A stretch of DNA of 48,297 nt from Arcobacter sp. F2176 (GTDB lineage Bacteria; Campylobacterota; Campylobacteria; Campylobacterales; Arcobacteraceae): contig NZ_PDJV01000021.1 of the NCBI RefSeq assembly GCF_004116465.1, positions 1 through 48,297 of the forward strand, written 5' to 3'. The notes beneath the pieces were generated by a model, which worked only from the letters and a program-made list of their open reading frames with translations, was not told the origin of the DNA and searched no databases. This document shows, piece by piece, positions 1 to 48,297 of the stretch (position 1 is its first letter; the number at the start of each line of letters is the position of its first letter). A program made the translations under genes and the position numbers.

Positions 1-2
1 TT

Positions 3-128
3 TTAACAAGTACTGTTCAAATAAGACCTAATAGAAAATTTAAAAGACCATCTCCTTTGGAAGGTAAAAATACTAAAGGTATTAAATCAGCTAATTTTTC
101 CAAGAGGAAGAAAAAAAGTGTTTTTTAA
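3..128 (+). CDS. C-terminal tail of an unidentified protein (5' end outside window)
   Basis: An open frame enters from the left edge and stops at TAA 126-128, giving about 41 residues. The tail is strongly basic (runs such as FSKRKKKSVF at the end) with several Pro and Arg residues. I do not recognise the family. Just downstream lies a GC-richer stretch ending GCACCTGACCCC and a T-run, which recalls the ends of some mobile elements (for example REP-associated tyrosine transposases). A transposase tail is therefore possible but unproven. It runs convergently towards the PARIS-like pair. Confidence 0.35.
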   Translation, partial: LTSTVQIRPNRKFKRPSPLEGKNTKGIKSANFSKRKKKSVF

Positions 129-147
129 AAGTACTGAAGATACTATG

Positions 148-199
148 AAAAGGGGATTCTTGGCTTAACTTAACGGCATTGCACCTGACCCCTTTTTTT
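148..199 (+). terminator. Possible terminator or mobile-element end after the left-edge gene
   Basis: AAAAGGGG (148-155) can pair with CCCCTTTT (189-196) across a 33-nt loop and runs into a long T tract. The loop contains TTAACTTAA and GCATTGCACCTG, unusually GC-rich for this genome. It could be a terminator for the partial gene or the conserved end of a small mobile element. A loop this long makes a simple intrinsic terminator only moderately convincing. Confidence 0.35.
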
Positions 200-279
200 T
201 TGCTTTTTTTTTACCATAATAAGATTTCATTTAAATAGGAGTATCACAAAGAATAGAGATTCATGTGCTAAAGCTTTTT

Positions 280-1221
280 TTAGGCACTTTTTAAATGTTC
301 ATCAAAAAACTTATATAAACATTCTGCAGTAATAGCATGTTGTGTAATTACAGATATTATATTTTCTACTTTAAACTGTAATTTACATTTTCTTTTTTTC
401 TTAAAAACTGTAGAATTTTTTTTATTTAATTCATCAGTTAATTTTCGCAAAAATGCAACAAAAAACTTTAATTCAAATTTACCTCTATACTGACACCCCA
501 AGCTATTAGATTCTTTAAATTTCTCTATTTTTTTCTCTAAAATTTCCATATCAATTTTTGGAGCTTCTGGAAATAATGTATTTTGAATAACATTAATATC
601 CTTTAAATCATCAAAATTACTAATTTCCTGCAAATTAGCTTTAACAATATCTATAAAATATCTTTTTACATTTTCATCAATTGAAAGAAATGTTTTTATA
701 TCTTGTTCAATTTTTATATCATACTGACAAGCAAGCCATGAATTAAAAACCAATAATTCTGCATGAAATTTATTTTGTAAGTTATTAAAAAGTTCTAAAG
801 ATAAATGAAAATCATCATCAGTTTTTTTCATGTCAAATTCATTAATCAAAATTTCTTCCAAAACTTGATGATTGGTATAAAAATTCTCTATACTATAACA
901 AGGGGTGACATATATCTCATTGTTTGTCACATCATTAGAAAAATCTTTATCCATAAAAAATAATGTATGCGCATCTTTATAATGTTGTTCTACTAGTTTA
1001 ACAACTTTTTTAACATTATCTTTTCCTCCACAATCAAAATCTTCATAATCTAGATTATATTTAATTTTAATTCTAGTGCCATAGTATCTCTTATCTTCTC
1101 CTCCTTCAAAAAAACAATATATCATATTAGCATTTTTAGAGTAAGCTACAGTAAATTCAGTATATGCAACATGAGCTGTTTTTCTGTTACTTCTTAATTC
1201 TGTTATTAAATCAATGCTCAT
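280..1221 (-). CDS. ariB: AriB-like DUF4435 (Toprim-fold) effector of a PARIS-type defence pair
   Basis: A 313-aa protein read from ATG 1221, which has AGTGAGAG just upstream; a GTG at 1233 in frame is less well placed. It shows the DUF4435 pattern: FFEGGED around residue 38 (Glu39 as candidate Toprim Glu), GGKDNV near 65-70, FFMDKDF with Asp91/Asp93, then YSIENF near 109-114. In PARIS systems this protein is the effector nuclease held by the ATPase AriA and released when a phage anti-restriction protein is sensed. Its start overlaps the end of the upstream ATPase gene by 11 nt, so the two are translationally coupled. The assignment rests on domain order and motifs. An OLD-like or other AAA+DUF4435 pair is the alternative. 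Confidence 0.75.
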   Translation of the reverse strand: MSIDLITELRSNRKTAHVAYTEFTVAYSKNANMIYCFFEGGEDKRYYGTRIKIKYNLDYEDFDCGGKDNVKKVVKLVEQHYKDAHTLFFMDKDFSNDVTNNEIYVTPCYSIENFYTNHQVLEEILINEFDMKKTDDDFHLSLELFNNLQNKFHAELLVFNSWLACQYDIKIEQDIKTFLSIDENVKRYFIDIVKANLQEISNFDDLKDINVIQNTLFPEAPKIDMEILEKKIEKFKESNSLGCQYRGKFELKFFVAFLRKLTDELNKKNSTVFKKKRKCKLQFKVENIISVITQHAITAECLYKFFDEHLKSA

Positions 1222-2581
1222 CAATACTCTCACTTAAATATGTATTCATTCCTATTGCATATTTATCTAATTCATTATCAAAAATGAAAGGTGAATGTGT
1301 AACAGATAATAATAATTTGCATTTTTTAGATTTAACAATATCAGGTAACAATTTTTTTTGCCATGGCAAGGATAATGAAAGTTCTGGTTCATCAAATAAT
1401 ACTATTAAATTATTTTCTTCCTGCAAATAAATTTTTGAAAATATAGAAATAATTTGTTTCTCACCTGAAGATAATTTGTTTAAAGTTACTATTTCATCTA
1501 AAGCAGTTCTATATAAATCAATATTTACAGAACTTTCATCATATCTGAATTCTTTATCATTTAAATACTCATTACAAACATCTCGAAAAGTTTTAAGTGC
1601 ATCATCAAGATGTTTATGTTGTTCATATATATCAATTAATTTAAATATAAAATAAACCAACTCCCTTTTTTCTTTTAATTCGTTTTTGTTTTGAAGTAGA
1701 TGTAATATTTCATCTCTATCTTTTTTAGATATATTTTTCCCAACTCTATGCAAAATAATCTCAGCTGTTTTTACATCTAATCTATCAATTGCTTTATCAT
1801 TAATTTTTGGAAACCCTTTCAGAAATTGTGATAATATTTCCCCAGTTACTTTTGAAAATCCATTAACCGTCAATTTGGTAATCTCGTTTTCTACCTTTAT
1901 TACTCTGGAAATAACATCTTCCATGCCAAAATGAATTAAGGTATCATCCGCAGTTTTCATGTCATCATCGTCAAGTTCTTCAATATCATCAAAGTAAGTA
2001 TCTGTGGCACCCAAACTATTTAAATCTTCTTCAACTCTCCTATATGTTGGTAAGTATAATATTGAAAAATTTAACATTTCTAAAGTATTCTCTAATTCTT
2101 TAATATTTTCAAATTTGGGTAAATTTATATGTCTATATATCTCACGTACCATAATATCAATAGGTGCAAATCTACGTATTTTGTCTTCTTTAACATATCG
2201 ATTAATTATATTTCTTGCATTTATATTAAAATCATCATAATCAGAATATTGTTTTAATTCATCAAGATTGATATTTTTTAATTCTTCAATAACTTTTGGC
2301 GGTATTCTTAATTTTCTTCCTCTTTTGTTATATTCTAAATATTCTTCTATTTCATACTTGTAAATAGATATATTTTTATATCCTTTAAACTCTAGTTCTA
2401 TTTTTTCAAAATCTATTTGAATTAATTTATGATACATCTTGTTTAATAAAAAATACAATGAATTTAATATTGTCGTTTTACCAAGTCCATTTTCACCAAT
2501 CAAGATTTTTATGTCATATTCAAAATCAATATTAATATTTTTATAACCAAATAAGTTTGTAATTTTAAATCTATTAATCAT
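1211..2581 (-). CDS. ariA: AriA-like SMC/ABC-type ATPase of a PARIS-type defence pair
   Basis: A 456-aa AAA_15/AAA_21-type ATPase. Walker A is GENGLGKTT at residues 29-37. The ABC-like signature LSSGEKQ lies near 370, followed by Walker B with NLIVLFDEPELSLS and a distal His motif SVTHSPFIF. The middle of about 250 residues is helical and charged, as expected for an SMC-like insertion. In PARIS, AriA forms an oligomeric scaffold that sequesters AriB and senses phage anti-restriction proteins such as Ocr. The start ATG 2581 has GAGGAAAT seven nt upstream. It is first in a two-gene leftward operon and overlaps ariB. The neighbouring left-edge gene and lower-GC context suggest accessory DNA. Confidence 0.75.
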   Translation of the reverse strand: MINRFKITNLFGYKNINIDFEYDIKILIGENGLGKTTILNSLYFLLNKMYHKLIQIDFEKIELEFKGYKNISIYKYEIEEYLEYNKRGRKLRIPPKVIEELKNINLDELKQYSDYDDFNINARNIINRYVKEDKIRRFAPIDIMVREIYRHINLPKFENIKELENTLEMLNFSILYLPTYRRVEEDLNSLGATDTYFDDIEELDDDDMKTADDTLIHFGMEDVISRVIKVENEITKLTVNGFSKVTGEILSQFLKGFPKINDKAIDRLDVKTAEIILHRVGKNISKKDRDEILHLLQNKNELKEKRELVYFIFKLIDIYEQHKHLDDALKTFRDVCNEYLNDKEFRYDESSVNIDLYRTALDEIVTLNKLSSGEKQIISIFSKIYLQEENNLIVLFDEPELSLSLPWQKKLLPDIVKSKKCKLLLSVTHSPFIFDNELDKYAIGMNTYLSESIDEH

Positions 2582-2858
2582 TACTATTTCCTCGTATATA
2601 CTATATTATTGAACTATTTATTAATAATATATTATATACATAAAAGTCTTAAATAAATGATATAAATCATGTTTTTTTATTAAGTATTTGTTAATCCTAA
2701 AAATAGCTTATGCTTTTAGACTAAATATATAAAGAATCTATTGAAATAAATTAAAACCATATAAAAATATTAACTTTAAAAGTGATATTCTAAGGAGCAG
2801 ATAGAATTTTTATAGAAAGCTAAGTAGAGGACTATATCCTCTACTACAAAAATTATAT
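2582..2858. promoter_or_regulatory. Intergenic region with probable promoter of the PARIS-like operon
   Basis: This AT-rich spacer separates purH from the leftward ATPase gene. On the minus strand a TATAAT hexamer (2631-2636) lies about 50 nt before the ATPase start and is the best -10 candidate. At 2824-2844 a hairpin GTAGAGGA/TCCTCTAC stands ahead of the purH terminator hairpin and may be a second termination or processing structure. I see no gene here. Confidence 0.4.
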
Positions 2859-2881
2859 GAAAGATTATAAAACAATCTTTC
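2859..2881 (-). terminator. Terminator of purH
   Basis: An 8-bp perfect stem GAAAGATT/AATCTTTC with a 7-nt loop sits 7 nt past the purH stop codon and is followed on the minus strand by ATATAATTTTTG. The T-run is interrupted, so termination may be leaky. Confidence 0.55.
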
Positions 2882-2888
2882 AATCTTT

Positions 2889-4421
2889 TTAGTGTAAGAA
2901 GTGTCGTTTATTACTGAAATACAACGCCATACCAAATTCATCTGCCGCTTCTATAATCTCATCATCCCTAATACTTCCACCAGGCTCAATCACACATTTC
3001 ACACCAGCTTCTTGTGCTGAATCAATTGAATCTCTGAATGGGAAGAAAGCTTCAGATGCTAGAACTGAACCACTTACATCGATACCTAAATCTTCTGCTT
3101 TTCTTAAGGCTGCTTTTGCTGCGTCAACTCTTGAAGTCATACCCATACCAACTGCTACCATTGCTGAGTTTTTTACATAAACTACGCAGTTTGATTTTGT
3201 AAGACTTGCTACTTTGTAAGCTATTTCCATATCTTTTATTTCTTGAGCAGTCGCCGTTCTTTTTGATTTTAGTTCTGAGTTTTTTACCTCATCATCTTCA
3301 ACTTTATCAGCATCTTGATAAACAAATCCACCATCAACTATTTTGAAGTTGAAAGCGTCGTTTGCCATTTCAAGTTTTTTAGTACCTTGTTTGAATAGTT
3401 TGATTCTTTTCTTTTTGTTTAATTCTTCTTCAGCTTCAGGTGTGAAGTCTGCTGCAAAAACTACTTCTAAGAAGATTTCATTCATTTTAACAGCTAAGTC
3501 TAAATCAACTACACCGTTTACTGCAACTACTCCACCAAATGCTGAGATTGGGTCACATCTTAGTGCTTCTGTATAAGATTCTAAAAGAGTATCTTTGATA
3601 GCAAAACCACATGGATTTCCGTGTTTTACTATACATACGGCATTGTCAGTTCCAAATGCTGATGCTATTTTTGCAGCTCCTGAGATATCTCCCATGTTGT
3701 TAAAACTTGCTTCACCTTTTAAAGTGATAAATTTATTTGATAGGTGTTTATCAAATTCATATAATGCACCTTTTTGGTGTGGGTTTTCCCCATATCTTGT
3801 ATCAAATACTTTTTCACCTACGATGAATTGTTTTGCACCCATTCCATTGTTAAATCTTTTGTTCATGTAGTTTGCAATCATAGCATCATAAGCAGCTGTA
3901 TGCTCATATGCTTTTATCATCATATCTCTTCTAAACTCTTGAGTATTTGTATTATTTTTTAGATTGTTTAATACTAAATCATAATCAACAACATCAGTTA
4001 CAATAATAACGCTATCATGGTTTTTTGCAGCACTTCTAACCATCGCTGGACCACCGATATCAATGTTTTCGATAATCTCTTCAAAGTCATCAGTTTTTTC
4101 AATAGTTGCTTTAAATGGATACAGGTTTACACATACTAAATCAATACCTTCAACACCTAATTCTTTTGCTTGATCTAAGTGAGATTGTTTGTCTCGTCTA
4201 TGTAAAATTCCACCATGAATATATGGGTTTAGAGTTTTAACTCTTCCCTCAAAACACTCTGGAAATTTTGTAACTTCGTTTGCTTCAATTACTGCTATTC
4301 CTGCATTTTGTAAAGCTTTATAAGTTCCACCTGTACTAATTATCTCATAGCCTAATTTTACTAACTCTTTCGCAAAATTCTCAACACCACTTTTGTCACT
4401 AACACTGATTAATGCTCTCAA
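2889..4421 (-). CDS. purH: Bifunctional AICAR formyltransferase / IMP cyclohydrolase
   Basis: A 510-aa PurH of normal length catalysing the last two steps of IMP synthesis in the cytosol. The N-terminal MGS-like cyclohydrolase domain starts at once ([16 protein letters not shown]) and includes [13 protein letters not shown] near residues 125-137. The transformylase domain carries the KHGNPCGFA signature and ends in [20 protein letters not shown]. The start codon is TTG at 4419-4421, supported by AGAGGAAT eight nt upstream and by the N-terminus matching the family start exactly. It is monocistronic here, with a terminator directly downstream. purL lies in the same window but in a separate unit. 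Confidence 0.97.
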
Positions 4422-4577
4422 ATTAATTCCTCTGTCGTTTATAATTTTTCGTGATTATACAAAAAAAGTAATTAGGAGTTGCTTTGTATAAAACTGTATA
4501 TTAAATATACATAGTTTCAATTATTGGATGTAGCTTTTTGGATATTATTTATTCTTATTTAATGATAGGATAACTAT

Positions 4578-6395
4578 ATGACTAGCATAGATTTATTATG
4601 GATTTTGCTTTGTGGCTTTTTAGTATTTATGATGCAACTTGGATTTGCACTTGTAGAAACAGGAACTGTAAGGACTAAAAATACTATTAATGTAGCTATG
4701 AAAAATCTTATTGATACTGTTTTTAGTATAATTTTCTTTTGGATTATTGGCTTTGGCATAATGTTTGGAACTGATAGTTTAGGTCTTATAGGTCAAGATA
4801 AATTCTTAATAGATGGACTTAATTTAGAAGAAAATGGAATTTTTTTCTTTCAAGCTATGTTTGCCGCTACTGCTATAACTATCATCTCAGGAGCAGTGGC
4901 GGAGAGAATCAAATTTACTAGTTATATTGTAGTTTCAATTACAGTATCTGCTATTATTTATCCTATATTTGGTCATTGGGCATGGAATGACAATGGTTGG
5001 TTACATGAACTTGGATTTATAGATTTTGCAGGTTCAACTGTTGTTCACTCCCTTGGTGCTTGGATTGGATTGGCTGGAACAATTATTTTAGGTCCAAGAC
5101 TTGGTAAATTTAAAAAAAATGGCAAAATAAAATATTTTGCTCCTAGTAATCATAATTTTATTGTATTTGGTGTATTTATTTTATTTTTTGCTTGGTTTGG
5201 TTTCAATGCAGGAAGTCTTTTAAAATTTAATTTTTCTGTAACTTCAATTTTATTAAATACCCTTCTATCAGCTGTCTTTGGTGGATTTGGTGCTTGGACT
5301 ATAACTTTATATAATAAAGAAAAAGTTGATGTTGAACTATTTAGTTTTGGAATTATTGCAGGATTAGTAGGAATTACAGCAGGTTGTTATGAATTAACTA
5401 TAGCACAATCTGCATTTGTAGGTTTTATATCTGCTTATGTGATGCACTATAGCGATCAATTTTTAATAAAAAAACTTAAAGTAGATGATCCTCTAAGTGT
5501 TGTTAGTATCCATGGTTTTGTAGGAGCATGGGGAACAATTGCTGTTGGGCTATTGGGAAAACTTCCAGAAGGTTTTACTAGAGTACATTTTATTTATATA
5601 CAAACACTAGGAGTATTGGTTGCTTTTGTTTTTGCATTTTCTTTAGGGCTTATTTTATTTTACTTTTTATATAGAATAAACTTATTAAGAGTTAGTAAAA
5701 AACATGAAGTTTTGGGATTAAATAGAAGTGAACATAATGCAAAACTTCCTTGGGTTGATACTATTGAAAGTATTGTAAATATAATGAAAACTGGAAATCT
5801 TCAGAAAAAGATCCATGAAGAAAGAGATACAGAAGTAGGAATAGTAGCTAAATTTTTCAACCATCTTTTAGTGATTTTAAGAGATAAAAATGCAAAACTC
5901 ACTACCACAAATAATAACTTGCGAACAAAAGCATATAATGATGCATTAACAGGTATTCATAATAGAAGAGGTCTACAAGAGAGAATAAAAGATAAAATCC
6001 TAAATTTCAATTATTGTCTTGTAATAATTGATATAGACAAGTTTAAATTGGTAAATGATACCTATGGACATGATGTAGGAGATGAGATTTTAAAAGAATT
6101 AGCAAATACTGTTTCAAAAAAAATAAGACAAAATGACATTTTTGCAAGATGGGGTGGAGAAGAGTTTGTTTTATTACTAAAAACAAAAGATTTACAAGTT
6201 GCCGAAAATATTGCAGAGAAACTCAGAATTGATATATCAAAAACTGAATTTCCTACTGTAAAACATATAACTGCATCTTTTGGAATAAGCAGTTTCAAAA
6301 GTTCAGAACAAAGCTTCGATGAAGTATTCAAAAATGCAGATAAAGCTTTATATCAAGCAAAAGAAAATGGAAGAAATAGAGTATTTACCTTTTAA
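4578..6395 (+). CDS. Ammonium channel (Amt) fused to a GGDEF diguanylate cyclase
   Basis: A 605-aa fusion. Residues 1-375 are an Amt/MEP/Rh channel with about 11 membrane segments, the family motif TVVHSLGAWIG (first pore His) and SIHGFVGAWGT (second pore His). A HAMP-like coiled linker (about 390-450) leads to a GGDEF domain starting at DALTGIHNRRGL. The active site is GGEEF at 526-530. An inhibitory I-site RQND (517-520) sits exactly five residues upstream, so product-inhibited c-di-GMP synthesis is likely. The architecture suggests an ammonium sensor or transceptor that controls c-di-GMP. Amt domains fused to signalling modules are known in other bacteria. No glnK/glnB neighbour is present. 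The start ATG has AGGATA upstream. Confidence 0.93.
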   Translation: MTSIDLLWILLCGFLVFMMQLGFALVETGTVRTKNTINVAMKNLIDTVFSIIFFWIIGFGIMFGTDSLGLIGQDKFLIDGLNLEENGIFFFQAMFAATAITIISGAVAERIKFTSYIVVSITVSAIIYPIFGHWAWNDNGWLHELGFIDFAGSTVVHSLGAWIGLAGTIILGPRLGKFKKNGKIKYFAPSNHNFIVFGVFILFFAWFGFNAGSLLKFNFSVTSILLNTLLSAVFGGFGAWTITLYNKEKVDVELFSFGIIAGLVGITAGCYELTIAQSAFVGFISAYVMHYSDQFLIKKLKVDDPLSVVSIHGFVGAWGTIAVGLLGKLPEGFTRVHFIYIQTLGVLVAFVFAFSLGLILFYFLYRINLLRVSKKHEVLGLNRSEHNAKLPWVDTIESIVNIMKTGNLQKKIHEERDTEVGIVAKFFNHLLVILRDKNAKLTTTNNNLRTKAYNDALTGIHNRRGLQERIKDKILNFNYCLVIIDIDKFKLVNDTYGHDVGDEILKELANTVSKKIRQNDIFARWGGEEFVLLLKTKDLQVAENIAEKLRIDISKTEFPTVKHITASFGISSFKSSEQSFDEVFKNADKALYQAKENGRNRVFTF

Positions 6396-6482
6396 ATTAA
6401 GCTTAAAAAATCTGATATCATATTAATCATATTTATGCTATACTAGTACTTACTAACAAAAATTTCACTACTTAAAAAACAA

Positions 6483-6533
6483 CTATTTATTAGCTGTAAT
6501 ATTAAATATAAAACCTATTTACTAGCAATATTA
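6483..6533 (+). repeat. Imperfect direct repeat upstream of the ATP-grasp gene
   Basis: CTATTTATTAGCTGTAATAT (from 6483) recurs as CTATTTACTAGCAATATTA (from 6515), 32 bp apart or about three helical turns. It lies 46-96 bp before the ATP-grasp start. This spacing would suit two sites for one regulator on the same DNA face, but no regulator is identified. Confidence 0.35.
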
Positions 6534-6578
6534 CCCTAGCAAAAGTTTTAAATTATAAAAAACAAAAGGGGAAAATGA

Positions 6579-7562
6579 ATGAAGATAGAGATTATAACTG
6601 CTGTAAATGAAAACCTAAAAGAGAATGGCTTTGGTACTTTAGCTGTTTGTACAAATATATTAAATACTTTAAAAATCTCATATGACAATGCCAGAATGAA
6701 TATCTGTAAAAGTGAGGAAGACTTAGAAAAAGTACTAAAAAGAAAACCTGACTTAATTATTTTAGCAGTTAAATATATTGAACTAAAAAACAAATCCAAT
6801 ATTTTATTGTGTGAATATTTTAAAAAACATAATATAAACTATACAGGATGTGAAAAAGATGTATTAAAATATGATTCAAATAAAGCCCTTGCAAAATCAT
6901 TTTTAAGAAGAAAAGGTATAAATACAGCAGACTATTTTATAGCAAATCCAAAAGAATATAAAGAAAAAGAATTTCCAATAGAATTTCCAGTTTTTTTAAA
7001 GCCTGTAAATGCTTCAAATAGTTATGGAATAGATGAGTTTTCATTGGCTAATAATTTTAAAGAATATGAAAGTAAAATATTATCTTTATATACTCAATTT
7101 AAAGAACCAATTTTAGTTGAAAAATACCTCGATGGAAGAGAATTTACAGTTGCTATTATAAAAAAAGATGAAAATGAACTATTAGTAAGTGCAATTGAGA
7201 TATTGGCTAGTAATTCAGAATCTAATCACAATATATTATCAGAAAGAGTTAAAAGAGAAAATAGTGAGAAGCTCTTAGTTATAGAAGATACTATACTTAG
7301 AAGTAAAATTGAGAAAATAGCCCAAGACTCTTTTATTCATTTGAATATAAGAGATTATGGAAGAATTGATATAAAAACTAATAAAGAAGGTGAATGTTTT
7401 TTTCTTGAAATCAATTTAATACCAGGAATGAATGAGAGAAGTGATTATTTTCCAAGAGCATTTAAACTAACTCAAGATATAAATTATGACAAAGTTTTAG
7501 AGATGATGGTTGATAGTGCAAAAAAAAGAGTTTCTTCAATAGAAACTAATTGTCTCAAATAA
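6579..7562 (+). CDS. ATP-grasp ligase related to D-alanine--D-alanine ligase
   Basis: A 327-aa ATP-grasp protein. The N-terminal pre-ATP-grasp domain covers residues 1-100. The central region has KSFLRRKGI and FPVFLKPVNASNSYGI (about 130-152), as in Ddl enzymes. VEKYLDGREFTVAI lies at about 185-198, and the metal-binding end is FLEINLIPGMN at about 280-290. These features predict ATP-dependent ligation of a carboxylate to an amine. The sequence differs from typical Ddl in the omega-loop region, and a housekeeping ddl would be expected near the mur genes, so the substrate is uncertain (a dipeptide or amino-acid ligase is possible). The ATG at 6579 has AGGGG upstream. It converges with the next gene, leaving 2 nt. 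Confidence 0.8.
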   Translation: MKIEIITAVNENLKENGFGTLAVCTNILNTLKISYDNARMNICKSEEDLEKVLKRKPDLIILAVKYIELKNKSNILLCEYFKKHNINYTGCEKDVLKYDSNKALAKSFLRRKGINTADYFIANPKEYKEKEFPIEFPVFLKPVNASNSYGIDEFSLANNFKEYESKILSLYTQFKEPILVEKYLDGREFTVAIIKKDENELLVSAIEILASNSESNHNILSERVKRENSEKLLVIEDTILRSKIEKIAQDSFIHLNIRDYGRIDIKTNKEGECFFLEINLIPGMNERSDYFPRAFKLTQDINYDKVLEMMVDSAKKRVSSIETNCLK

Positions 7563-7564
7563 AA

Positions 7565-8275
7565 TTACAAAGAAGTAGTAAGAATTGCTTTACTGGGGTC
7601 ACTTAAAAATTCATAACCATGGTACATGGTATAAATACCAAATATAATTACTAAAATTGCAGCTATACTAATAAAAAGATTTCTTAAGGCAATTTGTTTA
7701 AAAATCCCTACAAAAAAACCTAATGAAAACATTGCAGGAATTGTACTTAATCCAAAAATCAACATAACAAAAGCACCCCATAGAGCACTTCCTGTACTAG
7801 CAGCTGTTATTGCAAATACATAAACAAAACCACAAGGTAAGAGTCCATTTAACATGCCCAATAAATAGAAACTAATAAAGCTATTAGAACCTAAAAGTTT
7901 ACGAAAAGTTTGTTGATAGATTTTTGATTTTGAAACTGAGTGCTCTATACTAGTAAGAAATTTCAATTTGCCACTTAATGATAATCCAACTAAAATCATC
8001 AAAAAACCAGTAATTAAAAGTAATATGCCATTTGTGGTGTGATTAAAAGTTACAACACTTCCAAAATATCCAAAAATAAAACCCAATATTGTATAAGTAA
8101 AAACTCTTCCAAGGGCATATAAGATATGAGATAAAGATTGTTTTACTTTACTCCAAGAGTTATCTATCTTTGTACTTGAATAAGCTACAACTATTCCCCC
8201 ACACATTCCAACACAATGTCCAAAAGAACCCAAAAAGGCAATTGCTATTATAGTTATTATGCTTATATTTTCCAT
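7565..8275 (-). CDS. Sulfite exporter TauE/SafE-like integral membrane protein (UreH/COG2836 type)
   Basis: A 236-aa, roughly six-helix membrane protein. The first helix carries the hallmark HCVGMCGG motif (residues 20-27), placing it in the COG2836 group often labelled 'sulfite exporter TauE/SafE'. A second motif, LLPCGFVYVF, lies mid-protein. The paired Cys-containing motifs resemble the DsbD/CcdA-type membrane core. In Campylobacterota such proteins often accompany cbb3 oxidase maturation or metal handling, but no such gene is adjacent here, so the role is open. The purL terminator lies just upstream of its start. Confidence 0.8.
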   Translation of the reverse strand: MENISIITIIAIAFLGSFGHCVGMCGGIVVAYSSTKIDNSWSKVKQSLSHILYALGRVFTYTILGFIFGYFGSVVTFNHTTNGILLLITGFLMILVGLSLSGKLKFLTSIEHSVSKSKIYQQTFRKLLGSNSFISFYLLGMLNGLLPCGFVYVFAITAASTGSALWGAFVMLIFGLSTIPAMFSLGFFVGIFKQIALRNLFISIAAILVIIFGIYTMYHGYEFLSDPSKAILTTSL

Positions 8276-8310
8276 TGAGTTCCTAATTGTATTAGATTAG
8301 CAGTTTTATA

Positions 8311-8332
8311 AAAAAGGCCAAAAAGCCTTTTT
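8311..8332 (-). terminator. Terminator of purL
   Basis: AAAAAGGC (8311-8318) pairs with GCCTTTTT (8325-8332) around a 6-nt loop, two nt after the purL stop. On the minus strand the stem itself ends in a T-run. The hairpin is near-symmetric and could act in both directions. Confidence 0.75.
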
Positions 8333-8334
8333 CA

Positions 8335-10545
8335 TTATAAGTCTTGTTCGATTACTTTTTTAAATTTATTAAAGTAAATATCTTTTGCATTTTCTAAAGA
8401 GATTGTCACATCATTGATTGAGATTATATCTCCTCCAACTGTTCCAATTTTTGTACAAGAGATACCTTTAGAAGTTGCAAGGTTAATAAATGCTTCGATA
8501 TTCTCTTCTTTTACTTCTACAACTGCTCTACTCAAAGATTCACAAAAGATATCTTTTGAATCATTTAATTCAACAGATACATTTACACCTTTGTTTCCAA
8601 CAACTGCCATTTTAGCAATTGCAATTGCTAATCCACCAACATTTACATCTTTAGCACTTGCTAAAAGAGATGATGTATTTGCATCAATAACTGTGTCCCA
8701 AAGTGCTAACTCTTTTTCAAAATCAACTTCTGGATGAACACCAGCTACTTTGTCATACATTTTTTTCATATATAAAGAAGCCCCAAATTCACCTTTTGTA
8801 TCCCCGAAAAGGAAAAGTGTGTTTCCATCTTCTTGTAATCTTGAAGGTAAAACTCTGTTTGCATCTTCATTTACACCAACCATTGCAATTGAAGGTGTTG
8901 GGAAAACCCCTACTCCATTTGTTTCATTGTATAAAGATACATTTCCACCAATAACTGGAGTTACAAGTGCTTTACAAGCTGATTTGATACCTTCACAAGC
9001 CATTTTAAACTGCCACATAACTTCTGGGTTTTGAGGGTTTCCAAAGTTTAGACAATCTGTGATTGCTTTTGGTCTTGCTCCACTCATTGCTACATTTCTT
9101 CCTGATTCCATAACAGCAGCTGCAGCTCCTAGTTCTGGATTGATATAACAAAGTCTTGTATTACAATCAGCACTCATAGCAAGTGCTTTTCCTGTCTCTT
9201 TGATTCTAATTGATGAACCATCTAAAGTTCCAGGTCCTTCGATTGTATTTGTTTGTACCATAGAATCATATTGAGAATAAACCCATGATTTATCAACTAC
9301 TTCCATATCACTAAACATAGCGTCAAAAGCTTCTTGGTTTGAGATGTTTTTGTCTAATGTTATATTTTTTATATCTTTTAGATATTCAGGTTCTTTAACT
9401 GGTCTATCTAATATTGGAGCTTCTTCTGATACTGGTTGAACAGGAACTTCTGCACACTTCTCTCCATGCCAAAATAATTCCATATTTCCAGTACCAGTTA
9501 CTTCACCAATAACAGCAACATCTAATTCCCATTTTTCAAAGATATCAATAATTGCTTGCTCGCAACCTTTTTTAGCACAAATAAGCATTCTCTCTTGTGA
9601 TTCACTTAACATGAAATCATAAGGAGTCATTCCTTCTTCTCTTGCAGGTACTTTATCTAAATGCATAATCATACCTGAACCACTTCTTCCCGCCATCTCA
9701 AAAGAGGATGAAGTAAGTCCCGCAGCACCCATATCTTGAATACCGATGATTAAATCAGTTTTAAACAGCTCTAAACAAGCTTCTAAAAGTAGTTTTTCAG
9801 TAAAAGGATCTCCAACTTGTACAGTTGGTCTTTTTGATTCTGAGTCTTCTGTAAATGAAGCTGATGACATAACTGCTCCACCAAGACCATCTCTCCCAGT
9901 TTTAGAACCCACATACATAACTGGATTTCCTAAACCTTCTGCTTTACCGTAAAAGATTTCGTCAGCTTTTGCTAAACCTAAAGTAAAGGCATTTACAAGG
10001 TTATTTCCAGCATAACACTCTTCAAAAGTAGTCTCTCCACCAATAGTTGGAACTCCCATACAGTTACCATATCCACCAATACCAGCAACTACACCTCGAA
10101 GTAAAAATCTATGTTTAGCAGCAGTTTCAGAATCTCCCTCAATAGAAGCAAATCTAATAGAGTTCATATTTGCAATTGGTCTTGCACCCATTGTAAATAC
10201 ATCTCTTAAAATACCACCAACACCTGTAGCAGCACCTTGATAAGGTTCAATAAAACTTGGATGATTGTGTGATTCCATTTTAAATACAGCAGCATAACCA
10301 TCACCAATATCAATAACCCCAGCATTTTCACCTGGACCTTGAATAACCCATGGCGCTTTTGTTGGGAAACCATTTAAGTATTTTTTGCTAGATTTATATG
10401 AACAGTGTTCACTCCACATAGCAGAAAAAATACCAATTTCTACATGATTTGGTTCTCTTTTTAGGATATTTCTTATGTTTTCTAACTCTTCAAGTGTTAA
10501 AGAGTGGGCAAGAGCCATCTCTTCAGTTGTCATCTCTTTTTGCAT
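8335..10545 (-). CDS. purL: Phosphoribosylformylglycinamidine synthase subunit PurL
   Basis: A 736-aa PurL of the small (three-subunit PurL-PurQ-PurS) type, which makes FGAM from FGAR, ATP and glutamine-derived ammonia. Visible motifs are [13 protein letters not shown] and [11 protein letters not shown] near the N-terminus, [10 protein letters not shown] with the catalytic His, [28 protein letters not shown], and in the second half GGNVSLYNE. purQ and purS are not in the window. The start ATG follows AAGGTTAATA. It is a single-gene unit closed by a strong terminator. Confidence 0.97.
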
Positions 10546-10606
10546 TATTAACCTTAAGTTGTTTTATTAATGCGTGATTATAACTAAAGAAGATTTAATA
10601 AAAGTT

Positions 10607-11569
10607 TTAACCCTCTGAAAGGATTGAAATTTTTCCATTTTCAAGTTGAATATAAAGCTCTTTTACTCCATCAAAAAGATATGAATTTGTTTTATAGTGC
10701 TCATCCATAACTATTTTAAACATTTTTTTATTGAAAGAGTTTGGATATGGCATTATATTTATATTTGAGAAATCAATTGTTTTTTCTTCTTTTCTTGAGA
10801 AAATATACTCTTTTTGTTTTTTAAATGCATCAAAATCTTGTCCATTTGCTCTTTTAAAATCTTTTGAATAATAAGCTAAATATTTATCTACATCAGAAAC
10901 TCTCCAAGCATCAGTCCAAGAGAAAATAAAAGCCAATACTTCGCTCATCTCTTTTTTAGTTGTTGGTTCAATATCTTTTTCTGAAATCAATAAAACAGAT
11001 TCATCATAATTTATGCTTTTATCTAAAATAACTAAACTTTCATTATCTAGTGCAATACAACCTTTTGTATAGTCTGATCTAGTCTCTTCAAAAGGCATAC
11101 CATGAATCCAAATTCCATGACCTTCTTTATTTAAAGATTTATCAAAAGTATTTGGATAGTTTGTTACTAAGGCTAAAGGACCGTAAAATTGATCAAGTTT
11201 AGTTAATTTTCTAGTCAATCTATAAGCTCCAATAGGAGTTTTTAAATCTCCTTCAAGAAATTTATCACCATCTTTTTCTCCACTAATCATTGTTTGCGTA
11301 AGAAGTTTTAAAAACTTTTTATCTTCTCTTTTAAAAAGTTCAAACTTTTTTGATAGTTTATCAGCTACTAAAACATATTTTTTTGATTCATAATATCCAT
11401 ATCTAACATCAACATTTTCTAAATACTTATTCCAGTACTCTTCACTTTTAAGTTGTCTATCTAACTCTTTTTGTACTTCTTCTATTCCCATTGTTCTATA
11501 TATTGTTACAAAATCAGCTAAAAGATATGTATTAAATAACACTAAAACTAAAAACGCAATTTTCTTCAA
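10607..11569 (-). CDS. L,D-transpeptidase/carboxypeptidase-fold peptidoglycan enzyme (Csd6/Pgp2-like)
   Basis: I place the start at TTG 11567-11569, because GGAGAAG lies six nt upstream and the protein then begins MKKIAFLVLVLF, a clean signal peptide ending near LLAD. A TTG at 11581 would add four residues but has no ribosome site. The mature protein has a YkuD domain with HGIWIHGMPFEE and, near the end of the domain, KGCIALDN containing the catalytic Cys. A C-terminal NTF2-like domain follows (from about AFIFSWTDAWRVSDVDKYLAYY). This three-part layout is that of Helicobacter Csd6 and Campylobacter Pgp2, periplasmic L,D-carboxypeptidases that trim tetrapeptides to set helical shape. It is divergent from the Csd3-like gene. 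Confidence 0.88.
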   Translation of the reverse strand: MKKIAFLVLVLFNTYLLADFVTIYRTMGIEEVQKELDRQLKSEEYWNKYLENVDVRYGYYESKKYVLVADKLSKKFELFKREDKKFLKLLTQTMISGEKDGDKFLEGDLKTPIGAYRLTRKLTKLDQFYGPLALVTNYPNTFDKSLNKEGHGIWIHGMPFEETRSDYTKGCIALDNESLVILDKSINYDESVLLISEKDIEPTTKKEMSEVLAFIFSWTDAWRVSDVDKYLAYYSKDFKRANGQDFDAFKKQKEYIFSRKEEKTIDFSNINIMPYPNSFNKKMFKIVMDEHYKTNSYLFDGVKELYIQLENGKISILSEG

Positions 11570-11582
11570 AAACTTCTCCAAA

Positions 11583-11630
11583 ATTATATTTAAGGTTGCA
11601 ATTGTATAATAATACTCTTGATTTTATAAT
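11583..11630. promoter_or_regulatory. Divergent promoter between the two cell-shape genes
   Basis: The 76-bp gap holds TATAAT hexamers on both strands. On the plus strand they are at 11605-11610 and 11625-11630. On the minus strand one lies at 11583-11588, only about 14 nt before the L,D-transpeptidase-like start. The close packing suggests shared control of the two peptidoglycan enzymes. Position is from inspection only. Confidence 0.45.
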
Positions 11631-11645
11631 AAAAAGAGAAACGAT

Positions 11646-12815
11646 TTGAAGTATTTAATATGCATTTTATTAATAGTGAGCTCACTATTTAGTTTAGAAG
11701 TAAAAAAACTGTCTTGGCCCAAAGGTGATACCTTTCTAACATTTTTACAAGAAAACAATATTGATAACAAACTTTATTTTAACTTAGAAAGAGAAGACAA
11801 AGAGTTATGTTCAGAGATTAGAGCAGGTGCCACTTATTATGAAACAAAAAATGAAAAAGGTGAACTAATTCAAGCCTTAATAGAAGTATCAGAAGAGATA
11901 CAACTACAAGTTTACAAAGATGGTGATTCTTATAAATTTTCTACTCTTCCAATCATTTTTGATGAAGCTGTTGAAACCGTAACTATTCCTATTACATCAT
12001 CACCCTATCAAGACATATTAAATATGACTTCAAATAGTGAATTAGCAAATGAGTTTATTCGAGCATATAGTGGAAGTGTAAACTTTAAATATATGAGAAA
12101 AAATGACACCATTACAATAAAATATAGACAGAGAATCAGACTAGGTCAATATCATGGAACACCAGATATTATTTCAGCAGTTGTAAAAATAAGAAATAAA
12201 GAATATTTTATATTTAAAAATGAAGATGATGGGAAATATTATAATGAAGCTGGTAAAAGTTTAACAAGTTACTTTTTTAAAATACCTCTAACTTATACTC
12301 GTATTTCAAGTGCTTTTACATTGAAAAGATGGCATCCCGTATTAAAAAGATACAGAGCCCACTTAGGAATTGATTATGCAGCCCCAAGAGGAAGAGCTAT
12401 TCATTCAGCTGCTGATGGAAGAATTGTATTTAGAGGTAGAAAAGGTGGATATGGGAATGTTATTGAGATAGTTCACAAAAATGGATATAAAACTCTTTAT
12501 GCGCACCAAAGTAGATTTAAGCCTGGACTTAGAGTAGGAAGTAGAGTTAAACAAGGACAAACAATAGGATATGTTGGTACAACGGGTGTTAGTACAGGCC
12601 CACACTTACACTTTGGTTTGTATAAAAATGGAAGAGCAATAAATCCAGCTAAAATAGTAAGAGTAACAAAAACAAAACTAAATGGAAATGCAAAGAAAAA
12701 ATTCCTAAAATATACAAAAGCCTTATCAAAAGAACTTGAAGAAAAAAGTAAAAATCCAACGCAAGAAGTTTTAGATTTAAAAGAAATACCAAATAAAAGC
12801 TTACTGAAAGTGTAA
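11646..12815 (+). CDS. M23 peptidoglycan endopeptidase/carboxypeptidase (Csd3/Pgp3-like)
   Basis: A 389-aa secreted LytM (M23) metallopeptidase with a signal peptide in residues 1-18. An N-terminal inhibitory/OapA-like region (SWPKGDTFLTFLQENNI) and a middle domain come before the peptidase domain. Zinc ligands are visible as HLGIDYAAP (His239, Asp243) and HLHFG (His320/His322). The whole matches Helicobacter Csd3/HdpA and Campylobacter Pgp3, D,D-endopeptidases/carboxypeptidases that shape the cell. The start is TTG with AAGAGA nearby. It is followed after 2 nt by mgtE, so the two are probably co-transcribed. Confidence 0.9.
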   Translation: MKYLICILLIVSSLFSLEVKKLSWPKGDTFLTFLQENNIDNKLYFNLEREDKELCSEIRAGATYYETKNEKGELIQALIEVSEEIQLQVYKDGDSYKFSTLPIIFDEAVETVTIPITSSPYQDILNMTSNSELANEFIRAYSGSVNFKYMRKNDTITIKYRQRIRLGQYHGTPDIISAVVKIRNKEYFIFKNEDDGKYYNEAGKSLTSYFFKIPLTYTRISSAFTLKRWHPVLKRYRAHLGIDYAAPRGRAIHSAADGRIVFRGRKGGYGNVIEIVHKNGYKTLYAHQSRFKPGLRVGSRVKQGQTIGYVGTTGVSTGPHLHFGLYKNGRAINPAKIVRVTKTKLNGNAKKKFLKYTKALSKELEEKSKNPTQEVLDLKEIPNKSLLKV

Positions 12816-12817
12816 AT

Positions 12818-14173
12818 TTGAAAGTAAATGGAAAGTTTATAGAAAAAAATCCAACAGAACTTCTAAAAAAGTTAGATAAGCTACATCCAAGTGATATAGC
12901 TTATTCTTTAAAAAAAATAATAAAAAATGATCCAGATGATTTTGTCTTTATTCTAAAAAATTTACCTGAGGACATACTTGGTGATGTAATTTTAGAACTT
13001 CCTGAAAAACTAAGAGAATATGCTTATAAAGAGCTAACTATTGAAAAACTTACAGATGCTGTTGATGAATTGGAATCTGATGATCAAACAGACATTTTAC
13101 AAGAAATAGAAGAACTTAATATTGATAAAGCTAAAGAGATTTTTGATGGTCTTGAAGTTGATGACCAAGAAGAAATTAATTGGTTAAAAAGATATGAAGC
13201 AGGAGAAGCTGGTGCATATATGCAAACAGAGCTTTTCAGCGCAAACTTAAATGAAACAATCAGTAGCTCAATAGAAAAACTTAGAATTGCAAAAGAAGAA
13301 AAAGAACTTGAAAATATCCACCAAGTTTATATAGTAGATGATAATAAAATTTTAGTAGCTTCTATTTTGTTAGAAGATTTAATTATTTTTGATTATAAAA
13401 AAACTTACAAAGAAATAATTGAAGAACATGGTGCTAAAAGATTCAAACCCTATAAAGTAAATGACGATGAACTTATAAAAGATGTTGCAAAGCAATTTGA
13501 AAAGTATGACCTTAGCGTTGTAGCTGTAGTTGGTTACCAAAATATGCTAATAGGAAGAATTACATCAGATGATATTTTAGATGTTATTGAAGATAGTGCA
13601 ACGGAGCAAATGTATCAATTAGCTGGGGTTCATGATGACTTTGAACATGATAGTTTTATATTTACAGCTAAAAAAAGAGCTATGTGGCTTTTTATAAATC
13701 TAGGGACTGCTATATTAGCTTCTATGGTTATTGGTTTTTTTGATCAAACTATTCAGGCATTTGTTGCTTTAGCTGTACTTATGCCAATAGTAGCTTCAAT
13801 GGGTGGAAACGCAGGAACACAAACCTTAGCTGTAATGGTTAGAAGAATGGCATTAGGTGAAATAGATTTTGAGAACTCAAAAGATGCTATTATAAAAGAG
13901 GTTTTAGTATCGCTACTCAATGGTTTCCTATTTGCTTTAGTTGTTGGTATAATTACTTATTTTTGGTTTAATACACTTCTTTTAGGTTTAGTAATAGCAC
14001 TTTCTATGATAATAAACCTATTTAGTGCAGGTTTTTTTGGAGCAACTATACCACTTTTTCTAAAAAAATATAATATTGATCCAGCAGTTGGAAGTACAGT
14101 TTTACTTACAACAGTAACTGATATTGTCGGCTTTTTTAGTTTTTTAATGCTAGCAAAATTGATTTTACTCTAA
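12818..14173 (+). CDS. mgtE: Magnesium transporter MgtE
   Basis: A 451-aa MgtE. The N-terminal superhelical MgtE_N domain (about 10-130, many acidic DDQ/EID repeats) is followed by two CBS domains (about 135-255). The membrane domain of five helices carries PIVASMGGNAGTQTLAVMVRR, the selectivity motif. Cytosolic Mg2+ binding to the N and CBS domains closes the channel in characterised homologues. The start is TTG two nt after the Csd3-like stop, so translation is probably coupled. Length and domain order are normal. Confidence 0.95.
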   Translation: MKVNGKFIEKNPTELLKKLDKLHPSDIAYSLKKIIKNDPDDFVFILKNLPEDILGDVILELPEKLREYAYKELTIEKLTDAVDELESDDQTDILQEIEELNIDKAKEIFDGLEVDDQEEINWLKRYEAGEAGAYMQTELFSANLNETISSSIEKLRIAKEEKELENIHQVYIVDDNKILVASILLEDLIIFDYKKTYKEIIEEHGAKRFKPYKVNDDELIKDVAKQFEKYDLSVVAVVGYQNMLIGRITSDDILDVIEDSATEQMYQLAGVHDDFEHDSFIFTAKKRAMWLFINLGTAILASMVIGFFDQTIQAFVALAVLMPIVASMGGNAGTQTLAVMVRRMALGEIDFENSKDAIIKEVLVSLLNGFLFALVVGIITYFWFNTLLLGLVIALSMIINLFSAGFFGATIPLFLKKYNIDPAVGSTVLLTTVTDIVGFFSFLMLAKLILL

Positions 14174-14211
14174 TTTTTAATTGTGATATAATTAATCTTT
14201 AAAGGGTATCC

Positions 14212-15513
14212 ATGAAAAAAGTTTCTTCAGCATTTTATATAGCTTGTATTTATTTTATTCTTAGTTTTTTTTGGATTTTATTTTCTGATAAAGCTATTTT
14301 ATTACTTACTCAAGAGAATCAAATATTAACTTACATCCAAACAATAAAAGGTTGGATTTTTATATCAATTACTTCAATTTATTTATATTTTATTATTTCA
14401 AAAGAGTTTAAAAAAGAACAAGACTTAAAAGAGTATTTTAAAAAAAGCCTTGATAACTTAGCTTCACCAATTATAGTTTTTAATGAAGAGGGTAAAGTTT
14501 TAACTATAAATAAAACTTTTGAAAAACTAACTGGCTATAAATATAAAGAAGTAGATACCATAGATAAATGGACAAAGCTTGCCTATGAGAATAATGCTTC
14601 AAATGTAAAAGAGATAATAAATTCACTTTACACAATCAACGAAATATTTGATAATGGGATATTTAATATTAAGACAAAATCAGGAAAAGTATTAATTTGG
14701 CATTTTTATTCTGCACCTTTTGGTATAAGAAAAGGTAAAAGAACAATTATATCAAATGCAGTGGATATTACAGATATAAAGAACAAAGAAAAAATAATGA
14801 AGCAACAATCTAAAATGGCAGCAATGGGAGAAGTTTTAGAAAATATTGCACATCAATGGAGACAACCATTATCAAATATATCTGCAATTTCTACTGGTAT
14901 TGGCTTAAAAAATGAATTAAAAACACTAGAAGAAAAAGAGATTCATGATTCAATGAATCAAATTAATGATTCTGTTCAATATTTATCAAAAACTATAGAT
15001 GATTTTAGAAGCTTTTTTAAACCCTCAAAAGAAAAAACAAACTTTACAATTGAAGAGACATTTGAAAAATCTTTAATGATTATTGGAAGTAAATTTAAAA
15101 ATGAGAATATTGAATTTATAAATGAAATAGATAATATAGATATAATAAATGATAAAAATGCCCTAATACAAGTATTAATAAATCTTTTTAATAATTCAAA
15201 AGATGCTTTTATTGAGAATAATTTAAGTAATAGGCTAATATTTATCAAAACAAACATAAAAGATAATAAACTTATTATTGAAATAAAAGATAATGCAGGT
15301 GGAGTTAATGAAAGCATTATTAATAAAATATTTGAACCATATTTTACAACCAAAGACAAATCTCTTGGTACAGGAATTGGATTATATATGAGTGAAGAAA
15401 TTGTTGTAAAGCACATGCAAGGAGAAATAAATGTTGAGAATATAGAATTTGAGTACAATGAAGAAAAACAAAAAGGTGCAAAATTTTCGATAATTTTACC
15501 CCTGAAAAATTAA
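14212..15513 (+). CDS. Membrane PAS sensor histidine kinase
   Basis: A 433-aa kinase with two membrane helices in the first 70 residues (about 7-24 and 47-64) and little periplasmic sequence between them. A PAS domain (about 83-180, SLDNLASPIIVFNEEGKVLTINKTF) comes next. The phospho-acceptor box MAAMGEVLENIAHQWRQPL has His214, and a HATPase domain has DNAGG and GTGIGLYMSEEIV. No response regulator gene is adjacent, so it is an orphan and its ligand is unknown. The start ATG has AAAGGGTATCC. Its stop overlaps the convergent neighbour by 4 nt. Confidence 0.9.
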   Translation: MKKVSSAFYIACIYFILSFFWILFSDKAILLLTQENQILTYIQTIKGWIFISITSIYLYFIISKEFKKEQDLKEYFKKSLDNLASPIIVFNEEGKVLTINKTFEKLTGYKYKEVDTIDKWTKLAYENNASNVKEIINSLYTINEIFDNGIFNIKTKSGKVLIWHFYSAPFGIRKGKRTIISNAVDITDIKNKEKIMKQQSKMAAMGEVLENIAHQWRQPLSNISAISTGIGLKNELKTLEEKEIHDSMNQINDSVQYLSKTIDDFRSFFKPSKEKTNFTIEETFEKSLMIIGSKFKNENIEFINEIDNIDIINDKNALIQVLINLFNNSKDAFIENNLSNRLIFIKTNIKDNKLIIEIKDNAGGVNESIINKIFEPYFTTKDKSLGTGIGLYMSEEIVVKHMQGEINVENIEFEYNEEKQKGAKFSIILPLKN

Positions 15514-15836
15514 AGAATTTCTAAATCTAACTCCAAATAATCTTTTCCAAAATTAACTTTATAACTTAATTCATCATCACTATTTTTTATCAACTTTGTA
15601 AATTCTTTACTATTTGCAAAATAATTTGTTCTAAAAGAAAGTTTATCATTTTCAACTTTTAAATATAAAAAAACCTCTCCATTTGCACTTAAATTTGTTG
15701 ATTTACAATACATATAACATTTTAATTGATTATTTTCAAATTTTGAGCTGTCTTCAATCATCTCAAATGGATAAACATATCCATTTGAGTCAAAATATGA
15801 AAATCTGATTTTTTTGATTTTCTCTAAATTAAGCAC
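15510..15836 (-). CDS. Hypothetical 108-aa protein
   Basis: A soluble, lysine- and phenylalanine-rich protein with no signal peptide or membrane segment. Alternating strands suggest a small beta-rich fold (VFLYLKVENDKLSFRTNYF). I do not recognise the family. It starts at GTG 6 nt after the folE stop without a clear ribosome site, so it is probably coupled to folE translation. It converges with the sensor kinase gene, sharing 4 nt. That it is read in the same direction and close to folE supports its reality; function is unknown. Confidence 0.6.
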   Translation of the reverse strand: MLNLEKIKKIRFSYFDSNGYVYPFEMIEDSSKFENNQLKCYMYCKSTNLSANGEVFLYLKVENDKLSFRTNYFANSKEFTKLIKNSDDELSYKVNFGKDYLELDLEIL

Positions 15837-15842
15837 GAAAGA

Positions 15843-16415
15843 TTATTTATGCAAAGATTGAGCTACTATTGATAAAAACTCATCTTTTGTTTTTTTCTCT
15901 TTTTTAAATAACCCTCTAAGCGCTGAAGTGACAGTCGTAGAACAAATTTTTTCTACTCCTCTCATCTCCATGCACATATGTCTTGCATCTATCATAACAG
16001 CAACACCTTTTGGATTTAAGGCTTCATGAAGAGCATCACAAATTTGCTCAGTCATTTGTTCTTGAATTTGTAATCTTCTAGCAAATACATCAACAACTCT
16101 TGGAATCTTTGAAAGTCCTACAACTTTTCCATTTGGGATATATGCCACATGTGCTTTTCCAATAATTGGCAACATATGATGTTCGCACATAGAATAAAAT
16201 TCTATATCTTTTATAACAACCATTTCATCATTTGAACTTGTAAAAAGTGCTGAATTTATTATCTCTTTTGGATCTTGATTATATCCGCTACACATAAAAT
16301 CAAAGGCTTTTCTCACACGACTTGGAGTTTTTTCTAAGCCTTCTCTAGTTACATCTTCCCCTACATATTCAAGTACACTTTTTATTGCATCTTCAAATTT
16401 TTTTTCATCTTTCAT
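15843..16415 (-). CDS. folE: GTP cyclohydrolase I
   Basis: A 190-aa FolE, which makes dihydroneopterin triphosphate from GTP for folate (and possibly queuosine-type) synthesis. Visible motifs are [22 protein letters not shown], holding the zinc Cys and His ligands, [23 protein letters not shown], and HMCMEMRGV with the second zinc Cys. Length is normal. The start ATG follows AAAGGGAATAT. It sits downstream of the broken gspF gene and upstream of the 108-aa unknown. Confidence 0.97.
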
Positions 16416-16424
16416 ATATTCCCT

Positions 16425-17621
16425 TTAAATATTTAACATCTCACTCATATTCCATATGGGAGTAAAAATTGCAAGCATAATCCATAATATCAGCGATGAA
16501 ATAAGTATAAGAAAGATTGGTTCAATAAGAGAAGTTAAAGACTTAATCTTTTTATCAAACTTTTTTTCATACAAAACTTGTAATCTCTCTACACATATAT
16601 CCAAAGAATTACTAACTTCACCACTTCTTATTAAACTAATAACCAACTCATCAAATAATTCTGTTGAATTAAATGAGTATGAAATTGATTTGCCATTTTT
16701 AAGATGTTCATTAATAGACGATATTCTAGCCAAAAGGTATTTATTTTTTATTAAAATTCATGCATCTTCCATACTTAAATGAAATTCATATTTTGATTGT
16801 AATAAAATATTTAGTGCCACAAAAAAATTATATAGTTCATATGTTTTATTTAAACTTCCTATTACGGGGAGATATTTTATAAAAAATTCATCATTAAAGT
16901 AAGAAAATCTATCAGATATATTAATAAAATATTTTATTGCAAAATAAATGAAAATAAAAAAAAGCAAAAGATATAAAGAGTATTTTAAAAAGAAATTTTT
17001 TAGGTTAAGTAATAAAATAGTAGAAATAGGAAGTTGCATGTTATATTGTAAAAATATATTTTCAAATTTTGGTACTACAAAAATAAAAATCAAACTAAGG
17101 GCTAAGATAAAAGTTATCATGACGATTAGAGGGTATCTCAAAGAATTTTTCAGCTCTTTTTTATTCTTTAGTCTTATTTTTAAAAGTGTAGACAAAGCCA
17201 CAATGACAGCTTTTATATTTCCATTTTTTTCAAATATCATGAAAAAAGGAATTATAATTGGATTCAAATCTTTTTCATATTTTTCCAAAGCTTTATAAAT
17301 AGGTCTTCCATTTTGCAAAGCAGATTCCATAGAGACTAATATATCTGATAAATAATCATTTTTTATACTTTTTTGTAAGATTCTTATAGCATCTATTAAT
17401 AAAATATTAGAATCTAACATAATACTTAGTTGGATAAATAATTCAATAATCTGCTCTTCATTTGCTTTATTTACTATTTTGATATTTTTAAATTGAAGCT
17501 TTTTTATCTTTTTTATTTTTACAATATTCTCAGGAAGTTTTTCTTTTTTTAAATCATCACTTATTATAACTTTAGATTTGATTTTTTGGTTTTCTTGATA
17601 GTGTATTTTATACTTATTCAA
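16425..17621 (-). pseudogene. Type II secretion system F protein interrupted by one in-frame TGA
   Basis: The frame runs 398 codons from TTG 17621 (overlapping the gspE stop) to 16425, with one internal stop TGA at 16758-16760 and no frameshift. Upstream of it are 287 residues with the first T2SSF domain (LFIQLSIMLDSNILLIDAIRIL) and two membrane helices. Downstream in the same frame is the rest of the second T2SSF domain (NGKSISYSF, IEPIFLILISSLILWIMLAIF). The stop falls inside that second domain, at MEDA-stop-ILIKNKYL. This would be the inner-membrane platform of the T2SS/competence-like machine (CtsF-like). It is a single nonsense change or a sequence error; everything else looks intact. 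Confidence 0.85.
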
Positions 17622-18970
17622 AATAATACTTTGTTTACTTCATCTTTAGTTGTTAGATTCTTTTCAATTTTCTCTTTTGCATCGTCAAAAAGAGATTTAA
17701 AGCCAATACTTTTTACATAGTGCATAATTTTATTTTTATCAAAATCATTTGCCACAATCGAAGATATATTTTCATCAAACTCTAAAAACTCAAATAATGA
17801 TAACCTACCCTCAAACCTAGTATAATTGCACTTACTACAACCATCTTCACAAAAAAGGCAAAGTTTAAGCACTAATCTTTGAGCAATAACAGCTCTTAAA
17901 GTAGAAGCTACTAAATATGGTTTTGCATTTAAATCAAAAAGCCTAGAAAGTGTTGAAATAGAATCGTTAGTATGCAAGGTACTAAAAACCAAATGACCAG
18001 TAAGAGAAGCTTGAATAGCTATACTCAAAGATTCTTCATCTCTTATTTCACCTATCATAATTATGTCAGGATCTTGCCTTAATATATTTTTTAAAACATC
18101 ATTGAAACTTAGTCCTATGGCATTATTAATTGCAACTTGTTGTATTCCTTTTATCTGGTATTCTACTGGATCTTCTATTGTAATGATTTTTTTAGAATTA
18201 TCATTTAACTCATTTAATATAGAGTACAAAGTAGTAGTCTTTCCACTTCCAGTGGGACCCGTAACTAGAATTAAGCCATTTGATTTCATGATTGTTCTTT
18301 TAACTTTTTCCAATATGAAATTATCAAACCCAATATTATTTAATTCCTTTTTATTAGTTCCATTATCTAAAATTCTTAATACAATTGATTCGCCTGTAAT
18401 AGTTGGCATGGTTGATACCCTAAAATCAATTTTATCTTTATTTAAAACTTGTTTTTCAAATCTTGCATTTTGTGGTTTTCTTTTTTCTGTGATATCCATA
18501 TTTGATATAAGTTTAATATATGAACTAAGAATCAAATAAAAACTGAGATCAAAACTAAAAAAAGTTTTTAAAATACCATCTATTCTAAGTCTTATTATTA
18601 AGCACTCACTTAAAGTTTCAATATGTATATCACTACACTTTTTTTCAAGAGAATATCTTAATACAAAATCAAAAAAGACATGAATAGATTTTTCTTGATT
18701 TTCTTGTATTGAATTTTTATAATTTATAAAAATGTCATATTTTTCTTCAAAATCATCCAAACAAAATAAAATTTCATTTTTACTAGATTTAATCTCTTTT
18801 ATTACTAAATTAGTATCAAATAACTCTAAATCTGAACTCTCATCACAAACTATTACTGTAATAAAATATTCATCTTTTTTTATTGGTAAAACTAAATTAT
18901 TTCTTAAACTTTTAACATCATAGTTTTTAATAAGTTCATAGTCACATCTATAATTATCTAGTATATTCAT
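17618..18970 (-). CDS. Type II secretion/competence ATPase GspE (CtsE-like)
   Basis: A 450-aa secretion ATPase. Walker A is GPTGSGKTTT starting at residue 238. The Asp box is ITIEDPVEY, Walker B DPDIIMIGEIRDEES, and the His box SLTGHLVFSTLHTN. The C-terminal zinc motif is compact: CLFCEDGCSKC. It powers pseudopilus assembly. The start ATG 18970 overlaps the upstream gene by 17 nt, and its stop overlaps the broken gspF by 4 nt. In Campylobacter jejuni similar cts genes drive natural transformation, so a DNA-uptake role is a reasonable inference. Confidence 0.93.
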   Translation of the reverse strand: MNILDNYRCDYELIKNYDVKSLRNNLVLPIKKDEYFITVIVCDESSDLELFDTNLVIKEIKSSKNEILFCLDDFEEKYDIFINYKNSIQENQEKSIHVFFDFVLRYSLEKKCSDIHIETLSECLIIRLRIDGILKTFFSFDLSFYLILSSYIKLISNMDITEKRKPQNARFEKQVLNKDKIDFRVSTMPTITGESIVLRILDNGTNKKELNNIGFDNFILEKVKRTIMKSNGLILVTGPTGSGKTTTLYSILNELNDNSKKIITIEDPVEYQIKGIQQVAINNAIGLSFNDVLKNILRQDPDIIMIGEIRDEESLSIAIQASLTGHLVFSTLHTNDSISTLSRLFDLNAKPYLVASTLRAVIAQRLVLKLCLFCEDGCSKCNYTRFEGRLSLFEFLEFDENISSIVANDFDKNKIMHYVKSIGFKSLFDDAKEKIEKNLTTKDEVNKVLF

Positions 18971-19649
18971 TTTGATATATCCATACTTTTGTTTTGTGAT
19001 TATTTTTTTCTATCACAATAAAATCACTTTTTATAGAAATTATTTTTTCTCCATTTACTTTTTCTCCTATTTTGTACCACTTATTATTTACTAAAACAGT
19101 GCTATTAATAATTGCATCAATTTTTATATCTTCTTTTATATCGTTAATAATAAATGTTTCTTTACTATTTATTGTATTTTTTTGATATAAAACTATATTC
19201 TTAATCTCTTGTGGTATTGATTTTTTATAAAATATATCCTTATTATTTAACTCTATTTCTATGTATAAGTTTATTTTATTGTTACCTAGAGTTTTAAAGC
19301 TTAATTTATTAATAGTTATTTTAGAACTATATTTTTCAATAAAATCAATAACAGCTATACTCTTTAAAAAATCATCTTCAATTTGTAAAAAAACTTTTTT
19401 AGGTGTAATTTTTATATTCTTAACATCTAGTTTTTTATGTTTTATTTCTTCTTCTAAATCATAAATAAAATCAAATAATCTTAATTTTTTTTCTTTTTTA
19501 ATAATATTTACTTTTTTTATATTTTGATATTCATTTATTTGACTAAATGAGTAAAAAAGATAGATAAAAGAAATAGTAAGAAATAAAGGAAGAAAATAGA
19601 ATAAAGTTCTATATTTGCTATTAAAAAACAAATGATGCATTAATCTCAT
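18954..19649 (-). CDS. PilO/PilP-like bitopic assembly protein of the T2SS-like operon
   Basis: A 231-aa protein with one membrane helix (about 14-33). A helical stalk follows, then a small ferredoxin-like periplasmic domain. The C-terminal strand-rich segment WYKIGEKVNGEKIISI looks like the GspC/PilP homology region. This order suggests a combined PilO plus PilP-type subunit linking inner-membrane and secretin parts. It overlaps its neighbours on both sides (29 nt and 17 nt). The family call rests on position and topology rather than strong motifs. Confidence 0.6.
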   Translation of the reverse strand: MRLMHHLFFNSKYRTLFYFLPLFLTISFIYLFYSFSQINEYQNIKKVNIIKKEKKLRLFDFIYDLEEEIKHKKLDVKNIKITPKKVFLQIEDDFLKSIAVIDFIEKYSSKITINKLSFKTLGNNKINLYIEIELNNKDIFYKKSIPQEIKNIVLYQKNTINSKETFIINDIKEDIKIDAIINSTVLVNNKWYKIGEKVNGEKIISIKSDFIVIEKNNHKTKVWIYQNEYTR

Positions 19650-20487
19650 AGCCCTCCTTTGTTTTAAAAAATGAATTTATTTTTTTATTTTTATAAGGTT
19701 GAATAAAAGTATAAAAGTCCTCTCTATTTTTAGCAAAAAGAGTTATTGTTAAACTTTTTTTATTAAAATCAAACTTTGATATTTTTATATTATGTTCTTC
19801 CAATGTGGAAAATAAACTATTCATTTTAAAATATAAACTTTTACTTTTTGGAATTATTTTGTTTTGTTTTGTTTTATTATTCTGGATTAATTGAAGTTCT
19901 TTTTTATTAGATTCTTTTTCATAATAAGTAAAACATAGAAAAGATAAACATAAAAAAAGTAGTGAGAATAGATATAAGTAATAAAACTTTAATTCATTGT
20001 TATTATGAATATAAGATAAATCTGATGTAATTATTTTTTTATTTTTATAAGCTTGTAACTCGTTATTCTCAATATTTATTACTTCATCATAATCAAATAA
20101 AAATCTTTTTTTGATATACACTTGGATATCTTGATTTTGAAGTTCATTTTCTATTTTCTGAAAGTAATAAAAATAGGAATTCTCAAACAATAATAAATAA
20201 TCTTGATAATAAACGAGAACTCTTTTATTACAAAGTTTTTTAGTTTTGATATACTTAATAATTAATTCAATTATAAATACTGCATTATTCTTATTTTCAT
20301 AAAAACAGACAAAATACTCATTTGAGTATTTTAAGTAAGTGTAAAAGATTTTGTGATTTTTTTTAAAAGTAGTTTTTTCTTTCAAATTATGAAAAATAAA
20401 CTTTTCAAGGTTTTTATTTAAAATTTCTTCTGAAACTTTAATTATATTTGAATAAGTAAAATCAAGACTTATAATATTTTGTATCAT
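19621..20487 (-). CDS. PilN/GspL-like bitopic assembly protein, first gene of the T2SS-like operon
   Basis: A 288-aa protein with a cytoplasmic N-terminal part of about 165 residues, one membrane helix (about 168-188) and a short periplasmic domain of about 100 residues. This is the topology of GspL or of a PilM-PilN fusion. No nucleotide motif is obvious in the N-terminal part. It starts the operon whose later members are the PilO/P-like, ATPase and F proteins. No secretin or pseudopilin gene lies in the window, so these must be elsewhere or lost. Confidence 0.55.
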   Translation of the reverse strand: MIQNIISLDFTYSNIIKVSEEILNKNLEKFIFHNLKEKTTFKKNHKIFYTYLKYSNEYFVCFYENKNNAVFIIELIIKYIKTKKLCNKRVLVYYQDYLLLFENSYFYYFQKIENELQNQDIQVYIKKRFLFDYDEVINIENNELQAYKNKKIITSDLSYIHNNNELKFYYLYLFSLLFLCLSFLCFTYYEKESNKKELQLIQNNKTKQNKIIPKSKSLYFKMNSLFSTLEEHNIKISKFDFNKKSLTITLFAKNREDFYTFIQPYKNKKINSFFKTKEGYEINASFVF

Positions 20488-20584
20488 TTGAGTATTCCAT
20501 AATAAATTATATTATTATGAAACTTAAAAATAACAAAACTGTTTCATATTAGTTATCACACAATAACTAATATGAAATTTTTAA

Positions 20585-21466
20585 TCAATCTATATCGTAT
20601 CCCAGCTCTTTTAAGCCTTCTCTGTTTTTAGTCCAGCCTTTTTTAATAGAAACAAATAGTTCTAGGAAACATTTTTTACCGGTAAGTTTTTCTATTTTTT
20701 CTCTGGCATCTTTCCCTATTCTCTTTATTGCAGTTGCACCTTTACCAATAATCATACCTTTTTGAGTAGATTTTTGTACAATTATTGTAGCTTTTATTAC
20801 ATCAACATTCTTTTTCTCTTCAACTTTGTTTATTAAAACATCTGTTTCATAAGGTATCTCATCAGAAATATTTTCGAAAATTGACTCTCGTATAAACTCT
20901 TTAAAAATATCTCTTAAGTGTTCAGTTGTCAAAATCTCTGGATCAAACAAATAAGGGTGTTCAGGAAGATATTTTACAACTACATCTAAAATATCTGCAT
21001 GAGTTGTTGCTTTTTTTATTGATACTGGTATGATTGATTCATATTTATCAGAAAATTTTTCATACTCTTTCATTTTTGCTAAAACTTCTTCATTTGAGAC
21101 AAAATCTATTTTTGTAAGAAGTAAGATATGTTTTGTATTTTTTTTGTTTTTTTCTAAAAAAGCCTCATAATGAGAAACTTGATCAGTAACTGGTGCTAAA
21201 AATAAAATCAAATCGCAATCACCCATTGCTTTTAGTGCTTCATCAAGCATAAATTGATTTAATAGTTTTTCTGTTTCATGAATTCCTGGAGTATCTACAA
21301 ATATAACTTGGTCATCTTCATGCATAACTATTATATTTGATCTTTTTCTTGTAGCATTTGCTTTATGAGAAACCATCGCAATCTTTTCACCAACTAACCA
21401 ATTTAGTAGTGAACTCTTCCCTGCATTTGGTCTTCCTACTACTGATACATATCCGCATTTTGTCAT
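20585..21466 (-). CDS. era: Ribosome-assembly GTPase Era
   Basis: A 293-aa Era. G1 is GRPNAGKSS (residues 11-19), followed by G3 DTPGIHETE and G4 LLTKIDF. The C-terminal KH domain has GMIIGKGATAIKRIGKDARE. It binds the 3' end of 16S rRNA during 30S maturation. Length is normal. The segment upstream of its start holds an orphan copy of the yifB 3' end, implying that era and yifB were once direct neighbours. Confidence 0.97.
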   Translation of the reverse strand: MTKCGYVSVVGRPNAGKSSLLNWLVGEKIAMVSHKANATRKRSNIIVMHEDDQVIFVDTPGIHETEKLLNQFMLDEALKAMGDCDLILFLAPVTDQVSHYEAFLEKNKKNTKHILLLTKIDFVSNEEVLAKMKEYEKFSDKYESIIPVSIKKATTHADILDVVVKYLPEHPYLFDPEILTTEHLRDIFKEFIRESIFENISDEIPYETDVLINKVEEKKNVDVIKATIIVQKSTQKGMIIGKGATAIKRIGKDAREKIEKLTGKKCFLELFVSIKKGWTKNREGLKELGYDID

Positions 21467-21535
21467 TTTATCCCTTTGTAATCAATACGAAGTTTTCCTT
21501 CGTAAAATCTAATTTTTTCGCATTATACAATAATT

Positions 21536-21680
21536 TTATCTTTTTCTGAAACTAAGCGCCTCAAAAATATGTTCTTTTTTTATATTTACACTATTTTCCA
21601 AATCAGCAATCGTCCTTGATACTTTTAAAACTTTGTTAATACTTCTAAAAAATAGTAAATAGTTTGTCATTGATAAATTT
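21536..21680 (-). pseudogene. Orphan duplicate of the 3' end of yifB
   Basis: About 145 bp align without gaps to 25730-25874, the 3' end of the intact yifB gene. The first ~110 bp differ at one position, and the rest diverges progressively. In the minus frame it still reads FRSINKVLKV, then SRTIADLENSVNIKKEHIFE and ALSFRKR with the same TAA stop. The 5' part of the gene is absent. The copy abuts the era upstream region and a possible IS terminus, so it is a rearrangement scar. Confidence 0.9.
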
Positions 21681-21687
21681 ATATATA

Positions 21688-21722
21688 TAAAGACTGTTCA
21701 GAGTTTTGTGTCATTGCACTGT
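21688..21722. mobile_element. Possible solo terminal inverted repeat of an IS256-like element
   Basis: AAGACTGTTCAGAGTTTTGT (21690-21709) followed by GTCATTGCACTG begins exactly where similarity to yifB ends. It resembles ends of IS256-family elements, which often contain GTTCAG...TTTTGTGTCA. No transposase frame and no partner repeat is visible in the window. If correct, an IS insertion truncated the yifB copy and was later lost. Confidence 0.3.
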
Positions 21723-21800
21723 AGTATTAAGGTTCAATAGTCGTATATTAATAACTTTTAAGTACTTATTTTATATTAAGTCTAAAATTACAAATGTGTA

Positions 21801-21824
21801 CCCGTACATAAATTTATGCACGGG
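21801..21824. terminator. 24-bp near-perfect palindrome downstream of the SQR operon
   Basis: CCCGTACATAAA pairs with TTTATGCACGGG with one mismatched pair (A-C). It lies 29 nt after the DUF1641 stop on the minus strand. There is no long T-run after it, so it may be a terminator of the SQR operon or a protein-binding site. Confidence 0.45.
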
Positions 21825-21852
21825 CTTAATAGACAGTTATAAATTATACTTA

Positions 21853-22206
21853 TTAGAGTTGTTTTCCAATACCTTTTGTTAAATTTAACATAAACGCTAA
21901 TCCCCTTCTTGTATCTTCGTCTTTCATTAGTTTTAATAAACCAAATAAGGAAGGTACTTCATTTTTAGCATTTTCTCTTTTTGCATGACGTACAGCATTT
22001 TCAGTTATAAAACCTGCGGTTGCCATATTATCAATTGATGTTACCATCTTTTCAACCATTGGAGTTGTTGTCATTTCAATTTGATCAGATACTACTGCTA
22101 ATAAATCAATTAAATTATTCAATCTACCAGTTTGAACTAACATAGTCATTTGTTCTTCGATTTTTTGCATCTCTGCACTTTTTATTACTTTTACTTCTTC
22201 ACTCAT
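21853..22206 (-). CDS. DUF1641 protein, partner of SQR-like flavoprotein
   Basis: A 117-aa soluble helical protein. The core (MTMLVQTGRLNNLIDLLAVV and GLLKLMKDEDTRRGLAFMLN) is typical of DUF1641. The family often sits beside sulfide:quinone oxidoreductases or formate-dehydrogenase genes; its molecular role is not established to my knowledge. Here it follows the SQR-like gene by 9 nt and is surely co-transcribed. The start ATG has AGGAGAAAG upstream. Confidence 0.85.
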   Translation of the reverse strand: MSEEVKVIKSAEMQKIEEQMTMLVQTGRLNNLIDLLAVVSDQIEMTTTPMVEKMVTSIDNMATAGFITENAVRHAKRENAKNEVPSLFGLLKLMKDEDTRRGLAFMLNLTKGIGKQL

Positions 22207-22215
22207 AACTTTCTC

Positions 22216-23403
22216 CTATAACATACCTCGAGCAGCTGCCCAATATAAACCTTTATTAAAACCTAATCTTACGAAACTCCCTAATTTACTACAAGGTGTG
22301 GGTTTAACATCTTCTTCATAGTCATACCATAAAGGCATACCACAAGAAAGTCCCATTTGTGCAACAGCAATTACTTTACCATCATAAGACTCTGTAGGGT
22401 ACCCAAACCTAATTTCAGCAGCAATATTATCGGCAACTACATCAGTTTGATTGTGAATTGTCCCTCCTGCTTTTGAAACAGATAAATCAACTGTATCGCC
22501 TAAAGTATAAACATTGTCTAAACCTATTACTTTTAAGCTCTCTTTATCTGTAGGAAGCCAACCTTCATTATCTTTTGCTTTTGATAAGCCAGAATCCCTT
22601 ATAACTTTTGCTGCAATAAAAGGTGGAGTTGACATTAAAATATCAAATTCTATCTCTTCCCCTTCTTCAGAATATGCTATTTTCTTCTTTGGATCCACTT
22701 TATTTAAGGTAAATGATGTTTTATGTTTTACATTAATACCATCAAAAATCATTGGTAATACATTTGATGTCGGAACTTGTAAAAATAATCCATCTACTAC
22801 AGATTGTGCCTTTTTTGGATATGTATATACAATTTCAACATCATCTCTAACACCTCTTTCTGTTAAATAATCATGTAACATCATTGTTGTTTCAATAGGT
22901 GCAATTCCACATTGATGTGGAATATTTTCAGTTTTAGGAAAACTAACTGTAACTAACACTCTACCTTTTTTAAGTTTCTCAAACTTTTTAGCAATTTTTT
23001 TAGCACCTTCGTAAGTATAAAACCAATCTCCCCCCTCTTCAAGACCAGGAATTCTATCAGGTGCTACTTCACAACCTGTTGCAAGTACTAAATAATCATA
23101 TACATATTTTTTACCACTTTGAGCAACAACACAATTATTTTTTGTTTGAATATCAACTGCTGCATCCACATGAAAATTAATCTCAGGCATAAGAAGACTT
23201 TTTTGTTCTCTTATAAATTCATTTCCAGCTGATTTATGAAAAGCAACATACATAGCTCCTGGTCTATAAACATGCTTTGATGAATTTGAAATCATTGTAA
23301 TTTCTATTTCATCTCTGTCAATCTCAGGCATTAATTTTTTTGCTAAATTATTTGCGGTCATTGTTCCAGCAGTACCGCCACCAACAATAAGAATCTTTTT
23401 CAT
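22216..23403 (-). CDS. FAD-dependent oxidoreductase, probable sulfide:quinone oxidoreductase
   Basis: A 395-aa flavoprotein. The N-terminal dinucleotide motif is VGGGTAGTMTANNL (residues 7-20), and the second FAD motif is NVYTLGDTVDLS in the C-terminal half. Three Cys fit the SQR redox pattern: Cys111 (ATGCEVAP), Cys165 (HQCGIAPIE) and one in GLSCGMPLW. SQR oxidises sulfide to polysulfide and feeds electrons to the quinone pool at the inner membrane. Genes for DUF1641 (downstream) and a two-component system (upstream) share its direction. A different NAD(P)H or flavocytochrome-type role cannot be ruled out. Confidence 0.85.
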   Translation of the reverse strand: MKKILIVGGGTAGTMTANNLAKKLMPEIDRDEIEITMISNSSKHVYRPGAMYVAFHKSAGNEFIREQKSLLMPEINFHVDAAVDIQTKNNCVVAQSGKKYVYDYLVLATGCEVAPDRIPGLEEGGDWFYTYEGAKKIAKKFEKLKKGRVLVTVSFPKTENIPHQCGIAPIETTMMLHDYLTERGVRDDVEIVYTYPKKAQSVVDGLFLQVPTSNVLPMIFDGINVKHKTSFTLNKVDPKKKIAYSEEGEEIEFDILMSTPPFIAAKVIRDSGLSKAKDNEGWLPTDKESLKVIGLDNVYTLGDTVDLSVSKAGGTIHNQTDVVADNIAAEIRFGYPTESYDGKVIAVAQMGLSCGMPLWYDYEEDVKPTPCSKLGSFVRLGFNKGLYWAAARGML

Positions 23404-23498
23404 TTTTCACTCCTTACAACGTATGTAAAATATTGTAACAAAGCAAAACAAGGCAAATATAAGGTTTATATAAGATTTATATAAGGTTTTAAAATATG

Positions 23499-24182
23499 TT
23501 ATGAAAGATTTATTCTATATCCTAAACCTTTTAAGTTCTCAAAGAGTTCACTGTATAACTTTTTACGTAAGCCCACTATTACCATACGTATTGCATCAGG
23601 GGTTGCTTGTTCTTCCCAAATACTTTGTTCTATTAATTCTAAGGAGATAAACCCTTGTTTATTTTTTAAAAACAATTCCAATAAAAGCAACTCTTTTTTA
23701 GTAAGTTTTATTAACTTTGATTCTTTAAAAAGCATCTTTTTTAAATGGTCATATATAAAACCTCTACCTAAATTTACAGTTTCAATAATTTCATTACTAT
23801 TTGGCATATGAGAAGATATTGCAAAAAGTAATTCATCTATATCAATAGGTTTTTTTAAATAAAATTGAACTCCTGAATCAACTGCACGATTTAAATATGG
23901 AACAGCATTAAAAGCAGTCATTGTTATTCTCATGGTTTGAGGCGATATTGAAGCAAGTTTTTTCAAAAAAGTTAATCCATCAATCTGAGGCATTTGTATA
24001 TCCGTCAATACAATATCTGTTTTATTTATATTAAATTTTTCCAAAGCTTCTAAAGCATCACAAGCAACATATACTTCTTTAAAATAAATACTAAGAACTC
24101 TTTTTAACCACTTTAAAGTACTTTCATCATCTTCAACTATTAATATTGTATGAGATTGTAAACGAGAATATATTTTTTCCAT
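23499..24182 (-). CDS. OmpR-family response regulator
   Basis: A 227-aa regulator. The receiver domain (about 11-125) has acidic pocket Glu17-Asp18-Asp19, phospho-acceptor Asp61 in VLTDIQMPQ and Lys in YLKKPID. The C-terminal winged helix (about 150-227) includes LTKKELLLLELFLKNKQGFIS and IRMVIVGLRKKLY. It starts 1 nt after the kinase stop and 95 nt before the SQR-like start, so it is the likely regulator of that operon. Confidence 0.92.
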   Translation of the reverse strand: MEKIYSRLQSHTILIVEDDESTLKWLKRVLSIYFKEVYVACDALEALEKFNINKTDIVLTDIQMPQIDGLTFLKKLASISPQTMRITMTAFNAVPYLNRAVDSGVQFYLKKPIDIDELLFAISSHMPNSNEIIETVNLGRGFIYDHLKKMLFKESKLIKLTKKELLLLELFLKNKQGFISLELIEQSIWEEQATPDAIRMVIVGLRKKLYSELFENLKGLGYRINLS

Positions 24183-24183
24183 T

Positions 24184-25650
24184 TTACTCTTTCCCTTTTG
24201 GTAAAAATAGAGTAAATTTTGTGCCTTTATTTTGATTTTTTACACTTAATCTACCCTTCATATGATGTTCAATTATAACTTTCGACATATATAACCCAAT
24301 TCCACTACCTTTTTCTCTTGTACTAAAATATGGGTCAAATATTTTTTCAAAATATTTTTTATCAATTCCTCCACCATTATCTAAAATAGTTACTTTATTT
24401 TCAATATTTGTAGAACTTATATCAATATGTACATATCCATTTGTCACTTCTTTCTCTATGATTGCCATCATTGAATTATGAACCATATTCATAATAACTT
24501 GTCTAAATTCATTTGGGAAGCCTAAAACATCTAAAGTAGTATTCTTACTTACTACTATTTTTATATCAATGTTATTTAATTTTAGTTGAACATTAATAAG
24601 TCTTATTGCATCTTTAATATTTTTTAGCAAATTAAAAGTCTCTTTTTGTTTTGATATTCTAAAAAATTCTGAAAAGTCATCTATTGTTTGGGACATATAA
24701 TTAACTTTTTCCATGATTTCTAATTCTATCTCAAAAAGAAGCTCTTTATTTATCTCTTGTGCATTAGAAATATGTCTTAGTCCTTGAACTATAATGCCTA
24801 AGCCATTTAGAGGCTGTCTCCATTGATGAGCAATAGAATCAATCATCTCTCCCATAGCTGCAAGTCTTGATTGGTGGCACATAACTTCATATTGTTCTGT
24901 TCTTTTTGCAACTTCTAATTCGACTTGTCTTTTTAACTCTTCTTGGTATTTTATGTCATCCGTAATATCAGAAGTTATCATTACAATTGTATTTGTTATT
25001 TTTACATAACTAAGTGACATACTAGCATTTATATGTTCCCCAGATTTTGAAACGCATACTTTTCTAAAGTTTACAACACTTCCTTCTTTTATAGCTTTTT
25101 CTACTGCTGTTTCAGATGCTTTTTTATACTCTTCTGAGGATAATGATATGCATGATTCTTTATATAGTTCTTCCATTGTATAACCCATCATTTTTTGAAA
25201 GAAATTATTTGCATATAAAAACATACCATTTTTATTTAATATTGAAATTCCATTTGCAGCTAAATCAAAAACAGCTTGTAATTCCTCTTTTTTAGAAACT
25301 AAATCATGCATACTTTTTTTAAGTTCATTTTCCACATTGGAGTATTTAGTAATATCAAAAAAGTATAAACCTCCTAATTCACTATTAGGAATTTTTTGAA
25401 AACTAACTTCAAAACTAATTCCTTCCCAATAAATATTTATACTTTCTTCTTCTTGGTTTATTAAAGGTTTTAATAAATTATAGTTATTCTTAGAAAAGAG
25501 TTTATTCAATTTTTTATTTTTTACAGAGATATTAAATAATTCAAGCTGTTTACCACAACTTTCTACGATTTTTTCATTATTATCAATAAGTAAAATTATA
25601 GTTTTTGGTATTTCATTTAAATTTGCTAATTTCGAATCTCTAAATATCAT
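24184..25650 (-). CDS. Cytoplasmic PAS-PAS sensor histidine kinase
   Basis: A 488-aa kinase without membrane helices. A divergent first PAS-like region (about 12-105) is followed by a PAS domain with VFDLAANGISILNKNGMFLYAN (about 130-235) and a coiled coil. The H-box is RLAAMGEMIDSIAHQWRQPLNG with His275. The ATPase domain has DNGGG and GSGIGLYMSKVI. It pairs with the downstream regulator (1-nt gap). A soluble location suggests an internal cue such as sulfide, redox state or respiratory flux; this is inferred from the SQR-like target. Confidence 0.92.
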   Translation of the reverse strand: MIFRDSKLANLNEIPKTIILLIDNNEKIVESCGKQLELFNISVKNKKLNKLFSKNNYNLLKPLINQEEESINIYWEGISFEVSFQKIPNSELGGLYFFDITKYSNVENELKKSMHDLVSKKEELQAVFDLAANGISILNKNGMFLYANNFFQKMMGYTMEELYKESCISLSSEEYKKASETAVEKAIKEGSVVNFRKVCVSKSGEHINASMSLSYVKITNTIVMITSDITDDIKYQEELKRQVELEVAKRTEQYEVMCHQSRLAAMGEMIDSIAHQWRQPLNGLGIIVQGLRHISNAQEINKELLFEIELEIMEKVNYMSQTIDDFSEFFRISKQKETFNLLKNIKDAIRLINVQLKLNNIDIKIVVSKNTTLDVLGFPNEFRQVIMNMVHNSMMAIIEKEVTNGYVHIDISSTNIENKVTILDNGGGIDKKYFEKIFDPYFSTREKGSGIGLYMSKVIIEHHMKGRLSVKNQNKGTKFTLFLPKGKE

Positions 25651-25729
25651 GTAAACTCCATGGATATATTATAAAAATCACTATATCATAGATTGATAAG
25701 ATTAACATAAAGAATTGAAGAGAAACAAA

Positions 25730-27238
25730 TTATCTTTTTCTGAAACTAAGCGCCTCAAAAATATGTTCTTTTTTTATATTTACACTATTTTCCAAATCAG
25801 CAATCGTCCTTGCTACTTTTAAAACTTTGTTAATACTTCTAAAAGAGAGTGAATAATTTGTTGTTGCTAAATTTAAAATATTCTCACAAGTAGAATCCAA
25901 TATACAATACTTATTGATATCTTCATCTTTTAATTTTCCATTTAAATCACTCTGCCCTCTTTGCATTTGGATTTTAAAAGCATTTAAAACCATTTCATGC
26001 ATTTTTCTTGAACTTATATCTGCTTTATCATCATAATTTACCTCCGTCATTGTCACAAAAATATCAATTCTGTCACAAAAAGGATCTGATAGTTTTGATT
26101 TATATCTTGTGATTTCTAATTCATTACATCTACACTGTTTTGTAGCACTTAATAAATTGCCACAAGGACAAGGATTCATGGCACATGCAAATAAAAACTT
26201 TGTTTCATAATTTGTTTTTGAATTTACCCTTGAGATTAATATTTTATTGTCTTCTAGTGGTTCTCTCATTGATTCAAGTATAGCTTTTGGGAAATGTGGA
26301 AGTTCATCAAAGAACAATATCCCATTATTTGATAGAGCTATTTCCCCTATTTTAGAATTAATTGTACCTCCTCCAAATATTGATGCTCTTGTTGAAGTAT
26401 GATGTGGAGACCTAAAAACCGTACTTGCATCAAAGTTTGGCTCAATCAAATTGAGTGAATCTAATTTTGCTTTTTCTAGTATTTGTTCAACTGTTTGTGG
26501 TGGCATAATGTATTGTAACCTTTTTATTATCATAGACTTTCCACAACCAGGACTTCCTTCAAATATTATATTATGGTTACCACTTACAGCAATTAAAGCT
26601 GCCCTTTTCGCTACTTTTTGTCCTTTTACATCCAAAAAATCCAACATATATTTTTTGTTATAATAAAATTGTTTGTTTTTTATAAACAAAGTATTACAAG
26701 ACATTGTATATGGAGGAACTTTATACTGTTCTTTCTCTTTAGAATTAAAAAACATAATTGTATCATTTAAATTTTTTACACTATATACACTTATATTAGG
26801 AATCATTGCAATTTTATCTTCAATAGATTTTGGTACTAATACATTTAGTTTATCAACTTTTTTTGCTAAAGATAATATTGAAGGGAAGATGGAACTATTT
26901 TCTTTTAGTGTTCCATCAAGGGCTAATTCTGCAAAAATATAAAAATCATCAAATTTTACTTTGGTGTCATATAAAGCTACAAGTAATGCAATTGATAAAT
27001 CAAAATGAGTACCATTTTTATTTATATCTGAAGGTGAAAGATTGATAGTGATTTTTTTAGGTGGAAACTTAAAATCATTTGTTAATAAAGCAGATTTTAC
27101 TCTATCTTTTGACTCTTGAATAGAAGAACTAGCTAATCCAACTATTGAAAAACTAGGTAATCCTTTTGTAAATGTAGCCTCAACATCCACACAAATTGCA
27201 TCCAATGACTCTAAAGTAGCACTTTTGATAGTTTTCAT
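25730..27238 (-). CDS. yifB: YifB/ComM-type Mg-chelatase-like AAA+ ATPase
   Basis: A 502-aa YifB. The N-terminal Lon-protease-like domain covers about 1-165 (CVDVEATFTKGLPSFSIVGL). The AAA+ core has Walker A EGSPGCGKSMIIKR, GEIALSNNGILFFDELPHF as Walker B, and a zinc-type Cys cluster CAMNPCPCGN...CRC. The C-terminal Mg_chelatase_C domain ends ALSFRKR. ComM orthologues are hexameric branch-migration helicases acting in natural transformation, which fits the nearby T2SS/competence-like genes. Its last ~48 codons are duplicated at 21536-21680. Confidence 0.95.
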   Translation of the reverse strand: MKTIKSATLESLDAICVDVEATFTKGLPSFSIVGLASSSIQESKDRVKSALLTNDFKFPPKKITINLSPSDINKNGTHFDLSIALLVALYDTKVKFDDFYIFAELALDGTLKENSSIFPSILSLAKKVDKLNVLVPKSIEDKIAMIPNISVYSVKNLNDTIMFFNSKEKEQYKVPPYTMSCNTLFIKNKQFYYNKKYMLDFLDVKGQKVAKRAALIAVSGNHNIIFEGSPGCGKSMIIKRLQYIMPPQTVEQILEKAKLDSLNLIEPNFDASTVFRSPHHTSTRASIFGGGTINSKIGEIALSNNGILFFDELPHFPKAILESMREPLEDNKILISRVNSKTNYETKFLFACAMNPCPCGNLLSATKQCRCNELEITRYKSKLSDPFCDRIDIFVTMTEVNYDDKADISSRKMHEMVLNAFKIQMQRGQSDLNGKLKDEDINKYCILDSTCENILNLATTNYSLSFRSINKVLKVARTIADLENSVNIKKEHIFEALSFRKR

Positions 27239-27321
27239 ATAAAATCCATATAATAATTATTTTATTTATTATATGTAATTTTATATTAATTTTTTTGTAA
27301 TTAAAATATTTATTTAATATT

Positions 27322-28320
27322 TTATCTAATAAAAGTACCTTTTAATATAGCTGGATTATAATAAACATACATAAATAATATTATCAATAAAATTATCCAT
27401 GAAGATATATAAATTATCATAGCCTTTTTAGCTTTTTCTTTTTCCTGCCATAATCTAGGCCTAATACCTTTAATAAAAAATACTATTTTACTAGCTAAAT
27501 TAATGCTAGTTATATTAATCAAAAGCAAAACTCCAGCTCCAATTGCTAAATCGCTATTTCCTGAGCCAATCATAATTCCCAAAACAGCAGCAGGAGGTAA
27601 TAATGCAGCAGATACCATAACTCCCACTAATACACTAGATAAACCCGTAGTAATTGACAAAGATGCAGCAGCACCTGAAGCTAAAGCAAGAATAAAAGAG
27701 TCATAACTAACTTCTGTTCTTGATAATAATTCATGGGCATCAAAAGTTTGATTAAAAATCATTGCAAAAAACATTGGAAGCATTATTGATATAAAAAGAC
27801 CAAATAGAACTGTTTTACTTGAAGAATACATTAGCTTAGTATCCCCAATTGAGGCTGAAAAACTAAATGCAATATTGGGTCCTAGTAGTGGAGCAATAAC
27901 CATTGCTCCTATAATAATTGCTAAATTATTATGAATTAGTCCTATTGTGGCCACAATTGTAGAAAAAACTAATAAAGAAATATAGTTTGAATTAATATCA
28001 CTATTTTCTTTCATTTCCTTATATATTGTTTCTTTTGCAGCATTTGCTTCATTTTCTTTTTTTTCTTTTTCTTCTGATTCTTTGGGTAAATAAGCTTCTA
28101 TTGGAAGAATCATCACTTTAGAAGTAACTTGATCTCCCATAATATGGCAAAAACTATCTATAGTTTTTTGCAAATTATAATCAGATACAATCATTCTTGA
28201 TACTTGCATACCATCTTTATCTACAGGAGAAAAACGCAAGTCTTTAGCTTTTACATTTTCTGCAATCTTCTTTACAAGTTCATTGCTTGATTCATTTAGA
28301 ACTACTTCAAGATATTTCAT
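27322..28320 (-). CDS. DUF389 integral membrane protein
   Basis: A 332-aa protein. A cytosolic N-terminal domain (about 1-120, MKYLEVVLNESSNELVKKI) with a charged Glu/Lys linker precedes about six membrane helices. The hallmark GLIHNNLAIIIGAMVIAPLLGPN and ALASGAAASLSITTGLSSVL are those of DUF389 (TIGR00341-type). The substrate is unknown. It starts 31 nt before def and may be read with the def-clpP-tig group. Length is normal. Confidence 0.88.
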   Translation of the reverse strand: MKYLEVVLNESSNELVKKIAENVKAKDLRFSPVDKDGMQVSRMIVSDYNLQKTIDSFCHIMGDQVTSKVMILPIEAYLPKESEEKEKKENEANAAKETIYKEMKENSDINSNYISLLVFSTIVATIGLIHNNLAIIIGAMVIAPLLGPNIAFSFSASIGDTKLMYSSSKTVLFGLFISIMLPMFFAMIFNQTFDAHELLSRTEVSYDSFILALASGAAASLSITTGLSSVLVGVMVSAALLPPAAVLGIMIGSGNSDLAIGAGVLLLINITSINLASKIVFFIKGIRPRLWQEKEKAKKAMIIYISSWIILLIILFMYVYYNPAILKGTFIR

Positions 28321-28351
28321 TTAATCTCTTTTGAGTAGTATAAAAAAAACT

Positions 28352-28864
28352 TTATTTATTTTTTTGGTTTTTCTTATACTCTTTTTCAAATTTCTTTCTT
28401 TTCATCAAAGAAAGTTTTTCAATAAAAAGGTGACCTTCAAGGTGGTCCATTTCATGTTGCCATGCAACTGCGGGAAAGTCTTCTGTTTCTACTTTATGAT
28501 TGTTCCCAAATCTGTCTTGATACTCTACAATTATATGTTGAGCTCTTTTAACATCTTCATTAAATCCAGGAACACTTAAACAACCTTCAGTAAAAACTTG
28601 AATTCCATCTTTATGAGTTATTTTTGGATTTATTGCTTCTATTAAAGAGTCTTTTGCTTGAATATCATTTTCATCTGGAATTAAAATAATAAGAACATTA
28701 AGGGGAACTGCAACTTGAATTGCAGCAAGTCCTACACCACTTTGAGCAATCATTGTTTCATACATATCATCTAAAAGAGTGTGAAGTTCTTCATCGAACT
28801 TCTCCACATCTTTTGATTTTGTTCTAAGTAACTTATTTGGATAAGTTATTACTTCTCTAACCAT
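28352..28864 (-). CDS. def: Peptide deformylase
   Basis: A 170-aa metallo-deformylase that removes the N-formyl group from new proteins. All three motifs are present: GVGLAAIQ, EGCLSVPG (metal Cys) and QHEMDHLEG (two metal His and the catalytic Glu). The start ATG has AAGAGAAACA and lies 8 nt after the clpP stop. It is grouped with tig and clpP, the nascent-chain maturation and quality-control set common in this phylum. Confidence 0.97.
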   Translation of the reverse strand: MVREVITYPNKLLRTKSKDVEKFDEELHTLLDDMYETMIAQSGVGLAAIQVAVPLNVLIILIPDENDIQAKDSLIEAINPKITHKDGIQVFTEGCLSVPGFNEDVKRAQHIIVEYQDRFGNNHKVETEDFPAVAWQHEMDHLEGHLFIEKLSLMKRKKFEKEYKKNQKNK

Positions 28865-28872
28865 TGTTTCTC

Positions 28873-29457
28873 TTACTTGTGATTTGTGATTACTTCGTCA
28901 ATCAATCCATATTTACAAGCTTCTTCTGCACTCATAAAGTTATCTCTATCTGTATCTTTTTCAATAACTTTTAATGGTTGACCTGTTTGTTCAGAAATCA
29001 TTTGGTTAAGAGTATCTTTCATTCTTTGAATCTCTTTTGCTTGAATTTGAATATCAGTTGCTTGACCTTGTGCTCCACCTAATGGTTGGTGAATCATAAC
29101 TCTAGAGTTAGGTAAAGAATATCTTTTACCCTTAACTCCAGAACTTAATAAGAATGCACCCATTGAAGCAGCTTGTCCTATACAAATAGTACAAACATCA
29201 GGTTTGATATAGTTCATAGTATCATATATAGACATTCCACTTGTGATAACTCCACCCGGAGAGTTTATGTATAAATAGATATCTTTATCTGGATCTTCAG
29301 CTTCTAAGAAAAGTAATTGTGCTACAACTGTAGAAGCAACAGCATCATTTATCTCTCCACTTAACATAATAATTCTATCTTTTAGAAGTCTTGAATAAAT
29401 ATCATAACTTCTTTCACCTCTACCAGATTTTTCTACAACGTATGGAATATAACTCAT
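28873..29457 (-). CDS. clpP: ATP-dependent Clp protease proteolytic subunit
   Basis: A 194-aa ClpP. The oxyanion strand has [19 protein letters not shown]. The catalytic Ser lies in [16 protein letters not shown], the His in [16 protein letters not shown], and the Asp in [15 protein letters not shown]-type context ([21 protein letters not shown]). The N-terminus ([20 protein letters not shown]) matches the family, so start and length are right. It lies 20 nt downstream of tig. Confidence 0.98.
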
Positions 29458-29477
29458 ATAATTTTCCTATTATTAAT

Positions 29478-30779
29478 TTATTTACCTAATTTTTCGTCAA
29501 ATAATTTATTTAAAACTTTATCTTCAATCATTGACATTTTAATAGCTGGCATATAACCTGCATCTTGGTATTGTTTTAAAACATCTTGAGGATTTTGTCC
29601 ATTTTGCATTGCTTCATAATAAATTACTTGAGTAACTTCTTGATCATTTACTTCTACACCTTCAGCAGCAGCTAAAGCATCAACAATAAATGTAGCTTTT
29701 ACAGAAGTTTCAGCATCAGCTTTTAATTCATCTCTAATTGCTTCTACTTTTTCAGCATTTTCTTGAAGTTCTTTAATTTCTTCTTCAGTCATTGTTCTTA
29801 CTTTATTATTTAAAGCATAATTAACTTCTTGTTCAACAACACTTGTTGGTAAAGCAAATTTAACATTTTCAACTAATTTGTCTAAATATTCAGGTTTTAA
29901 TTCTTCTCTATAATATGTATACATTAATTCAGTTTTCATTTGTTCTTCAATTTTTGCTTTTAATGTATCAATTGTAGCATCTTCTTCATTTGGTAACATC
30001 TTTTTAGCAAATTCATCATCTAATTCAGCAGGAACTTTTTCTTGAATTTCATGTAAAGTTACTTTAAATGTAGCTTCTTTTCCAGCTAAATTTTTAGCTT
30101 GGTAAGATTCAGGGAAAGTTACAACGATATCTTTTTGTTCTTCATATTTCATTCCTAAAACTTGCTCTTCAAATCCTGGAATAAATGAATTAGAACCAAC
30201 TTCTAATGCATACTTTTCAGCTTTACCACCTTCAAAAGCAACACCATCAACAAAACCTTCAAAATCAATGACAGCGAAGTCACCCTCTTTTACCATTCTT
30301 TTTCTTTTGATTTTTTCTAACGGAGCTGAACCTTTTGCAAGATTTTCTAATCTCTCAGTAAGATCTTTTTTAGCAACTTTTTTCTCTTTAACAGCAGGAA
30401 CTAATGATTTGTAATCACCTAAATCAAATTTTGGTTTACAAGAAATCTTAAGTTCTACATCAATGTCACCATCTTCTTTTTTATCAAATTTACTAACACC
30501 TGGTTCACCAATTAATTCTTCATTCGCAATTTCTAATTTAGCTAATCCTTCTTGTAATAAATCTCTTAATACTTCGTTAGCTGCATCTTCAGACAATTTT
30601 TCACCATATCTAGCTTTAACAACATTTACAGGAACTTTACCTTTTCTAAACCCTTGTATGTTCATTGTTTTTGCAGCTTCTTTAGCAATTTTGTCCATTT
30701 TTGCGTCGATTGTAGCTTTAGTCATAGTTGCAGTTATTTCTGCATTAGCTTCATCAACTCTTTTTGCGTTAAATTCCAT
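29478..30779 (-). CDS. tig: Trigger factor
   Basis: A 433-aa ribosome-associated chaperone. The N-terminal ribosome-binding domain includes the signature GFRKGKVP (residues 43-50). The FKBP-type domain covers about 150-245 (EGDFAVIDFEGFVDGVAFEGG, FIPGFEEQVLGM), and a long helical C-terminal domain follows. The start has GGAGAAAAGTTA upstream. It heads the tig-clpP-def run. Confidence 0.97.
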   Translation of the reverse strand: MEFNAKRVDEANAEITATMTKATIDAKMDKIAKEAAKTMNIQGFRKGKVPVNVVKARYGEKLSEDAANEVLRDLLQEGLAKLEIANEELIGEPGVSKFDKKEDGDIDVELKISCKPKFDLGDYKSLVPAVKEKKVAKKDLTERLENLAKGSAPLEKIKRKRMVKEGDFAVIDFEGFVDGVAFEGGKAEKYALEVGSNSFIPGFEEQVLGMKYEEQKDIVVTFPESYQAKNLAGKEATFKVTLHEIQEKVPAELDDEFAKKMLPNEEDATIDTLKAKIEEQMKTELMYTYYREELKPEYLDKLVENVKFALPTSVVEQEVNYALNNKVRTMTEEEIKELQENAEKVEAIRDELKADAETSVKATFIVDALAAAEGVEVNDQEVTQVIYYEAMQNGQNPQDVLKQYQDAGYMPAIKMSMIEDKVLNKLFDEKLGK

Positions 30780-30879
30780 TAACTTTTCTCCAATATAATT
30801 ATTTTGAGCGATTTTATCTAAATTTTACTAAGGCTTTACTAAAATTGTTCATTATATAAATCTACACAAAAGAGTCTCA

Positions 30880-32550
30880 ATGCAATTTTTATACCCTAAT
30901 GTTCTTTTTTTAATGTTAATTCCCTCTTTAATACTGTTTTTTTTAATTATTACTCAAAAAAGCAAATTTGAAAAAATATTTGATCAAGATGTTTTAAATA
31001 GACTTGCAATACCAAATTCAAATCTAACAAAAAAAAGTAGAAATATTTTACTTTTCATAGCACTCATTTTTATGGTAATTGCTCTTGCTAGACCTGTGAC
31101 AAATGAAAAAGAACAAAATATTAAACAAGAAGTAATTCCTGTGGTTGTAGCAATTGATGCATCAAAATCAATGTTAGCGCAAGATGTTCTTCCAAGTAGA
31201 TTAAAAATGGCAAAGAAAAAAGTATTAGATCTTATCAAATCACCAAATCAACTCTCAATTGGAGTGATAATTTTTGGTCAATCATCATTTATATTATCAC
31301 CACTTACAAATGATTTTACCTCATTAAATTTTTTACTTCAAAATTTTGATTATGATCTAAATATAAATAATGGTTCAAACATATTTTCAGCACTTGAAGC
31401 TTCAAATAAATTGTTAAAAAATTATAAATCAAAAAATATAATTCTATTAACAGATGGGGGTAATGAAGGTGACTACAAAAAAGAAATTGAGTATGCAAAT
31501 AAAAATAATCAAAATATTTATATCATAACAATTGCTACAAACAAACCAACTCCAATACCATTAAAAGATGGGTATGAAAATGATAAAGACGGTAATATTG
31601 CAATGGTAAAACTGAATGAAAGTATAAAAAAACTTAGTTTAAATACAAATGGTGGATATACAAATTATACACTAAATGATGACGATATAAACTCAATCAT
31701 AAGTGATATTACAAAAAAAGCAAATAAAATAAATATGCAAATAAAAAAACAAAAAACTTATACTGAACTATTTTATTATCCTTTATGCTTAGCTTTAATT
31801 TTACTCTTAATTGCCTTTTCATCACTGCCAAATATCAAATCAATTGTAAAATTATCTATTATTATATTCCTTTTTCAAAATATTAATCTACAAGCTTCAT
31901 TACTAGATTTTAATACTATTAAAGATGCAACAAAAGCTTATAATGAACAAGACTATGAAACTGCTTCTAATAAGTTTAAAGACTTTATAAATACAAACGA
32001 AGGCAAATATGATTTTGCTAATTCTTTATACAAAGAAAAAAAATACAAAAGTGCCTTAGATACATATAAAGATATAACAACTAGTAATGAAGAATTAGAG
32101 TTCAAAAAACTGCACAATATGGGAAATACTTATGTTAAACTAAATGATTTAGAAAACGCAAAAAAAATGTACGAAAAAGCCTTAAAAATAAAAGAAGACA
32201 AAGAGACAAAAGAGAACTTGGAAATTGTAAAAAATGCGATGAAAAATAAAGATAATAAAGACAAAAAAGAGAATCAAAACGATAAGAATGATAAGAATGA
32301 TAAAAACACTAAACAAAACAATGAAAAAGATAAACAAAACAAAGAGAAGAAGGGTGATAAAAGTAATCAAGAAAATAAAAATAAGAAAGATAAAAAAGAA
32401 TCAAATCAAACTAAAATAAAAGAAGATTTATTATCAAATAAAGAAGAGAAAAAGTGGCTTAATTTACTTAAAAATCAGAAAACACCCATCTTACTAAAAA
32501 AAGTTGAGACAAAGAACAATTCGGAAAATAGTTCTTCATCTCCTTGGTAA
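30880..32550 (+). CDS. VWA-TPR membrane protein (BatB/BatC-like)
   Basis: A 556-aa protein with N-terminal membrane helices (about 8-26 and 56-73). A von Willebrand A domain follows, with MIDAS residues in DASKSM (Asp93, Ser95, Ser97) and LLTDGGNEGD. Two further helices lie at about 290-335, TPR repeats at about 350-450, and a very Lys/Asn/Asp-rich tail after that. This resembles BatB and BatC joined in one chain, proteins linked to MoxR ATPases and envelope or oxidative-stress functions. No moxR, batA or batD lies beside it. It ends 2 nt from the convergent PPK2 gene. Confidence 0.85.
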   Translation: MQFLYPNVLFLMLIPSLILFFLIITQKSKFEKIFDQDVLNRLAIPNSNLTKKSRNILLFIALIFMVIALARPVTNEKEQNIKQEVIPVVVAIDASKSMLAQDVLPSRLKMAKKKVLDLIKSPNQLSIGVIIFGQSSFILSPLTNDFTSLNFLLQNFDYDLNINNGSNIFSALEASNKLLKNYKSKNIILLTDGGNEGDYKKEIEYANKNNQNIYIITIATNKPTPIPLKDGYENDKDGNIAMVKLNESIKKLSLNTNGGYTNYTLNDDDINSIISDITKKANKINMQIKKQKTYTELFYYPLCLALILLLIAFSSLPNIKSIVKLSIIIFLFQNINLQASLLDFNTIKDATKAYNEQDYETASNKFKDFINTNEGKYDFANSLYKEKKYKSALDTYKDITTSNEELEFKKLHNMGNTYVKLNDLENAKKMYEKALKIKEDKETKENLEIVKNAMKNKDNKDKKENQNDKNDKNDKNTKQNNEKDKQNKEKKGDKSNQENKNKKDKKESNQTKIKEDLLSNKEEKKWLNLLKNQKTPILLKKVETKNNSENSSSSPW

Positions 32551-32552
32551 TA

Positions 32553-33677
32553 TTAGTAATTAGCTGATTTTCTCATTTGCATCAACTCTCTTTGAACAGA
32601 GATGTTGATTTTATCATTTGCTTCAAAATTTAAAGCATAATTTTTCCCATCATAATCTACAGAATTTAGTATGATTTTCATGGCTTCAATTCTTGATAAA
32701 AATTTATCATCACTTCTTACAATATGCCATGGTGCACTTCTTGAATTAGTTCGTCTAAGCATTTCATATTTTTTTTCTGAAAACTCACCCCATAAATCTT
32801 GAGCTTGCATGTCTACTTCTGAAAATTTCCATTGTCTAAGAGGATCTTCAATTCTTCTATCAAATCTTCTTTTTTGTTCATCTTTAGAAACAGAGAAATA
32901 TAATTTAATTAATATCATTCCTTGTCTTACTAAATCTTGCTCAAAATTAACAACATCTTCCATAAAGATTTCATGTTCTTCTTGTGTACAAAATCCAAAA
33001 ATTGGTTCTACCATTGCTCTGTTATACCACGATCTATCAAATAAAACCATCTCTCCACCTGTTGGAAAGTGTTGAATATATCTTTGGAAAAACCATTGAT
33101 TTCTTTGTGTATCATCGGGCTTACCAAGAGCAACTATTCTGTAATGTTTATTGTTCATATATCTAGTAATTCTTCTGATAGCTCCACCTTTTCCAGATGC
33201 ATCTCTACCTTCAAAAAGAATAATCATTCTTTTATTTTCTTTTTCTAGATAATCTTGAAGTTTGATTAATTCTATTTGATAATGTTTAAGCTCTTCAAGT
33301 TCATAAATCTTTCTTATACCATCTTTCATAACACTTTTAGCAAGAGATTTATAATCACCTAATAAATCTTTCATCTCTTTATTTTGTGATACTACTTTTT
33401 CATATTCTTTGGCTGGTAAAGTAGTTTTATTCTCATCTAAAACTTCAATCTTCGGTTCTTCTTCTTGAGCTATAATAATACTATCTTTGTAATTATTCAT
33501 CAAAGTAATAGCATCTCTTTTAGTAATGTTATCTTTTTTTGAATACCCTAAAACTTTTACATATCTTTTTTTGTCATATTGAAATCTTGCTACATATTTT
33601 CTTCCATAAGTTACATGAGCAACTTTTGAAACATATAAACCATTATAATCTGTTTTTTCAAAATCATTTAAATTCAT
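32553..33677 (-). CDS. ppk2: PPK2-family polyphosphate kinase with integrase-arm-like N-terminal domain
   Basis: A 374-aa enzyme. The C-terminal ~240 residues are a PPK2 domain with Walker A FEGRDASGKGGAIRRI, Walker B FDRSWYNRAMVEPIFGF and lid RRIEDPLRQWKFSEVD, predicting transfer of phosphate between polyphosphate and nucleotides. The first ~75 residues are extra: GLYVSKVAHVTYGRKYVARF through ITKRDAITLMNNYK. This matches the layout of the arm-type domain of the integrase at 37990. It follows the second PPK2 gene by 3 nt. Which nucleotide it prefers cannot be told from sequence. Confidence 0.92.
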   Translation of the reverse strand: MNLNDFEKTDYNGLYVSKVAHVTYGRKYVARFQYDKKRYVKVLGYSKKDNITKRDAITLMNNYKDSIIIAQEEEPKIEVLDENKTTLPAKEYEKVVSQNKEMKDLLGDYKSLAKSVMKDGIRKIYELEELKHYQIELIKLQDYLEKENKRMIILFEGRDASGKGGAIRRITRYMNNKHYRIVALGKPDDTQRNQWFFQRYIQHFPTGGEMVLFDRSWYNRAMVEPIFGFCTQEEHEIFMEDVVNFEQDLVRQGMILIKLYFSVSKDEQKRRFDRRIEDPLRQWKFSEVDMQAQDLWGEFSEKKYEMLRRTNSRSAPWHIVRSDDKFLSRIEAMKIILNSVDYDGKNYALNFEANDKINISVQRELMQMRKSANY

Positions 33678-33680
33678 CTA

Positions 33681-34604
33681 TTATACCTTTGCAAATTTAT
33701 TCTCTTTTTCCATGTACTCAATTTCTTGAGTTCCCGTATTTACCAAGTTTTTGTCTATATTTAATAATTCAGATTCAACTTTATCTGTATATTTTACATT
33801 TGTTAAAATATATTTTATGCAGTTTAATCTAGCCAATTTTTTATTATCGCTTCTGATAACAATCCATGGAGCAATATCTGTATTTGAAGCCATTAACATA
33901 GAAAATTTAGCTGTTGTGTAATTATCCCAAAGTTTTTGGGATTCTTTATCTACGGGAGAGAGTTTAAATTGTTTTAAAGGATCTATCTCCCTTTTTTTAA
34001 ATCTTCTTGCTTGCTCTTTTTTTGAAACTGAAAAATAAAATTTAAACAAAATTATTCCTGATTTTACAATCATCTTTTCAAATTCTGGTACTTCTCTTAA
34101 AAACTCATGGTGTTCTTCTGTGGTACAAAATCCCATAACAGGTTCAACTCCACCTCTGTTGTACCAAGATCTATCAAAAAAGACCATTTCTCCAGCACTA
34201 GGTAGATGTTGAGTGTATCGTTGGAAGTACCATTGTGTTTTTTCTATATCACCTGGTTTCCCAAGAGCCACTATTCTTGCACCTCTAGGATTTAGATGCT
34301 CAGTGATTCTTTTTATGGTACCACCTTTACCTGCTGCATCTCTTCCTTCAAAAATCATCAAGACTTTTAAACCCATATCTTTTACATGATTTTGAAATTT
34401 TAATAATTCTATTTGTAATAAAGTAAGTTCTTTTTCATATTCTAAGGTCTCTTTTTTTACCCAGATTTGAACTTTTTTACCTTTTTGTTTTAACTCTTTT
34501 CTTTTTCTTTTAAAATTTTTTGACTTATGTTTTATATTTTCATGGGTATCAATCTCTTCGTCTTCTTTGAATTCATCTTCAATTATAACTCGCTTTTGTC
34601 CCAT
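33681..34604 (-). CDS. ppk2: PPK2-family polyphosphate kinase
   Basis: A 307-aa PPK2 with Walker A FEGRDAAGKGGTIKRI, Walker B FDRSWYNRGGVEPVMGF and lid KKREIDPLKQFKLSPVD. The N-terminus is a highly charged, Lys-rich segment of about 60 residues, and the arm-like domain of its neighbour is absent. It is upstream in a two-gene unit (3-nt gap). The two paralogues probably differ in nucleotide preference or direction (synthesis versus use of polyphosphate). Confidence 0.93.
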   Translation of the reverse strand: MGQKRVIIEDEFKEDEEIDTHENIKHKSKNFKRKRKELKQKGKKVQIWVKKETLEYEKELTLLQIELLKFQNHVKDMGLKVLMIFEGRDAAGKGGTIKRITEHLNPRGARIVALGKPGDIEKTQWYFQRYTQHLPSAGEMVFFDRSWYNRGGVEPVMGFCTTEEHHEFLREVPEFEKMIVKSGIILFKFYFSVSKKEQARRFKKREIDPLKQFKLSPVDKESQKLWDNYTTAKFSMLMASNTDIAPWIVIRSDNKKLARLNCIKYILTNVKYTDKVESELLNIDKNLVNTGTQEIEYMEKENKFAKV

Positions 34605-34622
34605 TTTATTACCTTCTAAATA

Positions 34623-35759
34623 TTAAAGTCTTGCTTTATATTCATTATAACCAAAGTTTTTTACAATTTGGTAACAATCCTCTGCCTTTTTTATTGCAAT
34701 AGATGGCAACTTAATTCCGTTAAAAGTGGTAGTTTTTACCATCGTATAATGTATCATGTCTTCTAAAATTATTTTATCACCTACTTTTAATGGCTCATCA
34801 AATGAATAATCCCCAATAATATCACCAGCTAAACAAGTATTTCCACCTAATCTATAAGTATGGGCTTTAAGACCAGATTCTGCACTATTTCTAATATCAG
34901 CTCTATATGGCATAGCAAGAGTATCTGGCATATGAGCTTCTGCTGAAGTATCTAAAATAGCTATGTCCATACCATTATTTACAATATCCAAAACTGTAGC
35001 AGTTAAGTATCCTGTTTTCCAACCTACTGCTTCACCTGGTTCTAAATAAACTTCTAAATGTGGATATCTTATTTTAAATTCTTTTAAAAGAGTAACTAAT
35101 CCATTTATATCATAATCAGCTCTTGTAATATGGTGTCCACCACCAAAGTTTACCCATTTCATTTTAGGTAAAAACTCACCAAACTTTTCTTCAAAACTTT
35201 TTAAAGCACCCTCTAGTGCATCTACATTTTGTTCACATAGGGCATGAAAATGAAGACCGTCTACATTGAAAATTGCATCTTTATCAAAATTCTTTTTTGT
35301 AATTCCAAGTCTTGAAAATGCTCCACAAGGATTATATAAATCAACCTCAACAGAAGAATATTCTGGATTTACTCTAAGCCCTATAGAAGTTCTACCTATA
35401 GCTTTGTTTTCAAATTTTTTTAATTGAGCAATTGAATTAAATACAATGTGATTTGACAGTGACACTATTTCATCAACTTCTTCTTCTTTAAAAGCAGGAG
35501 AATAAGTATGAACTTCTCTTCCAAACTCTTTAGATGCCAATAGCGCTTCATGTAATCCAGAAGCACAACACCCGTGTAAATACTCTTTACATAAATCAAA
35601 TGTTGAATATAATGAAAAACCTTTTAAAGCAAGTAGAATTTTCACACTTGCTTCATCTTGAATTTTTTTTAAAAGTTCAAGATTTTTCTTTAAAAGTTCT
35701 TCTTCACATACAAAGCAAGGACTTGGTAAATCTTCAAAAGAATTAACAATATCAGTCAT
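34623..35759 (-). CDS. nspC: Carboxynorspermidine/carboxyspermidine decarboxylase
   Basis: A 378-aa PLP enzyme of the alanine-racemase-fold decarboxylase group. The PLP Lys lies in [27 protein letters not shown] binds phosphate, and LEPGEAVGW and [10 protein letters not shown] complete the site. It forms spermidine or norspermidine from the carboxy precursor. I start it at ATG 35757-35759, inside the rubredoxin stop region (8-nt overlap). A TTG at 35771 would add four residues. Its partner dehydrogenase lies 291 bp upstream across the rubredoxin gene, so the whole alternative spermidine pathway is clustered. Confidence 0.95.
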
Positions 35760-35916
35760 TATATGGCTCAAAATCTTCTTTACTCACACCACAGTCTGGA
35801 CATTCCCAATCTTCTGGTAAATCTTCAAATGCAGTCCCAGCAGCTATACCGCTATCTTCATCACCAATGGCTGGATCATATATATAATCACATACTTTAC
35901 AGATATATTTTTGCAT
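35752..35916 (-). CDS. Rubredoxin
   Basis: A 54-aa rubredoxin starting [15 protein letters not shown]. The two iron-binding knuckles are CKVC (residues 6-9) and CPDC (39-42), with the usual [14 protein letters not shown] end. It is a small one-electron carrier, often serving peroxide or oxygen detoxification. The ATG follows AAAGGACAAATT. Its stop overlaps the nspC start as ATGACTGA, an odd pairing of electron carrier and polyamine enzyme. Confidence 0.96.
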
Positions 35917-36017
35917 AATTTGTCCTTTAAAAATGTTCCATTTTTCAAGGGAACCTTATATTTTTAACTTCTTTTAACGATGGAAATAAATTCCATCTAA
36001 AGAAGCAAAGCCTAAAG

Positions 36018-36035
36018 AAAGTAACGAGTTACTTT
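36018..36035 (-). terminator. Terminator after the carboxyspermidine dehydrogenase gene
   Basis: AAAGTAAC/GTTACTTT forms an 8-bp stem with a 2-nt (GA) spacer in a perfect palindrome, 15 nt past the dehydrogenase stop. On the minus strand it is followed by CTTTAGGC, and on the plus strand the stem ends in TTTTT. A second hairpin, GATGGAA/TTCCATC, lies at 35980-35998. Confidence 0.6.
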
Positions 36036-36049
36036 TTAAAATGTTTTAT

Positions 36050-37255
36050 TTATAGTTCAACTATTTTCCAAGGAAGACCTTGTTCCATTAATTCATCCAT
36101 AAATGGTTTAGCATCAAATTCTTCGATGTTGAATACACCTTTGTTTTTCCAAATACCTTTATAAAGCAGTTTTGAACCAATCATTGCAGGAACTCCTGTA
36201 GTATAACTTACAGCTTGTGCACCTGTTTCTTTGTAACACTCTTGGTGATCACAAATATTGTAAATATAAACTTTTTTAGCTTTACCATCTTTTACACCTT
36301 CTATGATACACCCAATGTTTGTTTTTCCAACAGTTCTTGGCCCTAAACTTGAAGGATCTGGTAGTAATGTAGTTAAAAATTCTATTGGAATAATTTCTAC
36401 ACCTTTATGCATAACAGGTTCAATTCCCAACATTCCTACATTTTGTAAACAATTCATATGTTGTATATAAGAATCTCCAAATGTCATAAAGAATCTAATT
36501 CTTTTAAGACCTTTAATATTTTTTGACAATGACTCTAACTCTTCATGGTATAAAAGATAAGATGGCTTTACACCAACTTCAGGATAATCATGATCAACTC
36601 TTATTTCTAGTGGCTTTGTTTCTATCCATTCCCCAACACCTTCATCATTTTTTTGCCAATATCTACCATTTGCAGATACTTCTCTAAGATTGATTTCTGG
36701 ATTAAAGTTTGTAGCAAAAGGGTATCCATGATCACCTGCATTACAATCCATAATATCAATGTAGTGGATTTCATCAAAAAGATTTTGTTGAGCATAAGCA
36801 CAAAAAACACCAGTAACTCCTGGGTCAAAACCTGAACCTAATAATCCCATAATATCAGCATCTTTAAACTGATCATTTCTTGCCCATTGTTCTTTATATT
36901 CAAATTTTGCAACATCTGGATGTTCATAATTTGCAGTATCCACATAATCAACACCACATTTTGTACAAGCATCCATGATTGTCAAATCTTGGTATGGCAA
37001 TGCCACATTTAAAACTAACTTTGGATTAACTTTTTCAATAAGTATTACTAAATCATCAACACTATCAGCATCTACAGAAGCTACAGAGATCTCTACATTT
37101 TGATTTTTTAAAATGTCATCTCTGATTGATTCACATTTTGAAATAGTTCTTGAAGCTAATGTAATTTTTTCAAATGTATCTATATTCATCGCACACTTAA
37201 CAGTTGCAACCCGACTTACTCCACCAGCACCAATAATTAATATACCTTTTTTCAT
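36050..37255 (-). CDS. Carboxynorspermidine/carboxyspermidine dehydrogenase (saccharopine-dehydrogenase family)
   Basis: A 401-aa protein from ATG 37255. AGAGG lies five nt before that codon, and the chain begins MKKGILIIGAGGVSRV, an NAD(P)-binding motif. A longer frame to 37324 adds 23 hydrophobic residues without support. Other landmarks are VLNVALPYQDLTIMDACTKCGVDYVDTANYE and GLLGSGFDPGVTGVF, typical of the Lys1-like group. It condenses a diamine with aspartate semialdehyde to make the carboxy-polyamine used by NspC. Campylobacter jejuni makes spermidine by this route. Confidence 0.92.
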   Translation of the reverse strand: MKKGILIIGAGGVSRVATVKCAMNIDTFEKITLASRTISKCESIRDDILKNQNVEISVASVDADSVDDLVILIEKVNPKLVLNVALPYQDLTIMDACTKCGVDYVDTANYEHPDVAKFEYKEQWARNDQFKDADIMGLLGSGFDPGVTGVFCAYAQQNLFDEIHYIDIMDCNAGDHGYPFATNFNPEINLREVSANGRYWQKNDEGVGEWIETKPLEIRVDHDYPEVGVKPSYLLYHEELESLSKNIKGLKRIRFFMTFGDSYIQHMNCLQNVGMLGIEPVMHKGVEIIPIEFLTTLLPDPSSLGPRTVGKTNIGCIIEGVKDGKAKKVYIYNICDHQECYKETGAQAVSYTTGVPAMIGSKLLYKGIWKNKGVFNIEEFDAKPFMDELMEQGLPWKIVEL

Positions 37256-37379
37256 AAAAACCTCTACTTTTAAAATTATTAATATTATATTAAAATAATA
37301 GTTAAAGAACAACAAGGTTACCAAAATTAGATTAAAATTTAATTACATAAAGATAAATTCTATTTAAAGAAATTTAGGA

Positions 37380-37385
37380 TATAAT
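37380..37385 (+). promoter_or_regulatory. -10 element of ssrA
   Basis: A perfect TATAAT in the context GGATATAATCC ends 15 nt before the mature 5' end of tmRNA. It fits transcription starting a few nt later with RNase P trimming the leader. No clear -35 box is visible, as is usual in this phylum. Confidence 0.7.
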
Positions 37386-37400
37386 CCTCTTCTTTGATAT

Positions 37401-37795
37401 GGGGATGACTTGGTATCGATTAGAGCAGTGAGGATTGGTTGCATGTCGGCCTGAACATGCCGTTATACGGTTCATTTTTTTTAGACGCAAATAATACAAA
37501 TTACGCTCCAGCTTACGCTAAAGTAGCATAAGTTAAACACAGACTCGCCTAACGGCTTGAGACTTTGGAGGTTTCCACTACAGATTCTATCTATGTAGTA
37601 TTACGGAGATTCACCCTAGATAGATTATCATTTTAGAGTTGATTTGACTATTTTGAGACATTTAAAATCTTAGCTTCACAATATGCCTTGCAGGTTGAGT
37701 TGTTGTAAAGTGAAATTCTTCAACCTTTTACTAAACATGTAGACGCTGGTAGTAGCTGTTTTAAGACTCCGGTTCAATTCCGGACATCTCCACCA
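37401..37795 (+). ncRNA. ssrA: tmRNA
   Basis: A 395-nt transfer-messenger RNA. The tRNA-like 5' half is GGGGATGACTTGGTATCGA, and the 3' half is GGTTCAATTCCGGACATCT ending CCACCA with an encoded CCA. The tag reading frame starts at GCA 37487 and ends at TAA 37529-37531, giving ANNTNYAPAYAKVA, close to other Campylobacterota tags. The 3' half also serves as the likely integration site of the following island, whose integrase starts 194 bp downstream. Confidence 0.97.
37771..37795 (+). other. Inferred left attachment site (attL) in the ssrA 3' end
   Basis: The T-arm and acceptor end of ssrA (GGTTCAATTCCGGACATCTC and CACCA) directly precede a P4-type integrase gene and non-core genes. Such integrases usually use tRNA or tmRNA 3' ends. 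The matching right copy is not present up to the window end, so the island must extend further. The exact core is unknown. Confidence 0.55.
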
Positions 37796-37908
37796 TTATA
37801 ACTCTCCATACAATTCATAAAAGTCCATTAAGCCACTAACAAATAGGACTTTATTATCATTTTTCGTCTAACATCATCTAATTACTTTTCAGTAAATCTA
37901 AATTTTTT

Positions 37909-37966
37909 GGGGTACTTTTTAGGGTTCTTTTTGTAAAATTAAGAAATTGAATTAAAAAAAGTACCC
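37909..37966. repeat. Inverted and direct repeats upstream of the integrase
   Basis: GGGTACTTTTTAGGGTTCTT (from 37910) contains two direct half-repeats (GGGTACTTTTT, GGGTTCTTTTT). It is matched on the opposite strand by AAAAAGTACCCT (to 37966). The elements lie 24-80 bp before the integrase start. They could be arm-type integrase sites or an autoregulatory operator, or a hairpin insulating the gene from ssrA transcription. Confidence 0.5.
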
Positions 37967-37989
37967 TAAAAATTCTCAAAAGGATTCAC

Positions 37990-39225
37990 ATGGCAAGAAC
38001 TATCATACCTTTGACTAATATAGAAATTAAATCTGCAAAACCTAAAGAAAAAGATTATAAACTTTTTGATGGTGGAGGTCTTTTCTTATTAGTTGTAAAA
38101 TCTGGTGGAAAAAGATGGAGATTAAAATATAGATTCAATAATAAAGAAAAAGTTTTATCTATAGGAACATATCCAACAATTTCTCTAAAAGATGCTAGAG
38201 AGATTAGAGATGATTATAAAAATCTAATCGCAAAAGGCATTGATCCCATTGAACAAAAAAGACAAGCTAAAGAAGAAAACAATACAAATGAAAAGAAAAA
38301 AGAGAACACATTTTATAAAGTTTCTCAAGAATGGCATAAAAATTATGAATCAGAAGTTTCTGAAAATTATCATGATAAATTAGGAAAAGCACTACAAAAC
38401 TATATTTATCCATTTATAAAGAATCAATCAATAGAAGATATAAGTAGATTAAATATCATTGAAATACTACAAGACTTAAAAAATAAAGGAATTGTAGAAA
38501 CTGCTAATAGAGTTTATACGACATTAAACAAAATATATAAATATGCAGTAACATTAGAATACACTTCACACAACATAATAGCTGACATAGAAAAAAAAAC
38601 AATCTTAGGTAAGAGAGAAAAAAGACACTACCCTACTTTTACGAAAGATAAAGATATAAAAGCTTTACTTCTTGCTATTAATGACTATAACGGAGATTAC
38701 TCAACAAAAATGGCATTAAAAATGCTTCCTTATGTTTTTGTTAGAAGTTTTAATATTAGATATTGTGAATGGTCTGAAATAGATTTTGAAAATAAACTAT
38801 GGATTATCCCAAAAGAAAAAATGAAAACAAAAATAGAATTTATACTTCCATTACCAAACCAAGTAATAAACTTACTAAATGAAATAAAACCATTTTCAGG
38901 AAGTGGTAAATATGTATTTCCAAGTTTTAGAGATAAAGATAAACCTATGAGTGATAATACTATTATTGGAGCATTAAGAAGAATGGGTTATGCAAAAGAT
39001 GAACTTGTAGCACATAGTTTTAGAGCTATGTTTTCTACAATAGCTTACGAAAATGCAAATACTGAAAATGGGCATAAATATACAGGAGAAGTTATCGAAG
39101 CCCTACTTGCTCATAAAGAACAAAATAAAATAAAAGCAGCTTATAATAGAGCATTATATAGAGACAGCATGAGAGGTTTAATTGAATGGTATGCTGAATA
39201 TTTGGATTATATAAAATGTAAATAA
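37990..39225 (+). CDS. int: P4-type tyrosine integrase of the ssrA island
   Basis: A 411-aa integrase. The N-terminal arm-binding domain (DUF4102) includes GLFLLVVKSGGKRWRLKYRF and SIGTYPTISLKDARE. A SAM-like core-binding domain covers about 105-200. The catalytic domain has the first Arg in VFVRSFNIRYCEW, HSFRAMF (His-x-x-Arg) and a C-terminal LLAHKEQNKIKAAYNRALY with the nucleophilic Tyr. All catalytic residues seem present, so it may be active. The start ATG follows AAAGGATTCAC. Its place immediately after ssrA defines the left end of the island. Confidence 0.95.
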   Translation: MARTIIPLTNIEIKSAKPKEKDYKLFDGGGLFLLVVKSGGKRWRLKYRFNNKEKVLSIGTYPTISLKDAREIRDDYKNLIAKGIDPIEQKRQAKEENNTNEKKKENTFYKVSQEWHKNYESEVSENYHDKLGKALQNYIYPFIKNQSIEDISRLNIIEILQDLKNKGIVETANRVYTTLNKIYKYAVTLEYTSHNIIADIEKKTILGKREKRHYPTFTKDKDIKALLLAINDYNGDYSTKMALKMLPYVFVRSFNIRYCEWSEIDFENKLWIIPKEKMKTKIEFILPLPNQVINLLNEIKPFSGSGKYVFPSFRDKDKPMSDNTIIGALRRMGYAKDELVAHSFRAMFSTIAYENANTENGHKYTGEVIEALLAHKEQNKIKAAYNRALYRDSMRGLIEWYAEYLDYIKCK

Positions 39226-39294
39226 TGCTATATACTTTAATAAAAAAACTATTACCTTATATAAGTATAAATTTAGATTCCTACAATAATTAGT

Positions 39295-39513
39295 TTAAAA
39301 AGATTTTTCATTTTGAATAATATAAGATATTAATTCTTTTCTATTTTTCTCTTTAATATAATTTGTTTGAAGTATTCTTCTAGAATTCATTCTTATTTCA
39401 TACATACTTACATTTATATTAGAAGTTTTCGAAACAACTGTATGAGTATTTGATGTATTTTCATATGTAAAATCTATTTCTAGTTGCTTAATTTTTCTAT
39501 TAGTTTTCACCAT
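39295..39513 (-). CDS. Hypothetical 72-aa protein overlapping the deaminase gene
   Basis: A small basic protein (IKQLEIDFTYEN, then a Lys/Asn/Arg-rich helix RRILQTNYIKEKNRKELISY). It starts at ATG 39511-39513, 14 nt inside the end of the deaminase gene, so its translation is coupled to it. No family is recognised. The tight coupling suggests a modulator or partner of the deaminase, but this is inference only. Confidence 0.6.
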   Translation of the reverse strand: MVKTNRKIKQLEIDFTYENTSNTHTVVSKTSNINVSMYEIRMNSRRILQTNYIKEKNRKELISYIIQNEKSF

Positions 39514-41044
39514 TTTCAGCCCCTTCTTCTTTTATTAATCCACACTCAACCAATGCATGAATTGCTTGGTTTTCTAAAGTTGGAATTGCTTGTAACGATA
39601 TTCTACTTTTAGGACGAGCAATTTTTATATCTTGTTTTATAATTTTACCATCTTTATTCTTTCGTTCTTCCTTCATGGAAAAGAAATTAAGATACTTTCT
39701 TGGAGATACTCCATCATATGCAAGTATTCTAACTTTTTTATTATCACTTTCATCTTCTGTTAATGCATCACTATGTAATGTCATACCTAAACTTTTCTTA
39801 TAGGGTTCAATATAATAAATATTTTTGATACCAGCTAAGATGATGTGTCTTGCACAATTATGACAAGGATAAGTAGTACAATATAAATTACCTCCAACCA
39901 TTTTATTATTAGTCATTTGGCTACCAATAATAATAGCATGCATTTCTGCATGAATAGATCTAGAGTACTCAATAATATTCTTAAATTTAGATTTTTTAAT
40001 TATATCCATAACATTTTTTATATCTTTACTATTTTGAGCAAGTGCTTTTCCAATTTCTTCTTCAATATTGTCTAAAATACCAGTTCTATGTGTTACATTA
40101 CTACAATATCCTAAGTCTTTACACCTTTTATTATCTGTATCAGTATATAGATTACCACCAAACTTTGGTACATCATTCCAGCCACGTGCAATTGTAACTC
40201 CATTTTCATCAGTAATTGTTGCTCCCACTTGTCGAGATAAACAGGCAGAATTACCAGCTGAAGATTTAGCATTATACATTGCCTCTTCATCACTATTAGG
40301 CGTAATTATTTTAGTATCAAAGATAAGATGCATATATCTATTTATTCTTTCATGAAGTGATTTCTTATTTACTTTAGAACTTCTAATAAAAATATCTCCA
40401 TTTATAAATGTATCTCTTACATTTTGACCAAATAAATCATTTTCATATTCATCTGAAGCCATTATACTCTTGATTTCATCGTTAGATAATCCATTATTTC
40501 TTAAATTTTCTTTTCTCTCCTCTTCAGGTGAAAAAATACTAAATAAATAGAATATATCTCCATAAATAGATTGTAATAATTTTAGTTCTTCATAGTTTTT
40601 TAAAGAATCTATTATATAGCATTTTCTTCTTGATGTTGCATCCGTCGTTTTTTTTATTTTTCTTTCTTCTCGTATTTGTTTAATTGCTAATTCAATAAGA
40701 ATTGATTTATTATTATATTTAGTTCTTAAGTTATCTCCACCTTCTATTTTCCACATCAAATTAGAATAGGCAGGTGTTTTACCAACTTCACTATTAGGAG
40801 AAACATCGTAGTACGTTTCAATAAAATCAGATACTTTTATATACTCTATTTCATAATTATAATCAGTCAATCTTTTTTTTATTGCTTCTATAACATAATC
40901 TCTATTAGAACCAATGGGAGAACAAATACCTATTATTAATTCATCAGTAGATGTATTTTCAATTTTTTCTTTTGTAGTTGATGATGTTGTTGTTAATTTA
41001 AATAGAGCAGAATCTTCAGTTTTTTTTAGTACAGCACTTGACAT
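39500..41044 (-). CDS. Anti-phage dCTP-deaminase-like protein (P-loop plus deaminase)
   Basis: A 514-aa two-domain protein. An N-terminal nucleotide-kinase-like domain has a P-loop-like GICSPIGSNR (residues 39-48) without the usual GKS/T, so it may sense rather than phosphorylate. The C-terminal domain is a cytidine/deoxycytidylate deaminase with CLSRQVGATI, the zinc His and catalytic Glu in SIHAEMHAII (His365, Glu367) and PCHNC at about 393-397. The architecture is that of phage-defence deaminases that deplete dCTP during infection. It is first in a two-gene unit in an integrase island, which fits defence. The start ATG has AGGA upstream. Confidence 0.85.
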   Translation of the reverse strand: MSSAVLKKTEDSALFKLTTTSSTTKEKIENTSTDELIIGICSPIGSNRDYVIEAIKKRLTDYNYEIEYIKVSDFIETYYDVSPNSEVGKTPAYSNLMWKIEGGDNLRTKYNNKSILIELAIKQIREERKIKKTTDATSRRKCYIIDSLKNYEELKLLQSIYGDIFYLFSIFSPEEERKENLRNNGLSNDEIKSIMASDEYENDLFGQNVRDTFINGDIFIRSSKVNKKSLHERINRYMHLIFDTKIITPNSDEEAMYNAKSSAGNSACLSRQVGATITDENGVTIARGWNDVPKFGGNLYTDTDNKRCKDLGYCSNVTHRTGILDNIEEEIGKALAQNSKDIKNVMDIIKKSKFKNIIEYSRSIHAEMHAIIIGSQMTNNKMVGGNLYCTTYPCHNCARHIILAGIKNIYYIEPYKKSLGMTLHSDALTEDESDNKKVRILAYDGVSPRKYLNFFSMKEERKNKDGKIIKQDIKIARPKSRISLQAIPTLENQAIHALVECGLIKEEGAENGEN

Positions 41045-41089
41045 TTTTTTCCTATATTTAATAAATTAAAGGTAATATTAATTAACGTG

Positions 41090-41095
41090 ATTATA
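41090..41095 (-). promoter_or_regulatory. Candidate -10 box of the deaminase gene
   Basis: On the minus strand a perfect TATAAT sits 45 nt before the deaminase start, with the ribosome site TATAGGAA downstream of it. It is the only good -10 in this AT-rich spacer; support is by inspection only. Confidence 0.4.
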
Positions 41096-41186
41096 TTAAA
41101 ATTTTCCTAATATATTAATAAATAACAAATTTAATTACACACAGCAAAATTCCGAGGACAGTTTATCTAATTATTTAAATAAACAA

Positions 41187-41385
41187 TCAAATCCCCTTCA
41201 ACTTATCCTTAAACTCAATAACCTTTTTAACCAAAGGCAATAAACCAATATTTTGTATAAACTCTGCATCGCTTAAATTACTCAAAGCAAAGTTTCTTAA
41301 TAATCTAGATTTTCTTATATTTACACACCTTATTTGCACAGTATTTTTAATTTTATCTTCTTGAATATCCCATAATTCCTATGTT
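41187..41385 (-). pseudogene. Open-frame remnant, possibly the 3' end of a plasmid rep gene
   Basis: About 60 codons are open on the minus strand, ending at TGA 41187-41189. The last part reads RKSRLLRNFALSNLSDAEF then IQNIGLLPLVKKVIEFKDKL and looks like real protein. There is no start codon with a ribosome site, and a TAG closes the frame upstream. One iteron copy (41326-41346) falls inside the frame, so a coding 3' end seems fused to origin DNA by deletion. Its direction, with iterons upstream, is that of a rep gene, but the family is not recognised. Confidence 0.4.
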
Positions 41386-41823
41386 TTAGCTCTTGATTCT
41401 AAGACATTACTCTTAATTTATTTATATATTCGTTTGATACCTACCTTATATTGTGAGTATTTATTTGATTTTATTTTAGTAAATGCCTATAATCCCCCAA
41501 ATTTCTTGATTTTTTTAAAGTCACCTACCTTATATTGTAAGATTTTTATATAGTTTACCTACCTTATATTGTGAGTATTTTTTAATTAGATACCTTATTT
41601 GGTAAGATTTTTACAATTTATCTACCTTATATTGTGAGTATTTATTTGATTTTATTTTAGTAAATGCCTATAATCCCCCAAATTTCTTGATTTTTTAAAA
41701 GTCACCTACCTTATATTGTAAGATTTTTATATACTTTACCTACCTTATATTATGAGTATTTTTTAATTAGACACCTTATTTGGTAAGACTTTTTTATTTA
41801 CATACCTTATTTGCACAGTATTT
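41326..41823 (+). repeat. Array of ten iteron-like repeats (plasmid-type origin)
   Basis: Ten direct copies of a ~21-bp element of the type TACCTTATATTGTGAGTATT. They start at 41326, 41442, 41526, 41560, 41591, 41623, 41707, 41741, 41772 and 41803. Subtypes occur: TTGTGAG, TTGTAAG, TTGGTAAG and TTGCACAG. All lie in one orientation in very AT-rich DNA. Such same-strand ~20-bp repeats next to a rep gene are the hallmark of theta-replicating plasmid origins. Here no intact rep gene is present, so the origin is probably a relic or relies on a factor in trans. Confidence 0.75.
41440..41801 (+). repeat. 181-bp tandem duplication within the iteron array
   Basis: The block 41440-41620 recurs at 41621-41801. 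Each holds four iterons at the same offsets (181 bp apart pair by pair) and the segment TAGTAAATGCCTATAATCCC. The copies differ by only a few changes, such as TTGTGAG versus TTATGAG in the third iteron, so the duplication is fairly recent. Confidence 0.9.
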
Positions 41824-42000
41824 TTAATTATCAAACTCATAAAAAACGTTATAGTCTCCTACTTTTAATAATTATTGTAAGTTTAGTCTAATACTTATTA
41901 TAAAGAATCTCGTTTGAAAAAAAATTAAGCATCATAAAATTAAAAATTATTTGATTTTTTTATCATATTTTTAATTCTGCAACAAAAATCCAATTTAAAA

Positions 42001-42480
42001 AAACTGCATAAAAACTGTCACTCAATGCACCGTAAAATCGGGAAAAGTGAAAAAATGACTTTTGCACTTAAAGGTCATTCTTGCTTTTTAAAAAAAATGG
42101 TGTTTTTTAATGGGTCTAAAAATTAAAAACTGCATAAAAACTGTCACTCAATGCACCGTAAAATCGGGAAAAGTGAAAAAATGACTTTTGCACTTAAAGG
42201 TCATTCTTGCTTTTTAAAAAAAATGGTGTTTTTTAATGGGTGTAAAAATTAAAAACTGCATAAAAACTGTCACTCAATACACCATAAAATCGAGAAAAGT
42301 GGGAAAATGACTTTTGCACTTTCTGCAATCCAAAAATGGTTTATTATCTAAAAGGCAAGAAATGGCATTTTTACCATATTTATTATTATATATAAAAATT
42401 TACTATTTAAAAAAAACTGCATAAAAACTGTCACTCAATGTACCATGAAATCGGAAAAAGTAGAAAAATGACTTTTGCAC
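42001..42480 (+). repeat. Four copies of an unexplained ~70-nt element
   Basis: Copies begin at 42001, 42127, 42253 and 42414 with AAACTGCATAAAAACTGTCA and end TGACTTTTGCACTT. The first two form nearly identical 126-bp tandem units; copies three and four are diverged in their flanks. Within a unit, AAGTGAAAA can pair with TTTTGCACTT, and alternatively AATGAC can pair with GTCATT downstream, so two hairpins exclude each other. The AATGAC/GTCATT pairing persists in copy four despite different loop sequence. No frame of note crosses the copies. They may be part of the plasmid-type origin or an RNA array. Confidence 0.8.
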
Positions 42481-42674
42481 TTTTATCCTTATTTTATAGT
42501 CATTCTTATCTCATAAGCTAAAAATAACTCAAAATCATTTTTTTTTAGAAAAAACATACATTTTTTAAGCTTCCACCAGTATTCATTTAAGTTTCAGAAA
42601 TTAAACCTTAAACTAGTTTAAGATTAGATTGATTTTATAGAGCAATTAATTTTATATTTATAAATATTTATACT

Positions 42675-42929
42675 CTAATGTATACCTTTAAAAAACTCAC
42701 AAACATCCACTTCTAAAACATTAGCTATTTTGATTAGATGTTCTATATTAAAATGTTTATTATTTAGTGCTAATTCTCCAACAGAAATAGTTCCTACAGC
42801 TTTATGACCAATTGCTAGAGATAGATTTAGTTGAGTTATTTTTTTCTTTTTTCTTTCATTTTTGACATTCTCACCAATCTTTTTATAAATCTTTTGCATT
42901 TGTTTATCAGTAATGTCACAGTTTTTCAT
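42675..42929 (-). CDS. XRE-family transcriptional regulator
   Basis: An 84-aa single-domain helix-turn-helix protein of the Cro/C1 type. The HTH is ITQLNLSLAIGHKAVGTISVGELAL, followed by NIEHLIKIANVLEVDVCEFF, the usual helices 4-5. The ATG at 42929 has ATAGGT upstream, and this ribosome site overlaps the half-site of an inverted repeat, so it probably represses itself. It is divergent from the two lipoprotein genes and may control them too. Confidence 0.9.
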   Translation of the reverse strand: MKNCDITDKQMQKIYKKIGENVKNERKKKKITQLNLSLAIGHKAVGTISVGELALNNKHFNIEHLIKIANVLEVDVCEFFKGIH

Positions 42930-42937
42930 TTTTATAC

Positions 42938-42999
42938 CTATAGTTAGTTTTTACAAGTATATTTCTTATGAAAAATCTTCTCAACTAACTATAGTTAGT
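42938..42999. promoter_or_regulatory. Operator-like repeats between XRE gene and lipoprotein genes
   Basis: A perfect 16-bp palindrome ACTAACTATAGTTAGT (42984-42999) shares the 11-mer CTATAGTTAGT with a second copy at 42938-42948, 51 bp apart (about five helical turns). The second copy overlaps the XRE ribosome site. Binding by an XRE dimer at both would block the xre promoter and the divergent transcript. Confidence 0.7.
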
Positions 43000-43082
43000 A
43001 TTTAGAGTTATTATTGTAAAATATTAAAGAAACTTTTCATTGAATTATCAAATATCTAGCCATGAAATAAAGGAAGTTTAGT

Positions 43083-43298
43083 ATGAAAAAATTATTAGTA
43101 TTGGAATTTATAGTTTTGGTTTTATTTCTAAATGGATGTAGTTCAACAACTACAAATTTATCACAAGAAAAAGTTGTTCAAGCTAATATTCAAGAAGATA
43201 AATATGACGATTTTGACAGAATGGATAGAGAAGATGAAAGACTTATGAGTAACAATAATGGTCTTTTAAATTTAAATACTTGTCCTATTACTAGATAA
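43083..43298 (+). CDS. Small lipoprotein (71 aa)
   Basis: The signal peptide MKKLLVLEFIVLVLF leads to the lipobox LNGC, with lipid-bearing Cys at residue 19. The mature part is only ~50 residues, acidic in the middle (DKYDDFDRMDREDERL). The family is not recognised. The ATG follows AAGGAAG. It lies 21 nt upstream of a second lipoprotein gene and appears to be co-transcribed with it. Confidence 0.8.
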   Translation: MKKLLVLEFIVLVLFLNGCSSTTTNLSQEKVVQANIQEDKYDDFDRMDREDERLMSNNNGLLNLNTCPITR

Positions 43299-43319
43299 TA
43301 AATAAAATAAGGAACTAAA

Positions 43320-44033
43320 GTGAAATTTACAATATTAAAAATCTTAAGTATAGGAGTAGTTACAGCTTTATTTTCAGGTTGTGCTACTACTACATTTAAA
43401 AATGTTTCGGAGTTAAACAAAGTTACTAACAAAGAGTGTTCTAAACCAACTAAAAATTTATCAGCTTGGCATATAGATAATTTATATGATTGTAAAACAA
43501 AATCTTTTTTTATACCTTATCAATTATGGAGTGGTGCTAAATTTGATGGTAACAAAGAAACAAGTATCAACCATCAAGTAGATAATACAAGTTATGCTAC
43601 TCATAATAAATCATCTAAATTAGTTCCTATTAAAATAGTAGGTACAAAAAAATGGGTTAATAAAATTACAAAAGAAGAAAATAATATCTATGTTAGAACA
43701 ACAGAAACAAAAGGCGTTAAAAAAGTTCAATATTTTGTTGCCAATGAAATGGGAATAGGTAGAGTTTATGATGATAGAGAGGGTGGAAGATATTTTAGTG
43801 GTACTGGTATTAAGTTTCCATCAGGTTATGGTTGGAGATTAGGAGAAAGAAGAACTGCATTTGATATTGAAAATGGAGAAGATAGAAGTACTGAAATAGA
43901 AATTGTAGCTATGACTTTTGATGATAAACAAGAGTTAAAAGATATTACTTTTAATTGGTGGACTAATGGTTATTTTGATAGACAATATACATATACTGTA
44001 AATAATGGCTTAGCTAAGTCTGTTAAACAATAA
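43320..44033 (+). CDS. Lipoprotein (237 aa) of unknown function
   Basis: It starts at GTG with AAGGAACT upstream. A signal peptide ends in the lipobox LFSGC (Cys at 21). The mature domain is strand-rich, with TKKWVNKITKEENNIYVRTTE and a C-terminal FNWWTNGYFDRQYTYTVNNG that recalls small outer-membrane lipoproteins, though I cannot name the family. It is second in the operon with the 71-aa lipoprotein. It lies in the island between the XRE regulator and the nuclease-like operon. Confidence 0.82.
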   Translation: MKFTILKILSIGVVTALFSGCATTTFKNVSELNKVTNKECSKPTKNLSAWHIDNLYDCKTKSFFIPYQLWSGAKFDGNKETSINHQVDNTSYATHNKSSKLVPIKIVGTKKWVNKITKEENNIYVRTTETKGVKKVQYFVANEMGIGRVYDDREGGRYFSGTGIKFPSGYGWRLGERRTAFDIENGEDRSTEIEIVAMTFDDKQELKDITFNWWTNGYFDRQYTYTVNNGLAKSVKQ

Positions 44034-44383
44034 GTAGCTTTAGAAGAATCACTCCCAGTAGACTTGCTACCAATAACCACGCAATAAAATATTGTTGAGA
44101 AGTGACTAGAATAATTCTATAATAATGTTTTAATTTTGTCAATTAAATAAATGTATGAGATGAATACAACTTATTGACATTTAAAAAAAATAAGAATAGA
44201 ATTTGTACTAGAAAAGAAAGCTTAACGAGATGATAAAAAACTGCAATTTTTTATCACACAATTAGACTTATCTTCTTTAAACTTTTAGATTAGCTCTATC
44301 TCATTTTATTTATAAAGTGAGATTAGAATTCCACTATTAAAAAGTTTTATTTTATAACTGTAACCAATATTATTATAAAATTT
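44034..44383. terminator. Gene-free convergent spacer with two hairpins
   Basis: The 350-bp spacer between convergent units holds a 9-bp perfect stem GATAAAAAA/TTTTTTATC (44232-44255, 6-nt loop), which can act as a terminator for the lipoprotein operon. It also has a stem ATCTCA/TGAGAT (44298-44323) nearer the 219-aa gene. I see no gene, RNA or repeat otherwise. Confidence 0.5.
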
Positions 44384-45043
44384 TTATATTTCATTTAAAA
44401 TCTTCATAAAATCTTGTGTTATATGACTATAGATAGCATATTCAGCATGTATGTTTTTTTCATAATTTGGTGAAGGTTTTTCTATACCAGATAACCTAAA
44501 ATTCTTTTTTGTCATCTCATCAAAAATCTGTAACTTAATACATTTTTTATAAGTAAAATAATCAATAGTTTTATTAATTTCAAAATAACCTCTATCCATA
44601 GTATTCTCAGGTAATATTAGATTATTTTTAATAGATAAAAAATCCATATCATTTAATTGTAAAACAATATTTATTAATTCAGCTTCTTGATATTGTAGTG
44701 TTTTATTACGTATTAGCTCAACCGATAGTCTTGCTAAAAACTTAGCTTGCATTTCATATGTAGTTCTTCTTGCATTTTCTATAAATTCATATAAATAGTT
44801 TAAGTTTTTATTATTAGTTACTAAATCGTTATAAAACTCTTTTTTTTCTTTATCACTAATTTTACTATGTTCGTATGCAAAATATTCAAGTCGCTGAGAA
44901 AACCTATTTACTATGTAATCGTCCATACAATTTTTTAACGATTCTAATTTTGACTCTTGATAAAAAAATTTACATGCAAATAATCCTATATTATAGCCTT
45001 CTTGTGCTATCTCTTCTGCAATATCAACTAAATTGTATTTCAT
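44384..45043 (-). CDS. Hypothetical 219-aa protein downstream of the two-frame nuclease-like gene
   Basis: A soluble, mostly helical protein. Helical segments such as LIRNKTLQYQEAELINIVLQ and a motif-poor C-terminus give no family. There is no signal peptide or membrane helix. The ATG follows AGAGGAAATAATT and lies 49 nt after the stop of the large upstream gene in the same direction, so the genes form one operon. An accessory or immunity role is possible but not shown. Confidence 0.75.
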   Translation of the reverse strand: MKYNLVDIAEEIAQEGYNIGLFACKFFYQESKLESLKNCMDDYIVNRFSQRLEYFAYEHSKISDKEKKEFYNDLVTNNKNLNYLYEFIENARRTTYEMQAKFLARLSVELIRNKTLQYQEAELINIVLQLNDMDFLSIKNNLILPENTMDRGYFEINKTIDYFTYKKCIKLQIFDEMTKKNFRLSGIEKPSPNYEKNIHAEYAIYSHITQDFMKILNEI

Positions 45044-45092
45044 CTAATTATTTCCTCTAAAATTAAATAATTGTACTTTCCCCATATATCAT

Positions 45093-47135
45093 TTATTCAA
45101 AATCAGATAATAAATGATACAAAGTAATCTCCTTATTATTTTTCTTCCGAATTTCTTTGAAAATCTTTAAGTTCACTTTTTTTGAATCAATCTCGTCAAA
45201 AATATTGTTGGATAAATTTGTATTATCAAAACCTTTATATTGTTGATTTACTAAATAGTTTTTATAGTTATTACATAATGTAAAAAATTCTTTCACTTTA
45301 CAATAAACTAAAACAACGACAACATTACAACCTTTTGCATTATAGCCATCTAACTTATCCATATGTGATTTAATAGTCTGTCGTGAACATCCAAATAATC
45401 TAAATGCTTCTATTAAGAATAAATCATCTTTAGATTGATTTGAAACAATAATATCCCGTTCTCCTGCACTCTTATCAGTTGCTGAATTCCCTCCACGTGA
45501 TTGATCTCTAGCTGACCAGTTAATAAAACCCATTCTTTGGTTTATTAATGATGTCACCCAGTCATTAATCATATCTTCTATAAAGAGTTTTTTGCTTTTA
45601 TTTTTTACATTTTCTCTACGTTCTAATAATTCTAATGATATTAAACGCATATTTTCTAAAATAAATTCTTCCAAAGATAATTCTTCTTCTCTAGGAAATA
45701 TTTTAGCATGATGTTCATCTATCATATTTTTTATTTTTAACCAATATACTTTTGCTTCTTCAGGAGTTAATATTATTGAACTTGAGTTGATTTTAAGTAT
45801 TTGTTTACTTTTATATGCAACTTCATATTCATTTACTAAATCATCTTTAATTTTTTCTAATTCATCCTTTTTAGATTTGTCAATTTCTTTATGAAAAATA
45901 AAAACTTCTTCTAAGTATTTAATTGCTGTTGCAGACATTTGTTGTTTCTGTAAAAACTTACATCTTATAGGGACAATATCCAAGTCATTCTTTAAATACT
46001 CTGGCATTGTATTCCAATAATACAAAAATTTATCAAAATTATTTATAATTTGATAGCCTTCAAGTAAAATTACATATTCACTTTTATCTAAAATATTATT
46101 TTCAAATTGGATTGATAAATTCTCCCATTCTAAAAGAGCATCTTTATATGACTCTAAATAATTATCATCATCTTTATTAAGCAGCTTACAACGAACAATC
46201 AATAAGTTTAGCGCATATATTGGTTGAATAGAGTCATTTAAAATAGCTTTTAAAATTTTATAAGTTTTCTCAGGTTCTTCTTCAAAATATAATAAAGCTA
46301 CTATAAATCTTCTATGTCTTTCCATTTCTTCTTGCATTGATTGTTTAAAACTACCGAAGTTTTTTCTATCATTAAATGGGTTTTCAACTTTATTGAGTTT
46401 CTTTATTTTATCTTTAGTCTGTAAAACCTTTTGATTAAAGATTTTTAATAAATCCTTTTTATACTTTATTTCTTTGTAGATTTTTTTAAAATGATCTGAT
46501 TTTTGATTATTTTCTAAAATGTCTAATAATGGCTCAGAATAATCTTCCAATTCATTTTCATTTAATGTTAAAACTAAAGTATCAATTATCTCAAACATAT
46601 GGGAAAAGTCTTCTTCTCCTATTTGTCTTGTCTTTAATTTTTTAAATACCTCTTTTCTTATTTCTGTAGATGTAGAGTACTTTAATACTTCAAAAATATT
46701 TGCAATACTTGTATTGTTTAAAAGATACGCTAAAATCTCTTTTCTATTATCATTATGAAACTGATTAAAAAATTCTAAAAACATACCAATTAAGTTATGT
46801 TCATTTTTTTCTAAAAATGGTTGAAAAATATTTTTCTTCCAATCAGTATTATCGGTATATTCTTTTACAATAATAACTAGAGCATTTTCTATTAATACTT
46901 TATCTTTTTCAACAGATATTTTATATAAGTTTAGTAAAAACCTAAAGTGCACTCTAATTGTATGTAGAATATGGAAAACATCATCATCTTTATAGTCTTT
47001 GTTAGATATTAAAGTAGTGCTAGAATTAAATAGACTCTCTTTTTGTTTGTTTGTAGATAATTGAACCAATAAACTCCAATCAAATTGATCCATAATACTA
47101 TCTTCAGATAAACCATGGTTTTTTAAAGCATACAT
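45093..47135 (-). CDS. Large helical protein with possible C-terminal PD-(D/E)XK-like domain (3' part of a two-frame gene)
   Basis: 680 residues from ATG 47135, but no ribosome site precedes that ATG and the frame stays open up to 47195, where the upstream 367-aa frame ends. The first ~480 residues are helical repeats rich in Leu, Asp and Lys. The last ~150 contain SATDKSAGERDIIVSN then LFLIEAFRLFG and GCNVVVVLVYCKVKEFF. This is a core strand pattern like PD-(D/E)XK nucleases, with Asp in GERDII and Glu in IEAF; the usual Lys is missing or moved. I do not recognise the family. In an integrase island, a defence role is plausible. Confidence 0.7.
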   Translation of the reverse strand: MYALKNHGLSEDSIMDQFDWSLLVQLSTNKQKESLFNSSTTLISNKDYKDDDVFHILHTIRVHFRFLLNLYKISVEKDKVLIENALVIIVKEYTDNTDWKKNIFQPFLEKNEHNLIGMFLEFFNQFHNDNRKEILAYLLNNTSIANIFEVLKYSTSTEIRKEVFKKLKTRQIGEEDFSHMFEIIDTLVLTLNENELEDYSEPLLDILENNQKSDHFKKIYKEIKYKKDLLKIFNQKVLQTKDKIKKLNKVENPFNDRKNFGSFKQSMQEEMERHRRFIVALLYFEEEPEKTYKILKAILNDSIQPIYALNLLIVRCKLLNKDDDNYLESYKDALLEWENLSIQFENNILDKSEYVILLEGYQIINNFDKFLYYWNTMPEYLKNDLDIVPIRCKFLQKQQMSATAIKYLEEVFIFHKEIDKSKKDELEKIKDDLVNEYEVAYKSKQILKINSSSIILTPEEAKVYWLKIKNMIDEHHAKIFPREEELSLEEFILENMRLISLELLERRENVKNKSKKLFIEDMINDWVTSLINQRMGFINWSARDQSRGGNSATDKSAGERDIIVSNQSKDDLFLIEAFRLFGCSRQTIKSHMDKLDGYNAKGCNVVVVLVYCKVKEFFTLCNNYKNYLVNQQYKGFDNTNLSNNIFDEIDSKKVNLKIFKEIRKKNNKEITLYHLLSDFE

Positions 47136-47182
47136 TAGTGAAGATTGATAAAGATTAATAATATCGGAGATAATAATAGTAT

Positions 47183-48286
47183 TTAATTGAAAAAATCATC
47201 ATTTTCACTAATCTCTAAAGATTCTTTATGACTTTTATTTAAAAGCCATAACAATAAATGTATTTTTTCATATGGAAGATGAAAACTTAGACCTCTACCT
47301 ATATTACTGTTGATAATTTTTTTAGAAATACTGGGTAAAGTAAGTCTCAATAAAGATTGTTTAGGATGATTTGAAACTTGAATCACCATTACTTTTTCAA
47401 AAAACTTTAATACATTATTTAAATAAAAAGATTGCTCTTGATTCATAGAGTAATGGTTTTCTACCATTAAAATAAGTAAATTAGAAATAATATTAGAACT
47501 CTTTTGTATATCAATAAATTTTTCAAAAAATGAAAAGAAAACTTCAATTGATTGATTCCATATCATTTCTTTCCACTGAAGTACATAGTCATTTGAATTT
47601 GTTCTAAGTGTTGGTAAATTATTATTTGACAAAATATGTTTCATTCCAATAGTCAATGTTTCTGAACTACTTAAATAAAAAGGAATTAACGAATCATTAA
47701 ATAAAGTTGTTAAAAGTTGACCCGCTAAAAATGGTCTACTTTGGCAATCATTAAATAATTTTTTTGTTCTTGAAAAACTATTTTCTTCATTATATATAAA
47801 TACATCATTTATTATTACAAAATAAATCAAATCCTCATATATAGTTATACCTGTTGGAAAAATTCTGTCTGTAATTGCTCTATTGTTCCACCATAAAAAA
47901 GCATCTAATATATTATTTTCAGGGTTAAGTTTTCTTAATTCATTTGGTAATTCAATGTTTGTACTATAAATTGAAAAGTGATGCCTATTAGCCTCTAAAC
48001 AAAGTTTTTTATAGATATCATACCATGTCTCTTTCAGTTCATCTGAATTTAAAATGTAATCTACAGATTCGTCTAAAAAATCATCTTTAAACTTTTCATT
48101 TTCAAAGTCTAAATCAACTATCCCATTATAATCAAAGGCATTAGACATTAAATAAATCCATTTTTCAAAAGCATCTTTTTTTGATTTATTTTTACTATAT
48201 AATAACTTCCATAACTCACTACCTATAGGCTTTATATCATTAGATGAAAATTGAAAAGTATATATATTTTCATCTTTTTTTATCAA
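47183..48286 (-). CDS. 5' part of the two-frame gene (367 aa, unknown family)
   Basis: A soluble helical protein starting near the right edge (TTG 48286, with an in-frame TAG three codons upstream, weak ribosome site). Segments such as NPENNILDAFLWWNNRAITD and SRPFLAGQLLTTLFNDSLIP are regular protein, but no family is recognised. It ends ENDDFFN at TAA 47183-47185, directly at a T TTT TTC heptamer. Past that point the -1 frame runs without a stop into the 680-aa frame. Reading through would give one protein of about 1,060 residues. Confidence 0.7.
   Translation of the reverse strand: MIKKDENIYTFQFSSNDIKPIGSELWKLLYSKNKSKKDAFEKWIYLMSNAFDYNGIVDLDFENEKFKDDFLDESVDYILNSDELKETWYDIYKKLCLEANRHHFSIYSTNIELPNELRKLNPENNILDAFLWWNNRAITDRIFPTGITIYEDLIYFVIINDVFIYNEENSFSRTKKLFNDCQSRPFLAGQLLTTLFNDSLIPFYLSSSETLTIGMKHILSNNNLPTLRTNSNDYVLQWKEMIWNQSIEVFFSFFEKFIDIQKSSNIISNLLILMVENHYSMNQEQSFYLNNVLKFFEKVMVIQVSNHPKQSLLRLTLPSISKKIINSNIGRGLSFHLPYEKIHLLLWLLNKSHKESLEISENDDFFN
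47189..47195 (-). other. Slippery heptamer at the junction of the two frames
   Basis: On the coding strand the bases are GAT TTT TTC AAT TAA. The heptamer T TTT TTC fits the X XXY YYZ rule for -1 slippage. The new frame has its own TGA right before the heptamer and then stays open into the 680-aa frame, so the only window for switching is this heptamer. A one-base loss in the T-run, natural or from sequencing, would look the same. Confidence 0.6.
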
Positions 48287-48297
48287 CTGTTCTAATA

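Follow-up and report, generated by a model that had tools for sequence, protein, structure and literature searches.

Gene content of the era-yifB interval

The window is the whole stretch of DNA analysed, the 48,297 nucleotides of contig C21 in the draft assembly (98 contigs) of Arcobacter sp. F2176. Comparisons were made in a family sample of one genome per species, where G000 is the window genome and G001 and G002 are genomes of the same genus. In the window, a cassette of four genes lies between era and yifB, and the 3′ end of yifB is present twice. The features are:

20585–21466, minus strand: era, intact; Pfam MMR_HSR1 and KH_2; 94% nucleotide identity to G001
21467–21535, minus strand: ancestral spacer from the yifB tail copy to era, containing TGTATAAT, promoter-like by eye; G001 and G002 have nearly the same spacer
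21536–21681, minus strand: copy of the yifB 3′ end (codons 454–502 and stop), the displaced old end, partly decayed; 138/146 identical to 25730–25875
21690–21719, plus strand: IS256-family end relic, tip toward the yifB tail copy and truncated interior toward the cassette; exact 22-base motif, profile E-value 1.9e-4
21720–21852, no strand: spacer with a 24-bp near-palindrome at 21801–21824 (self-match 22/24), terminator-like by eye
21853–22206, minus strand: DUF1641 protein, 117 aa; PF07849, 48.3 bits (cut-off 21)
22216–23403, minus strand: sulfide:quinone reductase (SQR)-like flavoprotein, 395 aa, type III model nearest; Pfam Pyr_redox_2, family models and solved SQRs
23499–24182, minus strand: response regulator with winged-helix output domain, 227 aa; PF00072 (Response_reg) and PF00486 (Trans_reg_C)
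24184–25650, minus strand: PAS-domain histidine kinase, 488 aa; PF13426 and PF02518 (HATPase)
25651–25714, minus strand: cassette leader with a promoter-like TATGATATAG, common to G065 and G034
25715–25729, minus strand: joint of 15 bp from the yifB stop to the cassette homology
25730–27238, minus strand: yifB, intact, a comM-type AAA ATPase; TIGR00368; 91% aa identity to G001

The intact yifB scores 438.7 bits against TIGR00368 (cut-off 362.4). Upstream of it is a DUF389 membrane gene (27322–28320), which by eye is also found in G002 and is missing between the same neighbours in G001.

Positions 21536–21681 and 25730–25875 form a direct repeat of 146 bp with 138 identical positions, spaced 4,194 bp apart, and the yifB stop is the end point of both copies. 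The repeat has a BLAST E-value of ~6e-62 (85-kb database), which excludes chance. The copies have an exact stretch of 83 bp in common. The first-pass annotation had described a duplicated yifB end of about 145 bp, including the stop, with this same spacing, and had placed kinase, regulator, SQR-like and DUF1641 genes between the copies; the alignment and the Pfam matches bear out both statements. No further yifB or yifB-tail match occurs elsewhere in the assembly, and a second yifB tail is found in G000 only, among the 97 genomes with a yifB match.

The best model for the SQR-like protein is NF049943 (type III, selenoprotein subtype), with 271.5 bits, which is below the cut-off of 525. The protein matches solved SQRs with an E-value of 1e-20, its Cys165 aligns with a Cys of human SQR, and Cys111, Cys165, Cys354 and Cys371 are invariant in 12 of 12 sequences. 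From these families we infer that the cassette is a putative self-regulated sulfide-oxidation operon. The kinase and regulator would probably switch on the SQR; going by family knowledge, the SQR would oxidise sulfide and pass electrons to quinone, with the DUF1641 protein as its presumed small partner. Literature searches found no paper pairing DUF1641 with sulfide quinone and none combining Arcobacter, sulfide quinone oxidoreductase and histidine kinase.

Ancestral neighbourhood and carriers of the cassette

In G001 and G002 the yifB stop lies 68 bp from era (in G002 this is the 3′ half of a split yifB). The tail copy, the spacer and era of the window align to this yifB-era arrangement of the congeners with the ancestral spacing kept. 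From the adjacency in the congeners and the alignment of the fragment, it follows that the tail copy is the old yifB end and that the cassette is the newcomer. Thus yifB and era were ancestrally adjacent, and the cassette was inserted later.

The same arrangement prevails in the family. In the adjacency count, 94 of the 97 yifB-match genomes were entered (104 searched); G007, G039 and G073 were left out as they have only pieces without the ordinary 3′ half of yifB, and the 3′ half was taken where yifB is split. G020 is without an era row, and 19 genomes have yifB and era on separate contigs. In the 74 genomes with both genes on the same contig, they lie within 200 bp and in the same direction in 53, are separated by an insert of 218 to 10,136 bp in 13 (G000 included), and are apart in eight. 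Adjacency in relatives without the cassette had been predicted by the first-pass annotation and is what was found; a universal cassette with no adjacency anywhere is not the pattern in the family. Nine of the 12 other yifB-era inserts were inspected by eye: a few are common to relatives, and the four genes of the window are in none. Inserts in the yifB-era interval at L040–L046, L049 and L051 are unrelated, belong to several genera and reach 10 kb (G058).

The SQR is present at 79% identity or more in 16 of 104 genomes, G001 and G002 not among them, and the same 16 have the kinase at 52% identity or more. The four-gene order is kept in 15 of 15 other carrier genomes. By eye the carriers show about nine settings, one with five genomes, one with four, and seven genomes each alone. 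The stretch homologous to the G065 cassette extends from position 25714, in the promoter-like leader, to ~21845, at the DUF1641 stop. In a tree of the joined cassette proteins, G000 groups with G065, which belongs to another genus (support 99/98), and then with G034 (100/99); a topology in which G065 and the three other genomes of its genus form one clade is rejected (p-AU = 7e-71). In this tree G087 forms a long branch and one row has an odd composition. The conserved order in about nine settings, together with a tree that goes against the genera, is sequence evidence that the cassette moves horizontally. The tree comparison had been proposed in the first-pass annotation, and its outcome, with the adjacency in congeners lacking the cassette, supports the suggested insertion next to era and yifB. 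The nucleotide composition check proposed with it gave no signal: the GC content of the cassette is 0.284 and that of the window 0.271, which is uninformative as to foreign composition.

No plasmid match to positions 21470–21853 and no viral contig encoding a yifB relative was found, and carriage by a plasmid or virus was rejected on these two results. Plasmid relatives of the SQR are seen only under 60% identity.

Outside the family, 80 loci were fetched and ten checked. SQR is followed by DUF1641 in nine of the ten, as in the type III SQR and DUF1641 pairs of Proteobacteria; unlike in these, a kinase-regulator pair precedes the SQR in the window. Among the ten loci the pair is found only in two from Sulfurimonadaceae, which have the same four genes. 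With a sensor pair linked to SQR and DUF1641, the operon has the appearance of a module for sulfide response that is portable among Campylobacterota.

The tail copy and the IS256-family end

The mismatches between the two copies of the repeat are clustered: seven of eight are within the 38 bp most distant from the stop (hypergeometric P = 3.4e-4). Thus the tail copy is not uniformly decayed. In the distal 38 bp it alone has Ser for an Ala found in 45 of 46 tails and Phe for a residue that is Ser or Thr in 45 of 46, and since it departs alone at two conserved residues, this part is decaying.

The source of the copy was examined with 46 distinct yifB tails, the two G000 copies counted in. Over the last 108 bp the copy agrees with the intact G000 yifB at 107 sites (one differing site) and with G001 at 94. 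In the decayed 38 bp the nearest tail is again the intact G000 copy (31/38), by a small margin over G001 (30/38); all others have 27/38 or less. Identity of the intact yifB to G001 shows no step toward the 3′ end. A foreign tail should differ as species do; from the agreement at 107 of 108 sites we conclude that the duplication derives from the lineage's own yifB or from a same-species donor. The first-pass annotation had considered a cassette carrying its own yifB tail; a foreign tail brought in this way is not supported, as the copy shares the host bases and no compared tail is closer. We infer that the 108 bp of the two tails were evened out later by gene conversion; mutations clustered at the join could also explain the pattern.

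On its far side the cassette meets the tail copy at an IS256-family end. The relic at 21690–21719 matches the terminal inverted repeat of IS256-type elements. With up to three mismatches allowed, its motif occurs three times in G000 (0 reversed) and in 44 of 104 family genomes, with no reversed matches in any row. G017 has seven copies, each 111 bp before a PF00872 (IS256-type transposase) domain, and G027, G059 and G061 have one copy each, 1,662 bp behind a gene of this type. The end in the window is within ~10 bp of the edge of the tail copy, a placement with a chance of ~4e-5 by our own arithmetic on motif counts. It is a relic only and not a whole IS; no target-site duplication is readable at it, and G000 has no PF00872 gene.

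For an end profile, 28 end sequences were extracted and the 12 of the long right-end type were used (L211 had been left out beforehand). Run on both strands of cassette and control loci totalling 292 kb, the profile finds the three known G000 relics and one in G090. The two further solo relics of G000 are at C12:35952–35973 (L069, L128) and C34:5218–5239 (L129). The G090 relic (L114, 4716–4813) follows the cassette of that genome, 32 bp past the DUF1641 stop, and faces opposite to that of the window; the chance of this placement is ~3% (own arithmetic). Two of 16 cassette loci (G000 and G090) thus have a relic within ~160 bp of the DUF1641 stop. A common IS256 mechanism for the two is only hinted at, because the G090 end faces the other way.

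Possible routes of insertion and yifB as a target

The cassette was probably acquired by IS-associated duplicative insertion of a horizontally moving sulfide-oxidation operon between yifB and era. An IS256-family element would have been involved, either inserted in yifB ~150 bp before its stop or riding with the cassette. Duplicative recombination would then have placed a complete yifB end with the cassette on one side and the IS end with the old tail on the other, the tail being left at era as a pseudogene scar. The intact yifB now runs into the cassette, and neither yifB nor era is disrupted. The role of the IS is read from its position alone, because only an IS end is left and G000 is without an IS256-type transposase. 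No intermediate, i.e. yifB interrupted by the IS or a cassette behind yifB without a tail copy, was found in the 104 genomes. Tandem duplication followed by deletion, also raised in the first-pass annotation, is a possible origin of the repeat, but an event that involved an IS is suggested by the IS256-family end at the join.

Homology-facilitated illegitimate recombination during DNA uptake, with no IS, is possible though rather unlikely. A donor yifB-cassette allele would have crossed over within yifB, and the other end would have joined illegitimately, pushing the old 3′ end downstream. The far join is indeed non-homologous, and the layout equals the model for orphaned 3′ ends given in the available part of PMC5361080. 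Against this, the cassette is behind yifB in no carrier of the 16 except G000, no donor allele for the homologous junction was found, and any donor would have to be near-identical in view of the even yifB identity to G001; the IS end at the join is left unexplained. Campbell-type single-crossover insertion of a circle carrying the cassette, the IS end and a yifB tail accounts for a repeat that brackets the insert in direct orientation, and the ancestral junction would re-form if the copies recombined. It is nevertheless unlikely, as the tail is the host's own (nearest of 46 tails) and neither a plasmid match to 21470–21853 nor a viral contig with a yifB relative was found.

Integration often takes place at the 3′ end of a gene, which the element then reconstitutes, and the tail could be an attachment site in integrase-driven, site-specific integration at the yifB 3′ end; with no integrase in the interval and a second tail in a single genome, this is extremely improbable. 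An assembly error at the repeat might be suspected in a draft with 83 bp of exact identity between the copies, but short reads normally span 83 bp, the copies differ at eight sites, and the assembly has no alternative yifB-era junction; such an error is very unlikely. A broader extension of the IS-associated insertion is that IS256-family ends repeatedly help the SQR operon cross genera and that the 146-bp repeats make the G000 cassette a reversible unit. This is unlikely; if true, a circle of 4,194 bp would be released when the repeats recombine, and the ancestral junction of yifB and era would re-form.

The locus is a physical record of gene gain beside era and yifB, as had been proposed. 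Scars of this kind are known, and as a trace of horizontal gene gain this one is clear but unremarkable; the analysis adds the IS256-family end where cassette and tail copy meet, the derivation of the tail copy from the host's own lineage, and the finding that the four genes move horizontally as a unit. The locus lets one read how an energy-metabolism operon with no recombinase gene came to lie among core genes: both neighbours are left intact, and the scar shows the former boundary.

Orphaned 3′ ends, together with immunity-gene arrays, are described for the T6SS clusters of Vibrio cholerae in the available part of PMC5361080. As described there, an incoming module joins a resident gene and the old 3′ end is shifted downstream as a fragment, as in the window. 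The window differs from those clusters in its resident gene (housekeeping yifB), in its module (a metabolic operon), in a fragment that comes from the host's own yifB, and in the IS256-family end that marks the join. Tn6022-like and Tsy transposons target comM, according to the portion of PMC10293859 consulted, and the target gene family is the same; the window cassette is without tns and integrase genes, and the yifB that it follows is intact. A Tn7-like, Tsy or integrase origin was rejected for the cassette, which has four genes only and no tns or tyrosine recombinase pair.

Of the 97 genomes with a match, ten have a yifB that is interrupted by a large insert or spread over two contigs; the break points are at codons 45–48, ~224, 291–305 and 358–370. 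Tn7-like or integrase-like elements are found in nine of the ten, eight with tns genes (recognised by their similarity to reference sets taken from three of these genomes) and one integrase-like. The eight Tn7-like splits are at codons 45–48, 291 and 358–370:

L038 ~5668 to L039 ~3764 (G002): Tn7-like split yifB
L047 (G084), L048–L049 (G061), L050–L051 (G033), L052 (G009): Tn7-like split yifB
L053–L054 (G030), L056–L057 (G006), L058–L059 (G078): Tn7-like split yifB

By Pfam the G002 insert has TnsA, a Mu-type transposase C-terminus, TniB, TniQ and TnsE_C. The ends of this element show, by eye, a 5-bp duplication (acctc). Encoded in the G013 insert (L055, 2627–7457) are a protein resembling integrases, a second, small one, and a large one whose integrase match is below threshold, a set that resembles the Tsy layout for comM in the consulted portion of PMC10293859. 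G093 (L060, 279–2334) has a sub-threshold integrase match only and is a weak counterpart of the G013 set. In this family, Tn7-like and Tsy-like elements have repeatedly targeted yifB. No on-topic paper joining comM, Arcobacter and transposon was found, as judged by title. The sites at codons 291–305 are just before FFDE (residues 309–312), near the Walker B motif, which is a named target in comM in that same portion of PMC10293859.

What the first reader, a model, noticed from the sequence alone, without database searches (positions are those of the whole stretch)
44384..48286. Candidate new defence operon: two-frame ~1,060-aa protein with nuclease-like end plus a 219-aa partner
A 367-aa frame and a 680-aa frame meet at a slippery site; together they form a long helical-repeat protein ending in a PD-(D/E)XK-like region (GERDIIV...FLIEAF). 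A 219-aa unknown follows in the same operon. No part matches a family I know, and the place in an ssrA island beside a dCTP-deaminase-like gene favours defence.
Basis: inference. Interest (0 to 1): 0.75.

Follow-up and report, generated by a model that had tools for sequence, protein, structure and literature searches.

The report
Frame-broken solenoid–nuclease gene, likely anti-phage
The window holds a large bacterial gene, cut by the contig end and split by a one-base frame break, from a rare mobile family that joins a long helical scaffold to a DNA-cutting-enzyme-like end and probably works against viruses; the small neighbouring gene is not its partner.

Summary
The frames are real but describe one broken gene, not a new two-gene system. 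The window is a whole contig (C21). The protein's first 154 residues lie on contig C20, directly behind a complete qatABCD anti-phage operon. Intact relatives are single frames of about 1,110-1,280 aa in Malaciobacter, a Sulfurimonas MAG, two Campylobacterota genomes, Burkholderia, Salmonella, Edwardsiella and a prophage. Here the frame breaks once, at a T6 run (47190-47195). Relatives have no slip site, no RNA structure follows it, and a -1 shift restores a gap-free alignment. So it is an indel or a sequencing error, not demonstrated recoding.

The C-terminal ~200 aa is very probably a PD-(D/E)XK fold. The predicted topology fits, 29 of the top 29 structural rows are restriction nucleases (best Z 7.9), and E, D, E and K are invariant in ten relatives. 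The canonical ExK lysine is Phe or Leu. The rest is an alpha-solenoid.

The 219-aa gene is island/prophage cargo. It occurs in five genomes without the large gene nearby, and the large gene's relatives lack it. The qat linkage is unique to this genome (absent in 9 of 9 other qat loci).

No family in Pfam, NCBIfam, PHROGs or PADLOC covers the protein. Candidate single-gene defence nuclease; anti-phage function is inferred, not shown.

The parts
47186..48295 (-). Central part (residues ~155-524) of the large solenoid-nuclease gene. Its 5' end (residues 1-154) is on contig C20:3-464(-), locus L011.
   Evidence: 59-60% identical to L003/L004 residues 158-520; contig ends join in frame.
47189..47195 (-). 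Frame break at a T6 run (heptamer T_TTT_TTC); stop TAA at 47183-47185 follows.
   Evidence: Relatives lack the sequence and read through in one frame; no downstream RNA structure. A -1 shift gives a gap-free alignment to L003 over the junction (three-frame translation; L003 sequence).
45093..47188 (-). C-terminal part of the same gene (680-aa ORF from ATG 47135; the frame is open from the break).
   Evidence: 56% identical to L003/L004. AlphaFold model: alpha-solenoid residues ~11-448, then the nuclease-like domain.
45096..45701 (-). PD-(D/E)XK-like domain (last 202 residues). Invariant E520, D561, E576, H591 and K594 of the 680-aa ORF.
   Evidence: Ten-member alignment; model; VIA-align rows 1-29 all restriction nucleases, best Z 7.9, rmsd 4.0, 123 aligned.
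45453..45455 (-). Codon of D561 (GERD), putative metal ligand.
   Evidence: Invariant in 10 of 10.
45408..45410 (-). Codon of E576 (IEAF), putative metal ligand; the usual ExK lysine position is Phe.
   Evidence: Invariant in 10 of 10.
44384..45043 (-). 219-aa gene: island/prophage cargo, not a conserved partner.
   Evidence: Homologues in five other genomes of the bacterial family, none with the large gene nearby; not beside any large-gene relative.
39500..41044 (-). Anti-phage dCTP deaminase gene (separate defence module, not part of the large gene's system).
   Evidence: NCBIfam NF041025 470.9 bits against cut-off 400; PADLOC dCTPase E 1.5e-156.
37401..37795 (+). tmRNA (ssrA), integration site of the island.
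37990..39225 (+). Tyrosine integrase of the ssrA island.
   Evidence: Pfam PF13356, PF22022, PF00589.

Best explanation
One gene of a rare, horizontally moving family of ~1,110-1,280-aa proteins. About 1,000 N-terminal residues form an alpha-helical solenoid, and the C-terminal ~200 residues form a PD-(D/E)XK-type endonuclease domain. Its acidic residues (alpha-1 Glu, GExD Asp, EA(F/L) Glu) are invariant, and its catalytic lysine, if any, comes from the next helix (HxxK). Most likely the solenoid senses or docks on a phage-related cue or partner and releases the nuclease, which cuts DNA; that would make it a single-gene defence that sits as cargo beside other defence modules. In this genome the copy lies directly behind a complete qatABCD operon, and its frame is broken once by a one-base shortfall in a T-run, so full-length protein is not expected from the sequence as given. 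SHOWN: family, single-frame relatives, frame break, domain conservation, neighbourhood. PREDICTED: fold (the N-terminal third was not modelled). INFERRED: nuclease activity, sensing, anti-phage role.
For: Full-length single-ORF relatives in 8 other records. N-terminus on C20 behind qatA-D. Purifying selection: dN/dS ~0.17 for L003/L004, ~0.29 for the two relatives in G083/G235, ~0.25 for window against L003. Invariant E/D/E/H/K set across ten proteins, including a distant two-gene P2-prophage protein next to an AAA ATPase. Model topology helix-3 strands-helix-strand-helix with those residues on the expected elements. VIA-align rows 1-29 are McrC, BstYI, OkrAI, EcoRV, BglII and BamHI, with Hachiman, Can2, Card1 and NucC just below. 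Weak single-member profile hits to PDDEXK_4 (E 0.034) and CARF_PDDEXK (E 0.0016). Mobility: 91.6% DNA identity over 5.1 kb between Malaciobacter and Sulfurimonas, a lone gene in a prophage, plasmid-collection copies with GC well below their flanks. Defence neighbours: qatABCD and dCTP deaminase here, type I R-M plus a PtuA-like ATPase in L003/L004, an OLD nuclease in Burkholderia.
Against: The fold rests on a 4-sequence AlphaFold model (mean pLDDT 65, pTM 0.64) and Z below 8, a range that can be a common arrangement. No sequence profile match reaches a curated cut-off. The ExK lysine is missing. The Campylobacterota (G083, G235), prophage and Edwardsiella copies have no recognised defence system directly beside them. 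No functional data exist.
Confidence: 0.62

Rival explanations
1. The frame break is a sequencing or assembly error near a contig end; the gene is intact in the organism.
For: Single one-base lesion in a homopolymer; all ~1,224 other codons are open and every key motif is kept; the assembly is fragmented (98 contigs).
Against: The ~37 kb of chromosome left of ssrA tiles with long ORFs and no obvious split gene. qatA on the adjoining contig carries a different lesion: a shift plus ~20 missing codons, which is not a homopolymer slip.
Confidence: 0.3
2. Programmed -1 frameshifting at T_TTT_TTC joins the two frames.
For: A valid -1 slippery heptamer in the right frame; a -1 slip gives exactly the homologous protein.
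Against: No relative has the heptamer or two frames; downstream RNA z-score -0.14.
Confidence: 0.07
3. The gene is a fifth component of the qat system in this lineage (a 'QatE').
For: Its ATG overlaps the qatD 3' end by 11 nt on the same strand, as in coupled operons.
Against: Absent downstream of qatD in 9 of 9 other Campylobacterota qat loci, though one of these (L043) ends 379 bp after qatD. GC 0.24 against 0.315 for qat. Relatives live without qat. QatBC alone defends in the published system (PMC13279940).
Confidence: 0.1
4. Two-gene defence system of the large protein plus the 219-aa protein.
For: Same strand, 49 bp apart.
Against: The 219-aa family occurs in five other genomes without the large gene nearby, one in another ssrA island and several beside prophage genes and a repressor-like gene. 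No relative of the large gene has it.
Confidence: 0.03
5. A mobile-element gene with a non-defence role (for example element maintenance or competition between elements).
For: Prophage, plasmid-collection and island locations; a lone gene in several of them.
Against: Neighbours in several of the contexts are defence modules.
Confidence: 0.2

Closest known systems
PD-(D/E)XK restriction nucleases (McrC, BstYI, OkrAI, EcoRV, BglII, BamHI)
   Same: Predicted core topology and position of Asp and Glu; top 29 structural rows.
   Different: Phe/Leu replaces the ExK lysine; fused to a ~1,000-residue solenoid; no significant sequence match.
P2-EC5 prophage cassette ORF555 (AAA ATPase) + ORF333 (AM157364)
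   Same: ORF333 shares the C-terminal domain, ~22-30% identical, with the same invariant residues.
   Different: ORF333 is 333 aa with a different N-terminus and has an adjacent ATPase; no large solenoid.
qatABCD (Gao et al. 2020, named from own knowledge; PMC13279940)
   Same: Directly upstream in this genome, all four genes recognised.
   Different: The large gene is not a qat component elsewhere (0 of 9).
Upx (single-gene PD-(D/E)XK defence protein, from own knowledge)
   Same: Works-like comparison: a large single protein with a PD-(D/E)XK domain.
   Different: No PADLOC model of any kind matched six family members at E<=1; I could not confirm which model stands for Upx.

Membership tests
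PD-(D/E)XK nuclease superfamily | alpha-beta-beta-beta-alpha-beta core | tested here: met
   Predicted H40-59, E63-68, E82-87, E93-102, H107-119, E127-134, H139-151; rows 1-29 of the structural comparison are superfamily members, Z 5.8-7.9. Model confidence is moderate.
PD-(D/E)XK nuclease superfamily | Conserved acidic metal ligands (Asp in beta-2, Glu/Asp in beta-3, often Glu in helix 1) | tested here: met
   E520, D561 and E576 invariant in ten proteins.
PD-(D/E)XK nuclease superfamily | Lysine of the (D/E)xK signature | tested here: not met
   EAF/EAL instead; invariant K594 in the next helix may replace it. BamHI and BglII also lack this lysine (own knowledge), so it is a variant, not an exclusion.
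PD-(D/E)XK nuclease superfamily | Nuclease activity | not testable with these tools
   Needs purified protein.
qatABCD system | Large gene is a conserved component of qat operons | tested here: not met
   Absent after qatD in 9 of 9 other qat loci of the phylum, one of them cut off 379 bp after qatD.
qatABCD system | qatA, B, C, D all present upstream in this genome | tested here: met
   PADLOC E 4.9e-88, 5.6e-31, 1.9e-102, 1.4e-80; QatB begins MGTS as in PMC13279940. qatA is frame-broken.
Programmed -1 frameshift genes | Slippery site kept across relatives plus a downstream stimulatory structure | tested here: not met
Known PADLOC 2023 defence families (including Upx, if modelled) | Profile match over the protein | tested here: inconclusive
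   No match at E<=1 for six full-length members; the identity of the Upx model was not verified, and the library stops at 2023.
Anti-phage dCTP deaminase (neighbouring gene only) | Equivalog score | tested here: met
   NF041025 470.9 against 400 bits.

The most novel reading that the evidence does not exclude
An undescribed, widely scattered single-protein anti-phage family: a ~1,000-residue solenoid sensor with a PD-(D/E)XK nuclease whose catalytic lysine has moved to the following helix, which attaches itself to the 3' end of other defence operons (qat, type I R-M with a PtuA-like ATPase, OLD).
Probability: 0.4. Interest if true: 0.65.

Novelty: new variant of a known kind. Interest (0 to 1): 0.42.

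Why it matters
If intact members protect against phages, they would add a one-gene defence family that current annotation libraries miss, with an unusual nuclease active site and a testable sensor scaffold. It also warns that gene pairs in a single island (here with the 219-aa gene and with qat) can be accidental, and that a slippery-looking site in a draft contig can simply be a broken frame.

Tried and rejected
Pfam, NCBIfam, PHROGs and PADLOC scans of window and relatives found no family for the large protein or the 219-aa protein.

PDB sequence searches found no credible match.

Foldseek on the 680-aa model gave only generic TPR/solenoid matches (best E 8e-4). Foldseek on the domain alone ranked NucC first (E 0.022) but mixed it with phosphatases, and the viral library gave no informative hit. 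The VIA-align second look separated the nucleases.

Viral contigs gave one relative only. The E. coli genomes have no DNA-level relative of the Salmonella gene, while the P2-EC5 cassette is in 4 of 5,426.

Qat as a conserved partner was rejected, as was the 219-aa gene. The far ssrA attachment repeat was sought in C21 and in the first 20 kb of C20 and not found.

Literature searches found no paper describing the family; the held library lacks most subscription papers.
Full report
WHAT IS IN THE SEQUENCE. The minus-strand frames of 680 aa (45093-47135), 367 aa from TTG (47183-48286) and 219 aa (44384-45043) exist, and shuffled sequence gives no stop-free run above 137 codons. The window is a complete contig, C21, so the 5' end of the long gene is missing. 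A search of the same genome with the intact Malaciobacter relative found the missing start on contig C20:24-464. The ends of C20 and C21 share TATT and continue in frame. Joined in order, the protein is about 1,224 aa, close to the 1,226-1,230 aa of its nearest relatives.

ONE GENE, ONE FRAME BREAK. Relatives are single open frames: Malaciobacter halophilus L003 (1,230 aa) and Sulfurimonas MAG L004 (1,226 aa), both 56-60% identical to the window pieces; genomes G083 and G235 (1,280 and ~1,110 aa, about 33-37% identical over the best-matching part); Burkholderia, Salmonella and Edwardsiella records (1,252-1,269 aa); and a prophage contig, L017 (1,258 aa). In the window the frame breaks at T6 (47190-47195). 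Reading on in the -1 frame (DDFFQLNT...) aligns to L003 without any gap, so exactly one base separates the two frames. T_TTT_TTC would allow -1 slippage, but L003 and L004 lack it and the RNA after it folds no better than shuffles (z -0.14). An indel or a sequencing error is therefore more likely than recoding. qatA on the adjoining contig has an independent lesion: a shift with about 20 codons missing relative to other QatA proteins.

NEIGHBOURHOOD. Upstream on C20 lie qatD, qatC, qatB and qatA, then a 1,301-aa MkoC-like helicase. The large gene's ATG overlaps the qatD 3' end by 11 nt. Downstream are the 219-aa gene, an anti-phage dCTP deaminase, an integrase and ssrA. The region is thus a defence island at ssrA. 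The far attachment repeat was not found in the sequence held, so it is not proven that the qat part belongs to the same element. GC differs between modules: large gene 0.24, qat 0.315, contig left of ssrA 0.277.

PARTNERS TESTED. Nine other qat loci of the phylum have no copy after qatD, with the caveat that one of them (L043) ends 379 bp after qatD. The 219-aa family occurs in five other genomes of the bacterial family. None has the large gene nearby; one copy lies in another ssrA island (L059), and most are beside prophage genes or a repressor-like gene. Neither is a conserved partner. In L003 and L004 the large gene instead follows hsdM/hsdS, a PtuA-like AAA ATPase and a 470-aa gene; in Burkholderia it follows an OLD-type nuclease; in the prophage, Edwardsiella, Salmonella and the two Campylobacterota genomes it has no partner directly beside it. 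It behaves as a stand-alone cargo gene.

FAMILY AND SELECTION. It is rare: 3 of 397 genomes of the phylum with the profile search. The L003 and L004 copies are 91.6% identical in DNA over 5.1 kb although the hosts belong to different genera, which points to recent transfer. dN/dS is about 0.17 (L003/L004), 0.29 (G083/G235 pair) and 0.25 (window/L003), so the family is under purifying selection.

THE C-TERMINAL DOMAIN. Across ten proteins, including ORF333 of the P2-EC5 prophage cassette, these positions are invariant: Glu in the first helix, GE-x-D, E-A, and H-x-x-K in the next helix. A 202-residue AlphaFold model from four sequences (mean pLDDT 65, pTM 0.64) has helix, three strands, helix, strand, helix in the right order, with those residues on the expected elements. 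In the VIA-align comparison rows 1-29 are restriction nucleases of several unrelated families (best Z 7.9, rmsd 4.0, 123 aligned), and Hachiman, Can2, Card1 and NucC follow among some unrelated rows. Z below 8 alone would be weak; the consistency of the rows is what carries weight. Weak profile hits of single members point the same way (PDDEXK_4 E 0.034, CARF_PDDEXK E 0.0016). The signature lysine is replaced by Phe or Leu, so activity must be tested, not assumed. The rest of the 680-aa model is an alpha-solenoid; the N-terminal half was not modelled.

MECHANISM, AS INFERENCE. The most economical reading is a sensor or docking scaffold with a tethered nuclease that cuts DNA when triggered by infection. 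The fold is predicted; nuclease activity, trigger and anti-phage effect are inferred from domain and neighbourhood. In this genome the copy is probably inactive unless the frame break is an error.

VERDICT. The two-frame fusion, the length and the 219-aa partnership do not hold. The family is a new variant of a known kind, worth testing through its intact relatives rather than this copy.

Noticed in passing
window 41045-42674: A 1.6-kb stretch without ORFs of 65 aa or more between the dCTP deaminase and a small HTH gene. It holds tandem repeats: four 126-nt units (two 99% alike), two 181-nt units (97%), and repeated ACCTTAT-type iterons in ~65-nt units. Possible replication iterons, regulator sites or a non-coding RNA of the deaminase module.
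   Followed up: partly
L011 3331-5158 (contig C20): qatA is split by a frameshift with about 20 codons missing relative to other QatA proteins, so the qat operon may be decaying or reduced to QatBC.
   Followed up: partly
L011 5225-9130: 1,301-aa helicase with a strong partial match to MkoC (PADLOC, E 2e-85) upstream of qat: possibly another defence module.
   Followed up: no
L011 9525-10194: Overlapping small genes that look like a nucleotidyltransferase/HEPN toxin-antitoxin pair (by eye).
   Followed up: no
L003 3056-6357 and L004 3086-6351: A PtuA-like AAA ATPase and a 470/464-aa protein with its own PD-(D/E)XK-looking end (FDIVF...GEAEGKD) lie between hsdM/S and the large gene: possibly a separate multi-gene defence system.
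   Followed up: partly
L012 243-2913 (phage P2-EC5): AAA ATPase plus ORF333 with the same EA(L)-type nuclease-like domain; present in only 4 of 5,426 complete E. coli genomes. An uncharacterised P2 cargo cassette.
   Followed up: partly
L005 166-4008: The G083 homologue carries an extra C-terminal GNAT acetyltransferase domain (PF13673, E 2.6e-9) absent from its 82%-identical relative in G235.
   Followed up: no
L059-L063: The 219-aa family (220-254 aa) recurs beside a repressor-like gene, prophage late genes and Dam methylase, or in another ssrA island: an undescribed phage/island gene family.
   Followed up: partly
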